Shown here: positions 1-64,000 of the stretch, in pieces | Layout of the letters: every line of letters starts with the position of its first letter | Numbering within the stretch: the stretch's first letter is position 1 | Origin: Thermothelomyces thermophilus ATCC 42464 | Lineage: Eukaryota > Ascomycota > Sordariomycetes > Sordariales > Chaetomiaceae | Assembly (NCBI RefSeq): GCF_000226095.1 | Contig: NC_016475.1 | Span: 1,922,001-1,986,000, forward strand | Reading direction: 5' to 3' | Length of the DNA stretch: 64,000 bases | The notes under the pieces: generated by a model | The model's database searches: none | Seen by the model: only the letters and a program-made list of their open reading frames with translations | Told to the model about the DNA's origin: nothing | Made by a program: the position numbers and the translations under genes

Positions 1-2489
1 GCACGCCCCAACTGTTCCATCGCATCCTCATCCAATGATGGCGAGCTGTCGTCGTCTGACTCCGAGCGCGAGTCATCTTGTTGCTTCGAACTGTTAGAGT
101 TGGCACTTGCCAACTTTGCCAAAATGGAGCTGATATCTGAAGGAAGCTCCTTCAGATTCTTGCGCTGCTTTATTGAGCCGGAGCCTCTGCCGGGAGTAAG
201 AGGACCCCCGGGTGGAAGAAGCCTGTTCTCCCTTCCCTTCAGCGCCGCGGATGTGAAGTCAAAGAGCCCCCTTTCCCCGTATTTTCTGATAGCAGGTGAC
301 AACGCTGGATCAAAATCCACCTTTTCAAAAAGGCTGGGACGCCGAAAGGGCTCTCGTCGCTTCGAAATCGTCAACGACGGAGGGCGAATCGAGGCGCAGA
401 TCCGTTTGAAGACGGTTTCGCGATTGAAGGGACTAGGATTTCTCTTTATCCCGATCGCAGAATTACGATTAGAGCTTTGTATATTAGTAAGCTGCCGATG
501 TTCCTCAGCCAGTGTGCTGCGGGCGCGCCTCAACTCTGGTTTGGTGAATTGAGGCGAGATTGGGCGGGCATCCATCTTGCTATCCGTTCCGGCCGAGCCT
601 TCGGTTTGCTCTTGGAATTGGTGATTATCGTTCTCTTGGTTCCCCATGGTGGATGTCTCTAGCTCCGGGAGTCCGGTCAAGTCCATCTCGCCGGAACCAG
701 GATTCTCGTCGAAAAAATTGAAGTCAGCATCTGTTAGTTCGTTCCCTTCAAACATGTCTTCGCCAAGGTCTCCGAACAGATTATCCTCGCCAAAGCTGGC
801 TGTTGGCTGCTCCAGCCTGGTATCGGCGCCTTCCCAGCCGGCGTTGAAGCCATCCGGGGCCGGGGGGTCGCGCTGGGTGGCCGTGAGGTTATTTCCGGCA
901 GCGTTCGTTGTAGGTTGGCCGTCCGGGCTCTGAGTCTGGCCGTTATCAAACGACGGTGTAACCCCCGAGAGCTGCACGCCATCCGGAGGAGTCGGGTACA
1001 TGGTGCCTGTCGCACCGGGCGGCCCTCCGTTCGCAGAACCGCGCCAGAGAGCCATGGGCGAGAATCCGTTTGTCTGTGGATTGCCCTTCATGTCCGACGG
1101 TTCGGGATGGTCAAGCTCTGAAGCCACATCCTTCTCCTTCTTCCTCTTGGAGACGACATCTTCCCTCTCCGATACACCCTGGCACCATAGTTTCGCCTGG
1201 TCCAGGGGGTCCAAGTGGGCAGTAGTACCGGTTGTCGCGGGCAGAGCCTTTTCGAGCGACACATCCATCATGGTCTCTATCTTGCGTTTGCGGAAACATA
1301 GCACGGCGGGCCATGGTGCGGTTGTGCCGGAGCCAACAAGCGGTGTTCTTTTCCCATCTGGCCTTTGCTCGTATGGTTTTCGTTGGAAGAAGTGGATATT
1401 CAACCAAGGGCAACCGTCCAGCAACGATGGGGACATGCCGCTCATCTGGAGCAGCTTGCAGCAGGTCGTCTTCAGTTGCAGGAATTTGTCGCTGTGATCT
1501 GACCTGAGCCGGCTGACTTGGGTGTCCGGTGACTGGCCAAACCCGCTGTCGACGACCTGGTTTTCGGTATCCACCACGCCCTGCAGGGTACCGAATGTTC
1601 CAAACGGTGCAGCAAGTACGGTTGGCCCAGCGTGCAGAAGACTCGATCGTAGGACATCAGCAGAGGAAACCAGCCCCTGAAGGATAGACACGTGGAGAGA
1701 GATAACCAGCGACCCGGTGGTGGTCAGATAGGTACGGAAAGTGGCGAGTGCCGAGCTGCGTGGCGCCTGACCCCAGTCGGCATCGCCAGAGTTGAAGACC
1801 TGGGGAGGCAACAACGCAGAACGGCTGTTTAGCAGAATGGCGCCAACGGCGCGGCAAAAGTATGACGTGAGGGATGACAAGACGGCAGTGATGAAGAACT
1901 GGTAGATCTCCCGCGCCGGAACAGATCCGTATCCCTTAGCGTTGCCGACCGGAGTTGACGCAACTTTGCCATCCACGACCACAGGAGTAGGAGGGAAGCT
2001 GAAGGATTGGGCCCCTCTCACGGTCATGTCCAAGGCAGAGCCATTGGACGACGAGCTGCTCGGTGTGTTGATGGTGCTCGTTCCTAGCGGCCTGTTCTTC
2101 AGGAGTCCGACGGGTTCCAGGTTGCCATCCCCAACGACGCCCAATGGATAGCCACAAACCTCCATTCTGTCGTGAAGACCGAGCCGTTCGGAGTGGCTGG
2201 CGGGAGTCGAGTCGCCAGAGAAGAGGTAGAAGCACCATATGCCGCGCCGGACGGCGTCCATGTAAACCAGGTGGCCATCGCTGCGCAAGGCATCCTCAAC
2301 ATCGCTCGCGTTGAAAGTGTAGGTTGACGACTGGGCCGCGATGGGCTCGTATATGCGGAAGGAGATGGCCGAAAGGTTACTCTGCGAAGGAGGCCTGTTA
2401 GCGTCACGTCAAGCCAAGGAGGTTTGAGAACAGTACAGCCAGCTACTTACAATCAACAGTGTGTTTGTCTCATATTCCCCTGCGTCCAT
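1..2489 (-). CDS. MED13: Mediator subunit 13 (N-terminal part, cut by the window edge)
   Basis: MED13 (SSN2/SRB9 in yeast) is the largest subunit of the Mediator kinase module, which represses or tunes RNA polymerase II transcription in the nucleus. Exon 1 is 2489-2451 and encodes only 13 residues (starts MDAGEYETNTLLI). The intron is 2450-2382 (GTAAGT..CGCAG), and exon 2 runs from 2381 open to base 1, so about 806 codons are seen and the C-terminal part lies outside. The N-terminal MED13 domain is recognisable (SNLSAISFRIYE; an AREIYQFFITAVLSS stretch; CPWLNIHFFQ). It is followed by an acidic, low-complexity linker (EDMFEGNELTDADFNFFDEN) and a Ser/Pro-rich region. The start is placed by the splice phase and the MED13-like opening. 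It is head-to-head with ENP2. The family call is from pattern recognition and is strong. Confidence 0.88.
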
Positions 2490-3679
2490 ATCGGGGGATG
2501 TGCCGCACAAGACGCGGGCTCGAAGGTCGGGCGGTCATTAACCGGGGCCGGTAGTCAAGGGCGCGGTCTGTGGAGAGCTGGCGCATACGGACAAAAGCTC
2601 ACGACAAGCGGAACTCGGATGGAAAAAGCAATCGACGAGGGAGGTGGTCGGTCGGTTTCTTCCCAGCGGCAGGTGAGTTTTTGAATTGTGGATGTCGTGT
2701 TCTATGCGTCCAGCTGCCGAGCTCCATGGCAGCGAGAAATAGAGAATCGGACAGACCCCCCCGCAAATCACAAACGATCAGCAGCCATGGATAGAAGTCC
2801 GAGCAGTCGAACCGAAAAATAGGAGAGAGTTGGTGACGACTAATCCGTTCTCGGGGTCACTGGAACGAAGGTCTCAATTCGACATCGGAAAGGACGGGAT
2901 GAGTTCTGTGACACACAGATATCGACGGCGCTAACAAAACCTCAATGCGATGAAGAGAAAGCAGTTCTGCGATGGCGGATGTATGCTGTATGTCTGGTGC
3001 AACTTGACGCGCTTCTTCAAGTATGTCGTTGCAAACTACCCGGCCTGAGGCTGGAAGCAATGTGCACACAGTGCCGAGTCACCGCAAGTCAACAGGGTTA
3101 CCTAAGTGTTGCCAAGCCACCAAGCTAGGAGTGGCACATGCCCCGTTTCCGCTGCGTTGGTCGAAGAAACGGGGTGTTTGGCGTATGGACTAACCACCTG
3201 CAAAAGAGTTCCTTCCGTAGAACACATGATATGTTCTAGCGAGAGACCATTTTCCTCTATCATGCTTGCATCTGTTTCGATTGTTGGCGCGTTTGTTGGT
3301 CAGGAACGACTCAACATGGTTAAGTGCTTGGTGCAGAAGAGACATAAACGCGAGCAGCGTAAAATTGCGGGAACTAAGATCAATACGGATTACAGAAGAC
3401 GGAGTAGTTATTAGATACTTGCACTGTATAGGTAACACAATCTGGAGGAAACCCCCACATAACTAGCGGATGCTTAACCCAATCTGATCTCATCAAAAGC
3501 GGGTCAAGGGTATCTCGTGTAATGTATGGGTTCTTCCGCTATTTACACCAGCAAGACGCTCCCCGCCTTCCCGTCTTGGTGGGCGGTCGAAACTTTTTGG
3601 TTTTCTGCCCCCGCGACAGCAAGACCTCGCCGCTTTGCGACACCCGGGTTTCCTCCATCAGGCGACATCACCACCCACG
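2490..3679. other. Intergenic region between MED13 and ENP2 (divergent promoters)
   Basis: This 1.2-kb stretch separates two divergently transcribed genes, so it should hold both promoters. I see no convincing coding sequence, RNA gene or repeat. The short reading frames lack splice logic or recognisable protein patterns. Confidence 0.6.
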
Positions 3680-5788
3680 ATGAAGTTGACAAATCCGGGT
3701 CCTGTACCTGTGTGAGTTTTTGTTACTCACTGTATTTTTCGTTTATACAAAGTAACGCAAAAATATCCTGACTAATGTCAACAGATACACCGTCGCGGGG
3801 CCCTCGACGGCGAGGCCGCTGCCAGACTGGCTCGCGCGCCGCAGGAAGAGATCGTCGAAATACGATCCCGAAAACCTCAACAACTTCGAGCTACTACAGG
3901 AATTCGAGTTTGAAGAAGGCAAGTTACGCTAGTGACTCCATGTTCTGATTTGGCCGTCTCGAATCTAACATCAAACCTTAACAGCAAGCAACTGTGTCCG
4001 AGTCAGTGAAGATGGCAATTGGATCATGAGCACGGGGACATACAAGCCCCAGTTTCATGTTCACTCAACTCAAGAGCTCTCCCTGTCCTTCTCCCGCCAC
4101 ACAAAGTCCGAAAACACGACTTTCATCTTCCTTAGCTCTGACTACACCAAGAGCGTGCACCTTCAGAACGACAGATCGCTAGAGTTTCACACGCCGATGG
4201 GATGCCACTATGAAGTTCGCTTACCACGCTTCGGCCGAGATCTTGCCTATCTGCGCCAGAGCACCGAAGTTCTGGTCCCGGCGGTTGGGTTGAGCGCGGA
4301 CGGGTCTGGATTCGGCGAAGTATTCCGGTTGGACTTGGAGAGGGGCCAGTTTCTCCGCCCTTGGCAGGTTGATGTCGGCGAAGACGAAGCTGGAAGCGGT
4401 TTACAAGGGAGCATACATGTGGGAGCCGTCAACGTAGCAGCGGTCGCAGAGAAGTCGCACGGTCTCTGTGCATTTGGCACATCGATTAGCACCGTCGAAT
4501 TCTACGACCCTCGGACAAAAGGCAGGGTGGCAGTTCTTGGAGGTCACGACGGCGAAGTCACCGCTCTAGACTATAGCGATGATGGCTTGTCGCTTGCTCT
4601 GGGGACAAGTACCGGCCAAATCCGCATCTTCGATCTGAGAAACCCACGGCCGCTTATGAAGAAGGACCAGGGCATGGGGCTTCCGATTAAGAACCTGATC
4701 CATCTGAAGACGCCTACCGAGGAGCGGAAGCTCCTTTCGGCCGACAAGCGGATTATCAAGATCTGGGATGAGCAGACTGGGGATCTCTGGACATCGGTAG
4801 AACCGCTGGTCGACCTCAATTTCGTCACGCATGTACCAGATTCCGGCATGATTTTGACCGCGAACGAGGTACGGGCTTACCGGTCAGGCACCTCGTGGAT
4901 AAGCTTGCTAACAATCGGCTACAGGGCAAACAGATGCACTGCTTCTTCATTCCGAACCTGGGTCTCGCCCCGAGGTGGTGCCACTTCCTTGACAATCTTG
5001 TTCACGAGATGGAGAACGAGAAGCAGACCGAGACCTACGACAACTACAAGTTCCTTACCAAACCCGAGCTCAAGTCGCTCAGCCTGGATCACCTCATTGG
5101 GAAGACCAACCTGCTCCGGCCCTACATGCACGGCTACTTTGTCGCTGCTAAGTTGTACGACCAGGCCCGTCTTATTGCCAACCCGTACATCTGGGAAGAG
5201 GAGCGGGCCAAGAGAGTCAAGGAGAAGATCGAGAAAGAGCGTGCCAGCCGCATCAGAGGCGTCAAGAAAGTCAAGGTCAATCAGAAGCTGGCCGACAAGA
5301 TTCTGCAGCGGCAGGAGAAGAGGGCTAAGGTGGACCTTGAAGCCGGAATTCTTGGCGACTCTCGTTTTGGCAAGCTCTTCGAAGACGAGGAGTTCAAAGT
5401 GGACGAAACGAGCCACGAGTTCCGAGCGCTCAACCCCAGCACCAAAGTGGAGGGCGCTCCGGAGCAGGATGCCCGTTTTGCTACCGATTCCAGTGACGAA
5501 CAGAGCGATTCCGAAGCTGAACGCAAGCCCAAGAAGCCGAAGAACGATGTGGTTATGCAAGTCTCGTTGTCGACGGCACGGGGCGGCAAGATCAGGGACA
5601 CGGCGATTGGAGAACGGGAGCAGAAACAGACGCGTACAGCCAAGGTGCGGACTGGTGATGTTGTTGGAGAACAACAAATCACATTCGTACCGGAACCCAA
5701 GAAGAAGAACAAGCCGCAACCAGCACCCGAGCCGAGCAAGCGCCAAGACAGGAGGAGCGCAAGCAACAACACCTTCCGCCGATTATAG
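3680..5788 (+). CDS. ENP2: Nucleolar protein Enp2/NOL10, small-subunit ribosome biogenesis
   Basis: Enp2/NOL10 is a WD40 protein of the nucleolar pre-40S (SSU processome) pathway. Exons are 3680-3711, 3785-3918, 3985-4868 and 4925-5788, giving 637 residues. The start MKLTNPGPVPVYTVAG matches the family. The DGNWIMSTGTYKPQ block, WD-type repeats to about residue 350 (ALGTSTGQIRIFDLR; IIKIWDEQTGDLW) and the C-terminal NUC153-like part (DSRFGKLFEDEEFKVDE) follow in order. The tail is highly charged, with acidic/serine patches and a basic end (KRQDRRSASNNTFRRL), as expected for a nucleolar protein. Intron 2 (3919-3984) has a GC donor (AAG/GCAAGT); this reading is needed to keep frame and conserved sequence. 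Intron 3 has a perfect GCTAAC branch site. A long antisense frame is codon-bias shadow. Confidence 0.93.
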
Positions 5789-5993
5789 ACCCCTCTTTCG
5801 CCTCTTTGCACGCCCTATGATATACAAAGAACATCGCGATATCCCTTGGTTCATTGTTCCTGTGAAACGACTCGATGGCCGCGAGCGCAAATCGTCTTTG
5901 GCCTCGTTTGCTTTTCATCAAGGCTTCAGAGACAACCTCGGTCCACCTTCTCAGCAGTCATCATCCGCCAAAAGCCTCGGCCGCCTCATTGTC

Positions 5994-6513
5994 TCACTTG
6001 CGACTGAAATTTGCTCGCTTCCTCTTCGGTTGTTCCAGGCCCTTTTCTAAGTCGAGGTGCTCGGGCGTGATCTTGGGCGTCGGCGGCACATCAGCCAACC
6101 TGCTGTGCCCTTCCTTGACTGATTTGGGGAACTCGGTCCGTCCCGGCGTCATGACGGTGACGACTTTTCTTGCCGATCTCCGTATTGTTTCTCGGACTGT
6201 CCACTCGCGCTTCTTGGCGATAAAGAAGAGGACTGAGGTGGCGACTATGGGAAACACACGTTAACTTTGAACACGGGCAGATTGGAGAGGAGGGGAGTAT
6301 GTTTGTTTTGGGAGGGGGGGGGGAGTGGGAGGGGGTCTTACTGCCTAGGATGGCGACCATGACAACGACGACGATGATGGCGATTAGGGCGCCACGGGAG
6401 AGGACCACGCCGCCGGTAGAAGGGCCCGCCGCCCCGGCGTCACTGCCGTCGAATGCCCCGTCAGACCCATCGCTGCCATCTGCTGCGAGGGGGAAGGTGT
6501 CTATGTCCGCCAT
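5994..6513 (-). CDS. Small single-pass membrane protein, unknown function
   Basis: Two exons, 6513-6342 and 6244-5994, joined across a 97-base GTAAGA..CATAG intron, give 140 residues. The start (MADIDTFPLAADG) leads an acidic, glycine/serine-rich lumenal- or outside-type segment of about 35 residues. One strong hydrophobic helix follows (about 40-68: ALIAIIVVVVMVAILG then IATSVLFFIA), then a basic cytoplasmic-type tail rich in Lys/Arg (KKREWTVRETIRRSARK). There is no cleavable signal peptide; the layout is that of a type III/Nout membrane protein. The splice junction falls inside the membrane helix and restores it, which supports the model. I do not recognise a functional family. Its 3' end lies 205 bases from the convergent ENP2 stop. 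Confidence 0.72.
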
Positions 6514-8870
6514 GGCCCTTCTCTCTGTTCAGATATATATATTGGCCTAATTGCCGGTGCTCTACCACTTGGAGCAAGTCGACAAATCGATTTGGGTTGT
6601 ATAAGACGATGTTAGACGATAATTGTCGAATGACCGCGGGACCAGCTGCGGCGAGATGCGGAAGAATGAGAGGAGCTGAAGATTGTGAAGAGAGGGAAAG
6701 CTGCGTGGTTTCGGCGCCAGGGTGTGACAGGCAAGTATATGAGGCGAACTACTGCAGTCGGTTTGAGGGCAACTAGGCCAAGAGGGTGAAATCGGCGACT
6801 GGTCAAACACCAGAACCCTCGCCTGGTCACAGCACCAAATCCAAGTGATCGGCCCCTATAACAACTTCGGTATCGCCAATGGCTTCGGACCCTTCCATTC
6901 CCCAATCAGATAGCTACCGTGGCTCCTACTCGTACCGAATGAACCCACATAGGCTCTGTGACAAAAGGTGCATCTCGTCCGCTGTGCCTGGTTTGGTTCT
7001 GCAGCACCACATCCCCTGCGTCACTCTCGGCATTTGCACGGCATTCCACTGCATTTACGAAGTACCTCTCACTTCCCGATGGAGGCCCTCTATCACTTCA
7101 CTTCACACTTTCTGTCCCGCATTCTCACAATCCCATTGGGCGACGTAGTCGATCTTTTGTGATCTTACAAGCGCCCGCCCATGTGGCGGCACTTGCAGCA
7201 TGCAGGGAGGGGCCCGAACAACGGTTCCCGACTCGAGCACGATCTGGGTTGGCTGGAACGATTGGGGTACTCGGGCCTGACCCCGGTCCCCCTCGATGCC
7301 AAGACAGCAGATGCAGGGGCCGATTGGAGCGTAGGCTGTCGTTAGAATGCAGCGCGGGCGGCTCGAAGTCGGGATCCATTGGACGGGACGAGTCGAACGT
7401 CACATCGCAGCGTCAGTTTGGGTTTTGCGTGATGCCAAAAGGTCCTTTCACGCTCTGTAGTTAGTCCTCCAGGTCAGGAAAGACATTGCAGGCTCACCTA
7501 GAAAGCGTTCGATGGTCTCGTCCGTTGTCGGGGCAAGCGCCGTCTTGGCAGGTACAAAACCCTTGCCGTACAGGGTGGACCGTGGTAGGCACGCGAAGTT
7601 TACTTGCAGCAACGGATCTTGCAGCTTAGCAAGCGATCTTGGCTGATGGATATGAGCATGGTCGCGAGAGAGGTCAAGAGAACGTATAATAGACAAGCAG
7701 AGCGACAGAGAAGAAAGAACGGCCATGGGAAAGGCTAGTTGCTGGCGTTAAGACGAGCTTACTCGCTTGTGAAAACACAATTCGGCACATAAGTGATACT
7801 GCCATCTCTCGGTAGGAAGCCCAAAGCGGTATTATTGTGCTGTCGTCGTCCCCGCAACCAGCCAACGCACGCCATCTGGTTGCTTCATCAGGATTTCTAT
7901 TTCAATTAACTTAGACTCTAGGTAAAGACGCTCAGCCTTGATAAACTCTCAAGAAGCTAGACTTACTGTTACAGGATTTGACTGCCAGTGGGTCAGATCT
8001 GGCTGACCCACCAACAGGGATGACAGGCCAGGGTTTGACATGTACGGACTACGGAGTATTTAGACAGCATCTCCAAGTGCCGGAGGCAGTTGGAACAATC
8101 AACGCATCTTACCACCACTTCTGAAGGCCCATACTGTTGGTCCAGGAGTGCCGCCCACGGCGCGAATACCGCTGTGATGTCGTATTATTGCAGCCTTCTG
8201 AGCTGTAGCGATTGCAGCCACCGAGCTGTAGCAGCACCCCTTGCTCCTGACAACAGAGGTTCTGACAATTAACTGAATCATATGATGCTCATTATTGCTC
8301 AATATGCACACAGATCCAGTATGTCAGAAGACTCCCCCAAGCCGATGATCATGACCGGGCTAGAAACGAACTTTTGTGACAATTAGCTTTGCTACCGTTT
8401 TTAATTAATTCAACGACCACTACTTCAGGGGCATCTGACTTGATTCATTGGCAGGGTACCACTAAGAGAACAATTCATACTTTCCACAAAGTAATAGGAA
8501 TTAGTACTTGATGGTCTCTCGTGCAGTTCAAGTAAGGAAGGTACCTAGGTAGTCACGAGTTCTTCGATTGGGTCCCAGCTGTGTCGCACACCCTCCAACT
8601 GGCCCCAACCGGGAAGGCGCAGAATAATTAGAGCCGTCCCAAATTGAAGTGTCCGAGAGCTTTTCATTTCACTGCACACTTCCTCCTTCCCATCCTAATG
8701 GGTCAGAAGCATCAGAGTTCTTCCAGCTACCTGATGATACTCGGCCGAGGCGTTTTGTGCAAATTCATCTCATCTTCGTGTTGGAGCTTCTAGGGCTCTC
8801 CTCTTCCCTGCGCTGTTATTCTCAAACACATGTAAGTTATTCTCGAATCCGTCCCGCATCACGATTCTAA
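6514..8870. other. Long intergenic region, no gene recognised
   Basis: About 2.4 kb between two divergent genes. Short frames are present, for example on the minus strand at 7448-7726 with a GTGAGC donor-like site, but none shows a recognisable protein or consistent splicing. One exact TACGGAGTA motif lies at 8050-8058. No tRNA or repeat family was seen. Confidence 0.5.
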
Positions 8871-11800
8871 ATGACCGAGGCGAACTCGGGCCAAACTCCT
8901 CAGACAAATATGGCGTTTTCATCACCTGGACAAGCCCGAGCACTTTGTTCTACAGATCAGGTGCCTGCAACAGACAGCTTGCGAGACTCACCAAACGGAT
9001 TCGAGATTTGTGGCGAAGATACCAAAGCAGCCGGGATCAAACAGCAGGACCATCTCTCCGTTGCCTCCCGGTCACCAGAGGTAAATGGCGAGGACCGGCA
9101 GGGAGTTTACGTGGAAGCGGGCGTTGATCATGATTTTGTGCTACTTGAGAAACCATCAGCTCTTTCCAAATCCATTGATCTCGGTAAGGGGTACGAATAT
9201 GGTCCAGCCATAAAGTTTGGGCCCGACTATTTCACAAAGAGGCCAGGAAAAAGAACTCGTGATCACCAAGACGGCCGCCATGAAAACACGGAACAACTTT
9301 CACCCCGCGTAGCCGGGGCAGCCTGCAGCCCTCGCTCCCAGATGCCTTCCCTAGGCAGCGAGCCAACTCATGACGTTGAGAACAACGAATTCAAGGCCAC
9401 CAATGTTCTGAATCGACCGCGAACACAGCCATCAACAAGAGACCATCGCGACACATCACACAACAGTGACAAGCTCGACCGAACTGAGGCGGGACGAGAA
9501 GATTCGCAGATGGATAGAAAGTTATCTTCCTCAGACATCCCTTGTGTCAAGAGAGCAGATCTCTCGACCCAAGATTGGAGGACCGAGGTAGAGAATGGGT
9601 CGCCTGGTGCCTTGAGCGAGGAAGGAAACAACTGTCAGGGCGTTCTCCCGGCTCTGGACTCGGCATCCAAAGCAAAACCGTGCGCGTCCTCCGCGCCGCT
9701 ACAAAGTCATAGTAACAACGCAACTTCCCGTCCTAGGCCATGTTGGCTCAGCCAGTCAGAACCGCTCACAGCCACGGCAGAAAATGCAGTCGGGTACCAT
9801 CACAACGCACCCGTACCACTGACTGGCGACCCACAGCACTCTGCAAAAAAGCCAAGAGACTGGCATCAGAGCCGCATGGTCAATCGGCCAGTGAGAGAAA
9901 TAGCAGATGTCAAACCGATCAAACCAGTTCACCATGCTCGTCCAGAGTCACGGAGCTCCAATATTTCGAAGTCGAGGTTGGTGCCTGCTGCACGCTCTCC
10001 ATGGTGTCAAATACTGATATGTTGAGCAGATCTAGATGCGGATCCTTGGCTTCCAGTCCGATGGTGTGGCAGAGGAGAGCCAAGATCAGCCACGAATTCA
10101 CGACGGAGATAGCTGGGGTGATCAACCAGTTTACGCAGCAACAAAGCGCCGCAATTGAAGAACAGAAAGCGAAGTATCACAAGTATATCAAACGACTGAA
10201 ACGCGAGCTTGTAGAGGAATCCGGCGTTATAACTCAGCAAATGTCTCAAATTGACGCCCAGGCTAACAGGATCGAAGACCTACAAAACTCAAAAGAACAC
10301 GTTGAGAGTCAAATGAAAGAAATTAAAGCCAAGCTGGAGGCATCCGAGAGTCGGATTCGAAGACTTGAGGAGAAGTACCGCGCCTGCAAAACGCATCTCA
10401 ACTCTGCCATTCAGGAGCAACAGGATCTGTACACTCGCTCGAAGAAACAGTGGGAGGACACAATTGAGGAGGTGCGACGAATCGAGAAATCTCGGAACCT
10501 CGAGACCGAGATGACTGTTCGAAAGGCCGAAGCTGTCAGAGAACAGATGATGGAGAAAGTTCGCCAGACCATCGCTCAGAGCAAAAGTGAAGCAGTGGAA
10601 CGTAAGCTCTTAGGTATCAAAAGGCCGGGTTTCAAAGCTGACTCCCTTCTAGTGTATGGCAAGATAAACACCCTGACCCAGCAGGTTGAGGAAAAAGATG
10701 CCGAGCTCAGTCGGGAGCGGGAGTCTGTCCGGTTCCTGACCGAGAAACTACAGAACATAGAGTCTGTCTCAAGCAGTTTTGAAGCGCTCTCCTCCCAGGG
10801 GAGGGATATTCTGCAGAGAATAGAAGAGGAACAGATGAGGGCGGAGGAGAGGCAGCAGCAATCCATGAAGGGAATCCGGGACAGGTAAACGATGTGGTAA
10901 TTGGTTGCTCTATTTGATCGCTAAGAATTTGCAGGATCGATGTGGTTTCCGCCCGACTTGAAACGCTCTCGAATATAATGTCAGAACAACCAGACATCCT
11001 CTCTAGTCTTCGAGAGGTACAGAAAGATTCATGGGACAAGTGAGCATAACCATGCTACAGCATCTATTCCCCATCGGCTGACGTAGAACAGCATTACTGG
11101 CAAACTTGACAGTATTCTAGAGCTGCGAAGCGCGGCAACGGAAGCTACAAGCCAATTGTCGGCCGACCTTGAACATCAACTGGGAAAAGTCTGGCAGCGG
11201 CTAGACAGTCAAATTGAAACATTGACTAGACAGCTGGCGGAGAAAGCAGAAGAGAATGGCATGGTATCCACGCTCTATAAAAGGAATGATGCCGAGTGTG
11301 AGGAGCATCTGAACGAGCTCGCAATACTTAGGGCGACTACGGAGAAGCAAGCGAACCAAATCCATGAACTTGAAGCAAGCTTAATAGCGTCAGACACGGT
11401 CCATGATGAGAACGAGAAGACGATCCGACTACTGGAGGCAAGAGGAGCAGAGGCCGAGAAGCTAAAAAGAGAGCTCGAGTCTAAAGCAGCTGCTGTGGTC
11501 GAGTTGCAGAGCAAATTGGATGCCAAAGAGGGGGCGTATGTGTCAGAGCTGCAGAACTATAGCTCGAACATTCACGAGCTTGCCAAGGCGTTTCAAGAGA
11601 AGGATCGATCTTTGGCGACCGTGGCTCATCAAGCAGCGGAAACCGCTCGCTATGAAACCCAGCTCAAGACGGAGAGGATCCAGACCAAACTGGAACAATC
11701 CCTCCAAGAGACGACCTTACACCGAGACTCTCTGATTGATCAACTGAGGAAGTTGGAGACAACGATCCAAGAGAAGGAACAAAACGAAATGCGGCAAGCC

Positions 11801-13171
11801 GAGACAATCTGTTCACTCCGCCAGAGGGTGGCTGTCGAGGAAGCAAAGACACAAGCGGCTGCCCAGCAGCTCTCACAGCAGTCAGCTAATCTAGAACAAG
11901 TGGAGCATCGACTGGGCTCACAGATCAAGGACTTAGAGACGAAACTCAGAGCAGCTAGCGACCTAATAAGTGGCTTGGAGAACGAGAATCAGCGTCAGCA
12001 CGCCAGATCGGAAACAATTGCTGCCGGTCTGAAAAACTGGGCACATAAGGAAGGAGTTCTCATTGACGAGTTTGACAACTTGGGAACCAGCGACAGAAGC
12101 GAGAAAGAGATCAGTGACTTTTTGACACACACTCTTGAACTCGTTTTGTCTGCTCGGCGGTCACAAACTACGTCCCTTGAGACCAACCCTACAGGTTCGG
12201 TACTTGGAATGGAGAACTCGAGCTTCCTCGCAGGTCAAACCGCCGAGGCTCCGCAGGCAGCTCTACAAGATCATTGTCAGAACGACCGGGTTGAGAGCGA
12301 CAATCCGAGCGGCGCAATGGCATACCAAACAAAGAGGGAGGGCGACGCCGTGGGAAGAAGACATGTCAAAGAACCGCTGTCGCATGCACCGACGCTGCAC
12401 AACTTAAGAAGGGTTGTCGTCCGCAGCCCGGCAAATGTACCATCTGAGCCAGCTGCGCCATCAATCGACCAAGAGAAAATGCGGAGAAGAGAGGCAATGC
12501 AACCAAAATCGATTATGAAGCGGGTTACCAGAAGTGCAACCAGCAAATTGAGACTGGAGGACTCGAGTTTTGCCGCAGAAGATGGCACATTCAATATAAA
12601 TGAACAGGATGCCACACAGTCAGCTGTTCCACAAAAGCAAGAAGACAGTGCCAGCTACGCAGAAAGTATGGCGCTGAACACAGATACACCCGAGAACAAG
12701 GAGGCACTTTCTAGGCACCCCAAGAAGCGAAGACGCTCACGAACGGCAGGTTCAGAGGATTGGGCGGGCAGCTCCACAAACTTAGGACACGGGGGGAAAG
12801 GAGAATCATCCAAGCACAGTACCGAACTAAAGACTGAACGGATGGATTCTAGGGTTTATATTTCGGTTGCTACGGGGCATGAAGAGAAGGGAGCTCGGCC
12901 TCGAACCAACAAATACGATTCCTACGGCGAGAAGCCTGTTGCTCGTCATCCACGAAGACATTCAGACAGTGGTCCCCAAGACTTGCCCCGAACATTGTCG
13001 GCCACTAATCCTAAACGTCTCAGCCAGAGACAGACGAATGTGCGGACGTATGGTTCGCAAAGGGCGACCGGAGACCCCTTGGAGCTGCAGCCCTTGCTGC
13101 AATCACAATCAGAATCACGATATTGGCGGCTGAGGTCGAAAGCCGAGTCACAGGAACCGGTGACTTCCTAA
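8871..13171 (+). CDS. Large coiled-coil protein with disordered basic tails (candidate synaptonemal or nuclear structural protein)
   Basis: Four exons (8871-9976, 10030-10884, 10935-11039, 11092-13171) give 1381 residues. The small introns (50-53 bases) keep phase throughout. Residues 1 to about 380 are polar and low-complexity with basic clusters. About residues 388 to 990 form a nearly unbroken heptad-rich coiled coil (EEQKAKYHKYIKRLKRELVE; later KLKRELESKAAAVVELQSKL). Residues from about 1000 on are again disordered and basic, with NLS-like KKRRRSRTAG. A central coil with disordered basic ends is the design of synaptonemal transverse-filament proteins such as Sordaria Sme4, but also of many cytoskeletal or spindle-pole proteins, so no function is assigned. 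The donor of intron 1 (GTTGGT) is weak. It is required because the frame changes between 9976 and 10030. Confidence 0.78.
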
Positions 13172-13880
13172 CAGAGTGCTGTTTCCCCGAGGGGAACTGA
13201 GAGTTGTCTCGGTAGATTTGAGTCATTGAACAGGAGGGAGACCAATTGCTTCTCGAGATTTGCTTCATCAAGAGTTCGCGGTGTTGAGGATGGGGAAGAA
13301 CAGAGTTTGAGGATGGGGAAGATCAGAGAGCGGTGATTTCTGCTAGAGCGTGTTCAGTGATTGTCTGGTTCCTTCTACCAGTCATGTTCTGTCGATGTAC
13401 GGTTATATGGCGAGGGAAGCAACCGCACACCAACTATCAGCGTTTGGCGGCAGAACCTAGATATCGCCTTAATGTGAGATACTTGAGATGTTTCGGGGAT
13501 TTAGGAGCTTGAAGTCAGCAGGGTTCTCACAACTGAACCCACGCAGTGGTCAATGCCGTTCCAGTCAGAGTTGCCGTAGCCTTAGGGTGAAATAACATTT
13601 CTCTAATCCTTATTTTCTCTCCCGACCGTAAAACGCCGGCCATAATATGTCATGGCGTCTATGTTTGTACAATGGCGTAACAATGGTATAATACATGTCG
13701 CTTGTGAACCAAAGGCGACGGTATCTCGTCGTACATCGGGTCGATTCAAGCGGGGGAATACTTCCTGGCGGGCAGCTTCGACCTCGAGTTGCGAGATATG
13801 CTCTCCACCTCCTTTCAGACCTGGGACCAACCCATTCCCTTTCTCTTTTGCTCCCCAAACTCCTGTTGGAGCTCGAGCCT
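13172..13880. other. Intergenic region downstream of the coiled-coil gene
   Basis: About 0.7 kb between two convergent genes, the 3' end of the coiled-coil gene and the 3' end of the mitochondrial ribosomal protein gene. Nothing coding or repetitive was recognised. Confidence 0.55.
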
Positions 13881-14317
13881 TCATTTGCCTTTTCGTTTCT
13901 GCTCGAGGAAGAGGACTCTCCTCCGAACTGTTTGTTTGACGAAAAATTGGGCATTAGCTGGCCATGTCCCCGTTCGCGCAAAGGTACCTTCTCCAACTCA
14001 ACTCCCCCAAAGAGCGACTAGGGCGGGAAGAAGAAGAAGAGGATGCAGGTCGGGTGCTTGGGAGTTCTCGTACCGATCGGGTCGTATTTGATCATGCTCA
14101 TGGGTAATGCTGTCCGCGGGCGAGTGAAGGTGTAGAAGTAGCCCGTCATGGCCATGGAGATGAGGCGCACATTGATGATGCGCGACTTGGCTGTGAGTTT
14201 GCGAGAGAGGTGTAAACGTGTTGTCAGTCGCTTGCGGAGTTGTCCAAACTCATAACCTCGGGGAGAGGAGGTTATGTTAAGAGGGAAGAGATGTGGGCGC
14301 GTACCCTTCTTTGCCAT
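13881..14317 (-). CDS. MRPL39: Mitochondrial large-subunit ribosomal protein bL33m (MRPL39)
   Basis: This is a component of the mitochondrial large ribosomal subunit. Three exons, 14317-14305 (13 bases), 14190-14074 and 13927-13881, splice to 58 residues. It opens [16 protein letters not shown], followed by [13 protein letters not shown], the L33 core, and ends [19 protein letters not shown]. The length and every conserved block fit fungal bL33m. The first exon encodes only MAKK plus one base. Intron 2 (14073-13928) contains a CT-rich stretch followed by a TAG that looks like an acceptor but would give a wrong frame; the true acceptor (AAACAG) lies further on. The gene is too small and too split to be found by simple ORF length. 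It is head-to-head, at distance, with the aminotransferase gene. Confidence 0.9.
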
Positions 14318-16385
14318 CTTGACCTGCTGCGGCTGCTGCTGTTGTTGCTGCTACTACTGCGTAGGGTTGTCTTGGCGAGGCCGCCCCTCGTGCTTGGCTG
14401 GTATGGGAGCGGGATGTCGTTGCCGTTGTCTTTTGTCGTTGTCGCCGCGCTCAGTGGGTCGAGGTTTTGCGGTTCGGAGCTGCGCGGATCATGCACGGAC
14501 CAGGTCGTGAGAGCGCGCACGGGCCGAGCTTCACGGGCCGGGTCTCGTTCGGGTCCCGTTCGGGTCCGTCTGCTGACGGTTGTCACCTCGAAAATGGCAT
14601 CCCGGAAGTTTATAATCCGTACCTGTATCTCATACACTGTTCGGAATAACTTAGTGTAAGCACCCGAAGTTCCTACCATGGTATCTCAATATATTCGATC
14701 ATTTCAAGCGAAAGCCCGAGTTTCAGATCGAACATAGTTTTGCCTTCGGGTAAGAACCAGCCGCTAAAGTGGCTGTCTACCTTACCTTAGCTATCGGTTT
14801 TTACTCTGTAGGTATCTTTAAGATTCCTCAAACATACACCGTACATACGTAGTCGCACACCACGCGGTATCTTAGCTGGGTTGAGACACGATTTCAGACC
14901 CGAGGGTCTACGCAGTACGGAGTACTCAGCATTTCTTTCGGTTTTGCTCTGAACGTCCTGGCGACACAATTATATTCTAAGTTGCCGCCACCTTGGCAAG
15001 AAGCCAAGTTCGTGCTTTGGATACCCTTCAGGTCGAACTGAGCCCGAAAAGTTCCGCAATCCAGGCCTGGCTAGCTAATACCCGCAGCGTACCAGGTAAC
15101 TTATTCCCGAGCACACATTAGAGTTCGGCTTGTTTCACCGCCTGCGTTATCTCCATTCTCGGAGCTAGGCAGCCCGGGCCCCGAACGAACCGATAAATGC
15201 TGGTCTTACCCGTCGATATTTCCTTTGGTCTCGGTTGACTATCTCCTTAGCTCATCGGATGGATGCTGCTTAGACCTCAGCAAGGGGGACAGTGACTGCC
15301 CTGGCTGGTACGTACGCAGATACCTCCATACGCAAAGTGCGAATACAGAGTTTTGAGGCGACCAGTTCCTCGCACCGCCAGCACCAATGAACTAACAGCG
15401 CTCCTATGCAGTGGTGAACGGAAAGAATACCCCCCATACGGTCGCCAGCGAACCAAAAGTCTCTTCCCCACTGCTGCGCCTCCACTTCTACAGTCTCTTT
15501 TTTTCACGCATCTCTGGGCAATTGACCAACGTCAAACTCAGCCGTCAGATGGCGCCGTTGCTCGCCCGGGTTGCCCGCCATGGGACTACGGCGAATCGTG
15601 CAGCACTGAGGCATGGCGCGGGGTCCTTAGTGCCCGATCGAGCGCTGCAGGGTCCTAACTGCCAGAGAGGTAACAACCGGAAACCCCTCATGTATTGCGC
15701 CCTTTCTTTCCGTCCCACGCGCGGTTTTGTTTCGTGTCGGACCACTTAAGCCGCGCTTGCCCGACACTTGCTCTCAGCCGCAGTCGCAGGCTCACCTACT
15801 CCGTAGGCAGCTCGGCGCGCACGACCGGTTTCGGCCGGTGACGAGCGGCCCAACGCAGCGTCTGGGGTATGGCCTGCTCCGTTGGATGCTCGCGCCACAC
15901 GCCGGGATGAACACCCGGAAGGGGGACGCCGGCAAGACGATTTCACGCTTGAATGGTGCACTCCTCAGCCTTGGTCTGTCAGCTGGGCGGGCTAAGTAGC
16001 CTTCCACCGGCTGATTCCCCCTCCTTTATCCCGTCGCGGTGATTTGCCCCTGCTTCAACGGTCTCGTTTCCTGTTCCTCGAATTCTCCGTCCACAGCAGA
16101 TCCAAAAGTTCCGGGACCCCAGCCCACAGTTTGATTTCTTCAGCGGGCCCCCTCCGCTCCCCTTCGGTCGTGGACCCTGACCCGACGCCACAAAGAACCC
16201 TTGTCCTGGTGTGTTTTTCTCTTTGCTCTAACAGTCCAACTCTTCCTCTCGTAGCCGTCTCTGCCAGCCCTACCGCGACTGCCCCGCTTTCACGAGTATA
16301 CAACCCTGCTGCCCCGCTCCCTAACCGTTCGGCCCGTCGCTTTTCGTTCCTCTGCCAAAGGCTCCCGTCGCAGCAAAAGCGCACC
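14318..16385. other. Intergenic region between MRPL39 and the alanine aminotransferase gene
   Basis: Two kilobases with no recognised gene apart from the in-frame upstream extension of the aminotransferase (from 16044), treated separately. Two exact copies of the recurring 9-mer lie at 14916-14924 and 15797-15805 (reverse form). The segment near 14700-15300 is less GC-rich than the flanks. Overlapping frames at 14240-14680 appear to be chance. Confidence 0.5.
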
Positions 16386-17913
16386 ATGGCGTCCAACTCG
16401 GGCCGCAGGCTCAACATCGACAACATCAACCCGCACGTCCGCGCTGCCAAGTACGCCGTGCGCGGCGAGCTTGCCGTCAAGTCGGAGGAGTACCGTGCTG
16501 CTCTGCAGAATGGCGCGACGGACCTGCCTTTCAAGCAGGTCATCTCGGCCAACATTGGCAACCCCCAGCAGCTCGACCAGAAGCCCATCACATTCATCCG
16601 CCAGGTCCTCAGTATCCTCGAGAACCCGGCCCTGCTCGAGAAGGGCGATGTGCTGGTGAACCACCTGGGCTACAAGCCCGACGTGCTGGAGCGGGCCAAA
16701 AAGCTGCTCGCCGCCGTCGGCTCCGTCGGCGCCTACAGCCCCAGCAATGGCGCTCCCGCCATCCGCCAGAGCATTGCCGAGTTTCTCGAAAGTGAGTGTT
16801 TCCCCCCCTCGGGCCTCCGAGAGCTCTCCGGTCTTTTCGGCCAGCGGCTGACCTCGCACAGGGCGGGATGGCTTCCCGGCTAACCCAGCCGACATCTACA
16901 TGTCGGCCGGAGCCTCTTCGGGCGTCAATACCCTTCTGCACATCATCTGCGCCGACGAAAAGTCGGGCGTCCTCGTCCCCATTCCCCAGTACCCCCTGTA
17001 CACGGCCTCGCTCTCGGTCCTGAACGCCACCTGCGTGCCGTACTACCTGGACGAGCAGAAGAACTGGGGTACCGACCTAGCGACGATCAGGGCCGCCCAC
17101 GAGAAGGCGAAGGCTGAAGGCGTCGACGTGCGCGCCATTGTCATCATCAACCCGGGCAACCCGACCGGTGCCTCGCTCCCGGAGGAGGATATCCGCGCCG
17201 TCATCGAGTTCGCCCGCCAGGAGCGCCTCGTCATCCTCGCGGACGAGGTCTACCAGACCAACGTCTTCATCGGCGAGTTCATCAGCTTCAAGCGCATGCT
17301 GCGGCAGATGCAAAAGGAGCAACCCGGCACCTACGACAACATCGAGCTCGCCTCCCTGCACTCCGTGTCCAAGGGCATGATCGGCGAGTGCGGCCATCGC
17401 GGCGGCTACTTTGAGCTCGTCGGCTTCGACCCGCTCGTGCAGGCCGAGATCTACAAGTTCGTCTCCATCATGCTCTGCGCCCCCGTCATCGGCCAGTGCC
17501 TCGTCGAGCTCATGGTCAACCCGCCCAAGCCCGGCGAGCCCTCCTACGACCTCTACATCCAGGAGTACAACGCCATCTTCAACGGCCTCCACGAGCGTGC
17601 CACCGCCCTCCACAAGGCCTTTGAGCAGATGGAGGGCGTCGAGTGCGGCGTCCCTCAGGGGTCCATGTACCTCTTCCCCACCATCAAGCTGCCGCCCAAG
17701 GCCGCCAAGGCCGCCGCGGCCGAGGGTCGCACCCCGGACGAGTTCTACTGCCTGCGCATGCTCGAGGCCACGGGCGTCTGCGTCGTCCCTGGCTCCGGCT
17801 TCGGCCAGAAGGAGGGGACGCTTCACTTCCGCACCACCTTCCTCGCCCCCGGGACCGAGTGGGTCGGCAGCATCGTCAAGTTCCACAAGGAGTTTATGGA
17901 CAAGTATCGCTGA
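16386..17913 (+). CDS. Alanine aminotransferase (glutamate-pyruvate transaminase)
   Basis: A PLP enzyme that interconverts alanine plus 2-oxoglutarate with pyruvate plus glutamate. Exons 16386-16791 and 16862-17913 give 485 residues. Conserved blocks in order: NIGNPQQLDQKPITFIRQVL; GAYSPSNGAPAIRQSIAEFL; RRDGFPANPADIYMSAGASS (spanning the intron); IPQYPLYTASLSVLNA; INPGNPTG; LADEVYQTN; and SLHSVSKGMIGECGHRGGY, holding the PLP-binding lysine in SVSKG. The C-terminal arginine block is LHFRTTFLAPG. The reading frame stays open upstream to 16044, with an Arg-rich, acid-poor leader just before the chosen ATG (SARRFSFLCQRLPSQQKRT), so a longer mitochondrial form is possible. The chosen ATG has a good context (GCACCATGG). 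It is convergent with RPN7. Confidence 0.95.
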
Positions 17914-18621
17914 TCGATCCTTCAACCCGCGCCGCCCTCTTCTCTCTTCTCTCTCTCCCACACCCTCTCCGTCTCTCCCCCTCTCTTACCCTCACTTCTC
18001 TTCCCCTTTTTTCTTGGTGTGTGTGTCTTGGTTGAAGGAAAGAGGACCCGCAAAGGCGTTTGTTGGGCACGATGCACGAACGAAATAAAAAGACTAGACC
18101 AGCCAGATTATCATAAAGAAAAAGCATTTTGAGTAGCATTGCATGCCTTGATCCCATATGTTATTTGAGCATCGGTTCATCCGGTGGCAGTGAAATGATG
18201 AAACCTAACATGGAGATCAAGAGTCGGTATTCGGCTCAATTTGCCCTGATGGCCCGCGCTGGACAGGGTGTATGTATGTACTGTCTATGCTGCGTGTGTT
18301 AGTATTATAGGCAAGTACGGAGTATTTAGCGGCCGCGCAGCAACCGCACGCGTTTGAATTCAGTCTCCTGGAACGGAGGAGAGTGTTCAGAGAACGGCCA
18401 AGACGTAGGGTAAGTTCGTTTTTGCTCACACTCAACAATTGAACACTTGGTCGGAACACTCTTTGCTCGTCAGAATTGGCGGACCAGATGGTCCCTTCAC
18501 CGTTTAAGCCATTATGCTCGTCTACGATCGACAGATGTCTAAGGGAGCACTGCCCCCCTGATACTCCGCCCTGTAAATCCCCAACATCCTTTCCGGTTCT
18601 CTCTCCCCTCGCGCTACACTC
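17914..18621. other. Convergent 3' intergenic region
   Basis: This lies between the 3' ends of the aminotransferase (plus) and RPN7 (minus) genes. It holds a pyrimidine-rich 3' UTR, an AATAAA at 18084-18089 on the plus strand, and one TACGGAGTA motif at 18316-18324. No gene was seen. Confidence 0.55.
18084..18089 (+). terminator. Probable poly(A) signal of the aminotransferase gene
   Basis: A perfect AATAAA lies 171 bases after the stop codon of the plus-strand aminotransferase gene and is followed by A-rich sequence. Fungal poly(A) signals are loose, so this is only likely. Confidence 0.4.
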
Positions 18622-20264
18622 CTACGCCCTCTCGCTTCCCCGCAACCGGACAGCTTGGCCGTACTTTTGCAGTTTGGTAATCAACTGGTCGCCCTGGCGC
18701 ACCACCTCCTGGTACTGCTTGTTCTTGTCGTCGGGTCGGTTGGTCTCAATGACACCGTTTCCGGCGACGCGGTCAATGGTGCAGGGGATGCGGCCGGCGG
18801 CGATGAACTTGGCGAGATCGCTACAGGTTGGAACCGCGTTAGCAATGCGCCTTTGCTAGGCTTGAAGAAGCCACAGGAAGGAGAAGAGAGGGGAAAAGGG
18901 GGGGGGGGAGGGGGAGAGGACTAACCGGTCCAAAAAGTCCACCGTCACGCCAAAGTCGTTGGCCATGCTGTCGAGCCCCACGACGCGGTAGCTCTGCAGC
19001 AGCTGCTGGTAGGCGCGCAGGCGCATCTCGCGGATGAACCAACCCTTGTGCTCGTGCAGGTAGCGGTCCTGCGTGAGGAACTGCTCCTCGACGAGCGCCA
19101 GCGCCTGGAAGAAGAGCTTGTACCGCCCGTTGTACAGGCTGCTGACCAGCTGCGCGAGCGGGCTGAAGTCCACCGCCACCTCCGCCTCGGGCTGGTCGGT
19201 GCTGCTGCCCAAGGTGGTCAGATTGACGGCCGTGACTCGGCCGGCTGACGGCGCCGTGCTGGCGTCTTGCATCTCGGCGTCGGCACCCGGCCCGGCGGAG
19301 ATGGCGCCCGAGAGGGCGAGGAGCTTGTCCTCGCCGTCGCCAAGGATGGCCTTGATTTCCGGCGCGTCAACCACCTTGGACTTGAAGTCGACGCGCTTGA
19401 GCGAGACGGACCCCGCGAGTACCGCATAGACGACGAGGTTGCTGTAAGTGCAGAGCTCGTACGAGGTGAAAGTGGACAGGCTGTCGAGGAGCAGCGGAGC
19501 TGCGAGATTGTAGCTGCGGACGGTCAGCAGGTGTAGGCCCTCGTAGGCTTTGAGCCGGTTGCGGCGGTCCCAGTCGCCGCCGCTCTCGACTAGAGTCTTG
19601 GCCCGCTCAACCTGCTTCTTGACGAGGTGCTTGTCGCCGTAGAAGAGACCCATGCGGATGATAGCGAGGACCAGGTCGATCTTGGTACCGAGGATACCCG
19701 TCTTCTCGAGGACGTCTTCGTATGCTGCAATGGCTTTTTCCTGTCCAGAGCAAGTCAGCGAACGGATTTCAAGATCGGTGCCTCGTCGGTCTATGCCGCA
19801 CACACCTTGTCGCCGACCTTGGCCCAGAACTCGGCCCTCTTACCCCGCGCGGCCTGAATCTCCGTCTCGCCGGCTTGCTCGGCGGCCTCGTCCTCTTCTT
19901 TCTGAAGCTGCTCCAGCTCCTTGTCATTCTCAGCCTTCAGCGACTGGTACAGGGCCTCGTCCCACGGCAGGTTTATGCTCGCGGCTGGGTTCCTGGTCGC
20001 GATCATCCCCACAAGGCTGCTTTTTCTGCTAGTCGGCTTGCCCGGGGCGCTCGCACCGCTCTCGCCTACCGCATTGAGGATGCCGTCTATCGGATGTGCC
20101 AGGTAGCGGTAAAACGGGGCCATCTTGTGCTCCGAAATGGCATCCTGGAGGTGCTGGGCGGCCGCCTGTTGTGCCGCCTTGGTGGCGTATGGGTTGGTGA
20201 TGGTAAAGACATCCTGAGCCAGTGGCAGCAGAGGCCATTTGGCGTATTGCGGATCTGAACCCAT
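18622..20264 (-). CDS. RPN7: 26S proteasome regulatory lid subunit Rpn7 (PSMD6)
   Basis: Rpn7 is a PCI-domain subunit of the proteasome lid, needed for assembly and ubiquitin-dependent degradation. Exons are 20264-19806, 19740-18926 and 18820-18622, giving 490 residues. Recognisable blocks are YAKWPLLPLAQDVFTITNP near the N-terminus, GLFYGDKHLVKKQVERAKTL (TPR-like helices), DWDRRNRLKAYEGLHLLTVR, FTSYELCTYSNLVVYAVL and, in the PCI part, FIREMRLRAYQQLLQSYR. The third exon supplies the end of the winged helix (DLAKFIAAGRIPCTIDRVAG, then NGVIETNRPDDKNKQYQEVV). A short linker with Ala/Asp/Gln-rich sequence around residues 325-350 is an insertion relative to the core family. It is divergent from the cap methyltransferase gene. 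Confidence 0.94.
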
Positions 20265-20946
20265 GGTGTTCCAAAAGTTGTGCGGTTGTGGGAGGCGGAA
20301 AGTGGAAAGTGGGATGTGGGACGTGGGACTGTGTTTGCCGGACGGGGAAGGCGTCTCCGACGGAGGGCGATTCTCGATTCCGAAAACCTCTGTTTCTCTT
20401 CGTCGGCAGGGGATGACTAGAAAAGTATTGCTGGAGATGAGGTTACTCTGGGCCCGGTCGGTTCGCGGAGCTGAGACGGCCTGTCCGGTCTGATAGTTGG
20501 GATGCAAGTGCAAGTCGCAGGCAGGAAGCGGGAAGCTCCAGAAGGTTGGTTGGCTCGAGCGCTTGATCCGCAAGGCTGCAAGAGCTCGCGTCACTGCAAT
20601 GCCACGGGCGGAAAGCTGCCGGGCTTTTGGATTTGCAACATCAAACTGGGGCGGACCCGCAGAACGTCCCTCTGTACCACTACGATCGAGACCCACTAGT
20701 CTCGCCTTCCGTTTCCGAGTAGGCTCGATCCGGCCGCGCCCCCCCCCCCCCCCAACTCTTGCTGGGATTCAAACAAAGCGCTGCAAAAGGAAAACCGATT
20801 TTTTTTTTTAAAAAAAATTCCAAATAAACCTTCTTGGTTGAAGATATTCGATACCAATTTCGAAACAGAAACAATTCATTGGACCCCACGGAACAGAAAC
20901 GCACAGCAACGCGGTCGCAGCCGCCGTTCGAGGATCACCGATCGCC
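20265..20946. promoter_or_regulatory. Bidirectional promoter region RPN7/ABD1
   Basis: 682 bases between two divergent start codons. It contains a run of 15 C at 20739-20753 followed by T and A runs near 20800-20818, the kind of rigid homopolymer tract often found in nucleosome-depleted promoters. I see no PACE-like proteasome box. Confidence 0.45.
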
Positions 20947-22431
20947 ATGGCCGACAACGACAACGATGAACTGCCACAGCCCTTTGACGCGAAGAAGCTA
21001 GCTCCCGCCAAGAAGCGGCAACGATCCCAATCTCCCAACAGAAGCGGAAGCGCGGGCACGTCGGGGGAGCCTCCGCGCAAGCTCAAGCGGCCCGGCCAGC
21101 GCGCCCGCATCACCGAGGCCGAGCGGGAGCAGATCCGGCAGCGCGCCCTCGAGCGCGAGCGCCTCGCCCGGGAGCAGGCCGCGGCCGAGGAGCTGAAGCA
21201 ACGGTCGACCATTAACGATGTGGTGAAGGCCCATTACAACTCCGTCCCGGAACGCGGCCGCGAGTGGCGTAAGACAGAGAGCAGGATCAAAGGTCTGAGG
21301 TCGTTCAACAATTGGGTCAAGAGCTGCATCATCCAAAAATTCTCGCCCGACGAGGACCACGCGCCGGGTGCGATGGAGCGAGGCATCAGCTCGGGAAACA
21401 AGTTGCTGGTGCTGGATATCGGGTGCGGCAAGGGCGGGGACTTGTACAAATGGCAGCAGGCGCCGCAGACGGTCGAATTGTACGTCGGCCTGGACCCGGC
21501 CGAAGTGTCAATCGACCAAGCACGGGAGCGGTACCGGAATATGGCGAACCGTGGAGGGGGCGGCGGGCGAGGCGGCAGGGGCGGCTACTACCACCGGCGC
21601 GCGCCGCGCCTTTTCGACGCTCGCTTTCACGTCAAGGACTGCTACACCGAGAGCATCGGCGACGTCGACATTGTGCGGCAGGTTGGGTTTTCGCCCTCCA
21701 GCGTCAGCAGCAACCGCGGGTTCGACGTGGTCAGCTTGATGTTCTGCATGCACTACGCCTTCGAGTCCGAGGAGAAGGCTAGGCAGATGCTCAAGAACGT
21801 GTCCGGGGCCCTGCGCAAAGGTGGCCGTTTCATCGGATGCATCCCCAACTCCGATGTAATCAGCAGCAAAGTCGTCGAATTCAACAAGCGCATGGAGGAG
21901 AGGAAAGCCCGAGCTGCCGCGGCCGCGGCCAGGAAGTCTTCATCGGGCGAACAGCCCTCCTCCTCCTCCACCGTCACCGCACCAGACGGGCCTCCGCCAA
22001 AAGCCGAAAAGGAACTTGAGGAGGGCGAGGCAGTAGAAGACGAGAAGGAAGAAGGCGAGGCCGAGGAGACAGCCTCGTGGGGCAACAGCATCTACCGCGT
22101 GCGCTTCCCGGGCCCGACCCCGGCCGACGGTGTGTTCCGGCCGCCGTTCGGATGGAAGTACAATTTCTTCCTGGACGAGGCCGTCGAGGAGGTGCCCGAG
22201 TACGTGGTCCCCTGGGAGGCCTTCCGTGCGCTGGCCGAGGACTACAACCTAGAGCTGCAGTACCACAAGCCGTTTGGCGAGGTGTGGGAGTCGGAGAAGG
22301 ACGACCGCGAGCTGGGCGCCCTGAGCGAGCGCATGGGCGTCCGGGACCGGATTACGGGCAAGCTGCTCGTCAGCGAGGAGGAGATGGAGGCAGCCCGATT
22401 CTACGTGGCGTTTTGTTTCTATAGGGTGTAG
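20947..22431 (+). CDS. ABD1: mRNA cap guanine-N7 methyltransferase
   Basis: This enzyme methylates N7 of the 5' cap guanine of nuclear pre-mRNA, using S-adenosylmethionine. It is a single exon of 494 residues. The N-terminal 90 residues are charged and disordered (KKRQRSQSPNRSGS). The catalytic domain begins at VVKAHYNSVPERGREWRKTE and has the cap-methyltransferase SAM motif KLLVLDIGCGKGGDLYKW (about residues 152-169), LYVGLDPAEVSIDQARERY, and FDVVSLMFCMHYAFES. The C-terminal part has PFGWKYNFFLDEAVEEVPEY and ends FYVAFCFYRV. Two lineage-type insertions occur: a Gly/Arg-rich loop (GGGGGRGGRGGYYHRRAPR) and an acidic linker of about 60 residues before WGNSIYRVRF. The start ATG has a strong context (GCCATGG). 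Confidence 0.95.
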   Translation: MADNDNDELPQPFDAKKLAPAKKRQRSQSPNRSGSAGTSGEPPRKLKRPGQRARITEAEREQIRQRALERERLAREQAAAEELKQRSTINDVVKAHYNSVPERGREWRKTESRIKGLRSFNNWVKSCIIQKFSPDEDHAPGAMERGISSGNKLLVLDIGCGKGGDLYKWQQAPQTVELYVGLDPAEVSIDQARERYRNMANRGGGGGRGGRGGYYHRRAPRLFDARFHVKDCYTESIGDVDIVRQVGFSPSSVSSNRGFDVVSLMFCMHYAFESEEKARQMLKNVSGALRKGGRFIGCIPNSDVISSKVVEFNKRMEERKARAAAAAARKSSSGEQPSSSSTVTAPDGPPPKAEKELEEGEAVEDEKEEGEAEETASWGNSIYRVRFPGPTPADGVFRPPFGWKYNFFLDEAVEEVPEYVVPWEAFRALAEDYNLELQYHKPFGEVWESEKDDRELGALSERMGVRDRITGKLLVSEEEMEAARFYVAFCFYRV

Positions 22432-23128
22432 GCTTTCCGCCCTCCGCCCCTGGGGGGGGCTTGCGGTGGCCTAGCTCATCGCAAGTTTATACTTTTCCGC
22501 CTCTTCTACGCCTCCGATGGAAGTGGACGTTGGGGGACCATGTTTGACTTCATACCTGGGCTCATGAAGGTGAAATGGCCCATAACTGCCGCGTGAATTC
22601 GGCAGCAACGAAACTGCTTACCCTGGGAGCCATCACCACCGGCGTAACGTGCTGAGCGAGTTAGCGTTACTTCCGGGCGACGAAGAGCTTAGCGCAAGCC
22701 AGTGAAGCAAGACCTCACCGTCCGTTTTCCTAGGTCCCATTTCCTCGGTGTGATTCAGCGTATGCCTGAGAGCCACGAAAAGACAGAAAGGTAATGATGT
22801 TAAGCAGCGGGTATTATAAGTACTGTACAATTAGACACTAAAAATGCTAAGCTTACTTACAACAGGTGAAAGGGGAGCGAATTGGGGGGGGAGGCGGGGT
22901 ATCATATCCCTCTCGAAAGCACGGCCGCGAACTCAACATCTGTCGAGAAGAGAGATCAAGCGGCAAATGCGACCCTCCAACAACACCTCGTCCTATATAA
23001 ACATCCAAGAAGAAGAAAAAAAAAACCATCAACCGTAGGAGAACTCCAGTGAATGCACCGTTCTGTCGCTCGCAAGAGCAAGTACGCTCCCATAGCGCAG
23101 CCCTTCCTCTCGCGCAGCGACCCATGAC
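22432..23128. other. Convergent 3' intergenic region
   Basis: About 0.7 kb between the 3' ends of ABD1 and GEM1. It holds a G-run near 22888 and an A-run near 23020. No gene recognised. Confidence 0.55.
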
Positions 23129-25084
23129 CTACACTGAAGAACTCGTCGACCGCCGCCATATCATGAAGGCCGCCAAGGCGGCGCACGAAGTAGCCGCAAG
23201 GGCCATGTACAGGCTGGTCCGATCAGGCGGCTCTTCCGACCTGGGGAACGCCGTGCTGGGGTTCGTGGCGGCCTCGGCGAGGGCGACGAACAGCTCGCTG
23301 ATACTGTTCCAGGTAACGCTGACGTGCAAGGGGGCGGCCATGTTGAGCGCGGCCGTGTAGGCGTCGGGCTGCAGCTCGCTGCGCTGCGTCGTCTTGTCGC
23401 GGTCGGCCTTGAGGGCGGTGTAGATGGCTGGCAGGTCGTCCAGCTGCGGGTAGCGCTTGCGCAGGTCGACAATGTGCGAGAAGGAGTCGGGCTCCGACGA
23501 GTCGTACGCGTAGCAGATGAGATCGCACGCGTCGAGCTTGGCTTGGTTCTCGAGTATGGCGGGTTCGAGCTCACCGAGCTCTTCGAGGATGAGGTAGCAC
23601 TGCTTGCCCCCGTGCAGTTCGACGCTGTTGACGGCGCGGCGCGGTTTGATGGTCGGATGATAGAGGGTATCGAAGGGCCGGTTAAGGAAGGCGTCGAGGA
23701 GCGACGATTTGCCGGACCCGGCAGACCCGAGGATGTAGCAGAGCACCACGTTGCGCTCGACGCGGCCCGGCCTGCGCCTCCGCTTTCGCGGCTTGGTGAC
23801 CTTGAGGGCGGCGGTCGTCGAGTCCCACGCGTTTGGCCCCTCGAAGCCGAGGTAGGCCAAGTATTCCAGCGTCGTCTTGGGCTCGAGGAAGGTGGTCATG
23901 CTCCATTGGGCAAGCCAGCCTTGCAGGGTGATGTGGCCTGCCTCGTTCCGGACGGTAGAGGAAGGGAACGATGACTCGACCCACGACGGCGGTAAACCGG
24001 GGGTAGGAGCAAACAGAGCCGCGAGTTCCTGGTCGTTCAGTCCGCCGTCGCTGTCCTTGTCGAACGTCAGGAACAAATCCATGAAAAAGCGATACCCTGC
24101 GGGGCTGAGCTCTGCCGAGGCGTAGTCCGGCACCTCGAACCGCGGATGGAGGAAGCTGTCCTCCAGGCTGAGGCTATCCGTGTAGTGATGCTTCCTGAGG
24201 ATGATCCATATCGTTTCGTGGCGCCCCTTTTCCGCGTACAGCTTGTTCAGCTGCAGAAAGCCGTTCAGGTCAAGCCCCTTCTCGGTGCTGGAGGTTGGCA
24301 CCGCCTTGCTCACGGTCGCCTTGATATTCTCCAGCTCGCCGGGCGACAGGGGCTTGTCGAACGACTTGACCTGAAACTCGTGCATTTCCTGGTCGTTCAG
24401 ATAGCCATCCTGGTCCTTATCGCACAGGTAGAAGATCCTCTTCAGCGCGGCCGTGCACGCGGGCTTCAGCTGGCCCTCCTTGTGATCGTAGAGCGGCGCG
24501 ATCGGGTGTGTGACGGCTTTCTGGCAGAGGTAGAAGACTTCGATGACGTTGTGCTGCTCCTTGGCGCTCGTGCGAATGCACGAGTCGATTTCCCTGAACT
24601 CGGCCATGACCGGCAACATCTCCTCCTCGACCACCTGCGGTGTGTTGCCCGAGCCTGCGAGGTCCGACTTGTTGGCGCATAGCACCACCGGGACGTTAAC
24701 CCCGAGTGAGCGGAAGTAGGGCATCCAGAAGAGGGCGACGCGCTCGTAGCTGTAGTGGTCCGAGTAGACCAGCAGGATGACGTTGCATTTCCGAATCTCC
24801 TTGCGCAGAGTCGTGCGATCTTGGGGGCGGGCGGAGGTGTCGACGATGGTGGTGGTGACATTTTCGGGACTGCCGCTGGTTGGGGGGATGGTGACCTGGG
24901 GCAGAACGGATTGGATCTTGTTGGCGACAAAGACGTCCTTGACCAGCGAGGCGATCAGGCTCGACTTTCCCGTGCCTTCGTCGCCGCAGACACAGATCCG
25001 AACCGCTGCGTTCGGTCAGCCCGGACTGGTACTGGCAGAGAACAGAGAAAAGAGCGAGCCGCGAGGGTTCGTACCGGTGGTCAT
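23129..25084 (-). CDS. GEM1: Mitochondrial Rho GTPase Gem1/Miro
   Basis: Gem1 is a tail-anchored outer-mitochondrial-membrane GTPase that acts in mitochondrial morphology, inheritance and ER-mitochondria contacts. Exon 1 is only 10 coding bases (25084-25075); the intron is 25074-25006 and exon 2 is 25005-23129, giving 628 residues. The start [20 protein letters not shown] carries the first GTPase P-loop. NKSDLAG is the N-K-x-D motif. Two EF-hands follow with loops [12 protein letters not shown] and [12 protein letters not shown], then the second GTPase with P-loop GSAGSGKSS. The C-terminus is a single hydrophobic anchor ([19 protein letters not shown]) with a short basic end. Length and domain order match the family exactly. 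It is divergent from creC. Confidence 0.96.
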
Positions 25085-26247
25085 TTTTGTTTGTCGGATG
25101 ATCGGACCTTCTGTTTCTTTCTCAAGACGATGCCATGGTCCGGGAAATTTGGGTCTGGCAAGAGGTAGCAGAAAGAGGTGGGGGCGAACCGAATCTGTGG
25201 TGATGGATCGTCAATGGCGAAACGAGAAGTGTGTGTGGCATCAGGCCATGGCGGGTTCTCTTGATGGCCTTCAGTCGCCAGCTGGCGTCCATTTTCGGAC
25301 ATTGTTAGGTAGCTCATCAAGCCCCGCAGCTTGACGTCCTCGCTGGAACCCCCAAGCCCACCCATCAACCATGGATGCTTGCGACGTCGCATCGGCCCGG
25401 CCCCACGCTCGCGCATCAGGTTAAGACCAGGCCAGGTACGGAATACATGCATGCATCATCATCATGTTTAACAGTGTAAGGGACAAATAAACAATACAGG
25501 TCACGTAGACCGAGGGCCTGCTTCTTTATGTCGTCGACCTCATACCATCAGCCGTGCGCTTAACTGATTCTGAGACCTTGCTTGTAGCCGCCAATCCGAT
25601 TGGGGATTCGCGCGCTTAGTTAGTGTACTAGTAGGATCAGTTTAGTTAGCGGCCATCTGCCACATTGTGTTCTTCATGAGGGGAGGCAGACGGTCGAAGC
25701 CCGTCGTAAACCAACCCGATGAAAAATCCCTCTGCATCATCGAAAAATGACAGAACTTTCTACAGCCCTGAGGTTGCACCAGCCCGTCAGTCGTACGTGA
25801 TGAATCTGTTATAGATACGGCCAAGAAGCATGCCGGGAAAGGTAATCCGGAGTCCGGGAGCTGTTCGCTACCCCACAGCGTTCCCGTTCTCCCGTCGATC
25901 CCGGGTTAAGCAGAATGCTACCCTGTCTCGGCTCTCTTGGCCTTTTGCTACTACCACGCGCCGCTAAATGGAAAGGAGGAAGGCCTTACGCAGTATTGGG
26001 ACTGTGAGGGAACTGGCAAACATCGCAACCTTACAATCGCGACCTGCGTACCCGTATTTATCGGCGAATTGTCGGCGCCCTAGCAGAACACAGGCTTATC
26101 TGCTCCGTCTCCGCAGCCTCCCCTTGCACCCGACCACCTCACTGGGCAGCAGCCGGTCTTGGCGCGCTCTCCGGCCTCAGCGCACTGCGATCCACTACAC
26201 CCTAGCAAGCCAGAGAGCTACAGGGCCCCCACGCAGCAGCAGCCGCC
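25085..26247. promoter_or_regulatory. Divergent upstream region of GEM1 and creC
   Basis: 1.16 kb between the start codons of GEM1 (minus) and creC (plus). The final 250 bases before creC are pyrimidine-rich with CAG/GCC clusters and are probably its 5' UTR. No other gene or RNA was recognised. Confidence 0.45.
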
Positions 26248-28740
26248 ATGTTGTAAGGAAGCCGTGACGGATGGAATGGCACCACCTCAGCATGGGCGAT
26301 ATATCCCAATGGGCGACGCAGCAGTGGCTAACGGCCTCTTCACAGCGTCCTTCCACCCCCGCCCAGATACTCGACAGGAACGGGGCACAACGGCCTTCCA
26401 GCGGGCACGCCTCTGCCAATGATCGAGACGAACAACGTCCTTACCAACCCCTCTGGTCCTGAATACCAGTTTCTGGTGGGCGAGGGTACGCTCTCTCCCG
26501 TGGCAACTGCAATCACAGATCGGTGTTAGTTAACCCGCCGCCCCCAGGGTTGTATGTCTTGAAGGAAGATCTTCATCTCGCGACCCCTCCACCACACCCT
26601 TCCGAGACACCCTTGACCAACCCGAATCCTCTCTCGACAGCACCCCAACCCGCGACCGCCGGCACCCGACTTACGCTGCTCAACCTCGACGTCAACCCGC
26701 TATCGCCTGCCGTCTACCGTACTACCTCGCGATCAGATGGCGCGCCGGGAGGGTCACAGGAGAACCAGGATGAGGGACACTCGTCGACGGACCTGCGCGA
26801 GAGCAGCAGCGATGCGGGCCGCATGAGCTCCGTCGATAACCCGCTGTACAGGGCCAACACGAACACGCCGGCCTTTGGAGAGGGCAACAGTCTCCTTGCG
26901 CCTGCTGCGCAGAAGGATGCTGGCAAGCGGCGCAAACCCAAGAACAATATGACCAAGAGCAATTCGTCCTTCATCTCGAGAGTGATCAACCACGAGGCCT
27001 TGCCCAAGCGGCTGCAAGAACGGGCCAGAGACGGCCTGTTCGCGTTTGCCAACATCAACCGTGCTTTCCAATGGCTAGACTTATCCTCCCCAACAAAGGT
27101 AACGCTTAGCGGACAACCGGACGAGAAGAGAGCCTTTCGCTGACCGTTGGCAGGCTGAGTACTTGACCAAGATACTGTTTACTAAGGCCCATTGCCTGTG
27201 CCACGATGTAAACAAGGTGACCAAGAGCGCGACGCACATCGACGTCATCATGGGCTTCTCGACCGGTGAGATCATCTGGTGGGAGCCCATCACGCAGCGG
27301 TACACCAGGCTCAACAAGAATGTAAGCCTCAAGGCCTCGGCTGTCGGAGCCAAAGGTTGACCACAACAGGGTCTCATCAACGGCACGCCCGTGTCTCAGA
27401 TCGAATGGATACCCGGATCCGAGAATCTCTTCCTTGCCTCGCACATGGACGGGACGTTGGTGGTCTACGACAAGGAGAAGGAAGACAGCATCTTCACCCC
27501 AGAGGACGAGGGAAGCTCCCGCCCTGGCGGAGACGCCAGCGGGACCAGCCGGGTAAACTACACGTCCCGGATCTATGTCCACAAATCGGTTCATTCCAAG
27601 AACCAGAAAACCAACCCCGTCGCCGTATGGAAACTGTCCAACCAACGGATCAACGCCTTTGCCTTCTCCCCAGACAACCAGCACCTCGCCGTCGTCTCCG
27701 AGGACGGCACCCTCCGGATCATCGATTACCTCAAGGAAACGTTCGTCACTTTCCTTGCCCCTTTCCCCCCTCATATCCCCCATATCCATTCACCGTCAAC
27801 TGACAATCGTCGATCTCCATAAGGCTCCTTGACCTCCACTACTCCTACTATGGCGGCTTGACGTGCGTCTGCTGGTCCCCCGACGGCAAATACGTCGTGA
27901 CCGGCGGCCAGGACGACGTCATTTCCATCTGGTGCCCGTCCGAGAGCCCGGCCCTCATTGCCCGCTGTCAGGGCCACCACTCGTGGGTGACGTCGGTCGC
28001 GTTCGACCCCTGGCGGTGCGATGAGCGGAACTACAGGTTCGGCAGCGTCGGTGAGGACAGGCGAATCTGTCTTTGGGATTTCAGCGTGGGCATGCTGCAT
28101 CGGCCGAGAGCGGTACGTTTTTGTTTTCCCCTCCCCCCCCTCTTTTCCCCCCAGCCCCCTTTTTTTCGCTTCTTGTTTCAGTGGTCGTCGTCGAATGATG
28201 TGGTTAGTTCTAACGGAGGCAATGTTTGAACGTCACAGGCATCAGTCAGACAGCGCGGCTCGATCTCGTCCCGCCCGGGTGCCATCCCGCTCCACCGTGC
28301 TGAAACGTCTGCTACAGCGGGGACGAGGGGTAGCGGCCGGCTGAGGTCGGATTCGAACCTCTCGTCGGGGGCGCCGGGTCCGGCGGATTCGGAGAGGGAG
28401 AAGGTGCTGCCGCACCCTGTCGAGCCGAGGGCCACCACAGCGACGCTGCCGCCTGTCTTGGTACGGTTCTTTCCCCCCAATACCGTCATTCCGCGCTCGC
28501 AGGACGAAACTGTACATGATTGCTGATACGCGTCGAAATAGAGCAAAACAGTGGATGACGACGTGCTGTGCTGGCTGGGGTTTACGTCGGATGCGATCTT
28601 GACGAGTTGCAAGAACGGTATATGCTTCTCATCTCCCTCAGGGGGTGGCGAATCAAGAGTGGGCGCTAACATGCTGTGCAGGACACATTCGGACGTGGAC
28701 CAGGCCTTGGGAGCTAACGCAGCAGCAGCAGCAGCAGTAG
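26248..28740 (+). CDS. creC: Catabolite repression WD40 protein CreC
   Basis: CreC is the WD40 partner that stabilises the deubiquitinase CreB in the carbon catabolite repression network (family also known as DMWD/WDR20). Nine exons: 26248-26252, 26346-26485, 26548-27098, 27154-27321, 27370-27740, 27824-28112, 28239-28460, 28542-28617, 28682-28740. They give 626 residues, close to the 630 of Aspergillus CreC. The first coding exon is just ATGTT; splicing yields [15 protein letters not shown]. Family blocks include [110 protein letters not shown] and ends [17 protein letters not shown]. The protein finishes with six glutamines, and its TAG stop sits inside a CAG/TAG repeat. WD repeats span about residues 230-590. 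Confidence 0.93.
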
Positions 28741-28785
28741 CAGTAGCAGCAGCAGCAGTAGCAGGAGGAGAAGAGGAACGCTTGA
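28682..28785 (+). repeat. CAG/TAG microsatellite spanning the creC stop codon
   Basis: From 28720 six CAG units are followed in the same frame by TAG, CAG, TAG, four CAG, TAG and CAG. The first TAG (28738-28740) ends CreC. The repeat units are identical except for single C-to-T changes, so the stop codon itself looks like a mutated repeat unit. Confidence 0.8.
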
Positions 28786-31700
28786 ACAGTCCTTCGCCTC
28801 GAAATTGGGATGGGCGGGAATCGAGGATCCTATAAACTACGCGCCATTGGCATGGATAGTGTTTGTTGTTGCTGTTTTGGCTACCGTGAGGATCTCTTTG
28901 TTTGGCCGTTGGTGGGTTGGTCGGCTGGTTGGTTTTCATGGATGATTCGTTGGAGTGCCCGGCATTCGTTGGAGGCTCGCGTGGAGCAAAAAGTGCATCC
29001 AGGAGCATTTGCGCTGGTTGTTGTGGATATGATTCGCCGCATGAGTGGAAATGTACTACTGCGTTCCTTGTTCTTTCACGTATCACAGAAAGGCTACATG
29101 TTTGGAAAGTCTGAACCAAGTGGTCTCTAGTTCAGACCATTGAATCCTAACTGGGTGCTAGGCCATAGAGCAATAAGACGGAAAACCAAACGATGGAAAT
29201 GATAGCATGACATGACGAGGGGCTCTTATAAAACCTCCATTCGTGCCTCTCTGTTGCCGCGTGATATTATATAATGGTTGACGTTTCCTCTTGGTACGAA
29301 GTATTCCGTCGCATGAGATGATTCGAAAGGCCAAGAGCAGCCGTGCCTGCTATTTGGCCAATCGTTTCGCGCGTTCACAATGTTTGTCGGCCAGAGCCGG
29401 TTGACAATGGAGCGATGCAGCGAGGTGGTTGGGAACAAGGGCACGTTAGATTTCAGTGTGGCTGCAGAAGGCGTTATCTGGTACGGAGTACTCGTAGGTT
29501 ATGCGGTGTAATGTTCGTATCTCTGGATTACCCTTTGGATCCCTGCTCGTTGTCTCGGCCCGGTTTTACCTTGCATACAACTACCAGGGTCACTATGCAA
29601 GGTAATCCGTACAGGTAACTGATACAAACCCAGTCATGCGTGCCCAAGCACGCGTTGGGACGGTGCCTGCATGTGCCCGGGACATCATCTCTGTTTTGCA
29701 AGCCGAAGGCCCGGGGTATCTAAACCCGAGGGCCGAGCGGTCCTGATGGTCTGATGTTTCTTGAATTTGCCTATGGTAATATGTGGCACATGCAGTTTTG
29801 GGACTGTGGTAGGCACAAAAAATGCCGTGGAGGAAAATGGCTTTTCAATTTCGGACTTCCTCGGCTCGGCCTGGACGGGACGATCCCGAGTCACACGGCC
29901 GGCTTCCGATAGGGCTGGACGACTTGCGCGGCATGTTTGACGGTGTTGGTGGATACAGGGCCATCTTGTGATGCTACAGTAATGCTAGCATGGGCATCTC
30001 GAGGCGGTGGGCATGGCTGCACCTCGGAACGGGCCAGCTGTCATGCCACCCGTGGACAACAACTCCCTACTTTGTGCACATGCATGCTACTCTGCACAGC
30101 TTATAAGTACACTAGTATAGTAGTGGCACGACAAGGAGCGGCTTGTCAAACTTCTGTCCTGCACTACGGAGTAGTGTAGCTCAAATTGCCCAAATTGGTG
30201 CCTGGTGGAACCGACAATATCGGTGTACCGAGATGTCCCCTGGAGTTGACGTTGATGTTGCGGCTATTAATGATCGCCATCACATGCACTGTACGTACTG
30301 TATTTACATATGCTTCTATGAAACCCAGTACATCAGTCAGGTACTCCGTACCTAGTAGTGTACGGATTACTGTGTAACTACATGCGCACTCGACATGGGT
30401 GCGAGGCAAATATGGCGCAATGCCGTCGGTGTGTTTCAACACCGCCTACTTGGTCCAATCCCAGCGGTAGACTGAGCACGCGCCCGCGGTGAGTCAAGGA
30501 GGCATATCTTCGACGATATCATACGCGGTTCCAGGCCTTCGTGATGACGGGCGGGAAGCGAAGGCACCGACCAATAAGACTGGCTCGACGGTATCCAACA
30601 GGGGACAGGTGCCAACCCGATTATCGGAGGCGGGTCCGGTGATAACGACGACGCTTTGGTTGTTGGCCAGGTGTATCGGTCGGTTTCTCTCGATCGGCGA
30701 GGGGCCGAGCTCGCAAAGCAGCTTGATCCTGACGACTTGGACCGTCGTATTTTGCTGAGCTTAACCGCTGCTGGTGGCATCATCTGGTGTTTCGATCACT
30801 GCTCAGTCCCGCTAGCGACGGCAAGTTGCGGCGAGCATCGGAAAAGATCGTTGTTTCTAGGAAGATCATTTATTTGATGGCGGGACTAGTGTACGGCGGG
30901 ATCTCGGCATCTGCCGCCCATTGCCCTGTCAAACCTTGTTGTCGTTGTCGGGCAACACTCCACTGCGTCCAAGTAGAGAAATTTGCCATTCTGCTTGCTC
31001 TGGCATTTTCGCTTTGAAGACTGGTGGGTCACGGTCGCATTTAGTGTACAGCCCCTTGTTAGTCACCATAGCGGATCATCGGCAGAGGGTCAGTCAACAA
31101 ACCACGCATCTGACGACAACCAAGCGTCCTCCGACCCAATGGGTATGCGAATACAGTTGATAAGGGATTCTTTGGTTGGCAAATTGCCTGGAACAAGCAT
31201 TCCAAGTGCTGAGCTACTTACTAAGAAAGTAGTTAGGCTTCTAGACTTTGACCTTTGGAAGTGGGGCAATTGTCGTTTTCATCAGCAAAGCCCAGACTCG
31301 GGGCTGCGTCAAAGGACCCTTTCCCGTCCCTTGCGTATTAGTGCGCTTATTATATCATAGAGTACATCCGTAGTGTATAACTAAACAGACACACCTTAAC
31401 CAGTCGTACCAAGGAACCATATAGGTACTCACACGGAGTTACATCATCACGCGCCTGAGCGGCTGAGAAGCATCGTGTATGTAGGTACATACAACACTTC
31501 TGCGCTGTGCCGGACAGCGGCAGAATCGGCTTGCGCGTTGAAATGCCAGGAAGACTGTTTGATATCAGCAGTTCTACGGATATAGCTGGCAACGATCCAA
31601 TTTGGCCAGCACCGCCTTCCCTACGCGTCCCCCCAATCCTGAGATGAGACAGTTTGGACACCCCACGCTGACCAGATGCCCCACCATTGAAACTGCGCTG

Positions 31701-32512
31701 ATGGTGGTGGGGCTAACGGGTTCTCCTCGATTTTTTTCTTCGTCCCCATCAGTCTCCTGCAAATGCCCCCACGCCCTGCCAAGCAGGGCCTTCGTCCCTT
31801 TACTAGTGTGTACTGTGTATGTCATCAAGGTGTAGACTTTCTCGGTGTCGCACGCTGTATTTGGGGATGAGGGATTCCTGAATTGCGTCGCTCCCTTGCT
31901 CAAAGACTCTGCTTGAGTTACTCGATACGCTGTAGAGTATCCTATCCGTATGGCGACCTGCTTCAGGTATGCGAAGCGACAAAGACATTTGGGAATGCCG
32001 TAACGCGTCCTCCTCTCAGCCGCGCTTCCAGCGCTTGTTCCAATGCCGGAACTGTGCCGCAGGGTCTGCACACTTTTGGCAGTCCTGGATTGGTACGGTA
32101 CATACTACTACGAGTTGGTACACACAGTAAGTACATGAATTTCCACCCAAAACACACGCCGAGTCCGAAGTACCGAGCGGTGAGTGTCTACTCTGTATTA
32201 ATTCTCGTAACGCCCAGACCATCCTTGCAGTGCCCCGTTTGCGCGATATGGAATGCAGGCATGAGCTGGGCCTCGCTTGCCGTGGGAGCCCTGCGTATGC
32301 CGCGCCACCTTGATGGTTCCCGTACCTCTGGGTTCGACAGTTTTCTCTCTTCTACCCACCCATCCCACGGTTTTGCGACCACTTTCCTACCTTATTTCAT
32401 GAACCGCAGCATTCCTTAGGTCCCCCACGCGGGCCCTCTCTCTCTCTCTCTCTCTCTGATCCTGCTTTGGCCGATCCGACACCACCGCCCTACACAGCTT
32501 CCTTTTTGGATC
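28741..32512. other. Long intergenic region between creC and the CreD-type arrestin gene
   Basis: 3.8 kb with no intact gene recognised. It holds three exact copies of the recurring 9-mer (29482-29490, 30165-30173, 30342-30350), a possibly decayed coding fragment around 30490-30870 (plus strand, described in the findings) and a CT repeat at about 32436-32457 just upstream of the arrestin gene. The segment 31020-32200 is relatively AT-rich and featureless. Confidence 0.5.
32436..32457 (+). repeat. CT dinucleotide repeat in the arrestin 5' region
   Basis: About eleven CT units lie roughly 55 bases before the arrestin start codon. CT-rich tracts are common near fungal transcription starts, so this may mark the core promoter or 5' UTR. 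Confidence 0.6.
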
Positions 32513-34547
32513 ATGCGGTCCTTAAACCCATTTACCGGGAAACCCACTCTCTTTGAGATCAGGTGAGTGGGGTGCGATTGCGATTGCGGCTCGCGCTATT
32601 CCACATGCTGACCTGCGATGAACAACTACAGGCTAGAGAACGACTTCATCGTCTTCCGGGGCAGCGAACATGAGGCCTCTCCGCAACTTCTCAAGGGCAC
32701 GGTTGTGCTCTGCCTATCCCAGCCGCTAAGAATTGAAGACATCCACTTGAAGCTTATCGGAACTGCTCATTATGCGTACGCTGACCCTCACCCGCTCGTG
32801 AAAGACACCACGAAACAGAAGTTGCTCACCGTGTTGCAGCTGGACAGATGCTAAGGTTACGGCGACGGGCATATCCACAAGCAAGGTCGATAAGACGACC
32901 CAGATTTACGAGCACAAATGGCCTCCTTTCGCAGGAATCGGCGCAGAGGACCCGACGGACAGGTCAGGCCATCGGATCAAGGGCGAAACGCTCCAGCCGG
33001 GAAACTACGAATGGCCGTTTGAGATATTGTTAGAAGGCGACATGGCCGAGAGCGTCGAGGGTTTGCGCGAAGCAAGCATCACGTACAAGCTCAAGGCGAC
33101 CGTGGCACGGGGCAAGTTGCTGCATGACTTCCACGCTTACAAGCAGCTGCGCATCATCCGGACCCTCGAAGCATCAGCACTCGAGTTTCTACATGCCATG
33201 AGCATCGAGAACATTTGGCCCAACAAGATCGATTACTCCATCGTCATCCCGCAGAAGGCAGTGGTCTTTGGCAGCAGCATCCCCGTGGAAATGCGGTTCA
33301 CGCCGTTACTTAAAGGGCTCGAACTGGGCGACATCACGATCAAGCTGATCGAGTTTCACGACTTCTTCATCACGTCCGTGGGGTATACCGCCGTCAGGGA
33401 GTACAGGAGGGAGAGGACCATCGATTCGTGGATAATCCCGGTGAAGAGAGAAGAGCACTGGCAGGACGTCATACAAGACAGCGGCCCCGATGGCTGGGAG
33501 GGCCAGGAGGGCTGGGTGGTCCCCGCGACCCTGAACCTGCCTAGGAAGTTAACCCAGTGTCTTCAGGACGTAAACGTCAAGGGGATCAAGGTTAGGCACA
33601 AGTTAAAGCTCGTGGTCGCTCTCAATAACCCCGACGGTCACGTTTCGGAGCTACGAGCGACGCTACCGGTGTCGATATTCATCTCGCCTAATATGCCGCT
33701 CGACGAGGCCGGTAACCTCGTGCGTCAGGTTCCCACCGGAGCGCCCACAGATGTGGACATTGCGCCGCCTGCTTACGAGGAACATCAGCTAGACGAGCTT
33801 TACCAAGATATCGACCCGGTAAACCTCCACTCACCCATTGACGGCCGGTCAGGGGTTAGCAGCCCGCTCCGCGGTCACTCTAGGGCAACGTCGACCGAAA
33901 ACCTCCCGGCTCTGCTCCAGAGCGCGCCGATTCACCCGGATATGCTTGCGTCTAGGCTACACGACATGTCCCTTGAGGAGCGGCATCGAAATGCGTCGTG
34001 GAACTCGAATCTGTCAGGGGCCGGCGCGACCTCGAGGACCGAGGGCACATCTCATGTGGCGGATGAAAGCCACGTTTCACCTCCGCGGTCGGCGCCTCTC
34101 ACCCGGCACAACAGCGGCGACAGACCTTCGGGGTCCAATACGCCGCCCGAGCACCTCGACTTCCCTGATACTGCGGAGCTGAGCAAGGTACCCAGTTACC
34201 ACACAGCCGTCAGGACGCCAGTCAGAGTGCAAGCTGCAGACGTGTACGCCCTTCCAGACTACGAAACCGCCCTGAGCACTCCAAGCTCGCCGCCGGGGAC
34301 TCCTCGGCTGGATGCACGTTCGCAAACGATGCCCTACCACCTGGACGCTGTTCCCAGGGCCGCACAGGAAACGGCTGCGGCTCTAGGATCAGCCAGGGTC
34401 CCAACGACGGTGTCGGCTCCGGTTACTGCTGCAGCTTCGAGGGAGCCCAGTCCGCACGCGACAAACCGCAGGCCGGTGATGTCCCATAGGCGGCAATTCT
34501 CCTCATCAGGTTTCCTCCACAGCCTCCGCACGCAGTCTTCTCATTAG
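32513..34547 (+). CDS. creD: CreD-type alpha-arrestin, HECT ubiquitin ligase adaptor
   Basis: An alpha-arrestin of the CreD/ApyA (yeast Rod1/Rog3) group; such proteins recruit the HECT ligase HulA/Rsp5 to membrane cargo, including during carbon source changes. Exons 32513-32562, 32632-32775 and 32840-34547 give 633 residues. The arrestin N-domain opens LFEIRLENDFIVFRGSEHEA and contains YEWPFEILLEGDMAESVEGL. The central block ALEFLHAMSIENIWPNKIDY and LKGLELGDITIKLIEFHDFF follow. The arrestin C-domain has VNVKGIKVRHKLKLVVALNN and LRATLPVSIFISPNMPLDEA. A PY motif follows directly (APPAYEEHQLDELYQDI), with a possible second weak one (ALPDYETALS). The C-terminal 280 residues are Ser/Pro-rich and disordered, a typical ubiquitination/phosphorylation region. 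I cannot tell CreD from its close paralogue ApyA without an alignment, so the symbol is tentative. Confidence 0.82.
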
Positions 34548-36348
34548 AGCAGAAACTAGGACGAAGACGAGACACGTCGTCATCACAGCTGCGCCAACTG
34601 CGCAATGGTTGTTAAGTCGGGTGTGCCTTGAGCTTCATGCGGCGGATCGCCCTGATCAATGCAGATGACGGGCGACCCTGCAACATCGTCGTTTTGGTGA
34701 TGCTCTTGCTTTCAATTTTGGTCTCTTTTCTCTCCTTTTCCTCTACGAGGTGGCATGGCTGGCGTTGGTTTGGGCATCGGCATTGGCTTTGGATCGGGTT
34801 CAATTCGGTCGAAACGGGATGTTGGGAATCGGCAGAGCGGGGCAACGAAAACATACCAGACTTAAGGTTTTTTTCTTTTTTTGCTAATCCATGACTGACG
34901 GGACGGTATACGGTGTTAATTCCCATCTTCTCGATACCCTTTTACAAACCCGACTGGCGGACAGGTTATTACTAATAGAGGTGCTTGAATCGTTTCACTC
35001 CTAATTCACTCTTAGCGTTATATAGCGCTTGAACTAGAATCTCTCTCCCCGACAAGACTCCGGGTTGCGTCGGTAGACAAGCAATTACCTGACCTCCTGT
35101 ATATATATATGCGCATACGTATGTACATAAATAAATGTATGGGCTACTACGAATGCTCACTCGCTATAACTATAACAAATCTTTGTTGGAACAGCCTCTT
35201 CGGCTGCACGCAGAGGCCCAAACCACCCTTTGTGAAAAATGCCACTTCGGCGATCTAATTGAGGGGTTTAGGTGTGTTTGATTACACTCCTTCGGGTGTA
35301 CCCTGCAAGCTCTTGCTTTGATACACTACTTACTAGACTTGTTGCTAGCGAGATAGCCAGCGAGATAGCCATCGACGTCATTGCTTGCAAACAACACCCC
35401 TGTGCAGCTGGCGATCTGCACTACGCTTGAAATTACACTAACTACGAGTATTACGACTTACATGTGATGTTCGTATGTGTCATACTCCACCACAGTGAAC
35501 ACAAAGTCAAACTACGAAGCACACCACAACCCGCCACCTTTTTTGTTTTCGAGACGGTCGGCTGATCCTCCTACATCGGGCTGGAAGTTGACTTGACACA
35601 TCACAGCTGTGCAGATGCAGAGATGGAGGAAAAAAAAGCAATGCCCAGCTGGACATGTTTTGCAGGCCCCACGGCGGCCCATCTCATGCTACGTCATGGT
35701 CTGATTGCCGGCCAATTGCTGATCGTCGCAGGGATGGTCGTCTTATGACCCAAACTTTATTAGTGGGGAAGAAAGGGTATATCGCCGGGCGGACCGCCGC
35801 TGGCCAGGCCCAGAATGCGAGAGGGGTTCACGGGCAGCGGAGCTTAAGCTTGACCTAAACTGGTGAACGGAACACATACGGAGTAGTGTACATACAATAC
35901 TATACACGGGACTCCATACATAATTGCCAACTAGAGCGCAAGATTGTCTACTACGCTACATACACTAGTGCGTCCACTAGTTATTCCGCGCACCTGTAGC
36001 GTTAGGGCCTCCATCACACATCGCACACATCGCGCACACAACCAGAGGCGCCAGCTACACATCGCCGCGAGCTCGGTCGGCGCGCTGCCCAATCTGACCC
36101 TTTGGGTATCGTTGCTCAAGCTTTGGCGATTTGCTCGTTTGGCGAGACCTCCTGGTTCATCGCCTTGACCTAGAGCATTGTTGAGTGGTTGTTCAAGAGC
36201 TTTAACTGGAAAGGTGAGTCGCAACGTTGGGACGAACTATACTTTTTTTTCTCTTCTCTTCCTCCTTTGATCCCTCTCCTTGGGTTTCCTTCAGCACGAA
36301 CATTACAGTCCTCGCCTGCTTCTCTCCTCGAGCCGCCTGACTGACACG
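34548..36348. other. Intergenic region, arrestin to SLM-type gene
   Basis: 1.8 kb with no gene recognised. It contains a TATATATATAT tract near 35100, one TACGGAGTA at 35877-35885 and a pyrimidine-rich leader immediately before the next start codon. Confidence 0.55.
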
Positions 36349-38123
36349 ATGAAACGGTTTGCTAGTATTCGCAAGGACAAACGGAAGTCCGCAGAGATGG
36401 CGCTCTCCCCCACCGAAGCCACCGCCCCATCGAGGCAGGAGACACTCGCGAGCATTGCTAGCGACGAGGCTGTTCCCGACACGGACCCAAATACCGTACG
36501 TGCGTGCGCGATTGCATGGGAAGGAATGCGGGGGAGGAAAGAAGCGGCTGATCAGAGTCGGAGTGTGTCTGACGTCGTCCAATAACAATAGACCGCCGGC
36601 CTTCTCACGCAGAGGCTGCAGGCGTGGAAGCATGCCGTCGTCTACCTCGAGGAGTACATGGAAGCCTTCGAGAAGCTCCACAAGGCGCAGGCGAAGGAGT
36701 ACGAGAGGGCGTTGAAGGTACGGTCGCGGCGTTAACTCGTTAACTCGCCATGCCCCTCTCCCCCGACGAGCTCTTCGTCCTTGTTCTGACCCGGGGCCAG
36801 ACCATCTCGAAACCCCTTAGGGAGGGGGAGCACTTCGACCAGAGCCTCGGCGGCGTCGCCGGTTTCTTCGAGAACATGCGGGTCAACACCCAGGCGCTCA
36901 TCAACACCAACCTCGAGACGGAAAAGGCCATAAAGGCCTCGGCCCTTCCCATCGTCGAGCGCTTGCACAAGGAGATCAAGCACAAGGCGAAGGAGCTGGC
37001 CCACGGCGCCGAGAAGAGCGCCAAGGAGGTCGAGAAGGCCCGCAGCGTCACGCAGAAGCACATCGAGCTGCTCGGCCAGCACACGGCCGCCTTCGAGGCC
37101 ACCGGCGGCAAGCACAACCCCTCCGAGGACCCCTACGTGATCGCCCGCGGCGTGATCCACCGCCTCCACAAGCAGGTCACCGAAGAGAACAACCAGCACA
37201 ACGACCTCGTGGCCGTGCAGGGCAACTTCGAGGCCTTTGAGCGCCACATCGTCCAGGTCCTGCACCAGGCCATGGAGACCTTCACCAACCTCGCCGGCGG
37301 CCAGGCGCTCAAGGTGCAGGCCCTGCACGCCGACATGCTCGGCGCCGCCCAGCGCATCCCCCCGGACTTTGAGTGGAAGGCCTTCACCAAGCGCGCCGCC
37401 GACAAGCTCGTCAACCCGTCCGAGCCGCCCCGGACCGTCGAGGCGATCCAGTTCCCCAACATGTCGCACCCGTCGACCAAGCCCCTCATCGAGGGCTCCC
37501 TCGAGCGCAAGTCGCGCAACAAGCTCTCGTGGGGCTACACGACCGGCTACTACGTCGTGACCCCGTGCAAGTTCCTGCACGAGTTCAAGGACGACGACAA
37601 CCTCCGCCGCGATCCCACCCCGGAGCTGTCCATCTACCTGCCCGACGCCGTCATCGGCGCCCCCAGCGGCGACAAGTTCAGCGTCAAGGGCAAGGACCGC
37701 TCCGGCCACGTCGGCGCCAAGCTGGCCGGCACCTCCGAGCTCAACTTCAAGGCCCACTCCCCCGCCGAGGCCGAGAAGTGGTTCCAGGTGATCCGCACCG
37801 TCGCCGGTACCGGCCCCGGCCCGGCCTCCCCTCCCGCCGTGGCGAGCCCCGTCGACGAGAAGCCCAAGCCCGTCGTCGCCGTCCCTGCCGCCGCTGCCGC
37901 CTCGCCACAGGAGACGGGTATCACCGGCGGCGAGACGGTCGCCAGCCCCGTCGCGCTGTCCGCCTCGGGGAGCGGCGCCGCCGCCAACCCGGTGACGGCG
38001 GCGGCGGGTGCTGCTGGTGGCAGTACCGGTTCCGGCGGCTCGCTGGAGAAGAAGGCGACCGGGAATGGCGCTGTTGCCGCTGCTGCTGAGCCCGCGGCGG
38101 CGGGTAAGGGGGAGAAGGCTTGA
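36349..38123 (+). CDS. SLM-type F-BAR and PH domain protein (TORC2/PI(4,5)P2 effector family)
   Basis: Three exons, 36349-36495, 36592-36717 and 36801-38123, give 531 residues. The N-terminal part is basic (MKRFASIRKDKRKSAEM). A long helical region from about residue 50 to 300 fits the F-BAR-like domain of yeast Slm1/Slm2 (LQAWKHAVVYLEEYMEAFEK; FDQSLGGVAGFFENMR; VERLHKEIKHKAKELAHGAE). A PH domain spans about residues 318-427 (PLIEGSLERKSRNKLSWGYT; TGYYVVTPCKFLHEFKDDD; ELNFKAHSPAEAEKWFQVIR, ending in the invariant PH tryptophan helix). The final 100 residues are Ala/Pro/Ser-rich. Slm proteins bind plasma-membrane PI(4,5)P2 and act downstream of TORC2 and calcineurin; that role is by family. 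The long antisense frame opposite is a codon-bias shadow. Confidence 0.85.
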
Positions 38124-41048
38124 TTTTTTGTTGTTTGTTCTTCGTCTTCTTCTTTTACGTTCACATTCCGGCATGCCTGCCCTTGCCCGGGTAAGACCAG
38201 AAAATGGAATGGGACAGTTGGGAGAGCAGTGACGGTATAGTATAACGAGGTTGGTTACCTCCGTGGCCCCCTTGCATCCCTTCAAACGGGTCCTGCATAT
38301 TGGGAAGAGGAGGCAAAGGGGAAGTTTTGGATACAAAATCTGTTTAATACATCAAACATCTAGGTTTTTTTCTTTCTTTCCTTCTTTTTTTTTTTTTTTT
38401 TTTTTTTTTTTGGTTCAGATTCCCGATATCCCGTCCTCCCTCACAATGCATCCAGTTCTCCTGGTCGACGCTCGAGCCTACCTCCCTCGCCGTCACCGTC
38501 TGCTGTCACTTCCGCGCCTCACATCCCTCCCCCCCTTTTTTTCCCCCAGAAATCAACCTCCACAAGGCAAACGATACGCAGGCGTCAGGGGCAGGCGAGG
38601 CAGTTCTGTCGTTCCCATTCCAACCATCTAGCGCACGTTGATTGCAGAGCACTACTGCCTTGTCGTGAGCCATAAAAGCGGCCGTGGGAGGAGGCGTGGC
38701 CCGCCTGGATGCGAGTGCTCGGTCCATCCTGTTTTTTTGTCTATTTCACTGTAAGCGGGGAGGCTACGTGATTCCAGAGGCGCCTGCCATAACCGTCTTC
38801 GTCCAACGTCAAGCTCTCCATTCTGCCGTCTAGATATGGATAGAGAGGATGGGGATGCAGACGAGATTGAGACGACACCTTGGGTGCGGCATGTATGCAT
38901 TGTACAAACAACAGCCGTGTTGACCAGTCTGTCAATCTGGAAGGGGTTCTTTCGTCATTGTCGGCAATTCTTCCTCATCCTTCCCCTATGACTTCGACGC
39001 CGTCATGTCTGATATCAGCACAGGCATTAAGTGCGGGCAAAGCGCGGCTTCAAGCTAATCGCGGCTGACGGATAAACATGCTTCGGTCGAGTAAGCGGAT
39101 CGTCATAGCTTACGGAGGGGGACGACCACACCACCAACAACGTCCTGAAGTATCAGTTCCTGGCGGCTTCTGCGCTTGTTATGCAACGGTTAATGGATGG
39201 GGCTCGGTCGACGCGATACGCGATCCCAAATTCGCAGATTGGCAGATTGGCGTACCGTCATCCTCTGATGGTGTTACCTAGGCCTCACTACTTGGACTCA
39301 TCCATCACAGGGCAATCCGACGCAGGACTTGTGTCAGAGGAGGTAGGGTTACGGGTTGGCAATCCCAATCTTCAGTCTCAATATCTCATGCTTGACAAGT
39401 TTCCTCGAGAGCGGTCCAGAGACTAGAATCAGCAAGAGAGAGCTAGTCGGCCGTACTGGCGAGAGCGAGTGAGCCAGGGCTGATGCTTTTACTTCAGAGA
39501 CGAGTGGCCAGGAACTGCGAAAGGTGAATCCTAGAAGGGGATACCCTCGGCCCTCAGCGATGACCGTGGGGTCAGCAGTGAGCAACTAGAGCCGATCGCC
39601 CTGTCTCGACAACCAAAGTTACAGGGCCTCTCGCATCTCGACCACCACCTCCCGGCCATGCAACTGGCAGCAGGGCCGCACGACGTGCCAGAGCATGCGT
39701 ATGGATTGCATGCCGCCGGATGAACCGAGAACCCAATAAGGGAATAGATCAAAAACGAAGCCTCAGCGAATAAGGGACCTTCCCCCCCCCCCCCCCCCAA
39801 CAACAACAAAAAAAAAAAAAAAAAAAAAGGGGGGGGGGGTTCCGCAAACGTTCGACGGCCTCAATGAGATACGATGGATGGCAACCTCCCCCCGCAAACC
39901 AAAGCCACAGGTTTAGATCGAGCCCCGCGACCGGGCCACGTATTTTTGTTGGCTATGCAAGGGGCCAGAAAGAGGAGAGAGGGGGCGGCTACAAGGCACG
40001 GATGACGCGCCCACGACGATGGGTTTGAGCTAGCCATCGGGTGGTGGCCACTGCGCATGATTCCTCTCTGGGCATTGCAGGCCAGCGCGCCGTCACACCG
40101 GTCCGCAGTGGCCTGGGCAAGCCTTGTGTCACCATGGTTGCGCGGACTCGATATTGCGTTCAGGAGCGATATCCACCAGTCCCGGGAGGTCGAGGCGCGC
40201 AGAGCGGAGCAGGAGTGTACGAGCGTATATAAAGAAAAAAAAAAAAGCCCACTCTCGCCCACTTCTTCCCTCCTCATCCGGGGAAACGGCGGGGATTGGT
40301 TCCGGGGCTGATAGATACTGAGTGGGCGTGCGTCAAACACTCGCGCCGTGACGCTTCCAGCCAACCGATTCCGGACGTCTGCGGGAAGGGGAAGCTGGTG
40401 GGTGGGCGAGACAAGTGTGTAGTGGTCGCATGGCTTGCCGTTATGTGGTGGTGCTACGCAGCCAATCGAATCCGGGCCTTACCCAGCTCCCCCGTTACCC
40501 GCGACCTCTGCCGTGTTTCCGCGGTCATGGCCTGGTGAGCGTGTAACGCGTTTTCAGGAGGCTGCTGGGCGGAACGGTTCGCGACTAACTTATCCGATCT
40601 CTTCCGTAGCCCTGGACTCGGCTCGCCTTGCCGTCGGGAGCGTGCCACGGCTTCCAATATCATTGTACTGTATACATGGGACTTGAAGGTCGGGTGAAGA
40701 AGAGCTCGATCGTGGTCTCATTGGTCGCCTCGTCAACGCTATACGCCTTCGGGAGACGCCATCTCCATCCTAGAACATCGTCCTATGCTATCATTCCTGT
40801 GGACGGGATCGAGACTTCTATATCACGAACAATAACTGACCTTTGTCGCTGTCCATCAATTCCTCGAGACAATCCTCTCCTGGAGCTCGACGTCCCTTCA
40901 ACCTCGTTTCAGAAGCCTTATCCGCCTTCTAAAGGTTGGACCCGTGCGACCTCGCAAGCTTTGTGCAGTCTTTACGAGTCAATCACTTCCTAAACCCTCC
41001 CTTCCAGAGCCGTAGGCGTCTCCTGCCCCTGGACCGAGCTGGCACGCC
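38124..41048. other. Intergenic region with long homopolymers, no gene recognised
   Basis: 2.9 kb without a recognisable gene. It holds a run of 27 T at 38385-38411 and a composite tract at 39782-39839 (17 C, a short AAC repeat, 21 A, 11 G). Short frames on both strands have no family resemblance. Confidence 0.5.
39782..39839. repeat. Composite homopolymer tract C17-(AAC)3-A21-G11
   Basis: Directly visible: 17 C, then three AAC units, then 21 A, then 11 G. Such runs are prone to length error in assemblies, so exact counts should be taken loosely. Confidence 0.85.
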
Positions 41049-41923
41049 ATGACGAAGCAGTGGGATAAATACCGAGAGATCATCATTGCCGAGTACAGAG
41101 ATCAGAACAAGCCTCTCCACGAGGTCCGGCGATTCATGATGGAGAAGCACGGCTTCAGAGCGTCGTATGTGCAGCCTCCTTTATGTTGGCTTCGCGTCGC
41201 TTCTTCCGCCAAGCGCCCACACCTGCTGGGCGCAGGGGATGCTGGGACAAAATGGATCTCGAACACATCCCGCAAGCGTATTGCTCTGTGATGATGCCTA
41301 GTCTGACGCTATTCAGCACGCGAGCGTACCGGTCGCGCTTTGACAGGTGGGGAATCCACAAGTACTCGCGTCGGAGGCGGGAGAGCTCCGCAAGTCCCAG
41401 CAGACGAAACTCGGTCTCGGGAGGCGATACGCAGCGCTCGCCACGACACAGTCCCGACCCGGACGGCGGCGGCTCGCGAGCAGCTACCCCATTTCCTTCC
41501 ACTTCCAACGAGCTGTTTCCTGCCGAGATATGCGCGACGATACCGGTGGCGGGCTTTCGAAGGTATGGCCGGCGCAGCGCGACGGGTTGGCGGTCATGAG
41601 CTGATGATAGGGCTGTGCCTCAATCCTCTCTCTCCATCCCTAGACCGGACTTTCCATATACGCCAATCACGCCCTCTCCCAGACCGGCTGTCGCACACAG
41701 CCAGGGCTTTCCTCTGCATCAGTACGGATGCGGGCTCATGCCTTTGGACTCTCAGCACATCAGCTGCTATTCTCCCAACGCTTTCCCGATGTACGGGCAG
41801 GACCAGAGACACACCATTCTCGAGTCCCCGGGCATAGCAGGGCCGGATAAGAACCGCACCTCCATCAGCGGCTACTCGAGCAGATACGGGTATCCGCTGG
41901 GAATGCCCATGGACCAGGAATAG
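41049..41923 (+). CDS. Clr5-domain protein
   Basis: Three exons, 41049-41164, 41317-41562 and 41644-41923, give 213 residues. Residues 1 to about 55 form a Clr5 domain: QWDKYREIIIAEYRDQNKPL, then HEVRRFMMEKHGFRAS joined across the first intron to TRAYRSRFDRWGIHKYSRRR. The domain is named after fission yeast Clr5, a heterochromatin-related factor, and is common in Pezizomycotina proteins of unknown role; it resembles a DNA-binding helix fold. The rest is disordered, Ser/Pro/Arg-rich, with tyrosine-rich C-terminal sequence (ISGYSSRYGYPLGMP). This is a short member: many Clr5-domain proteins carry long repeat regions that are absent here. A nuclear regulatory role is inference. Confidence 0.82.
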
Positions 41924-42283
41924 CGCCTGAATCATTCCGTTAAGCCCGAGAGCTTTGATCTCTAGAAGAGTTCATTGAAACAAAAAAAGGGCGTCATGGT
42001 GTTTGGAGCAACGGTCATCTGCTCGAGGGGTGGTTGGGGGTAATGGATAACTGGATATATATCAAGGGGCGAATCGGGGGATGAGACGCGTCGGGCGGTG
42101 CTCCTTCTTGCCTGAAAATGCCGGCCTCACCGGAAAGGGGCAGGCGTGGGGAAGGACAAAAAAGGTGCGGCAAATGCAGTGATTTGCTGCAGGTGGGCAG
42201 GTTCGTGGGGAGGTGTACGGAACTGGTGATTCCTAGCTAGGCGGACGAGGACGAGCAGATGGATTGAACGTTCGCTTGAAAAA
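41924..42283. other. Convergent 3' intergenic region
   Basis: 360 bases between the 3' ends of the Clr5-domain gene and NSE2. No feature seen beyond 3' UTR-like sequence. Confidence 0.5.
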
Positions 42284-43612
42284 TCAGTCGTCATCCGCGT
42301 CAATCTCCTCCATGCGTCGGCGCGACCGGTCTTTTTCCTTCTTGACGTTGACAGATTTTCCAACAATCATGCTGGAATCATCGTCCTCAGGCTCAATATC
42401 CGACGTATCGTCCACGCCCCGCCTGGCGGCTTCTGCTGCCCGCTTTACTTTCCGAAGGATCACTTCGTCGAGATAGAAGTCTTTGATACGCAGGTCCTGG
42501 AATGCGTGTCAGCTCCCGGGGGGGGAAGAAGGAGTGAAGAAATAAACAGAGAAGCTCGGAAGCCCGGAGGCAGCTCGTACCTTGGAGCAGACGGGACACT
42601 TGGCCACGCCGCCGTTGCTTCGGATGAACTCCAGGATGGCAGACTTTTCAAATGTGTGCTTGCACTTATGGTTGCTGTAGGGCTCCTTCATTATCTGGAG
42701 CGACAGCGGGCACTTGAGGTCGATGATCTCGCGCTCGACCACAAGGTCGTCATCCTCATTGGCGTCGGGAACGGTGCCTTTGGTCGGCCTGCCATGCTCG
42801 TCGAACCAGGTGGAGGGATCGGGGAGGGGAACTTGGTCCTCCGGGTGCAGCGCATCATGCCAAGCCCTCTTGAAGGATATGTAGTCGTTATTGAGTGCGT
42901 ACCGCTGGTGAGCACTCAGGGCGGCGTACTCATCCGCCTTGGCCTTGCGGGCAGCCTCTAGCAACTCCTTCACGCCGACCAAGGGGGGGCCATCCTCAGG
43001 GGTGGCGTCGCCGTCTTCATCGTCCTCTGGCTCTTGCGCCTCTTCATCTTCATCGTCGCTGCCTACCACCCGCCGTCTCGAAGCCTTCTCCTTAGTGTTC
43101 CGCTGCTTGGGCTCCGGCCGCGGTTGCTGGGCATTCAGCCCCTCCATCACCTTCTCCAGCACCGCCTGGTGGTCTTCCAGCTCGGCGCGGCAGTCAATCA
43201 CCCAGCGCAGAGCCTCCTCGGAAGAGTCGGTCAGTTCGTTGATGGTTGCCTCCAGCTCGGCCACATACTCCTCCAGGGACACCTCGTTATCGTTCTTGGC
43301 CTCTTCGCCACGGGCTCGTCGCTTCTCCGCCATGTGGGCGAGGGAGCGTTTGCGGGCATAGAGAATGTCATTAATGCTCCCGACACTCTCGAACAGGTAG
43401 GTAGACGATTTGGAGAGGTGCTTCTCGTACTGGCGCCTCGAGCTGTCGGTCTCGCGGTTGTTGGACAAGGATGCGAGCTTCTGCTTGATGGACGCATCCA
43501 TCGGATACGACGGTGGCTCGTAGGGCGGCAGCTCGAGGGGGCCATCTTCGACTTCGGGAGCCCCAGGCGCCCTCGCGTCGGGTCGGCGAGTGCGCTGCAG
43601 AAGTCGCGGCAT
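42284..43612 (-). CDS. NSE2: SMC5/6 complex SUMO E3 ligase Nse2/Mms21
   Basis: Nse2 (Mms21) is the SUMO ligase subunit of the SMC5/6 DNA-repair complex. Exons 43612-42581 and 42496-42284 give 414 residues. The middle has helical, SMC5-binding-type sequence (YEKHLSKSSTYLFESVGSIN; ISFKRAWHDALHPEDQ). The C-terminal SP-RING is clear: DLKCPLSLQIMKEPYSNHKC, then KHTFEKSAILEFIRSNGG and AKCPVCSK, with the usual Cys/His zinc ligands. The second exon follows the last CPVC cysteines with DLRIKDFYLDEVILRK and a charged tail. An acidic insertion (SDDEDEEAQEPEDDEDGD) sits before the SP-RING. An in-frame ATG lies further upstream at 43705. The chosen MPRLLQRTRRPDARAP start better fits fungal Nse2 openings, but this is uncertain. 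Confidence 0.9.
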
Positions 43613-45105
43613 GGCGGGGTCGACGACAACCGTGTGGAGCGGCGGCGGTCGGTTTGTGGGTGTGGTCAGGTCCGCGGATAGGTCTCGTCCTTGCAAAATG
43701 CACACTTGGAGTCTCGCAAATCCAACAGTTCCACGTTAGCGAGTGAGGCAGGTTTGTGGCTTGGGCTGGAATTGGGTGAGCGCCGGTCTTTGAAAGCTGG
43801 AGCGGCTGCCTTGACCCGGGGAATTCCAATGTTGAGTGTATGGTACTCCGTATAGGAAAGACGCGTCTGTAAGGAAAACGACGCGAAAAGAAAGCGGGGG
43901 GATCGCTCATTAGCGTAGAGGATTCAGTGGGGCCGCAGTTCTGCTACTGATCTTATGTACTGTATGTATGTGATCCGTACTACGTATGTACGCATTAACA
44001 TGTCGTCCGTAATGGCCTGGAACTTGCGCTGCGGCCTGGCCTCCGAAGCAGGGATCTAAATTTACGGATTCCGTATTTTGTACGAAAAATACGTAGGAAC
44101 AGATGAGGACGAAACAAGCAGACGATTGGTCCTGTGTTACCATTCCATGCTAACGAAACATCACTTCTATCGCCCTGTGGTGCATCACCACGCCAGCACA
44201 TCAAGTTTACAGATTCGGAGCAAAGGCTAACTGGCGATCATTTCTATGATCTGGTTTCGGTACACGGATACAGATAGATGTCCCCGGTTTTTAGGAGATT
44301 GCGGCGAAGTCCCTCCAGCATGAATCGGTGAAGCAGCGACTCCAAGAGGTCACAGGGAACCACGAGACGCAATCACCACGAGTCAGCACGAAATAAACTA
44401 AGGTTTTTTTTCTCGGCGGCTGCGTGGTGCATGCTTCACCGTCGATTATCCTGCCAATTGTGTCAATATCGATCATTTCTACAATGACTCGAGGGTGAGA
44501 TCCGGCGGGATGGTCCTCCATCCCTGTTGGGAGAAAGCATCGGCCCTCGACTCATTCCACCGCACCAGGACCCCGGCTACTCACTGCTACATACTTGGTA
44601 CGGTGCCGATGCCAGATCGATCCACACCCGTGCCGGTCTAGGGTCCAAATCGGGATGGTAGCGGCAAGATTGTTTCTTTCCGGACGGGGGCCCCGGGGGG
44701 GGGGGGGGGGGGCGGTTCTCGCTCGCCCATATAGGGGAGCCTTGATCAATACTGCAAATTAGGTCGACTGCCACCTTCTCCGTATGGTCGATGTTCTGTG
44801 TAGTGGGCACCAAGCGTTACTCGCTTGCGATGGCACTGATTCCAGCAGCCTACCTAGGCGTTTGGTAATCGGGACATGTCCTAAAGCATCGAAACCCCTC
44901 CGTGCCGCACACCATCAGCTACTAGCCTGACACCCCTCGAGACGGAGTATGGTCACAGTCAGCATACTCGACCCTGGCCGCTCTTGGATCAATCTGTTCT
45001 AGCTCTTGTCTCTTCTGCATTCCTTGTCTCACCGGGCAAAAGGGGATGGGGGCGGTGGAGGGATGCTCGAAGGTCTCGATCTCCACACAACACTCGATCC
45101 TTTGT
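43613..45105. other. Region upstream of NSE2, no gene recognised
   Basis: 1.5 kb holding the NSE2 promoter. It contains one TACTCCGTA (reverse 9-mer) at 43844-43852, a near-copy at 44944-44951 and an 18-G run at 44695-44712. The part next to 45106 is where the rest of a GH7 cellulase should lie, but no further cellulase sequence was recognised. Confidence 0.5.
44695..44712. repeat. Run of 18 G
   Basis: An uninterrupted G run directly after CCCC, in intergenic DNA. Length is likely variable or uncertain in assembly. Confidence 0.85.
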
Positions 45106-45560
45106 CTAAGATCTAGAGCAGATGTTGGTGCCTATCGCGCCATTCGGTTAGCAAATGTTGCTGCTGGTGAGAAGCGGCGCCGCCCTCAATGGCACTCACT
45201 GTAAGACCCCTTGGTCACAAATTTAAGGGTCAGGGCGTTCCCGCTGGTGGTCGCGCCGTACGTCCCCGAGTAGTCGGCGCCGTCGAGGGCACAGTTGGCC
45301 GCGCACGACTGGTTGTCGGCGCAGATGGTCGAGTTCCACTCGTTGGCCGTATAGCAGTTGGTGTAGCCATTCTTGTCGTGCACCCAGCGCCAGTTGGAGT
45401 CGATGACCAACTCTCCCTTTACGCTCGTGCAGGAGCCCCCGGAGCTGCACCTTTGCCAGGTCATCCTGGGGTGCGTTTCGGTGGTGTAGGTACCGACCTG
45501 CTGGGCGGCGGCCTTGCCCACGAAAACGGTGGCGACGAGTGTGAGAATGTTGGGGTGCAT
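45106..45560 (-). pseudogene. Truncated GH7 cellobiohydrolase (cellulase) remnant
   Basis: The minus strand from 45560 encodes a signal peptide ([19 protein letters not shown]) and the mature GH7 start [19 protein letters not shown], then [60 protein letters not shown] and [12 protein letters not shown]. This is the N-terminal quarter of a cellobiohydrolase I (family enzymes have over 430 residues). A good intron (45199-45132, GTGAGT..GATAG) joins it to STNICSRS then a stop, where working enzymes read STNIGSRTYLM. So homology continues a few residues past the intron and then ends at a stop. No catalytic region (the Glu-x-Asp-x-x-Glu motif) or cellulose-binding module was found beyond. It is best read as a gene that lost its 3' three quarters, with an intact secretion signal and splice sites. 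Confidence 0.82.
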
Positions 45561-47071
45561 CTTGGACCAACGTACGTTTCAGTAGGCGAGTGACTTACCT
45601 GATGCGATATTGGAGGTGATGCGTCTGGTTTGCAAGAGCCAGACCGCCAGAGAGAGCCTCCTTTTGTATTCAGCTCTTCGAATCCGTTGGGGTAAAACAA
45701 ACCTGCGGCAGCATGGGCCTGGAAGCCGACGCATAATCTCATGAACACCGAGCTAAACATGGCCAAGCCTCGGTGGGCGAGGCAATATACACGACTACGC
45801 CCCGTTCTCCTTTACAATACAGTCCCCCGAGCAATATAACTTCATTCCAGGCACCGTCCGTTTTTACTTGGCCCCGGTCGGAGGGGACTGGGATGTGTCG
45901 AACATGACAGAGACCCGCTCAGTCCAAGACCATACATACCAACAACAGTTGAGAAGCATAGAGAAGACTGTCGGCTTGGAGGTTGCCCATGAAGTGTGTG
46001 AGGGGTGCTCAAGGAAGAAGTAATGCTACAGATCTTCGCAACATCGCCCCGAGGTTCCCAACTCTCCCGCTCTCTCGTCCATGGAGTAGCGACTCCGATT
46101 GAGCCCAAACAGGAGGGCGGAGCTTGAACATCCCAATCCACAGTTTGGGCCCGGTCGATAGTCCGATCCACTAAGCCTTCCCCGGGTTGCGGTGAACGGT
46201 ATGCTCCAACCCTGTCCGTCTGGTCTGCTCTATGGGAGCGACAAAGAGCGCCGAAATATTTGAAGAATATTGCCAATGTAGCAAAGAAAGCATGCGGACC
46301 ATGTGACGGAGGGGTAGGTAGCTCGAGCAACTGCTGGTCACAGTGGAACGTTGCCCATCCCGCCACATGCCACCGCGGCTGGTGCGACCTCCGGCTTGTA
46401 AGTGACGGGCCCACTTGCGCTTCGCGGTACCAAATTGAGAACCCAGACATTTTGAAGACCGCCGGCAGAGGCATTGCTGGGGAAAGCCGAAGAACAATGG
46501 AGGCTCGTATGGTGGTGAGCGAGAGCTGAGGCTGTTGACAGAGGTGTCGCTGTTGAATCCTCATACGACAATGAACATTCCTAAGGTAGGTTCGAAATAT
46601 TAACGAGATAAGTTGAGAGATCTCCAACTTGGCAAGAGCCTCAACTCGGGAGAGCCGCCGGGGCGGGAAGGTCTAGACCGGGCTTCAATTGGGCACCGGT
46701 GTTGAGCTAGCTGCCCACATAGGAAACAAGGTGGTCTAGAACTCTCAACACCAGCTGTTATTTGATGATCCTTTTCGACGCGACACGTTTCCTCTCAGGG
46801 TCTAATACCGAGCTTTGTGCCCATTAAGCTTAGTGAATGCACTGGCTGTTGCCCCGGCCACAAGCACGGAGTACATCATGTGTATATCCGAGGACAGATC
46901 CAAGTAAGGTACAAATACACGCCTGCCATTCCGAGCTGTTGGATCTGGGACGGGAGGACGTAGACAGGGAGCGCAACCAGATCAGTGCGGCATATAAATG
47001 CCACGTACCGCAAGTGAAGAACGAGAACCGAGAAGAGTATGTATGAGCAGCCCCGGCCAAGTCCATGCCAT
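45561..47071. other. Intergenic region with one unexplained long reading frame
   Basis: 1.5 kb between the GH7 remnant and FPG. The only item of note is a 261-codon minus-strand frame at 45842-46627, listed separately. A TATA-like segment (CAATATACAC near 45786) may be the old GH7 promoter. Confidence 0.45.
45842..46627 (-). CDS. Hypothetical 261-residue reading frame, unrecognised
   Basis: An uninterrupted ATG-to-stop frame (starts MEISQLISLIFRTYLRNVHC, ends SKNGRCLE). The composition is Ser/Pro/Arg/Leu-rich with no recognisable domain, no signal peptide and no repeat. A frame this long is unexpected by chance in ordinary-GC intergenic DNA. Even so, the protein looks low in helix-forming order and unlike a folded enzyme. 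It may be a lineage-specific gene, an antisense shadow of a lost gene, or chance. I assign no function. Confidence 0.25.
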   Translation of the reverse strand: MEISQLISLIFRTYLRNVHCRMRIQQRHLCQQPQLSLTTIRASIVLRLSPAMPLPAVFKMSGFSIWYREAQVGPSLTSRRSHQPRWHVAGWATFHCDQQLLELPTPPSHGPHAFFATLAIFFKYFGALCRSHRADQTDRVGAYRSPQPGEGLVDRTIDRAQTVDWDVQAPPSCLGSIGVATPWTRERESWEPRGDVAKICSITSSLSTPHTLHGQPPSRQSSLCFSTVVGMYGLGLSGSLSCSTHPSPLRPGPSKNGRCLE

Positions 47072-48407
47072 TCACGCGGTTTTCCTTTGCAGCCTGCTTG
47101 ACCGCCGCCTGCCGTGCTCGACATTGCTGCCTATCCTTTCCGCAACTTCCCCCTTAGTGGCCTGCGATTCGCTCGTCGCAGACTTCTTGGGGGTAGCTCT
47201 GCTCCTTTTTGCTGGTATCTCGTCCTTTTCTGCCTTCCTCTTTTTGCTTTTCGGCATAGCGTCCTCTGCAATTGCGTCCTTTGCCCTAACAACTTTCTTG
47301 GGTTTTTCCTTCTCCAGGTCAGACTCGATGGGTTCCTCCTTGACGCCGGGAACAATGCGACCACTCTTCTTTTGTATCTCCGGCACATAGCAGCTTGTCC
47401 TCCCCCCTACTGTGAGAAAGGCCAGCTTCTCGCCGCTGGGCAAATGGCCCACTCCCCCCTTCTGACCTTTTTCCCATCGGTAGTGGAACAGCCAGTCCTC
47501 GGGAAATTGGTCAGAATCCCCGAGCTTGTCGACGGCAAATTGACAGACATGACGAATGGATTTGTAGAGCCTTGTTATCTGCTCATCGCTAAAGTCATCG
47601 CAGTATTGTTCTGGATGCAGCTTCGCCTGGTAGAGGACCTCGTCGCCTACCCAGTTGCCGATCCCGCTGATGATGGTCTGGTCAAGAATGAGCGCCTTGA
47701 TTGGAACATGGCGCGAGCGCATCTTTTCTCGGAGGTAGTCCTCAGTGAAAACGTCGGTGTCAACGACCGGGTCAGTGCCGTTTTCTACGAGCGGGGAGAA
47801 CTTCCTGATGCTCTCGCCCGGGCAATCCACGAGGCGCACACGGCCAAAGCGGCGGGGATCTGTGAAGGCAACCTCAACTGCCGGGTTCTCGGTTATCAGG
47901 TGGAACTTCCAGTATTTCGGGGGCCAGAGATCCATTTCTTCCGGCTTCATCTTCTTGTAATAGTTGGTATATGCGGTTCGATCCCCTTTGATGTGGATCC
48001 AGCCTACAGTGGTGTGTTAGCAATCGCAAGTATCCAGGGATCTAGGAACATGGGAGGGAGGTACCTGTCATTCCAAAATGCATCACAGGATGAGGCGGCT
48101 GATCGAGAACAAGCCTGATCAAGTTAGCTGCTTGGAACTCCGCGGTCATACGGTATCCTACCAGAAGTATTTGCCTTGTGTCCCCGCTGATAGAACTTTC
48201 TTTCCGGTGAGTGCCCTGGAGACCTCCGCTCCCGTCGTTCCGACTTTGCCAAAAACATTGTTATCCTCTACCGCAGTGGCGGTCTTGATTTTCTTCCCAA
48301 CCAAGTGCAACCGCAGGTAGTGCACCACTCGAGCGACTGAATTGAGTGGTTAGCGAGGTAAACAGAACGGTCAAAGGCTCCAGCATACTCTCCGCAATCT
48401 CAGGCAT
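47072..48407 (-). CDS. FPG1: Formamidopyrimidine-DNA glycosylase (Fpg/MutM family)
   Basis: A base-excision repair glycosylase/AP lyase of the Fpg/Nei family. Exons 48407-48389 (19 bases), 48336-48162, 48114-48065 and 48003-47072 give 391 residues. The mature N-terminus MPEIAEIARVVHYLRLHLVG has the catalytic Pro2 and Glu3. Lys and the lesion-recognition parts follow in GKKVLSAGTQGKYFW and QPPHPVMHFGMTGW. FTDPRRFGRVRLVDCPGE and the helix-two-turn-helix ISGIGNWVGDEVLYQAKLHP are clear. As in plant and fungal members, the C-terminal zinc finger is absent; instead there is a beta-hairpin-like GGRTSCYVPEIQKKSGR and a Lys/Arg-rich nuclear tail with KKRKAEKDEIPAKR. It is divergent from the snoRNA host transcript. 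Confidence 0.92.
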
Positions 48408-48741
48408 GGTTATTTCCCTTCTGGTTAAGTTTCTGCCAAGGCGGTGCTACGATGGAAGTTTTCCCCCTTGCGAACCTCTTGACGCGCGTCAGCCGAATGA
48501 GGTGATGGGGACATTGGTCGTCAAGCAAACGCGACCAGGAAACGGAAGCACGTGACTCGAAGCACAGACACTGCCGGGCGACCCCACTTGAGCTCCAGAG
48601 TTTTCCCACTGCTCCACAGCAAGGTCCAGCTTCAAAAATCTGATCATCAGCTTCGAGTTTTCTAGCCTGCTTCTTCCGACTCCCAACCGCCAACATCTTC
48701 TGGTAAGTCATCATTTTCCTTGTCCATGATTCGCAGCGCGC

Positions 48742-48841
48742 AGCAGGCAATTGCCTGATGACAAGCCAATACCGCAAACTAGAGTCTTTGATCTCCGGAC
48801 ATGAAACCAGAAATTGATACGTCAGTCTGATCATTGCTGCT
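48742..48841 (+). ncRNA. Box C/D snoRNA 1 of the array (target unknown)
   Basis: Box C CTGATGA at 48755-48761 and box D CTGA at 48827-48830. A terminal stem pairs GCAAT (48747-48751) with ATTGC (48833-48837). The guide upstream of box D reads GATACGTCAGT. I do not recognise its rRNA target. It lies in intron 48703-48903. Confidence 0.65.
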
Positions 48842-49099
48842 GCCGCCGATCGCGTTGACATTTTTCCTTAGTGACCCCGAGCTAGGTGCTGACATGTAAC
48901 CAGGATTACTGACGGTTGACATGCGCCGGTCACCACGCGGAAACCGGAGGATTGGTTGGATTGCACCATAGACTCTGGCAGTTCTCGCGGGTGAACAGTC
49001 TAGCTCGGCTTAGTAGGAAGCTGACCTGCACTCTCACAGTGGATTGGACGTCTGAGCCTAACAGCATCAAGGTTAGTCTATATTTGCTCTTGCTACTCT

Positions 49100-49192
49100 T
49101 CGTTCCATGATGATCTTTTCTTTGCTTCGGCAAGTTGGAATTACCGACTGATCCTCCTTGAAGAAAACAAACTGGCTGTTTCTGATCCATTT
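49100..49192 (+). ncRNA. Box C/D snoRNA 2, snR77-like guide for 18S rRNA
   Basis: Box C ATGATGA at 49107-49113, box D' CTGA at 49148-49151, box D CTGA at 49182-49185. The 11 bases TGGAATTACCG just before D' are complementary to the universal 18S segment CGGTAATTCCA. The fifth base upstream of D' pairs with the U of GGTAA, which corresponds to yeast 18S U578, the 2'-O-methylation guided by snR77. It lies in intron 49072-49259. Confidence 0.8.
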
Positions 49193-49309
49193 TGCTCTCG
49201 GCTCTATCTATGTTTGAACGTCATTCTGGGAGCTTCGAAGACTGACACTCAACTGCTAGATTAATCTCTCTCCGATTAGGTACGCGGATTTATCACCAGA
49301 TCTTTGACA

Positions 49310-49403
49310 TGTTTCTATGATGAAGCGGCACTGGGCTCCGAATACCCATGAGCAGACATGCCACTTTGCGACAGGCCTAGAAAACCTCGTCCACTGATCA
49401 GCA
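49310..49403 (+). ncRNA. Box C/D snoRNA 3 of the array (target unknown)
   Basis: Box C ATGATGA at 49317-49323 and box D CTGA at 49394-49397. The guide candidate before D is AAAACCTCGTCCA. No rRNA match recognised. It lies in intron 49280-49460. Confidence 0.62.
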
Positions 49404-49536
49404 CCAGCCATCACCGTCGCTCGCCTTGACTCCTTTGGGAACCCGAGCTAACCATGCAAGATGGCAGTGTCCTGATTTAGTCCGCCACGTCCATTGTTCA
49501 ATCTGTAAGAACATTTTACCTTTCCAACCCCTCTTT

Positions 49537-49630
49537 CACTCTTGTGATGACTCTAGATGACGAGTCTGATCCGGGATTCCCGTTGAAGACAACCTTTTTA
49601 TACTACCATTCATGCTTCTCTGATATTTGT
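49537..49630 (+). ncRNA. Box C/D snoRNA 4, likely 25S rRNA guide
   Basis: Box C GTGATGA at 49544-49550, internal CTGA at 49566-49569, box D CTGA at 49620-49623. The ten bases CCATTCATGC ahead of box D are complementary to the conserved 25S segment GCATGAATGG. The exact methylated base depends on the box D register, so it is left open. It lies in intron 49505-49685. Confidence 0.68.
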
Positions 49631-49779
49631 CTACGGACATTGGCAATCGTTCTTCTTTTGACGAACCTTGGCTAACCGATTCTAGGATAGTCACGTAGCC
49701 TCTACATTTGACTTGGCCGGCATGGTCTGGCTTTAAGTATGTCCAGCTCGGATCTCATCACTCCACTTCACTGCACATC

Positions 49780-49865
49780 CACCCTCATGATGACTTGACC
49801 TTAAAACAATGACAAGCATATGTCAGAGCTCACGCGAAGACGACATCGTCCTGTCTGATCTATAG
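49780..49865 (+). ncRNA. Box C/D snoRNA 5 of the array (target unknown)
   Basis: Box C ATGATGA at 49787-49793 and box D CTGA at 49855-49858. The guide candidate before D is GACATCGTCCTGT. No target recognised. It lies in intron 49737-49919. Confidence 0.62.
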
Positions 49866-50008
49866 CCTGACACATCACCGTTTCGATCACTCTGGATGAC
49901 CGTATGCTGACAATCGCAGATCAACTTCAAACATGCCACTTGATGTGGACATTCACCCCGCGCCCATGACACGGTAAATGGTAAGAATACTTTCCCCTTC
50001 TATCTAAA

Positions 50009-50102
50009 CACTTCAATGATGATTCCAAAATTTTCACGACGGTCTACATAGCTTATGCCTTGATGAGACTGCCGGTGACACGGCTTTAACCCTGATCAAG
50101 TT
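50009..50102 (+). ncRNA. Box C/D snoRNA 6, likely 25S rRNA guide
   Basis: Box C ATGATGA at 50016-50022, a C'-like TGATGA at 50061-50066, and box D CTGA at 50092-50095. A terminal stem pairs ACTT (50010-50013) with AAGT (50098-50101). The 13 bases TCACGACGGTCTA are complementary to the universal 25S segment TAGACCGTCGTGA, the neighbourhood of sites guided in yeast by snR69/snR71. The D' box after the guide is degenerate. It lies in intron 49981-50159. Confidence 0.72.
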
Positions 50103-50231
50103 ACTTTCCATGCACTTGTTTCCTCTGCCTGTTTATGGTTCACGAGCTAACATAGACAGTGTTCCAGAACGCCTTGACCCCCGTATGTTGTCCTAAACTC
50201 ATGGAGGAACTGGATGGATGATGGATCTTGG

Positions 50232-51629
50232 TCACTTGGCCAAATAGAACGACAATGCCATGAGGATGCGGCAAACGTGCCTCAAGTCGTTCTTCGACTT
50301 TGTGTTCCATGGTCCGTAGCAATGCATTTTGAGGAAGCTTGTATCGGAGATCTTGCCTGAGGGGTTGGCGGAGTGGTGAAGTCCGAGGAATCGCTCGTAC
50401 GTGCTGTCGTACTCTGCAATGGTGATGTAAATTTCCCCATGGTCCTGGGAAACGAGCAATCTCCTGAGTGACACCAGAAAAGGCTTAGTACATTGTCTAT
50501 GTAGAGGACTTCAAATTGAAACCGATTAGTGCGTCAGGTTTGGGGCATAGACATACCGTTTCACTCCAGCCTTGCGACAACGAAGGAGGCCAAAATCCGA
50601 ACTGGGCGGTTTCTCCAGGTACAGCAACTTGTAGATGTAGGCGGCCATCTGAGCTCCTTCTTGCCATTGAATCCGCCCGAGTTTCTTGCTCCGAGCACAC
50701 GGCTTGACCTCTATCAGTGCAGCCGCAAGCTGGTGCTCCGTGTGCCTGAGACAGCCATCGGTCCGAGCCTCGAGATACTTAGCCGTATTCCTGCCGGAGG
50801 CCGTCGTTGCGGCGTTTCCAGCAGGCAATGACTTGAGAATCCTGAGAAGCTCGCGATTAGGTATCCAGCGATAGCCTCGCGCCCTCAGGGCCTCCTCGGG
50901 CTCAGTTAGCGAGTTGAGGAGGAGAAGGAGCGCCATATTGACAATTATCTCGTCTTCCGTTGGTGAAAACTCCGACGGGCGGGCTGGTGACGAGCCGTCC
51001 GGGTGTGCCGACGTGTCAGAGACGGGCGACTCAGCCCTAGTGGGGGGAGTGGACGCCCCATGGTGGGCAGCAAGCTCTTCAGCTAGGCGTGCTTCTTCAG
51101 CTAGGCGTGCTTGAGCTGGGGAAGGCTTGTCTGGCGGAGAGTAATCGAGGTCAAGATCCATTCTCGATGGCGAGCCTTTCCGGGCTAAGGGGGACTCGGG
51201 GATCCATTCGCGGTGGCGTCCGAAACGCACGGGCTGAGGGGTCAACACGACCTTCAAGGAGGAGATATCCATCGTCGCATCTAGTTTGTACACCATATCG
51301 AAGTACAGACGGACTAGTGAAAAGATGGAATCCTCGGGATAACCCGTGTGCATTTGTTGAACACTGTCGAAAAAGGCTTTGGACTTGGGCGTTTCAAGGC
51401 GCTGAGCCGCCTTTGCGGCGGAAACCTGATCGACATATTCATCGAGCTTGAACCGTTTGCTCGTATACGTTTTCCACAGAATCCTGAGACACAAGAAATG
51501 AGCGAAGGTCAGTTCAGAGGCCGACTCCGTGCTTGGCAGATCGGATATTGACAAGGAGTCGGGATTGACGTGAGGCATAACGTCTGCTACGGCCTTTTTC
51601 CACTCCGCAGGACGGGCTGGGTTCGCCAT
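50232..51629 (-). CDS. PD-(D/E)XK nuclease-like protein of unknown function
   Basis: Exons 51629-50557 and 50463-50232 give 434 residues. The N-terminal half is helical (PAEWKKAVADVMPHVNP; FAHFLCLRILWKTYTSKRF). A disordered Ser/Pro linker is followed by a domain with Asp291 (ARTDGCLRH), an E-x-K strand (Glu307 and Lys309 in AALIEVKP) and a Gln-containing helix (IQWQEGAQMAAYIY). That order is the PD-(D/E)XK pattern. The second exon completes it with strands (EIYITIAEYDSTYERFLG) and ends FLKMHCYGPWNTK and RHVCRILMALSFYLAK. Similar proteins are scattered and expanded in Sordariomycetes with no known role. The linker contains a tandem duplication of the six-residue unit EARLAE. Nuclease activity is not shown; the domain call is by motif only. 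Confidence 0.72.
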
Positions 51630-52691
51630 GTTGGAGATTCGAGGTGCGCCTGATGACGATAAGGTGCTGTTTTCCGAGGTTGTTGTGGGACGGTAGTGTC
51701 GTATCGTGAATTAAGCGCGTTGGCTGCTAGTTAAAGGAGGCGTGGCTGCCTGACTTCGGTCCTGCCTCCAAGAGTACCAAGATCCAGCTTTTATACAATC
51801 AGACGCATTGAGGAAGGCGCTCATGCAGTGGTTGTTTGCAACGCCTCCAAAAGATGACTTTCATAACTCCTCTTCTAAAATTAGGGTGGTCGGGCAGGGT
51901 CGACTGGCCGGCTGTTGAGCTGGGGCTTGCACGTCTTGCCCACATCAAAACCACGACAAGAGCATCTCTGCAACCTCATGAAACCGGCGTTTTGTTTGAG
52001 TCTCTGCGGTAAAGCAGGTCGCTCCGTACGGCCGCAAATGGCTTCAACCCCCCCCTTGCATTAGGACTCGGCGTGTTGGTTCGCACCTCACAGGTGCGGA
52101 GTCTATGGATGGCCTTGTTGGTTAGGAGACGGCTCTCTTGTGGACTTCGGTTTCTCGCGTTTCATAGACAATCCTCAGACCAACACATAATACTGCACAG
52201 TACGGTCTCTATTTATCCACGTTAGGATTGTTATACAATATCTATATATTGTAGTTGATTCATATGGTACTCACTATATGTATTCCGTAGTGTACTCGGT
52301 AATGGTTTTGTTATGGCGCACCACCCTTGACCATGTGGGGTTGTAACCGTTTCTAATTTGCTGTGGGACGAGACGGCCACCCGCCAAGGGTTGGCAGGCC
52401 GAGGTGGCTGCGGCGCGTCGCGAAACGGATCCGGAGCATTACAAGCACCAACATCAGATAGTGCCCGTTACCTTACGGCACATGCACGGCACATGCACGG
52501 CACAGGCCGTTTCGTCACTTAATCATAACACGTCAATGCAGACGTGACCGTGTTGTGCCTTCTTACAACACCAGATTTTCACCGTGTATTTATTCCGCGC
52601 CCACTTTGGCTTCCCCGACCACCAGTCAATCAACTTAACTTCGACCAGATCACCTGCCCATTTTGAGCTTAAGCAGCTTCACCACCACCTC
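51630..52691. promoter_or_regulatory. Divergent intergenic region between two lineage-specific genes
   Basis: 1.06 kb between the PD-(D/E)XK-like gene and the next plus-strand gene, relatively AT-rich in 52180-52330. It holds a small tandem repeat of an 11-base unit (GGCACATGCAC, twice and partial) at about 52476-52505 and a near-copy of the recurring 9-mer at about 52280. No gene seen. Confidence 0.5.
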
Positions 52692-54261
52692 ACAATGGCG
52701 TCTCGCTCGTACCCGACATCTCCAGAGTTTTGGAAACTCGTGGCGCTTGAGAAAAAGCTGATGGAGCTTCCCGTGGAAACTACGACCTTTTCCATCAGGA
52801 CTCTAAAGGAAATGGGCATCGATACGGAGCCCCGGCTTGACATCGACGATCCAGACGCAACGGGCTCCTCCCCTGTTTTCTTCAAGCCTTTCCCTGACAT
52901 TCCCGCTTGGCGAAGCGCCATCAACGATCTTATAGGCGACGAAGGTGATGACTGGGATCACTGTCCCGACGAAAAGGAACACTTTGATCGGCTGTCATGC
53001 GCCCTCCATGTCATTCATTCGCTCACATATCTCACGCAGTATGGTATGCTCATGGACAAACTCTACCCCAATGACGCACCGAAATGGTCTATAATTAGGT
53101 AAGTGCTTTGTTCCGTTTGGCTCTCTCCTTACGGCCTCATTCTCCTCATAAGCTGCGCAGTATGTATACTTAGTCAGTCCATCAGTGCCGACCAGGGTGT
53201 TCACCTTCCGGAATATTCTGCTAGCGATATCCACCTCAGAAAACATGGCGAGCGTCCTATTGAGCCGTTGCCTCAATGGTCCTGCCCTTCGGCCATGGTC
53301 GTCAAAAAAACTCGAGAAGTGAACCATATCGTGTGCCCCATAGCCGACAACGTCTCGCACAAGCTCAATCCAGATCACGCACTTCGCAGCGAGATCACTG
53401 CTGGAGTCTCCATGATAAGAAGGCGGATTACCGTTACACACGATACGTACAGCCCTATTCCGGTATGTTCAATTCAGCAATGGTTCACTTGAACAGCCTT
53501 TCTTAACCACCGGACAGGTCCTTTTACTCTCCTTCTATCACAATGAGACGGTTCGCATCACCCAGATGTGCTGGAATGGCGAGCGCAACCCCATCACTAT
53601 CCGACAATCACGCCTGATCAACATTGTCTCGAATTCATTCAAAAGAGAGGAGATATACCTACTACTCCGTTGGATGTGTTGTATCCCGCTCCGTGAGCCC
53701 AAGGTGCGCCGCAAGCAGTCAACGACCGGAGAACCGGGTCGCCCGGCAACGCCTCTTCGTACAGGCACAGGCTCCAACTCCAGCGCCGCCTCGAAGTCGA
53801 AGCCTGCAAGTACACCAGTCGTTACCCATCCCGCAGTGGCCAATGCCCCAACGCCGACGGGGACACCGACGCAGAAGACATCCGGCGCTGTCAGCAGTAA
53901 CAACAGTCCTGCCCGTTCAGAAGCCCCTACATCCGCGCGGAGAACAACCAACAAAGACACGAATGCCAGTCCTCCTCGTCCAACCACCAACCTACCATTG
54001 AGGCCCACTACCCCTCCTACTGCCTCTGCCCCTAGCAAGAAAGCTGCAGGCAACACCACCGCGCGCACGACCCCGGGAGGCAATGGTGCGGCACATCTCC
54101 CTGGCCACCACGCCACTTCTCTGGGTGACAATAGTCCTCCCAGGGCGAAGAGCGCCCCTTCCGCTGCCAAGCAAATTGCCGGCTTGCCAGTGCGAGGTGG
54201 CAGTACCAGTGGCAATGGTGGCACAAGCAGCAATGCCGGTGTGTCCCATGCGAAGCATTAA
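52692..54261 (+). CDS. Unknown protein with low-complexity C-terminus
   Basis: Three exons, 52692-53098, 53174-53462 and 53518-54261, give 479 residues. The start has a good context (ACAATGG); the frame is also open upstream. The first 330 residues look folded (EFWKLVALEKKLMELPVETT; HVIHSLTYLTQYGMLMDKLY; ALRSEITAGVSMIRRRITVT; YHNETVRITQMCWNGERNPI; FKREEIYLLLRWMCCIP). The last 165 are a Thr/Pro/Ser/Ala-rich disordered tail (TPTGTPTQKTSGAVSSNNS). The acceptor of intron 1 could also be at 53185, which would drop four codons. I do not recognise the domain. Gene architecture (folded block plus polymorphic tail) and position next to another lineage-type gene suggest a rapidly evolving accessory gene. 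Confidence 0.62.
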
Positions 54262-54949
54262 GAACCTGATTCCAGATCCATGTCAAACAAGCGCGGATTT
54301 TGAATGGGGAGGATGGAGCCGGGAGTGGCTGGCTGACTGGCGTTCCGGTGTTGTGATAAGGCGTTATTGTGCGGAGGCCCTTGGTATCGTTTTTAACCCA
54401 CCAAGATCGTTGATAACACTTTGTAGTTAGAGATTGTCTGTCTGTCTTGATCATCATACGCATCACACCTCCCCCCTCTCCCTTCCCCCGGGGCCGTTTC
54501 CCCCCCCCCCCCCCCCCCCCCGGCAACATTCACAGAACTTGAGCGGAGGATGTTGTGTATTAAGCAATGGTCCGTTACCTATGATTAATGAGCCCGGGGT
54601 ATTAAAACCCCGATTCCACAGGAATATTTGTGCACGTCAAGCTCTCCTTGAGGATAGATGGACAAAATAGCCTCTCATGTCCCGTTTGCCATCCAATTCT
54701 TACTTTCTGTCCTTTTCTCTTTGTTCAAATTAACTCTCTCCCTGAGAGAGCGTATGTCCGGCACGCTGCATACCCAGGAAAACCCAACCCGCCCCACGGT
54801 TAGGTCAGACCCCCCTGAACAGAGACATCTGCCGCCAAAGGGTTAAGCTTAAGCGGATTCAGTCTCTAAGCTACAAACCCCTCCTTCCCATTTGGAGGTA
54901 TACGCTCGTGGGTCTGCTCTTCAGTATCCGAAAGAGGAAGAAAGCTTGA
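54262..54949. other. Convergent 3' intergenic region with a C22 tract
   Basis: About 0.7 kb between the 3' ends of two genes. It holds a run of 22 C at 54500-54521 in a pyrimidine-rich stretch. No gene recognised. Confidence 0.55.
54500..54521. repeat. Run of 22 C
   Basis: Uninterrupted C run in intergenic DNA. The exact length is uncertain in any assembly. Confidence 0.85.
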
Positions 54950-55993
54950 TCAACCCCCCACCAGGTCCTTCTCCAACCCCTCCAAGAAACTATCTGCCAG
55001 CTTCTTGGTCTTCCTCTCCAGGATCTCCTTCCTCCGCTCCTCAATCTCCTGCTTCCTCTTCCTTGCCTTCTCCTCTCTCTCCCTCCGCAGGGCCTCCGTC
55101 CGTGCCCTCTCCTCCTCGAGCGCTCTCATCTCCTCCTGCCGCTTTTCCTCCTCCTTGCTGAACTTGTAGAAGCCGACCCCCTTGGTGCGAATCTCCCGGT
55201 CGGCGTCGTAGTGCGTCGCCTCGGGCGGCGTGGGGCTCCGGTCGCGCTTCCGCGCGAGGGCCTCCATCGCCTCGGCGCCGTCGCGGGCCGCGAAGGCCTC
55301 CGTCTGGATCGCGTCGCCGTAGATGAGCGTCTCGGGCGCCTTCGGCCGGGCCGACATGTTCTCGAGCTCGGCGGCCGAGGCGGTGCTGCGCTGCAGCCGG
55401 AGGATCTGGGAGCGCGTCAGGTAGCGGACGCGGCCGAACTCGTCTGTGTACTCGTGCAGTGTGGTGTCGACGTCGTCGCCGTTGCCGGCTTCCTCCTCCT
55501 CCTCCTCATCATCCTCCGAGTCCGAATCCGAGGAGGGAGAGCCGGCGGTTTTGTCCTTGTTCGCTTGGGTCTCGGCCCACTTGCGGTCAAAGTCGACGAG
55601 GCCGAACTCGCGCCCGATGTAGTCGCCCCGTTGCATGGCGGCATACAGCCGCGCTTTGGACTCCATCTTGCGGCGGATGAAATCGCGCTCGGCTTTGGTC
55701 TCTTCGGTGCCGGAGGGTGACTTGAGGGTGAGTTTGCTGCTGGGCTTCGATTCGCCGTCGGGCCCTTCTTTGCGCTTCACTTTGGTCTTGGACAGGTCGT
55801 CTGTCTTCAGCTTCGACGAACGGGTTCGGCCATTGACGGCTGTTGAAGAAGAAGAACTAGTCGCACTATTCGTCGAGGATTCGGCAAGCAGCGAGCTCAG
55901 TTGCGAGGCAAAGGCCACAGATCCCGAGATAGCCATCTCCTTCTTCTGCCTCTTGGGGGGCCGTTGCCCGTACAAATTAGGATCTTGTGGCAT
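54950..55993 (-). CDS. CCDC174/DUF4078-family nuclear protein
   Basis: A single exon of 347 residues. The DUF4078 block near residues 270-300 (EIRTKGVGFYKFSKEEEKRQ) marks the CCDC174 family, nuclear proteins linked in animals to the exon junction/spliceosomal machinery. Other shared parts are RKMESKARLYAAMQRGDYIG, LVDFDRKWAE, a long acidic patch (DSDSEDDEEEEEEAG) and EYTDEFGRVRYLTRSQI. The C-terminal third is a charged helix (RREREEKARKRKQEIEERRK) running to the end KKLADSFLEGLEKDLVGG. The N-terminus has an NLS-like PPKRQKKE. The role in splicing is by family only. Confidence 0.88.
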   Translation of the reverse strand: MPQDPNLYGQRPPKRQKKEMAISGSVAFASQLSSLLAESSTNSATSSSSSTAVNGRTRSSKLKTDDLSKTKVKRKEGPDGESKPSSKLTLKSPSGTEETKAERDFIRRKMESKARLYAAMQRGDYIGREFGLVDFDRKWAETQANKDKTAGSPSSDSDSEDDEEEEEEAGNGDDVDTTLHEYTDEFGRVRYLTRSQILRLQRSTASAAELENMSARPKAPETLIYGDAIQTEAFAARDGAEAMEALARKRDRSPTPPEATHYDADREIRTKGVGFYKFSKEEEKRQEEMRALEEERARTEALRREREEKARKRKQEIEERRKEILERKTKKLADSFLEGLEKDLVGG

Positions 55994-56777
55994 CCTATTC
56001 GATGATGTTTTTGGCGATATACTGGCCCCCTAAGCGGCGTGCCCGTCAAGTGCGTAAAAGCCGGTTCTCCTGCTTACGTAGATGCAGCTAGTTCAACCTC
56101 TTTTTTTTTTGTCGGCGGTTTGCTTCAGATGCTACAGCTCATGTATGTACATACCTTTGCGGCCACGGCCTGCATCTGTGGGGAACCCTGCACTTTAACA
56201 AAAGTGGGAAGCTTCCGTGTTGCAGGATGCGGCTGCAGCTTCTGAGGCATCCCTGCCACTACACTAGTGTAAGTTATCTTCTATGTATGTACCTGTATTC
56301 ATGTAACGTGATTCCATTGGTACAGTACTCCGTACACGCGAGGTCGCAGCTGCCAGTGTGGGCGCATCCTCTGCTAGTCATTATCAACAAACGCACCTGA
56401 GACTTCAAACCGCAATTCCTGGTTTCCGCCGGCTTACCGCGCATTGCCCACTCTCTTTGACCTGCCAAATTGCGGAAACCGCCATCCAATTCCAGAACTT
56501 CATTAAAACTCGCCCTTGATGGAAGTTCGGCTTGTTCGATTGGAGAATATGCAACGCCGCCCTGGACGAACAGCTAGCTGAGCCGGCCGAGCCCAATGCT
56601 TCGATTTCGACGGTCCAATCTCTAACACGCTCGCTGTCCCCTACGGCACCATTGCTTATCACGTACACGTAACCGGCAGCTCTGCAACTTCCATATATAT
56701 CCAGGGCCAGCCTCCGTGCTCACGGGCTGCCGAGCTCAACACTGTCGCCCTCTCCTCGTTCACGAGAGCAGTACAAG
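55994..56777. promoter_or_regulatory. Divergent intergenic region
   Basis: 0.8 kb between the CCDC174-family gene and a small plus-strand gene. It contains one TACTCCGTA at 56326-56334 and a TATATAT box at about 56694-56700, near 80 bases before the small gene's ATG. No gene seen. Confidence 0.5.
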
Positions 56778-57168
56778 ATGGCCGACCCCGCCGCTAGTTG
56801 GTATGCCTGGCTTAGCGAGTTGAGACTTGTCCCCCAGGAATACCAGTACATAATCAGTGTGATATCCAGCTTCTTTGTGAGTTGAAATGGACACCCCAAC
56901 TGCCCGCCGCCGCCGCTGACTGGAACTTCTGGGCCAGATCACACTCGCCATCATCCCGATTGCACCCATACTGATACTCGTTATCTACGACATAATTCTC
57001 TGGTTCTGGAGACTCGCTGGTGCAAACTGGCGTCTCAGACGCGCACGACGCACCCGGGCGGCCAATACAGAACCCACAAGACCACCAATGATCACTCCGC
57101 CCCCGGGCGAATCACTCGGGTCGACGGAAACGAATGAACAACGCCATACCATAATGCCGGAGCAGTGA
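56778..57168 (+). CDS. Small single-pass membrane protein, unknown function
   Basis: Exons 56778-56876 and 56938-57168 give 109 residues. The N-terminus is MADPAASWYAWLSELRLVPQ with EYQYIISVISSF before the intron (GTGAGT..GCCAG, with CTGAC branch). The second exon begins with a strong hydrophobic helix (ITLAIIPIAPILILVIYDII, then LWFWRLAG) followed by an Arg-rich segment (NWRLRRARRTRAANTE) and a short Pro-rich tail. The positive-inside rule puts the C-terminus in the cytosol. The intron joins two hydrophobic pieces in frame, supporting the model. No family was recognised. Confidence 0.68.
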
Positions 57169-57293
57169 CTGCTGCGTTTCGAAACATGACGGGGTCTCCA
57201 GACACACTCGATGAAGAAAGCGTTTGAAGCCCGAGTTCAACCTCACGGAGCTCAATATATTGTGGTTGCGAGCCCAGCGAATTGTGCATCTGG

Positions 57294-58465
57294 CTAAGCA
57301 ATCTGGGACAGCACCTTCAGGAGGTCGCTTGTAACGCCCATCGCCGTTACATCACCGCCGGCACCAGCGCCTTGGACGATGAGGGGGTTGCTTCCATACC
57401 GCTTAGTGTAGAAGCTAATAATGTTATCGCTGCCCTTCAGCGCTGCAATGGGATGTGAAAGGTCAAACTTCTCCAGCCCGACCTTGACCTGCTTCGTGGC
57501 CATGTCAATGCTGCCGACGAACCGCACCACCTTTCCTTCCTTCTCCGCCTCGGCCTTTGTCTCCTCCATCTGCGCGTCAAACGCCGGCAGCTTCTCGAGG
57601 AACTCATCGCCAGTGGCGACCGACTCGAGCTCCCTGGGAATCAGGCTCTGAACCGGGAAGGAGGTGGGAGACTCGACCGGCAGGCCCGCCAACCGCGCGA
57701 GAATGGTCAGCTTACGTGCGACGTCCAGCCCGTTCAGGTCGTCACGCGGGTCCGGCTCCGTGTAGCCAAGCTGCTTGGCCTTCTTCACCTCGGCGGACCA
57801 CTTCCCGCCGGCGCCCGAGGTCTGGGCGAAGGAGTTGAAGAGGAACGACATGGTGCCGCTGAAGACGCCCTCGATCTTGGTCACCTCGTCGCCCGTGTCT
57901 ACCAGGTCCTTGAGCGTCGAGATGACGGGCAGGCCGGCTCCGACCGACGACTCGTGGTAGACCTTGGCGCCCGACTGCTCGGCCGCGCTAAAGATGTCCT
58001 GCCACAGCTTGTAGCTGCTCGAGAAGGCCTTCTTGTTGGGCGTCACGACGCTGATGCCGCGGCTGAGGAAGAGCGGATACGCCTCGGCGACCTCTTGCGA
58101 GCTGGTGTTGTCGACCAGCACAGTCTTGGAGCCCGAAGTGCCCAGGAAGTCGACCAGCTTGGGGAGCGGGAGCGGGGTCTGGTCGGACGAGGAGAGAGTG
58201 GAGATGGCGGTGTTGATGGGGATGGCCACATGGTCGGTGCTGTAGAGAGCTTTCTTGCTCGTGCAGATGTAGGTGAGCACGAGCTTGGGGTTGGGGCGGC
58301 GAGCGGCGAGCTGCTCGAGCTGGGAAAGGAAGCACTTTCCGACCCCACCAACGCCTGGGACGCTCGTTTAGCTTGGAGAGGTCGGACACGTGGGACAGTT
58401 TCGGGGGGGATTAGGGGCCTACCAATGATGGCGATGTTCACCTGCCGGGCGGAAGCGGCGGCCAT
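57294..58465 (-). CDS. HOM6: Homoserine dehydrogenase
   Basis: This enzyme reduces aspartate semialdehyde to homoserine with NAD(P)H, the branch step to threonine and methionine. Exons 58465-58423 and 58354-57294 give 367 residues. The Rossmann P-loop spans the intron (VNIAIIGGVGGVGKCFL). LTYICTSKKALYS, VVTPNKKAFSSSYKLW, AKVYHESSVGAGLPVISTLK and IEGVFSGTMSFLFNS follow. The family signature is LGYTEPDPRDDLNGLDVARK, with its catalytic Asp and Lys residues. The C-terminus has LIVQGAGAGGDVTAMGVTSD. Length is that of the monofunctional fungal enzyme, with no aspartokinase or ACT domain. It is head-to-head with TRM8 across 417 bases. I found no TGACTCA amino-acid-control site in that gap. Confidence 0.96.
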
Positions 58466-58882
58466 TGTGTTGTATTAGGTTGTTATATGATAAGAAGGGA
58501 GAGTTAATGCAAATGTAGGTTGCAAAAGAACAAAAAGATGCAGGGCGCAATTGGACGTGGATCGCGGGGTATTCGATCTCAAAAATGTACGTTATGATGC
58601 CGATAGCGGGGCAGTTTCCAATTCCCCAAGGGTTGTCGAAAGCGCACCGGCAGGGATCGGCAGCCCCACGCTGCACGAGCAAGTTCAAATTCAGTGGGTC
58701 CAGCGTGGGATGTCCTATTTTCTTTATGCTGCAACTCTTTCACATTCTCATACCTTCCTGTATGGAATACAGACGTACACTAACATCGAGCTTTGGATCC
58801 GGCAAGTATCAACGCCGCACACAGATACCAAGCCTCTAGACACTAGAATCTCATACAGGAACGGGCTCCCAGAATATAAAAC
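58466..58882. promoter_or_regulatory. Bidirectional promoter HOM6/TRM8
   Basis: 417 bases separate two divergent start codons, so the promoters share DNA. No TATA box or amino-acid-control element was recognised. Confidence 0.5.
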
Positions 58883-59818
<936 letters not shown>

Positions 59819-60544
59819 GACAGGGTTCGGGAGTGATGTCAACAGCTTCCCAATACCGGAACACAACACCGCAACAAATAGCACAAACATCGCTCGGCCA
59901 GTAGCATAGTTTGTGGCTATGGTGCGGCTATGGTTGGGGCCCCGCTAATGAACGAGTTTCCTCGGGGAACTCGTCCTCGGATGCTGAGAATACCTAAGTG
60001 CATGTGTCGTTTGGCGGCAAGTACAGCTTGAACCAAGTCATCTGCGGGGAACAAAAGGAGGGGGGGGGAAGGACCAACATCCTTACCAGGCAGAAGAGGT
60101 GCACTGGATAGACGAGGCAATTTCCTCGGTGTTCATGGGAGAAGGTCGGACAAGCATGCTCTTGCCGGCCGGCCGGAAGAGGAGGGAGAACAGAGCAAAG
60201 ATGCCCAATGAATACTTCGCATAAACCCGCCGCCGTGCTCTGCTTGTGTCACAGTGCAACAACGAGTGTATCCCTGACCCAGCAGCCCATTACAACATGA
60301 CCGTATTTCCATAAGACCAACAACATGCTTTGGAAATCGCATTCTCTGTATCCCAGACAAACTACCGTTCCCGCCCAACCACTCTGCGCCAGCTGATATA
60401 GAACACCCCCGCCCGAGGACCGAATCCCGTCATGCAAAACATTAACAAGCCTTCTTCTCCCAGCCCGCAAAACAATGACATCCAAACGGAAAACGAAAAC
60501 CCCAACCTTTGAGGTGAAAAAAAGAAGGAAAAGGAAAAGGCGTT
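59819..60544. other. Convergent 3' intergenic region
   Basis: About 0.7 kb between the 3' ends of TRM8 and NDC80. A short G-run lies near 60060. No gene recognised. Confidence 0.55.
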
Positions 60545-60819
60545 TCACATGTCGAGTGACTGGGTATCATCTCTCATTTCGTCACTGCCAAGCTCCTTTT
60601 CGAGCTCGTCAGCCACAAAAGTCTCATACTCCTCCAAGCTCTTCTGGATATGCATCTTGAACTTGATGACGTCGTTGAGCATGCGCATCGTCTCGGTGTG
60701 GAGCTCCTCGCGTAGCGCGTTGGCCCGGAGGGTCAGTTGTTCATACCTTGGTAAAAGAAAAAAAAAGGAAACGGCGTTAGCTCAAGCTGGCTCTCTTTGT
60801 TGCCGGAGCAAGAGATTTG

Positions 60820-60869
<50 letters not shown>

Positions 60870-62961
60870 GGGAGGTAGGGGGGCAGGTCCAGGTATACTC
60901 ACTCAATGTTGGTATTCATCTCCCTCTGTTCCATGAGCTGGACCGACTCGGTCAGCTGGGCCCTCATCTTGGCCAGCTCCTTCTCCATCTTCTCGATCTG
61001 GGCGTCGGACGCGAGCTTCTGGGCCGTGGTCACCTCCTTGGTCCTCTCGTACTCCTCCTCGGCGGCGCGCACGCGGTGCTCGAGCGCCTCGACCTCGTTG
61101 CGCTTGTCCTCGATGGCCTCCTTGGCCCGGTCCAGCAGGTCGTGGTCCTCCATCATGGCGTCGATGGCCGCCTTGCGCCGTTCCGACACCTCCTTGCGGA
61201 GCGCCAGGAAGCTGCTCTTAACTTGCCCCCTGAGGTCCAGGTTGAGCACGTGCGCGGGCTGGTATCCCGTGACCGGGTCCGCGAGCAGCCGATCGCCGTC
61301 GCCGGCGCTGTACGAGCCCTGGAGCTGGGACGATGTGAAGTTGGACCCTCCGTTGACCGTCACCTGGAGCTCGTAGTCGCGCCCCTTGGCGTTTACGGCC
61401 GTGGAGGGTATCAGGCCGATCTGGTAGGCGACCGTGTTGTAGCGGTCGACGGCGCGCTCGAGGTCGTCTAGCCGCTGGCTGGCCTCCATCTCCCGCTCGG
61501 TCACCTTGCGCTTCACGTCCTCCAACCGCTGTTCCGCCGACTCGATGCTCTTCTGGAGACGCTCCCGCTCGGCAGTCATGCGGTCGATATCCTGCATGCT
61601 GATCCCCTGGTCGTCCACAGCCTCCTTCAGCCGGCGCCGCTCGTCCTCGGCCTCTTTCAGCTCGCCCTGCAGCTTGTCGAGCTCTTCCTGCAGCACCTGG
61701 ATCCGGCCCTCGTACTTTTCCGACCGCTGCAGGGCGAGCGTGTTGTACTCCTCGAACTTGGCCTTGTCCTCCTCCATGATCTTAAAATGGTTGTCGAGCA
61801 CGGCCGGGTCGGGGGTGGACTTCTCGAGCTCCTCGATCTCCTTGAGCAGCCGCGCATTCTCGCCCTCGAGCATCTCCATCTCCTGGATGTACTTGGCGTT
61901 GGCACGCTCAAAGTCGCGCGCCATCGCCTGGACGTGCGGTGCCAGCGCCTTCTCGACGTCCTCGTCACCGGCATCGTCATCCATATTGAGCCAGTCCTGG
62001 TACGCATTCGTCAGGAAGTCGAAGATGATGTTGTCGCCCCGCGACGTCGACCCCCGCTTCCAAGCACGCATCGTCGTACTCGCGGAGAGCATAGCGCTCC
62101 AACATCTGGGCCAGCTGCATCATCCAGTGCAGGAGCCCCAAGAACGTGCTCCAGTTCTGACCTCCCACCGCCGCGATCTGGCTCTTGGTGATGGACCTCT
62201 CGTAGGGGTACCGTAACTGTTTCAGAAGTGGCGGCACCTCCTGGTCAATGTTCTTTTGGAAACGGTAACCGGGGTCGATGCGGCGGTAGAGCCACTGGAA
62301 CATGTAGTTGAAGTCCTTCTGCGTCGGCGACTTTATGAAGTTGTCGGACAGCTTATGGTTCATCTCCATCTCAAAGTTGTTCTTGGCCAGGTAGTCGATC
62401 AGCTCCTGCCCGATCCGGTTCTGGTACGACCTGTCCTTGAGCGGGCGCGGGTCTCGTGGCACGCCGGCGGCTTGGGGCGCCTGCTGGAAGAAGCTCTGGT
62501 GGCCGCTCATGGGTCCGGCAACTGCGGATGGGCGTGCGCGGTAGACGCTGCTACGGCGGTCATTGTCGGCGGAGGGACCGGGGGTGTGGTACGGCTTGAG
62601 CGACGCTGTGGTGTTTGGGTTGTAGCCGGCGACGGAGGCGCGCTTGACGGACGACAGGCCTATGTCGGCTAGATTGGTCCCGGACGAGGATCGCTGAAAC
62701 ATGGGCTGGTTCGGTCGCGACATGGCCAGCGAGTGGCGCGAGCCAGACACGGACCGGCCATGGCCGGCGCTCCCAATCGTGCTCGTCCGCTTCATCGCCG
62801 AGGGAGGTTGCGGGATGCCCGAGTTGTAGTTGAGCCCACCAAGGGTCTGCGCAAGCGGTTAGTTCCTCCTTGTGGTGCGTTCATGTACGTTTGGCGAAGG
62901 TCATGATGTGTCGCACCTCCCTCGGTCTTCGGACGCTCCAAAGACCATTGTCCTGCGACAT
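60545..62961 (-). CDS. NDC80: Kinetochore protein Ndc80/HEC1, with an apparent one-base frame shift
   Basis: Ndc80 is the microtubule-binding subunit of the NDC80 kinetochore complex. Exons 62961-62917, 62846-60903 and 60746-60545. The disordered N-tail ([15 protein letters not shown], then [20 protein letters not shown]) has Aurora-B-like Ser/Arg sites. The calponin-homology domain contains [40 protein letters not shown] and [18 protein letters not shown]. Long coiled coil follows, with the terminal exon [20 protein letters not shown]. The exons total 2191 bases, one more than a multiple of three. The expected [20 protein letters not shown] reads out of frame because a CCCC run at 62037-62040 (plus strand) has one base too many. 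A 55-base GT..AG 'intron' at 62051-61997 could rescue frame but would delete this conserved block. An assembly or sequencing indel is the most likely cause; about 729 residues are expected. Confidence 0.9.
60822..60872. repeat. Composite homopolymer A40-G11 inside an NDC80 intron
   Basis: About 40 A followed by 11 G on the plus strand, within the last intron of NDC80 (60902-60747). On the sense strand it is an 11-C, 40-T pyrimidine tract upstream of the 3' splice site. Confidence 0.85.
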
Positions 62962-63582
62962 CTTGCCAAGGGCTGGAGGTAGTTCTCCTCACGCCCGTCG
63001 AGGGATTCGAGGGACCTCAGGGCAGCGGCGCCGGAGCCGAGGATAAAACTGCGGAGCGCTCTGGAAGATAAGCAACCGGTGTTTGCCGCGAATAATACGC
63101 CTGAACGTGCAAGTCCGAGCAAAGGTGGTGGTGGGATGTCGCCCGTAACAAGAAAAGATGGATGAAATTACGACGTTACGGCACCGTTGCCCAGGTAAAC
63201 AAAGTTAACAAAACTGCGGGGCTTTTGGTTGGGTCTCCTCAAGCCGGTCGCGTCAGGGATCCACCTATGCAAGCCAAAGCGGGTCTTGGCACGGTCTGCA
63301 GTGGGCGGGCTCTCCCGTCTCGAAAGCACGTGATGCATACCTAACGTTACCTTTTCCAAGTTCCCCAGCGCTCGTCGACCGCTCGGCGCACTAAGTCCGT
63401 TCTGTGGGGGCGGCATCGGCCGCCGGAGCTGAACCTCGGCTTGTGATCCGCCATCCCATTTTCCGGCCGATTTCATCAACCATCCGGCGCGTGTTTGCGC
63501 AACTCACTTTTCAAGGACTCGATCCTCATTCTGTGTCCCAAAGGAGTCCATTAAAGGGAGACCGTCGTATCATCCGTTCAGA
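62962..63582. promoter_or_regulatory. Divergent promoter region NDC80/PEX14
   Basis: 621 bases between the start codons of two divergent genes. No further gene or motif recognised. Confidence 0.5.
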
Positions 63583-64000
63583 ATGACCATCCGCGAGGAC
63601 CTCGTCGCCTCGGCGGCCAAATGTGAGTTTCTTGCTGCTCGGCCTGTGATCCGGACGCGGTGCGGCTAACACTCTCCCCAGTCCTACAAGACCCAAGCGT
63701 CGCCTCCTCTCCGGTCGAGAAGAAAGTCGCCTTTCTTCAAGCCAAGAACCTAACCCAAGACGAGATCAACGCCGCGCTCGCGCGGGCGGGCACACCCGCT
63801 CCCGCGCAGGCGTACCCACCACAGCCCCAGCCAGCGTCAGCCGTTGCACAACCGCCCCAATACTATGGCCAATATCCACCACAATATCCGCCGTATGGCT
63901 GGCAACAACCCGTTCCTCAGCCTCTTCCGCGCCGAGACTGGAGGGACTGGTTCATCATGGCAACGGTGGTGAGCGGGGTGTCGTATGGACTGTATAGTCT
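63583..64000 (+). CDS. PEX14: Peroxisomal import protein Pex14 (N-terminal part, cut by the window edge)
   Basis: Pex14 is the peroxisomal membrane docking factor for the Pex5 import receptor. Exon 1 is 63583-63622 (MTIREDLVASAAK plus one base); the intron is 63623-63681 and exon 2 runs off the right edge. The conserved N-terminal Pex5-binding domain is clear: DPSVASSPVEKKVAFLQAKN then LTQDEINAALARAG, with the helix and FLxxK-type residues that bind WxxxF/Y motifs. A Pro/Gln/Tyr-rich linker (QYYGQYPPQYPPYGW) leads to the start of the hydrophobic membrane segment (DWFIMATVVSGVSYGLYS). About 119 codons are visible. Confidence 0.93.

Follow-up and report, generated by a model that had tools for sequence, protein, structure and literature searches.

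Six box C/D snoRNAs in the predicted introns of a Thermothelomyces thermophilus locus very probably mark the ortholog of fungal snoRNA gene cluster I

What kind of gene has six consecutive introns that each contain a single box C/D snoRNA, which snoRNAs are they, and is the arrangement shared with other fungi? These questions are raised by a locus of Thermothelomyces thermophilus ATCC 42464 within the 64,000-nucleotide stretch of contig NC_016475.1 that we analysed (hereafter the window, in whose coordinates all positions are given). Here, we describe the layout of the locus, assign its snoRNAs to known types, and compare it with clusters described in other fungi. We conclude that it is very probably a spliced non-coding host of six intronic box C/D guides for rRNA methylation and the ortholog of fungal snoRNA gene cluster I.

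Inspection of the plus strand between positions 48703 and 50159 revealed six GT..AG introns, each with a single box C/D snoRNA. Box C reads TGATGA and box D reads CTGA in all six, and CTAAC or CTGAC branch sites, as the original prediction had claimed, are present in six of six. Each intron below runs from the first base of its donor to the last base of its acceptor AG; the acceptors, on which the lengths depend, are our choice, and further AGs lie near most of them.

48703..48903, plus strand: intron 1, 201 bases, donor GTAAGT, branch CTGAC 48889, acceptor ending at 48903
49072..49259, plus strand: intron 2, 188 bases (208 with the acceptor at 49279), donor GTTAGT, branch CTGAC 49242, acceptor ending at 49259
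49280..49467, plus strand: intron 3, 188 bases, donor GTACGC, branch CTAAC 49448, acceptor ending at 49467
49505..49685, plus strand: intron 4, 181 bases, donor GTAAGA, branch CTAAC 49672, acceptor ending at 49685
49737..49919, plus strand: intron 5, 183 bases, donor GTATGT, branch CTGAC 49907, acceptor ending at 49919
49981..50159, plus strand: intron 6, 179 bases, donor GTAAGA, branch CTAAC 50147, acceptor ending at 50159

From the first base of the donor to the start of box C we measured 53, 36, 38, 40, 51 and 36 bases in introns 1 to 6, and from the end of box D to the last base of the chosen acceptor 73, 74, 70, 62, 61 and 64 bases, with 71-80 bases between the start of box C and the end of box D. 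The spacing first reported for the locus (box C 35-52 bases after the donor, box D 61-74 bases before the acceptor) holds in these measured positions.

A layout descriptor, written as a regular expression for donor, box C, box D, branch site and acceptor, matched exactly these six introns and nothing else on both strands of the 64-kb window, and it matched 100 dinucleotide-preserving shuffles of the window 0.04 times on average, with a maximum of 1. Because the descriptor was composed once the six introns had been seen, this test is not unbiased; the support that is independent of it is the three above-cut-off Rfam matches described below, the only ones in the window. The box C pattern by itself was uninformative, with 11528 forward and 11592 reverse matches over the whole genome.

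The introns define the following predicted exons, of which the first and last have arbitrary outer ends.

48600..48702, plus strand: predicted exon 1, upstream of the first donor, start arbitrary
48904..49071, plus strand: predicted exon 2, 168 bases from acceptor to next donor
49260..49279, plus strand: predicted exon 3, 20 bases, or absent with the acceptor ending at 49279
49468..49504, plus strand: predicted exon 4, 37 bases
49686..49736, plus strand: predicted exon 5, 51 bases
49920..49980, plus strand: predicted exon 6, 61 bases
50160..50400, plus strand: predicted last exon, downstream of the last acceptor, 3' end arbitrary

The alternative acceptor AG of intron 2, ending at 49279, abuts the donor at 49280 and would place two introns next to each other without an exon between them. 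Small internal exons and lost internal exons have both been described for cluster hosts, Euascomycetes included (PMC3596301).

Could these exons encode a conserved protein, so that the snoRNAs would be intronic passengers of a coding gene? Such an arrangement has precedent in Neurospora, where both protein-coding and non-coding hosts carry snoRNAs in their introns (PMC2780460). However, joining the predicted exons, with the outer ends set arbitrarily at 48600 and 50400, yielded no notable ATG frame: the longest encodes 48 amino acids, a length equalled or exceeded in 343 of 500 shuffles. Four internal exons measure just 20-61 bases, and the spliced hosts of such clusters, as far as the published accounts we drew on describe them, have short frames only (PMC3596301, PMC2780460). 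We therefore regard a coding host as very improbable. A different route would dispense with splicing, the snoRNAs being excised from an unspliced polycistronic transcript in the manner of budding yeast; in Saccharomyces cerevisiae and its close relatives the snoRNAs of all three clusters do derive from unspliced transcripts (PMC3596301). Against this route, donor, branch and acceptor signals flank all six snoRNAs of the present locus at similar distances, which leaves it scarcely any probability. The reading originally put forward, a non-coding host with one snoRNA per intron, is thus supported by splice signals in six of six introns and by the lack of a notable ATG frame.

We assigned the snoRNAs to types through Rfam matches, guide pairing and position in the cluster; the coordinates below extend from box C to box D.

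48756..48830, plus strand: putative snR78/72-type double-guide snoRNA (weak Rfam matches, guide pairing, first place in the cluster)
49108..49185, plus strand: snR77-type snoRNA (Rfam Afu_300)
49318..49397, plus strand: snR76-type snoRNA (Rfam Afu_513)
49545..49623, plus strand: snR75-type snoRNA (Rfam snR75)
49788..49858, plus strand: putative snR74/U27-type snoRNA (Rfam SNORD27, weak; guide pairing)
50017..50095, plus strand: snR73-type snoRNA (Rfam snR73 just under cut-off, guide pairing)

Searching the whole window against Rfam, a check of the kind suggested along with the original prediction, identified three matches above cut-off, one in each of introns 2 to 4; in narrower scans intron 6 matched just under cut-off (snR73) and introns 1 and 5 weakly. 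Intron 3 holds the strongest family match of the locus, Afu_513 at 78.1 bits (cut-off 48), together with snR76 at 29.8 bits (cut-off 55); intron 4 matches snR75 at 76.1 bits (cut-off 40), and intron 2 matches Afu_300 at 59.2 bits (cut-off 40) and snoR77Y at 32.4 bits (cut-off 52). We equated Afu_300 with the snR77 type and Afu_513 with the snR76 type by means of these overlapping matches. The table in PMC2780460 equates snoR77Y with snR77, snR74 with U27, and snR78 with U52. A laxer scan of the 7001 bases from 46000 to 53000 returned seven matches, none outside the locus. Besides the five just given for introns 2 to 4, these are snR73 in intron 6, at 34.7 bits slightly under its cut-off of 37 (E 0.0069), and SNORD27 in intron 5, at 25.2 bits far under its cut-off of 52 (E 0.75); SNORD27 again ranked first in a 261-base scan of 49700-49960 (E 0.028).

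For intron 1, a scan of 48700-48910 produced two non-significant matches, SNORD52 at 14.7 bits (cut-off 45, E 1.2), mostly in the D' half, and snoZ122 at 16.5 bits (cut-off 38, E 7.1), mostly in the D half, with unrelated Rfam families scoring almost as high. Taking snoZ122 as snR72 type, which is our reading of its guide, this pattern fits a fused snR78/72 double guide. The identities of the first and fifth snoRNAs are accordingly putative, drawn from weak matches and guide pairing. When the genome was searched with the intron-1 snoRNA, only the locus itself matched.

To which rRNA sites would these guides be directed? In yeast numbering, we take the targets to be 25S U2421 and A876 for snR78/72, 18S U578 for snR77, 25S C2197 for snR76, 25S G2288 for snR75, 18S A28 for snR74, and 25S C2959 for snR73. 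Pairing was scored against seven short S. cerevisiae rRNA fragments, with the sites known beforehand, because the organism's own rDNA was not found: one 18S and one 25S pattern, both conserved stretches, had no match in the genome with one or two mismatches allowed, and zero matches in the collections of viral contigs and genome contigs. The rDNA array may have been left out of the assembly.

Watson-Crick pairing with the expected yeast fragment extended over at most 12 bases in intron 1 (25S, U2421 site), 11 in intron 2 (U578 site), 9 in intron 3 (C2197 site), 11 in intron 4 (G2288 site), 12 in intron 5 (18S, at A28) and 13 in intron 6 (25S, C2959 site). Five of the six introns thus form duplexes of at least 11 bases; among 1945 pieces of 94 bases drawn at random from the window, a single one did. 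By length intron 3, with its 9 pairs, does not stand out, since 152 of these pieces pair over 9 bases or more. Allowing G-U pairs discriminated weakly (at least 12 pairs in 30 of 486 random pieces) and brought intron 5 to a tie at 12 with a wrong fragment. Counted back from the D'-like box, the fifth base faces the expected rRNA letter in introns 1, 2, 3, 4 and 6, and in intron 5 only with that box shifted one base by hand. Compared with CTGA, the D'-like boxes are non-standard in introns 1 (TTGA), 3 (CCGA), 5 (CAGA) and 6 (CATA), and in these four introns they were selected to follow the duplex.

The second guide of the putative fused snoRNA pairs less extensively. In intron 1 the snR72-type D guide (48819-48825) forms only 7 Watson-Crick pairs with the yeast 25S A876 region, plus one additional G-U pair found by hand. 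For Neurospora CD5, which carries both the snR78 and the snR72 guide, pairing at A876 is tabulated as 10/0 (PMC2780460). It is conceivable, if unlikely, that the snR72 half has decayed here, such that methylation at the A876 equivalent would be lost or partial and that at U2421 kept. As a separate observation, the snR75-type snoRNA contains near box D (49606-49615) a second Watson-Crick stretch, of 10 bases, with the yeast 25S fragment, about 20 bases past the main target.

Is the cluster one that is already known? On the plus strand the snoRNAs follow the order snR78/72-77-76-75-74-73. The full order of types in fungal cluster I is snR78-77-76-75-74-73-72; snR72 has been lost from the cluster in most species, the snR78/72 fusion is present in all Euascomycetes surveyed, and all snoRNAs of the three clusters are intronic in this group (PMC3596301). 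The Euascomycete form of cluster I, as presented in the parts of PMC3596301 available to us, shares with our locus the order of types with snR78/72 first, one snoRNA per predicted intron, the absence of a long reading frame, and an end that no additional boxes with splice signals follow. No additional match to the descriptor, as a separate downstream snR72 might provide, was found within the window. Comparing by snoRNA type, order and layout, we found no difference from that published form. Of the cluster introns predicted there, 83 of 323 were verified by ESTs or RT-PCR (PMC3596301).

The same six types are reported for Neurospora crassa as CD5, CD24, CD12, CD7, CD21 and CD31, all intronic and on chromosome VI; this likeness is one of snoRNA types only, and other snoRNAs also lie on that chromosome (PMC2780460). 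Neurospora clusters I to V yield spliced host transcripts by RT-PCR, with exon skipping in cluster I (PMC2780460); to judge from the naming, the snR72-78 cluster would be that cluster I and so among those tested. The budding-yeast snR72-78 polycistron, in the accounts available to us, shares the order of snoRNA types and differs in having no introns and in keeping snR78 and snR72 separate. Mammalian UHG/GAS5 hosts are alike in being non-coding and spliced with one snoRNA per intron, whereas their snoRNA composition differs, a comparison drawn by the authors of PMC2780460.

The locus is of a kind already known, and its snoRNA order and content make it orthologous to loci described before. The main text of PMC3596301 includes Chaetomium globosum, Podospora and Neurospora, and the names Myceliophthora, Thielavia, Sporotrichum and Thermothelomyces are absent from it. 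The part of PMC8535861 available to us touches on Chaetomium thermophilum snoRNAs in a single general remark, and among the titles and abstract openings of the literature matches listed there was no description of this locus in Thermothelomyces or Myceliophthora. With this annotation of a non-coding gene, one further genome joins those that have the Euascomycete form of the cluster, whose snoRNA order is common to that form and budding yeast. The locus is ordinary and raises no new question.

We infer how the locus would be transcribed, spliced and processed and how it would act in rRNA methylation. RNA polymerase II would produce a non-coding, spliced plus-strand transcript whose six introns contain a single box C/D snoRNA each, the exons being non-coding spacers. 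Intronic snoRNAs are processed by debranching and exonuclease trimming. After splicing, each intron lariat would likewise be debranched and trimmed by exonucleases to the protein-protected snoRNA, and the trimmed snoRNAs would guide 2'-O-methylation of rRNA at the yeast-equivalent 25S and 18S sites.

Lastly, we looked at the surroundings of the cluster. The mechanical list of open reading frames has frames over the locus on both strands, for example one of 153 amino acids on the minus strand at 48400-48861; minus-strand 48400-48567 has no Pfam match. Downstream, the minus strand holds a 367-amino-acid open frame at 50526-51629, also with no Pfam match. The upstream neighbor is a divergent gene:

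47075..48407, minus strand: Fpg-type DNA glycosylase gene, H2TH domain at 47075-47950, start read by eye

Its assignment comes from a Pfam match of 75.1 bits to the H2TH domain of formamidopyrimidine-DNA glycosylase, accompanied by a second, C-terminal Fpg-like match of 22.5 bits, short of the 27.1 bits set as cut-off. The minus-strand H2TH match thus upholds the head-to-head placement of an FPG gene noted earlier, here as an FPG-type gene, whose start codon near 48407 is about 300 bases away from intron 1.
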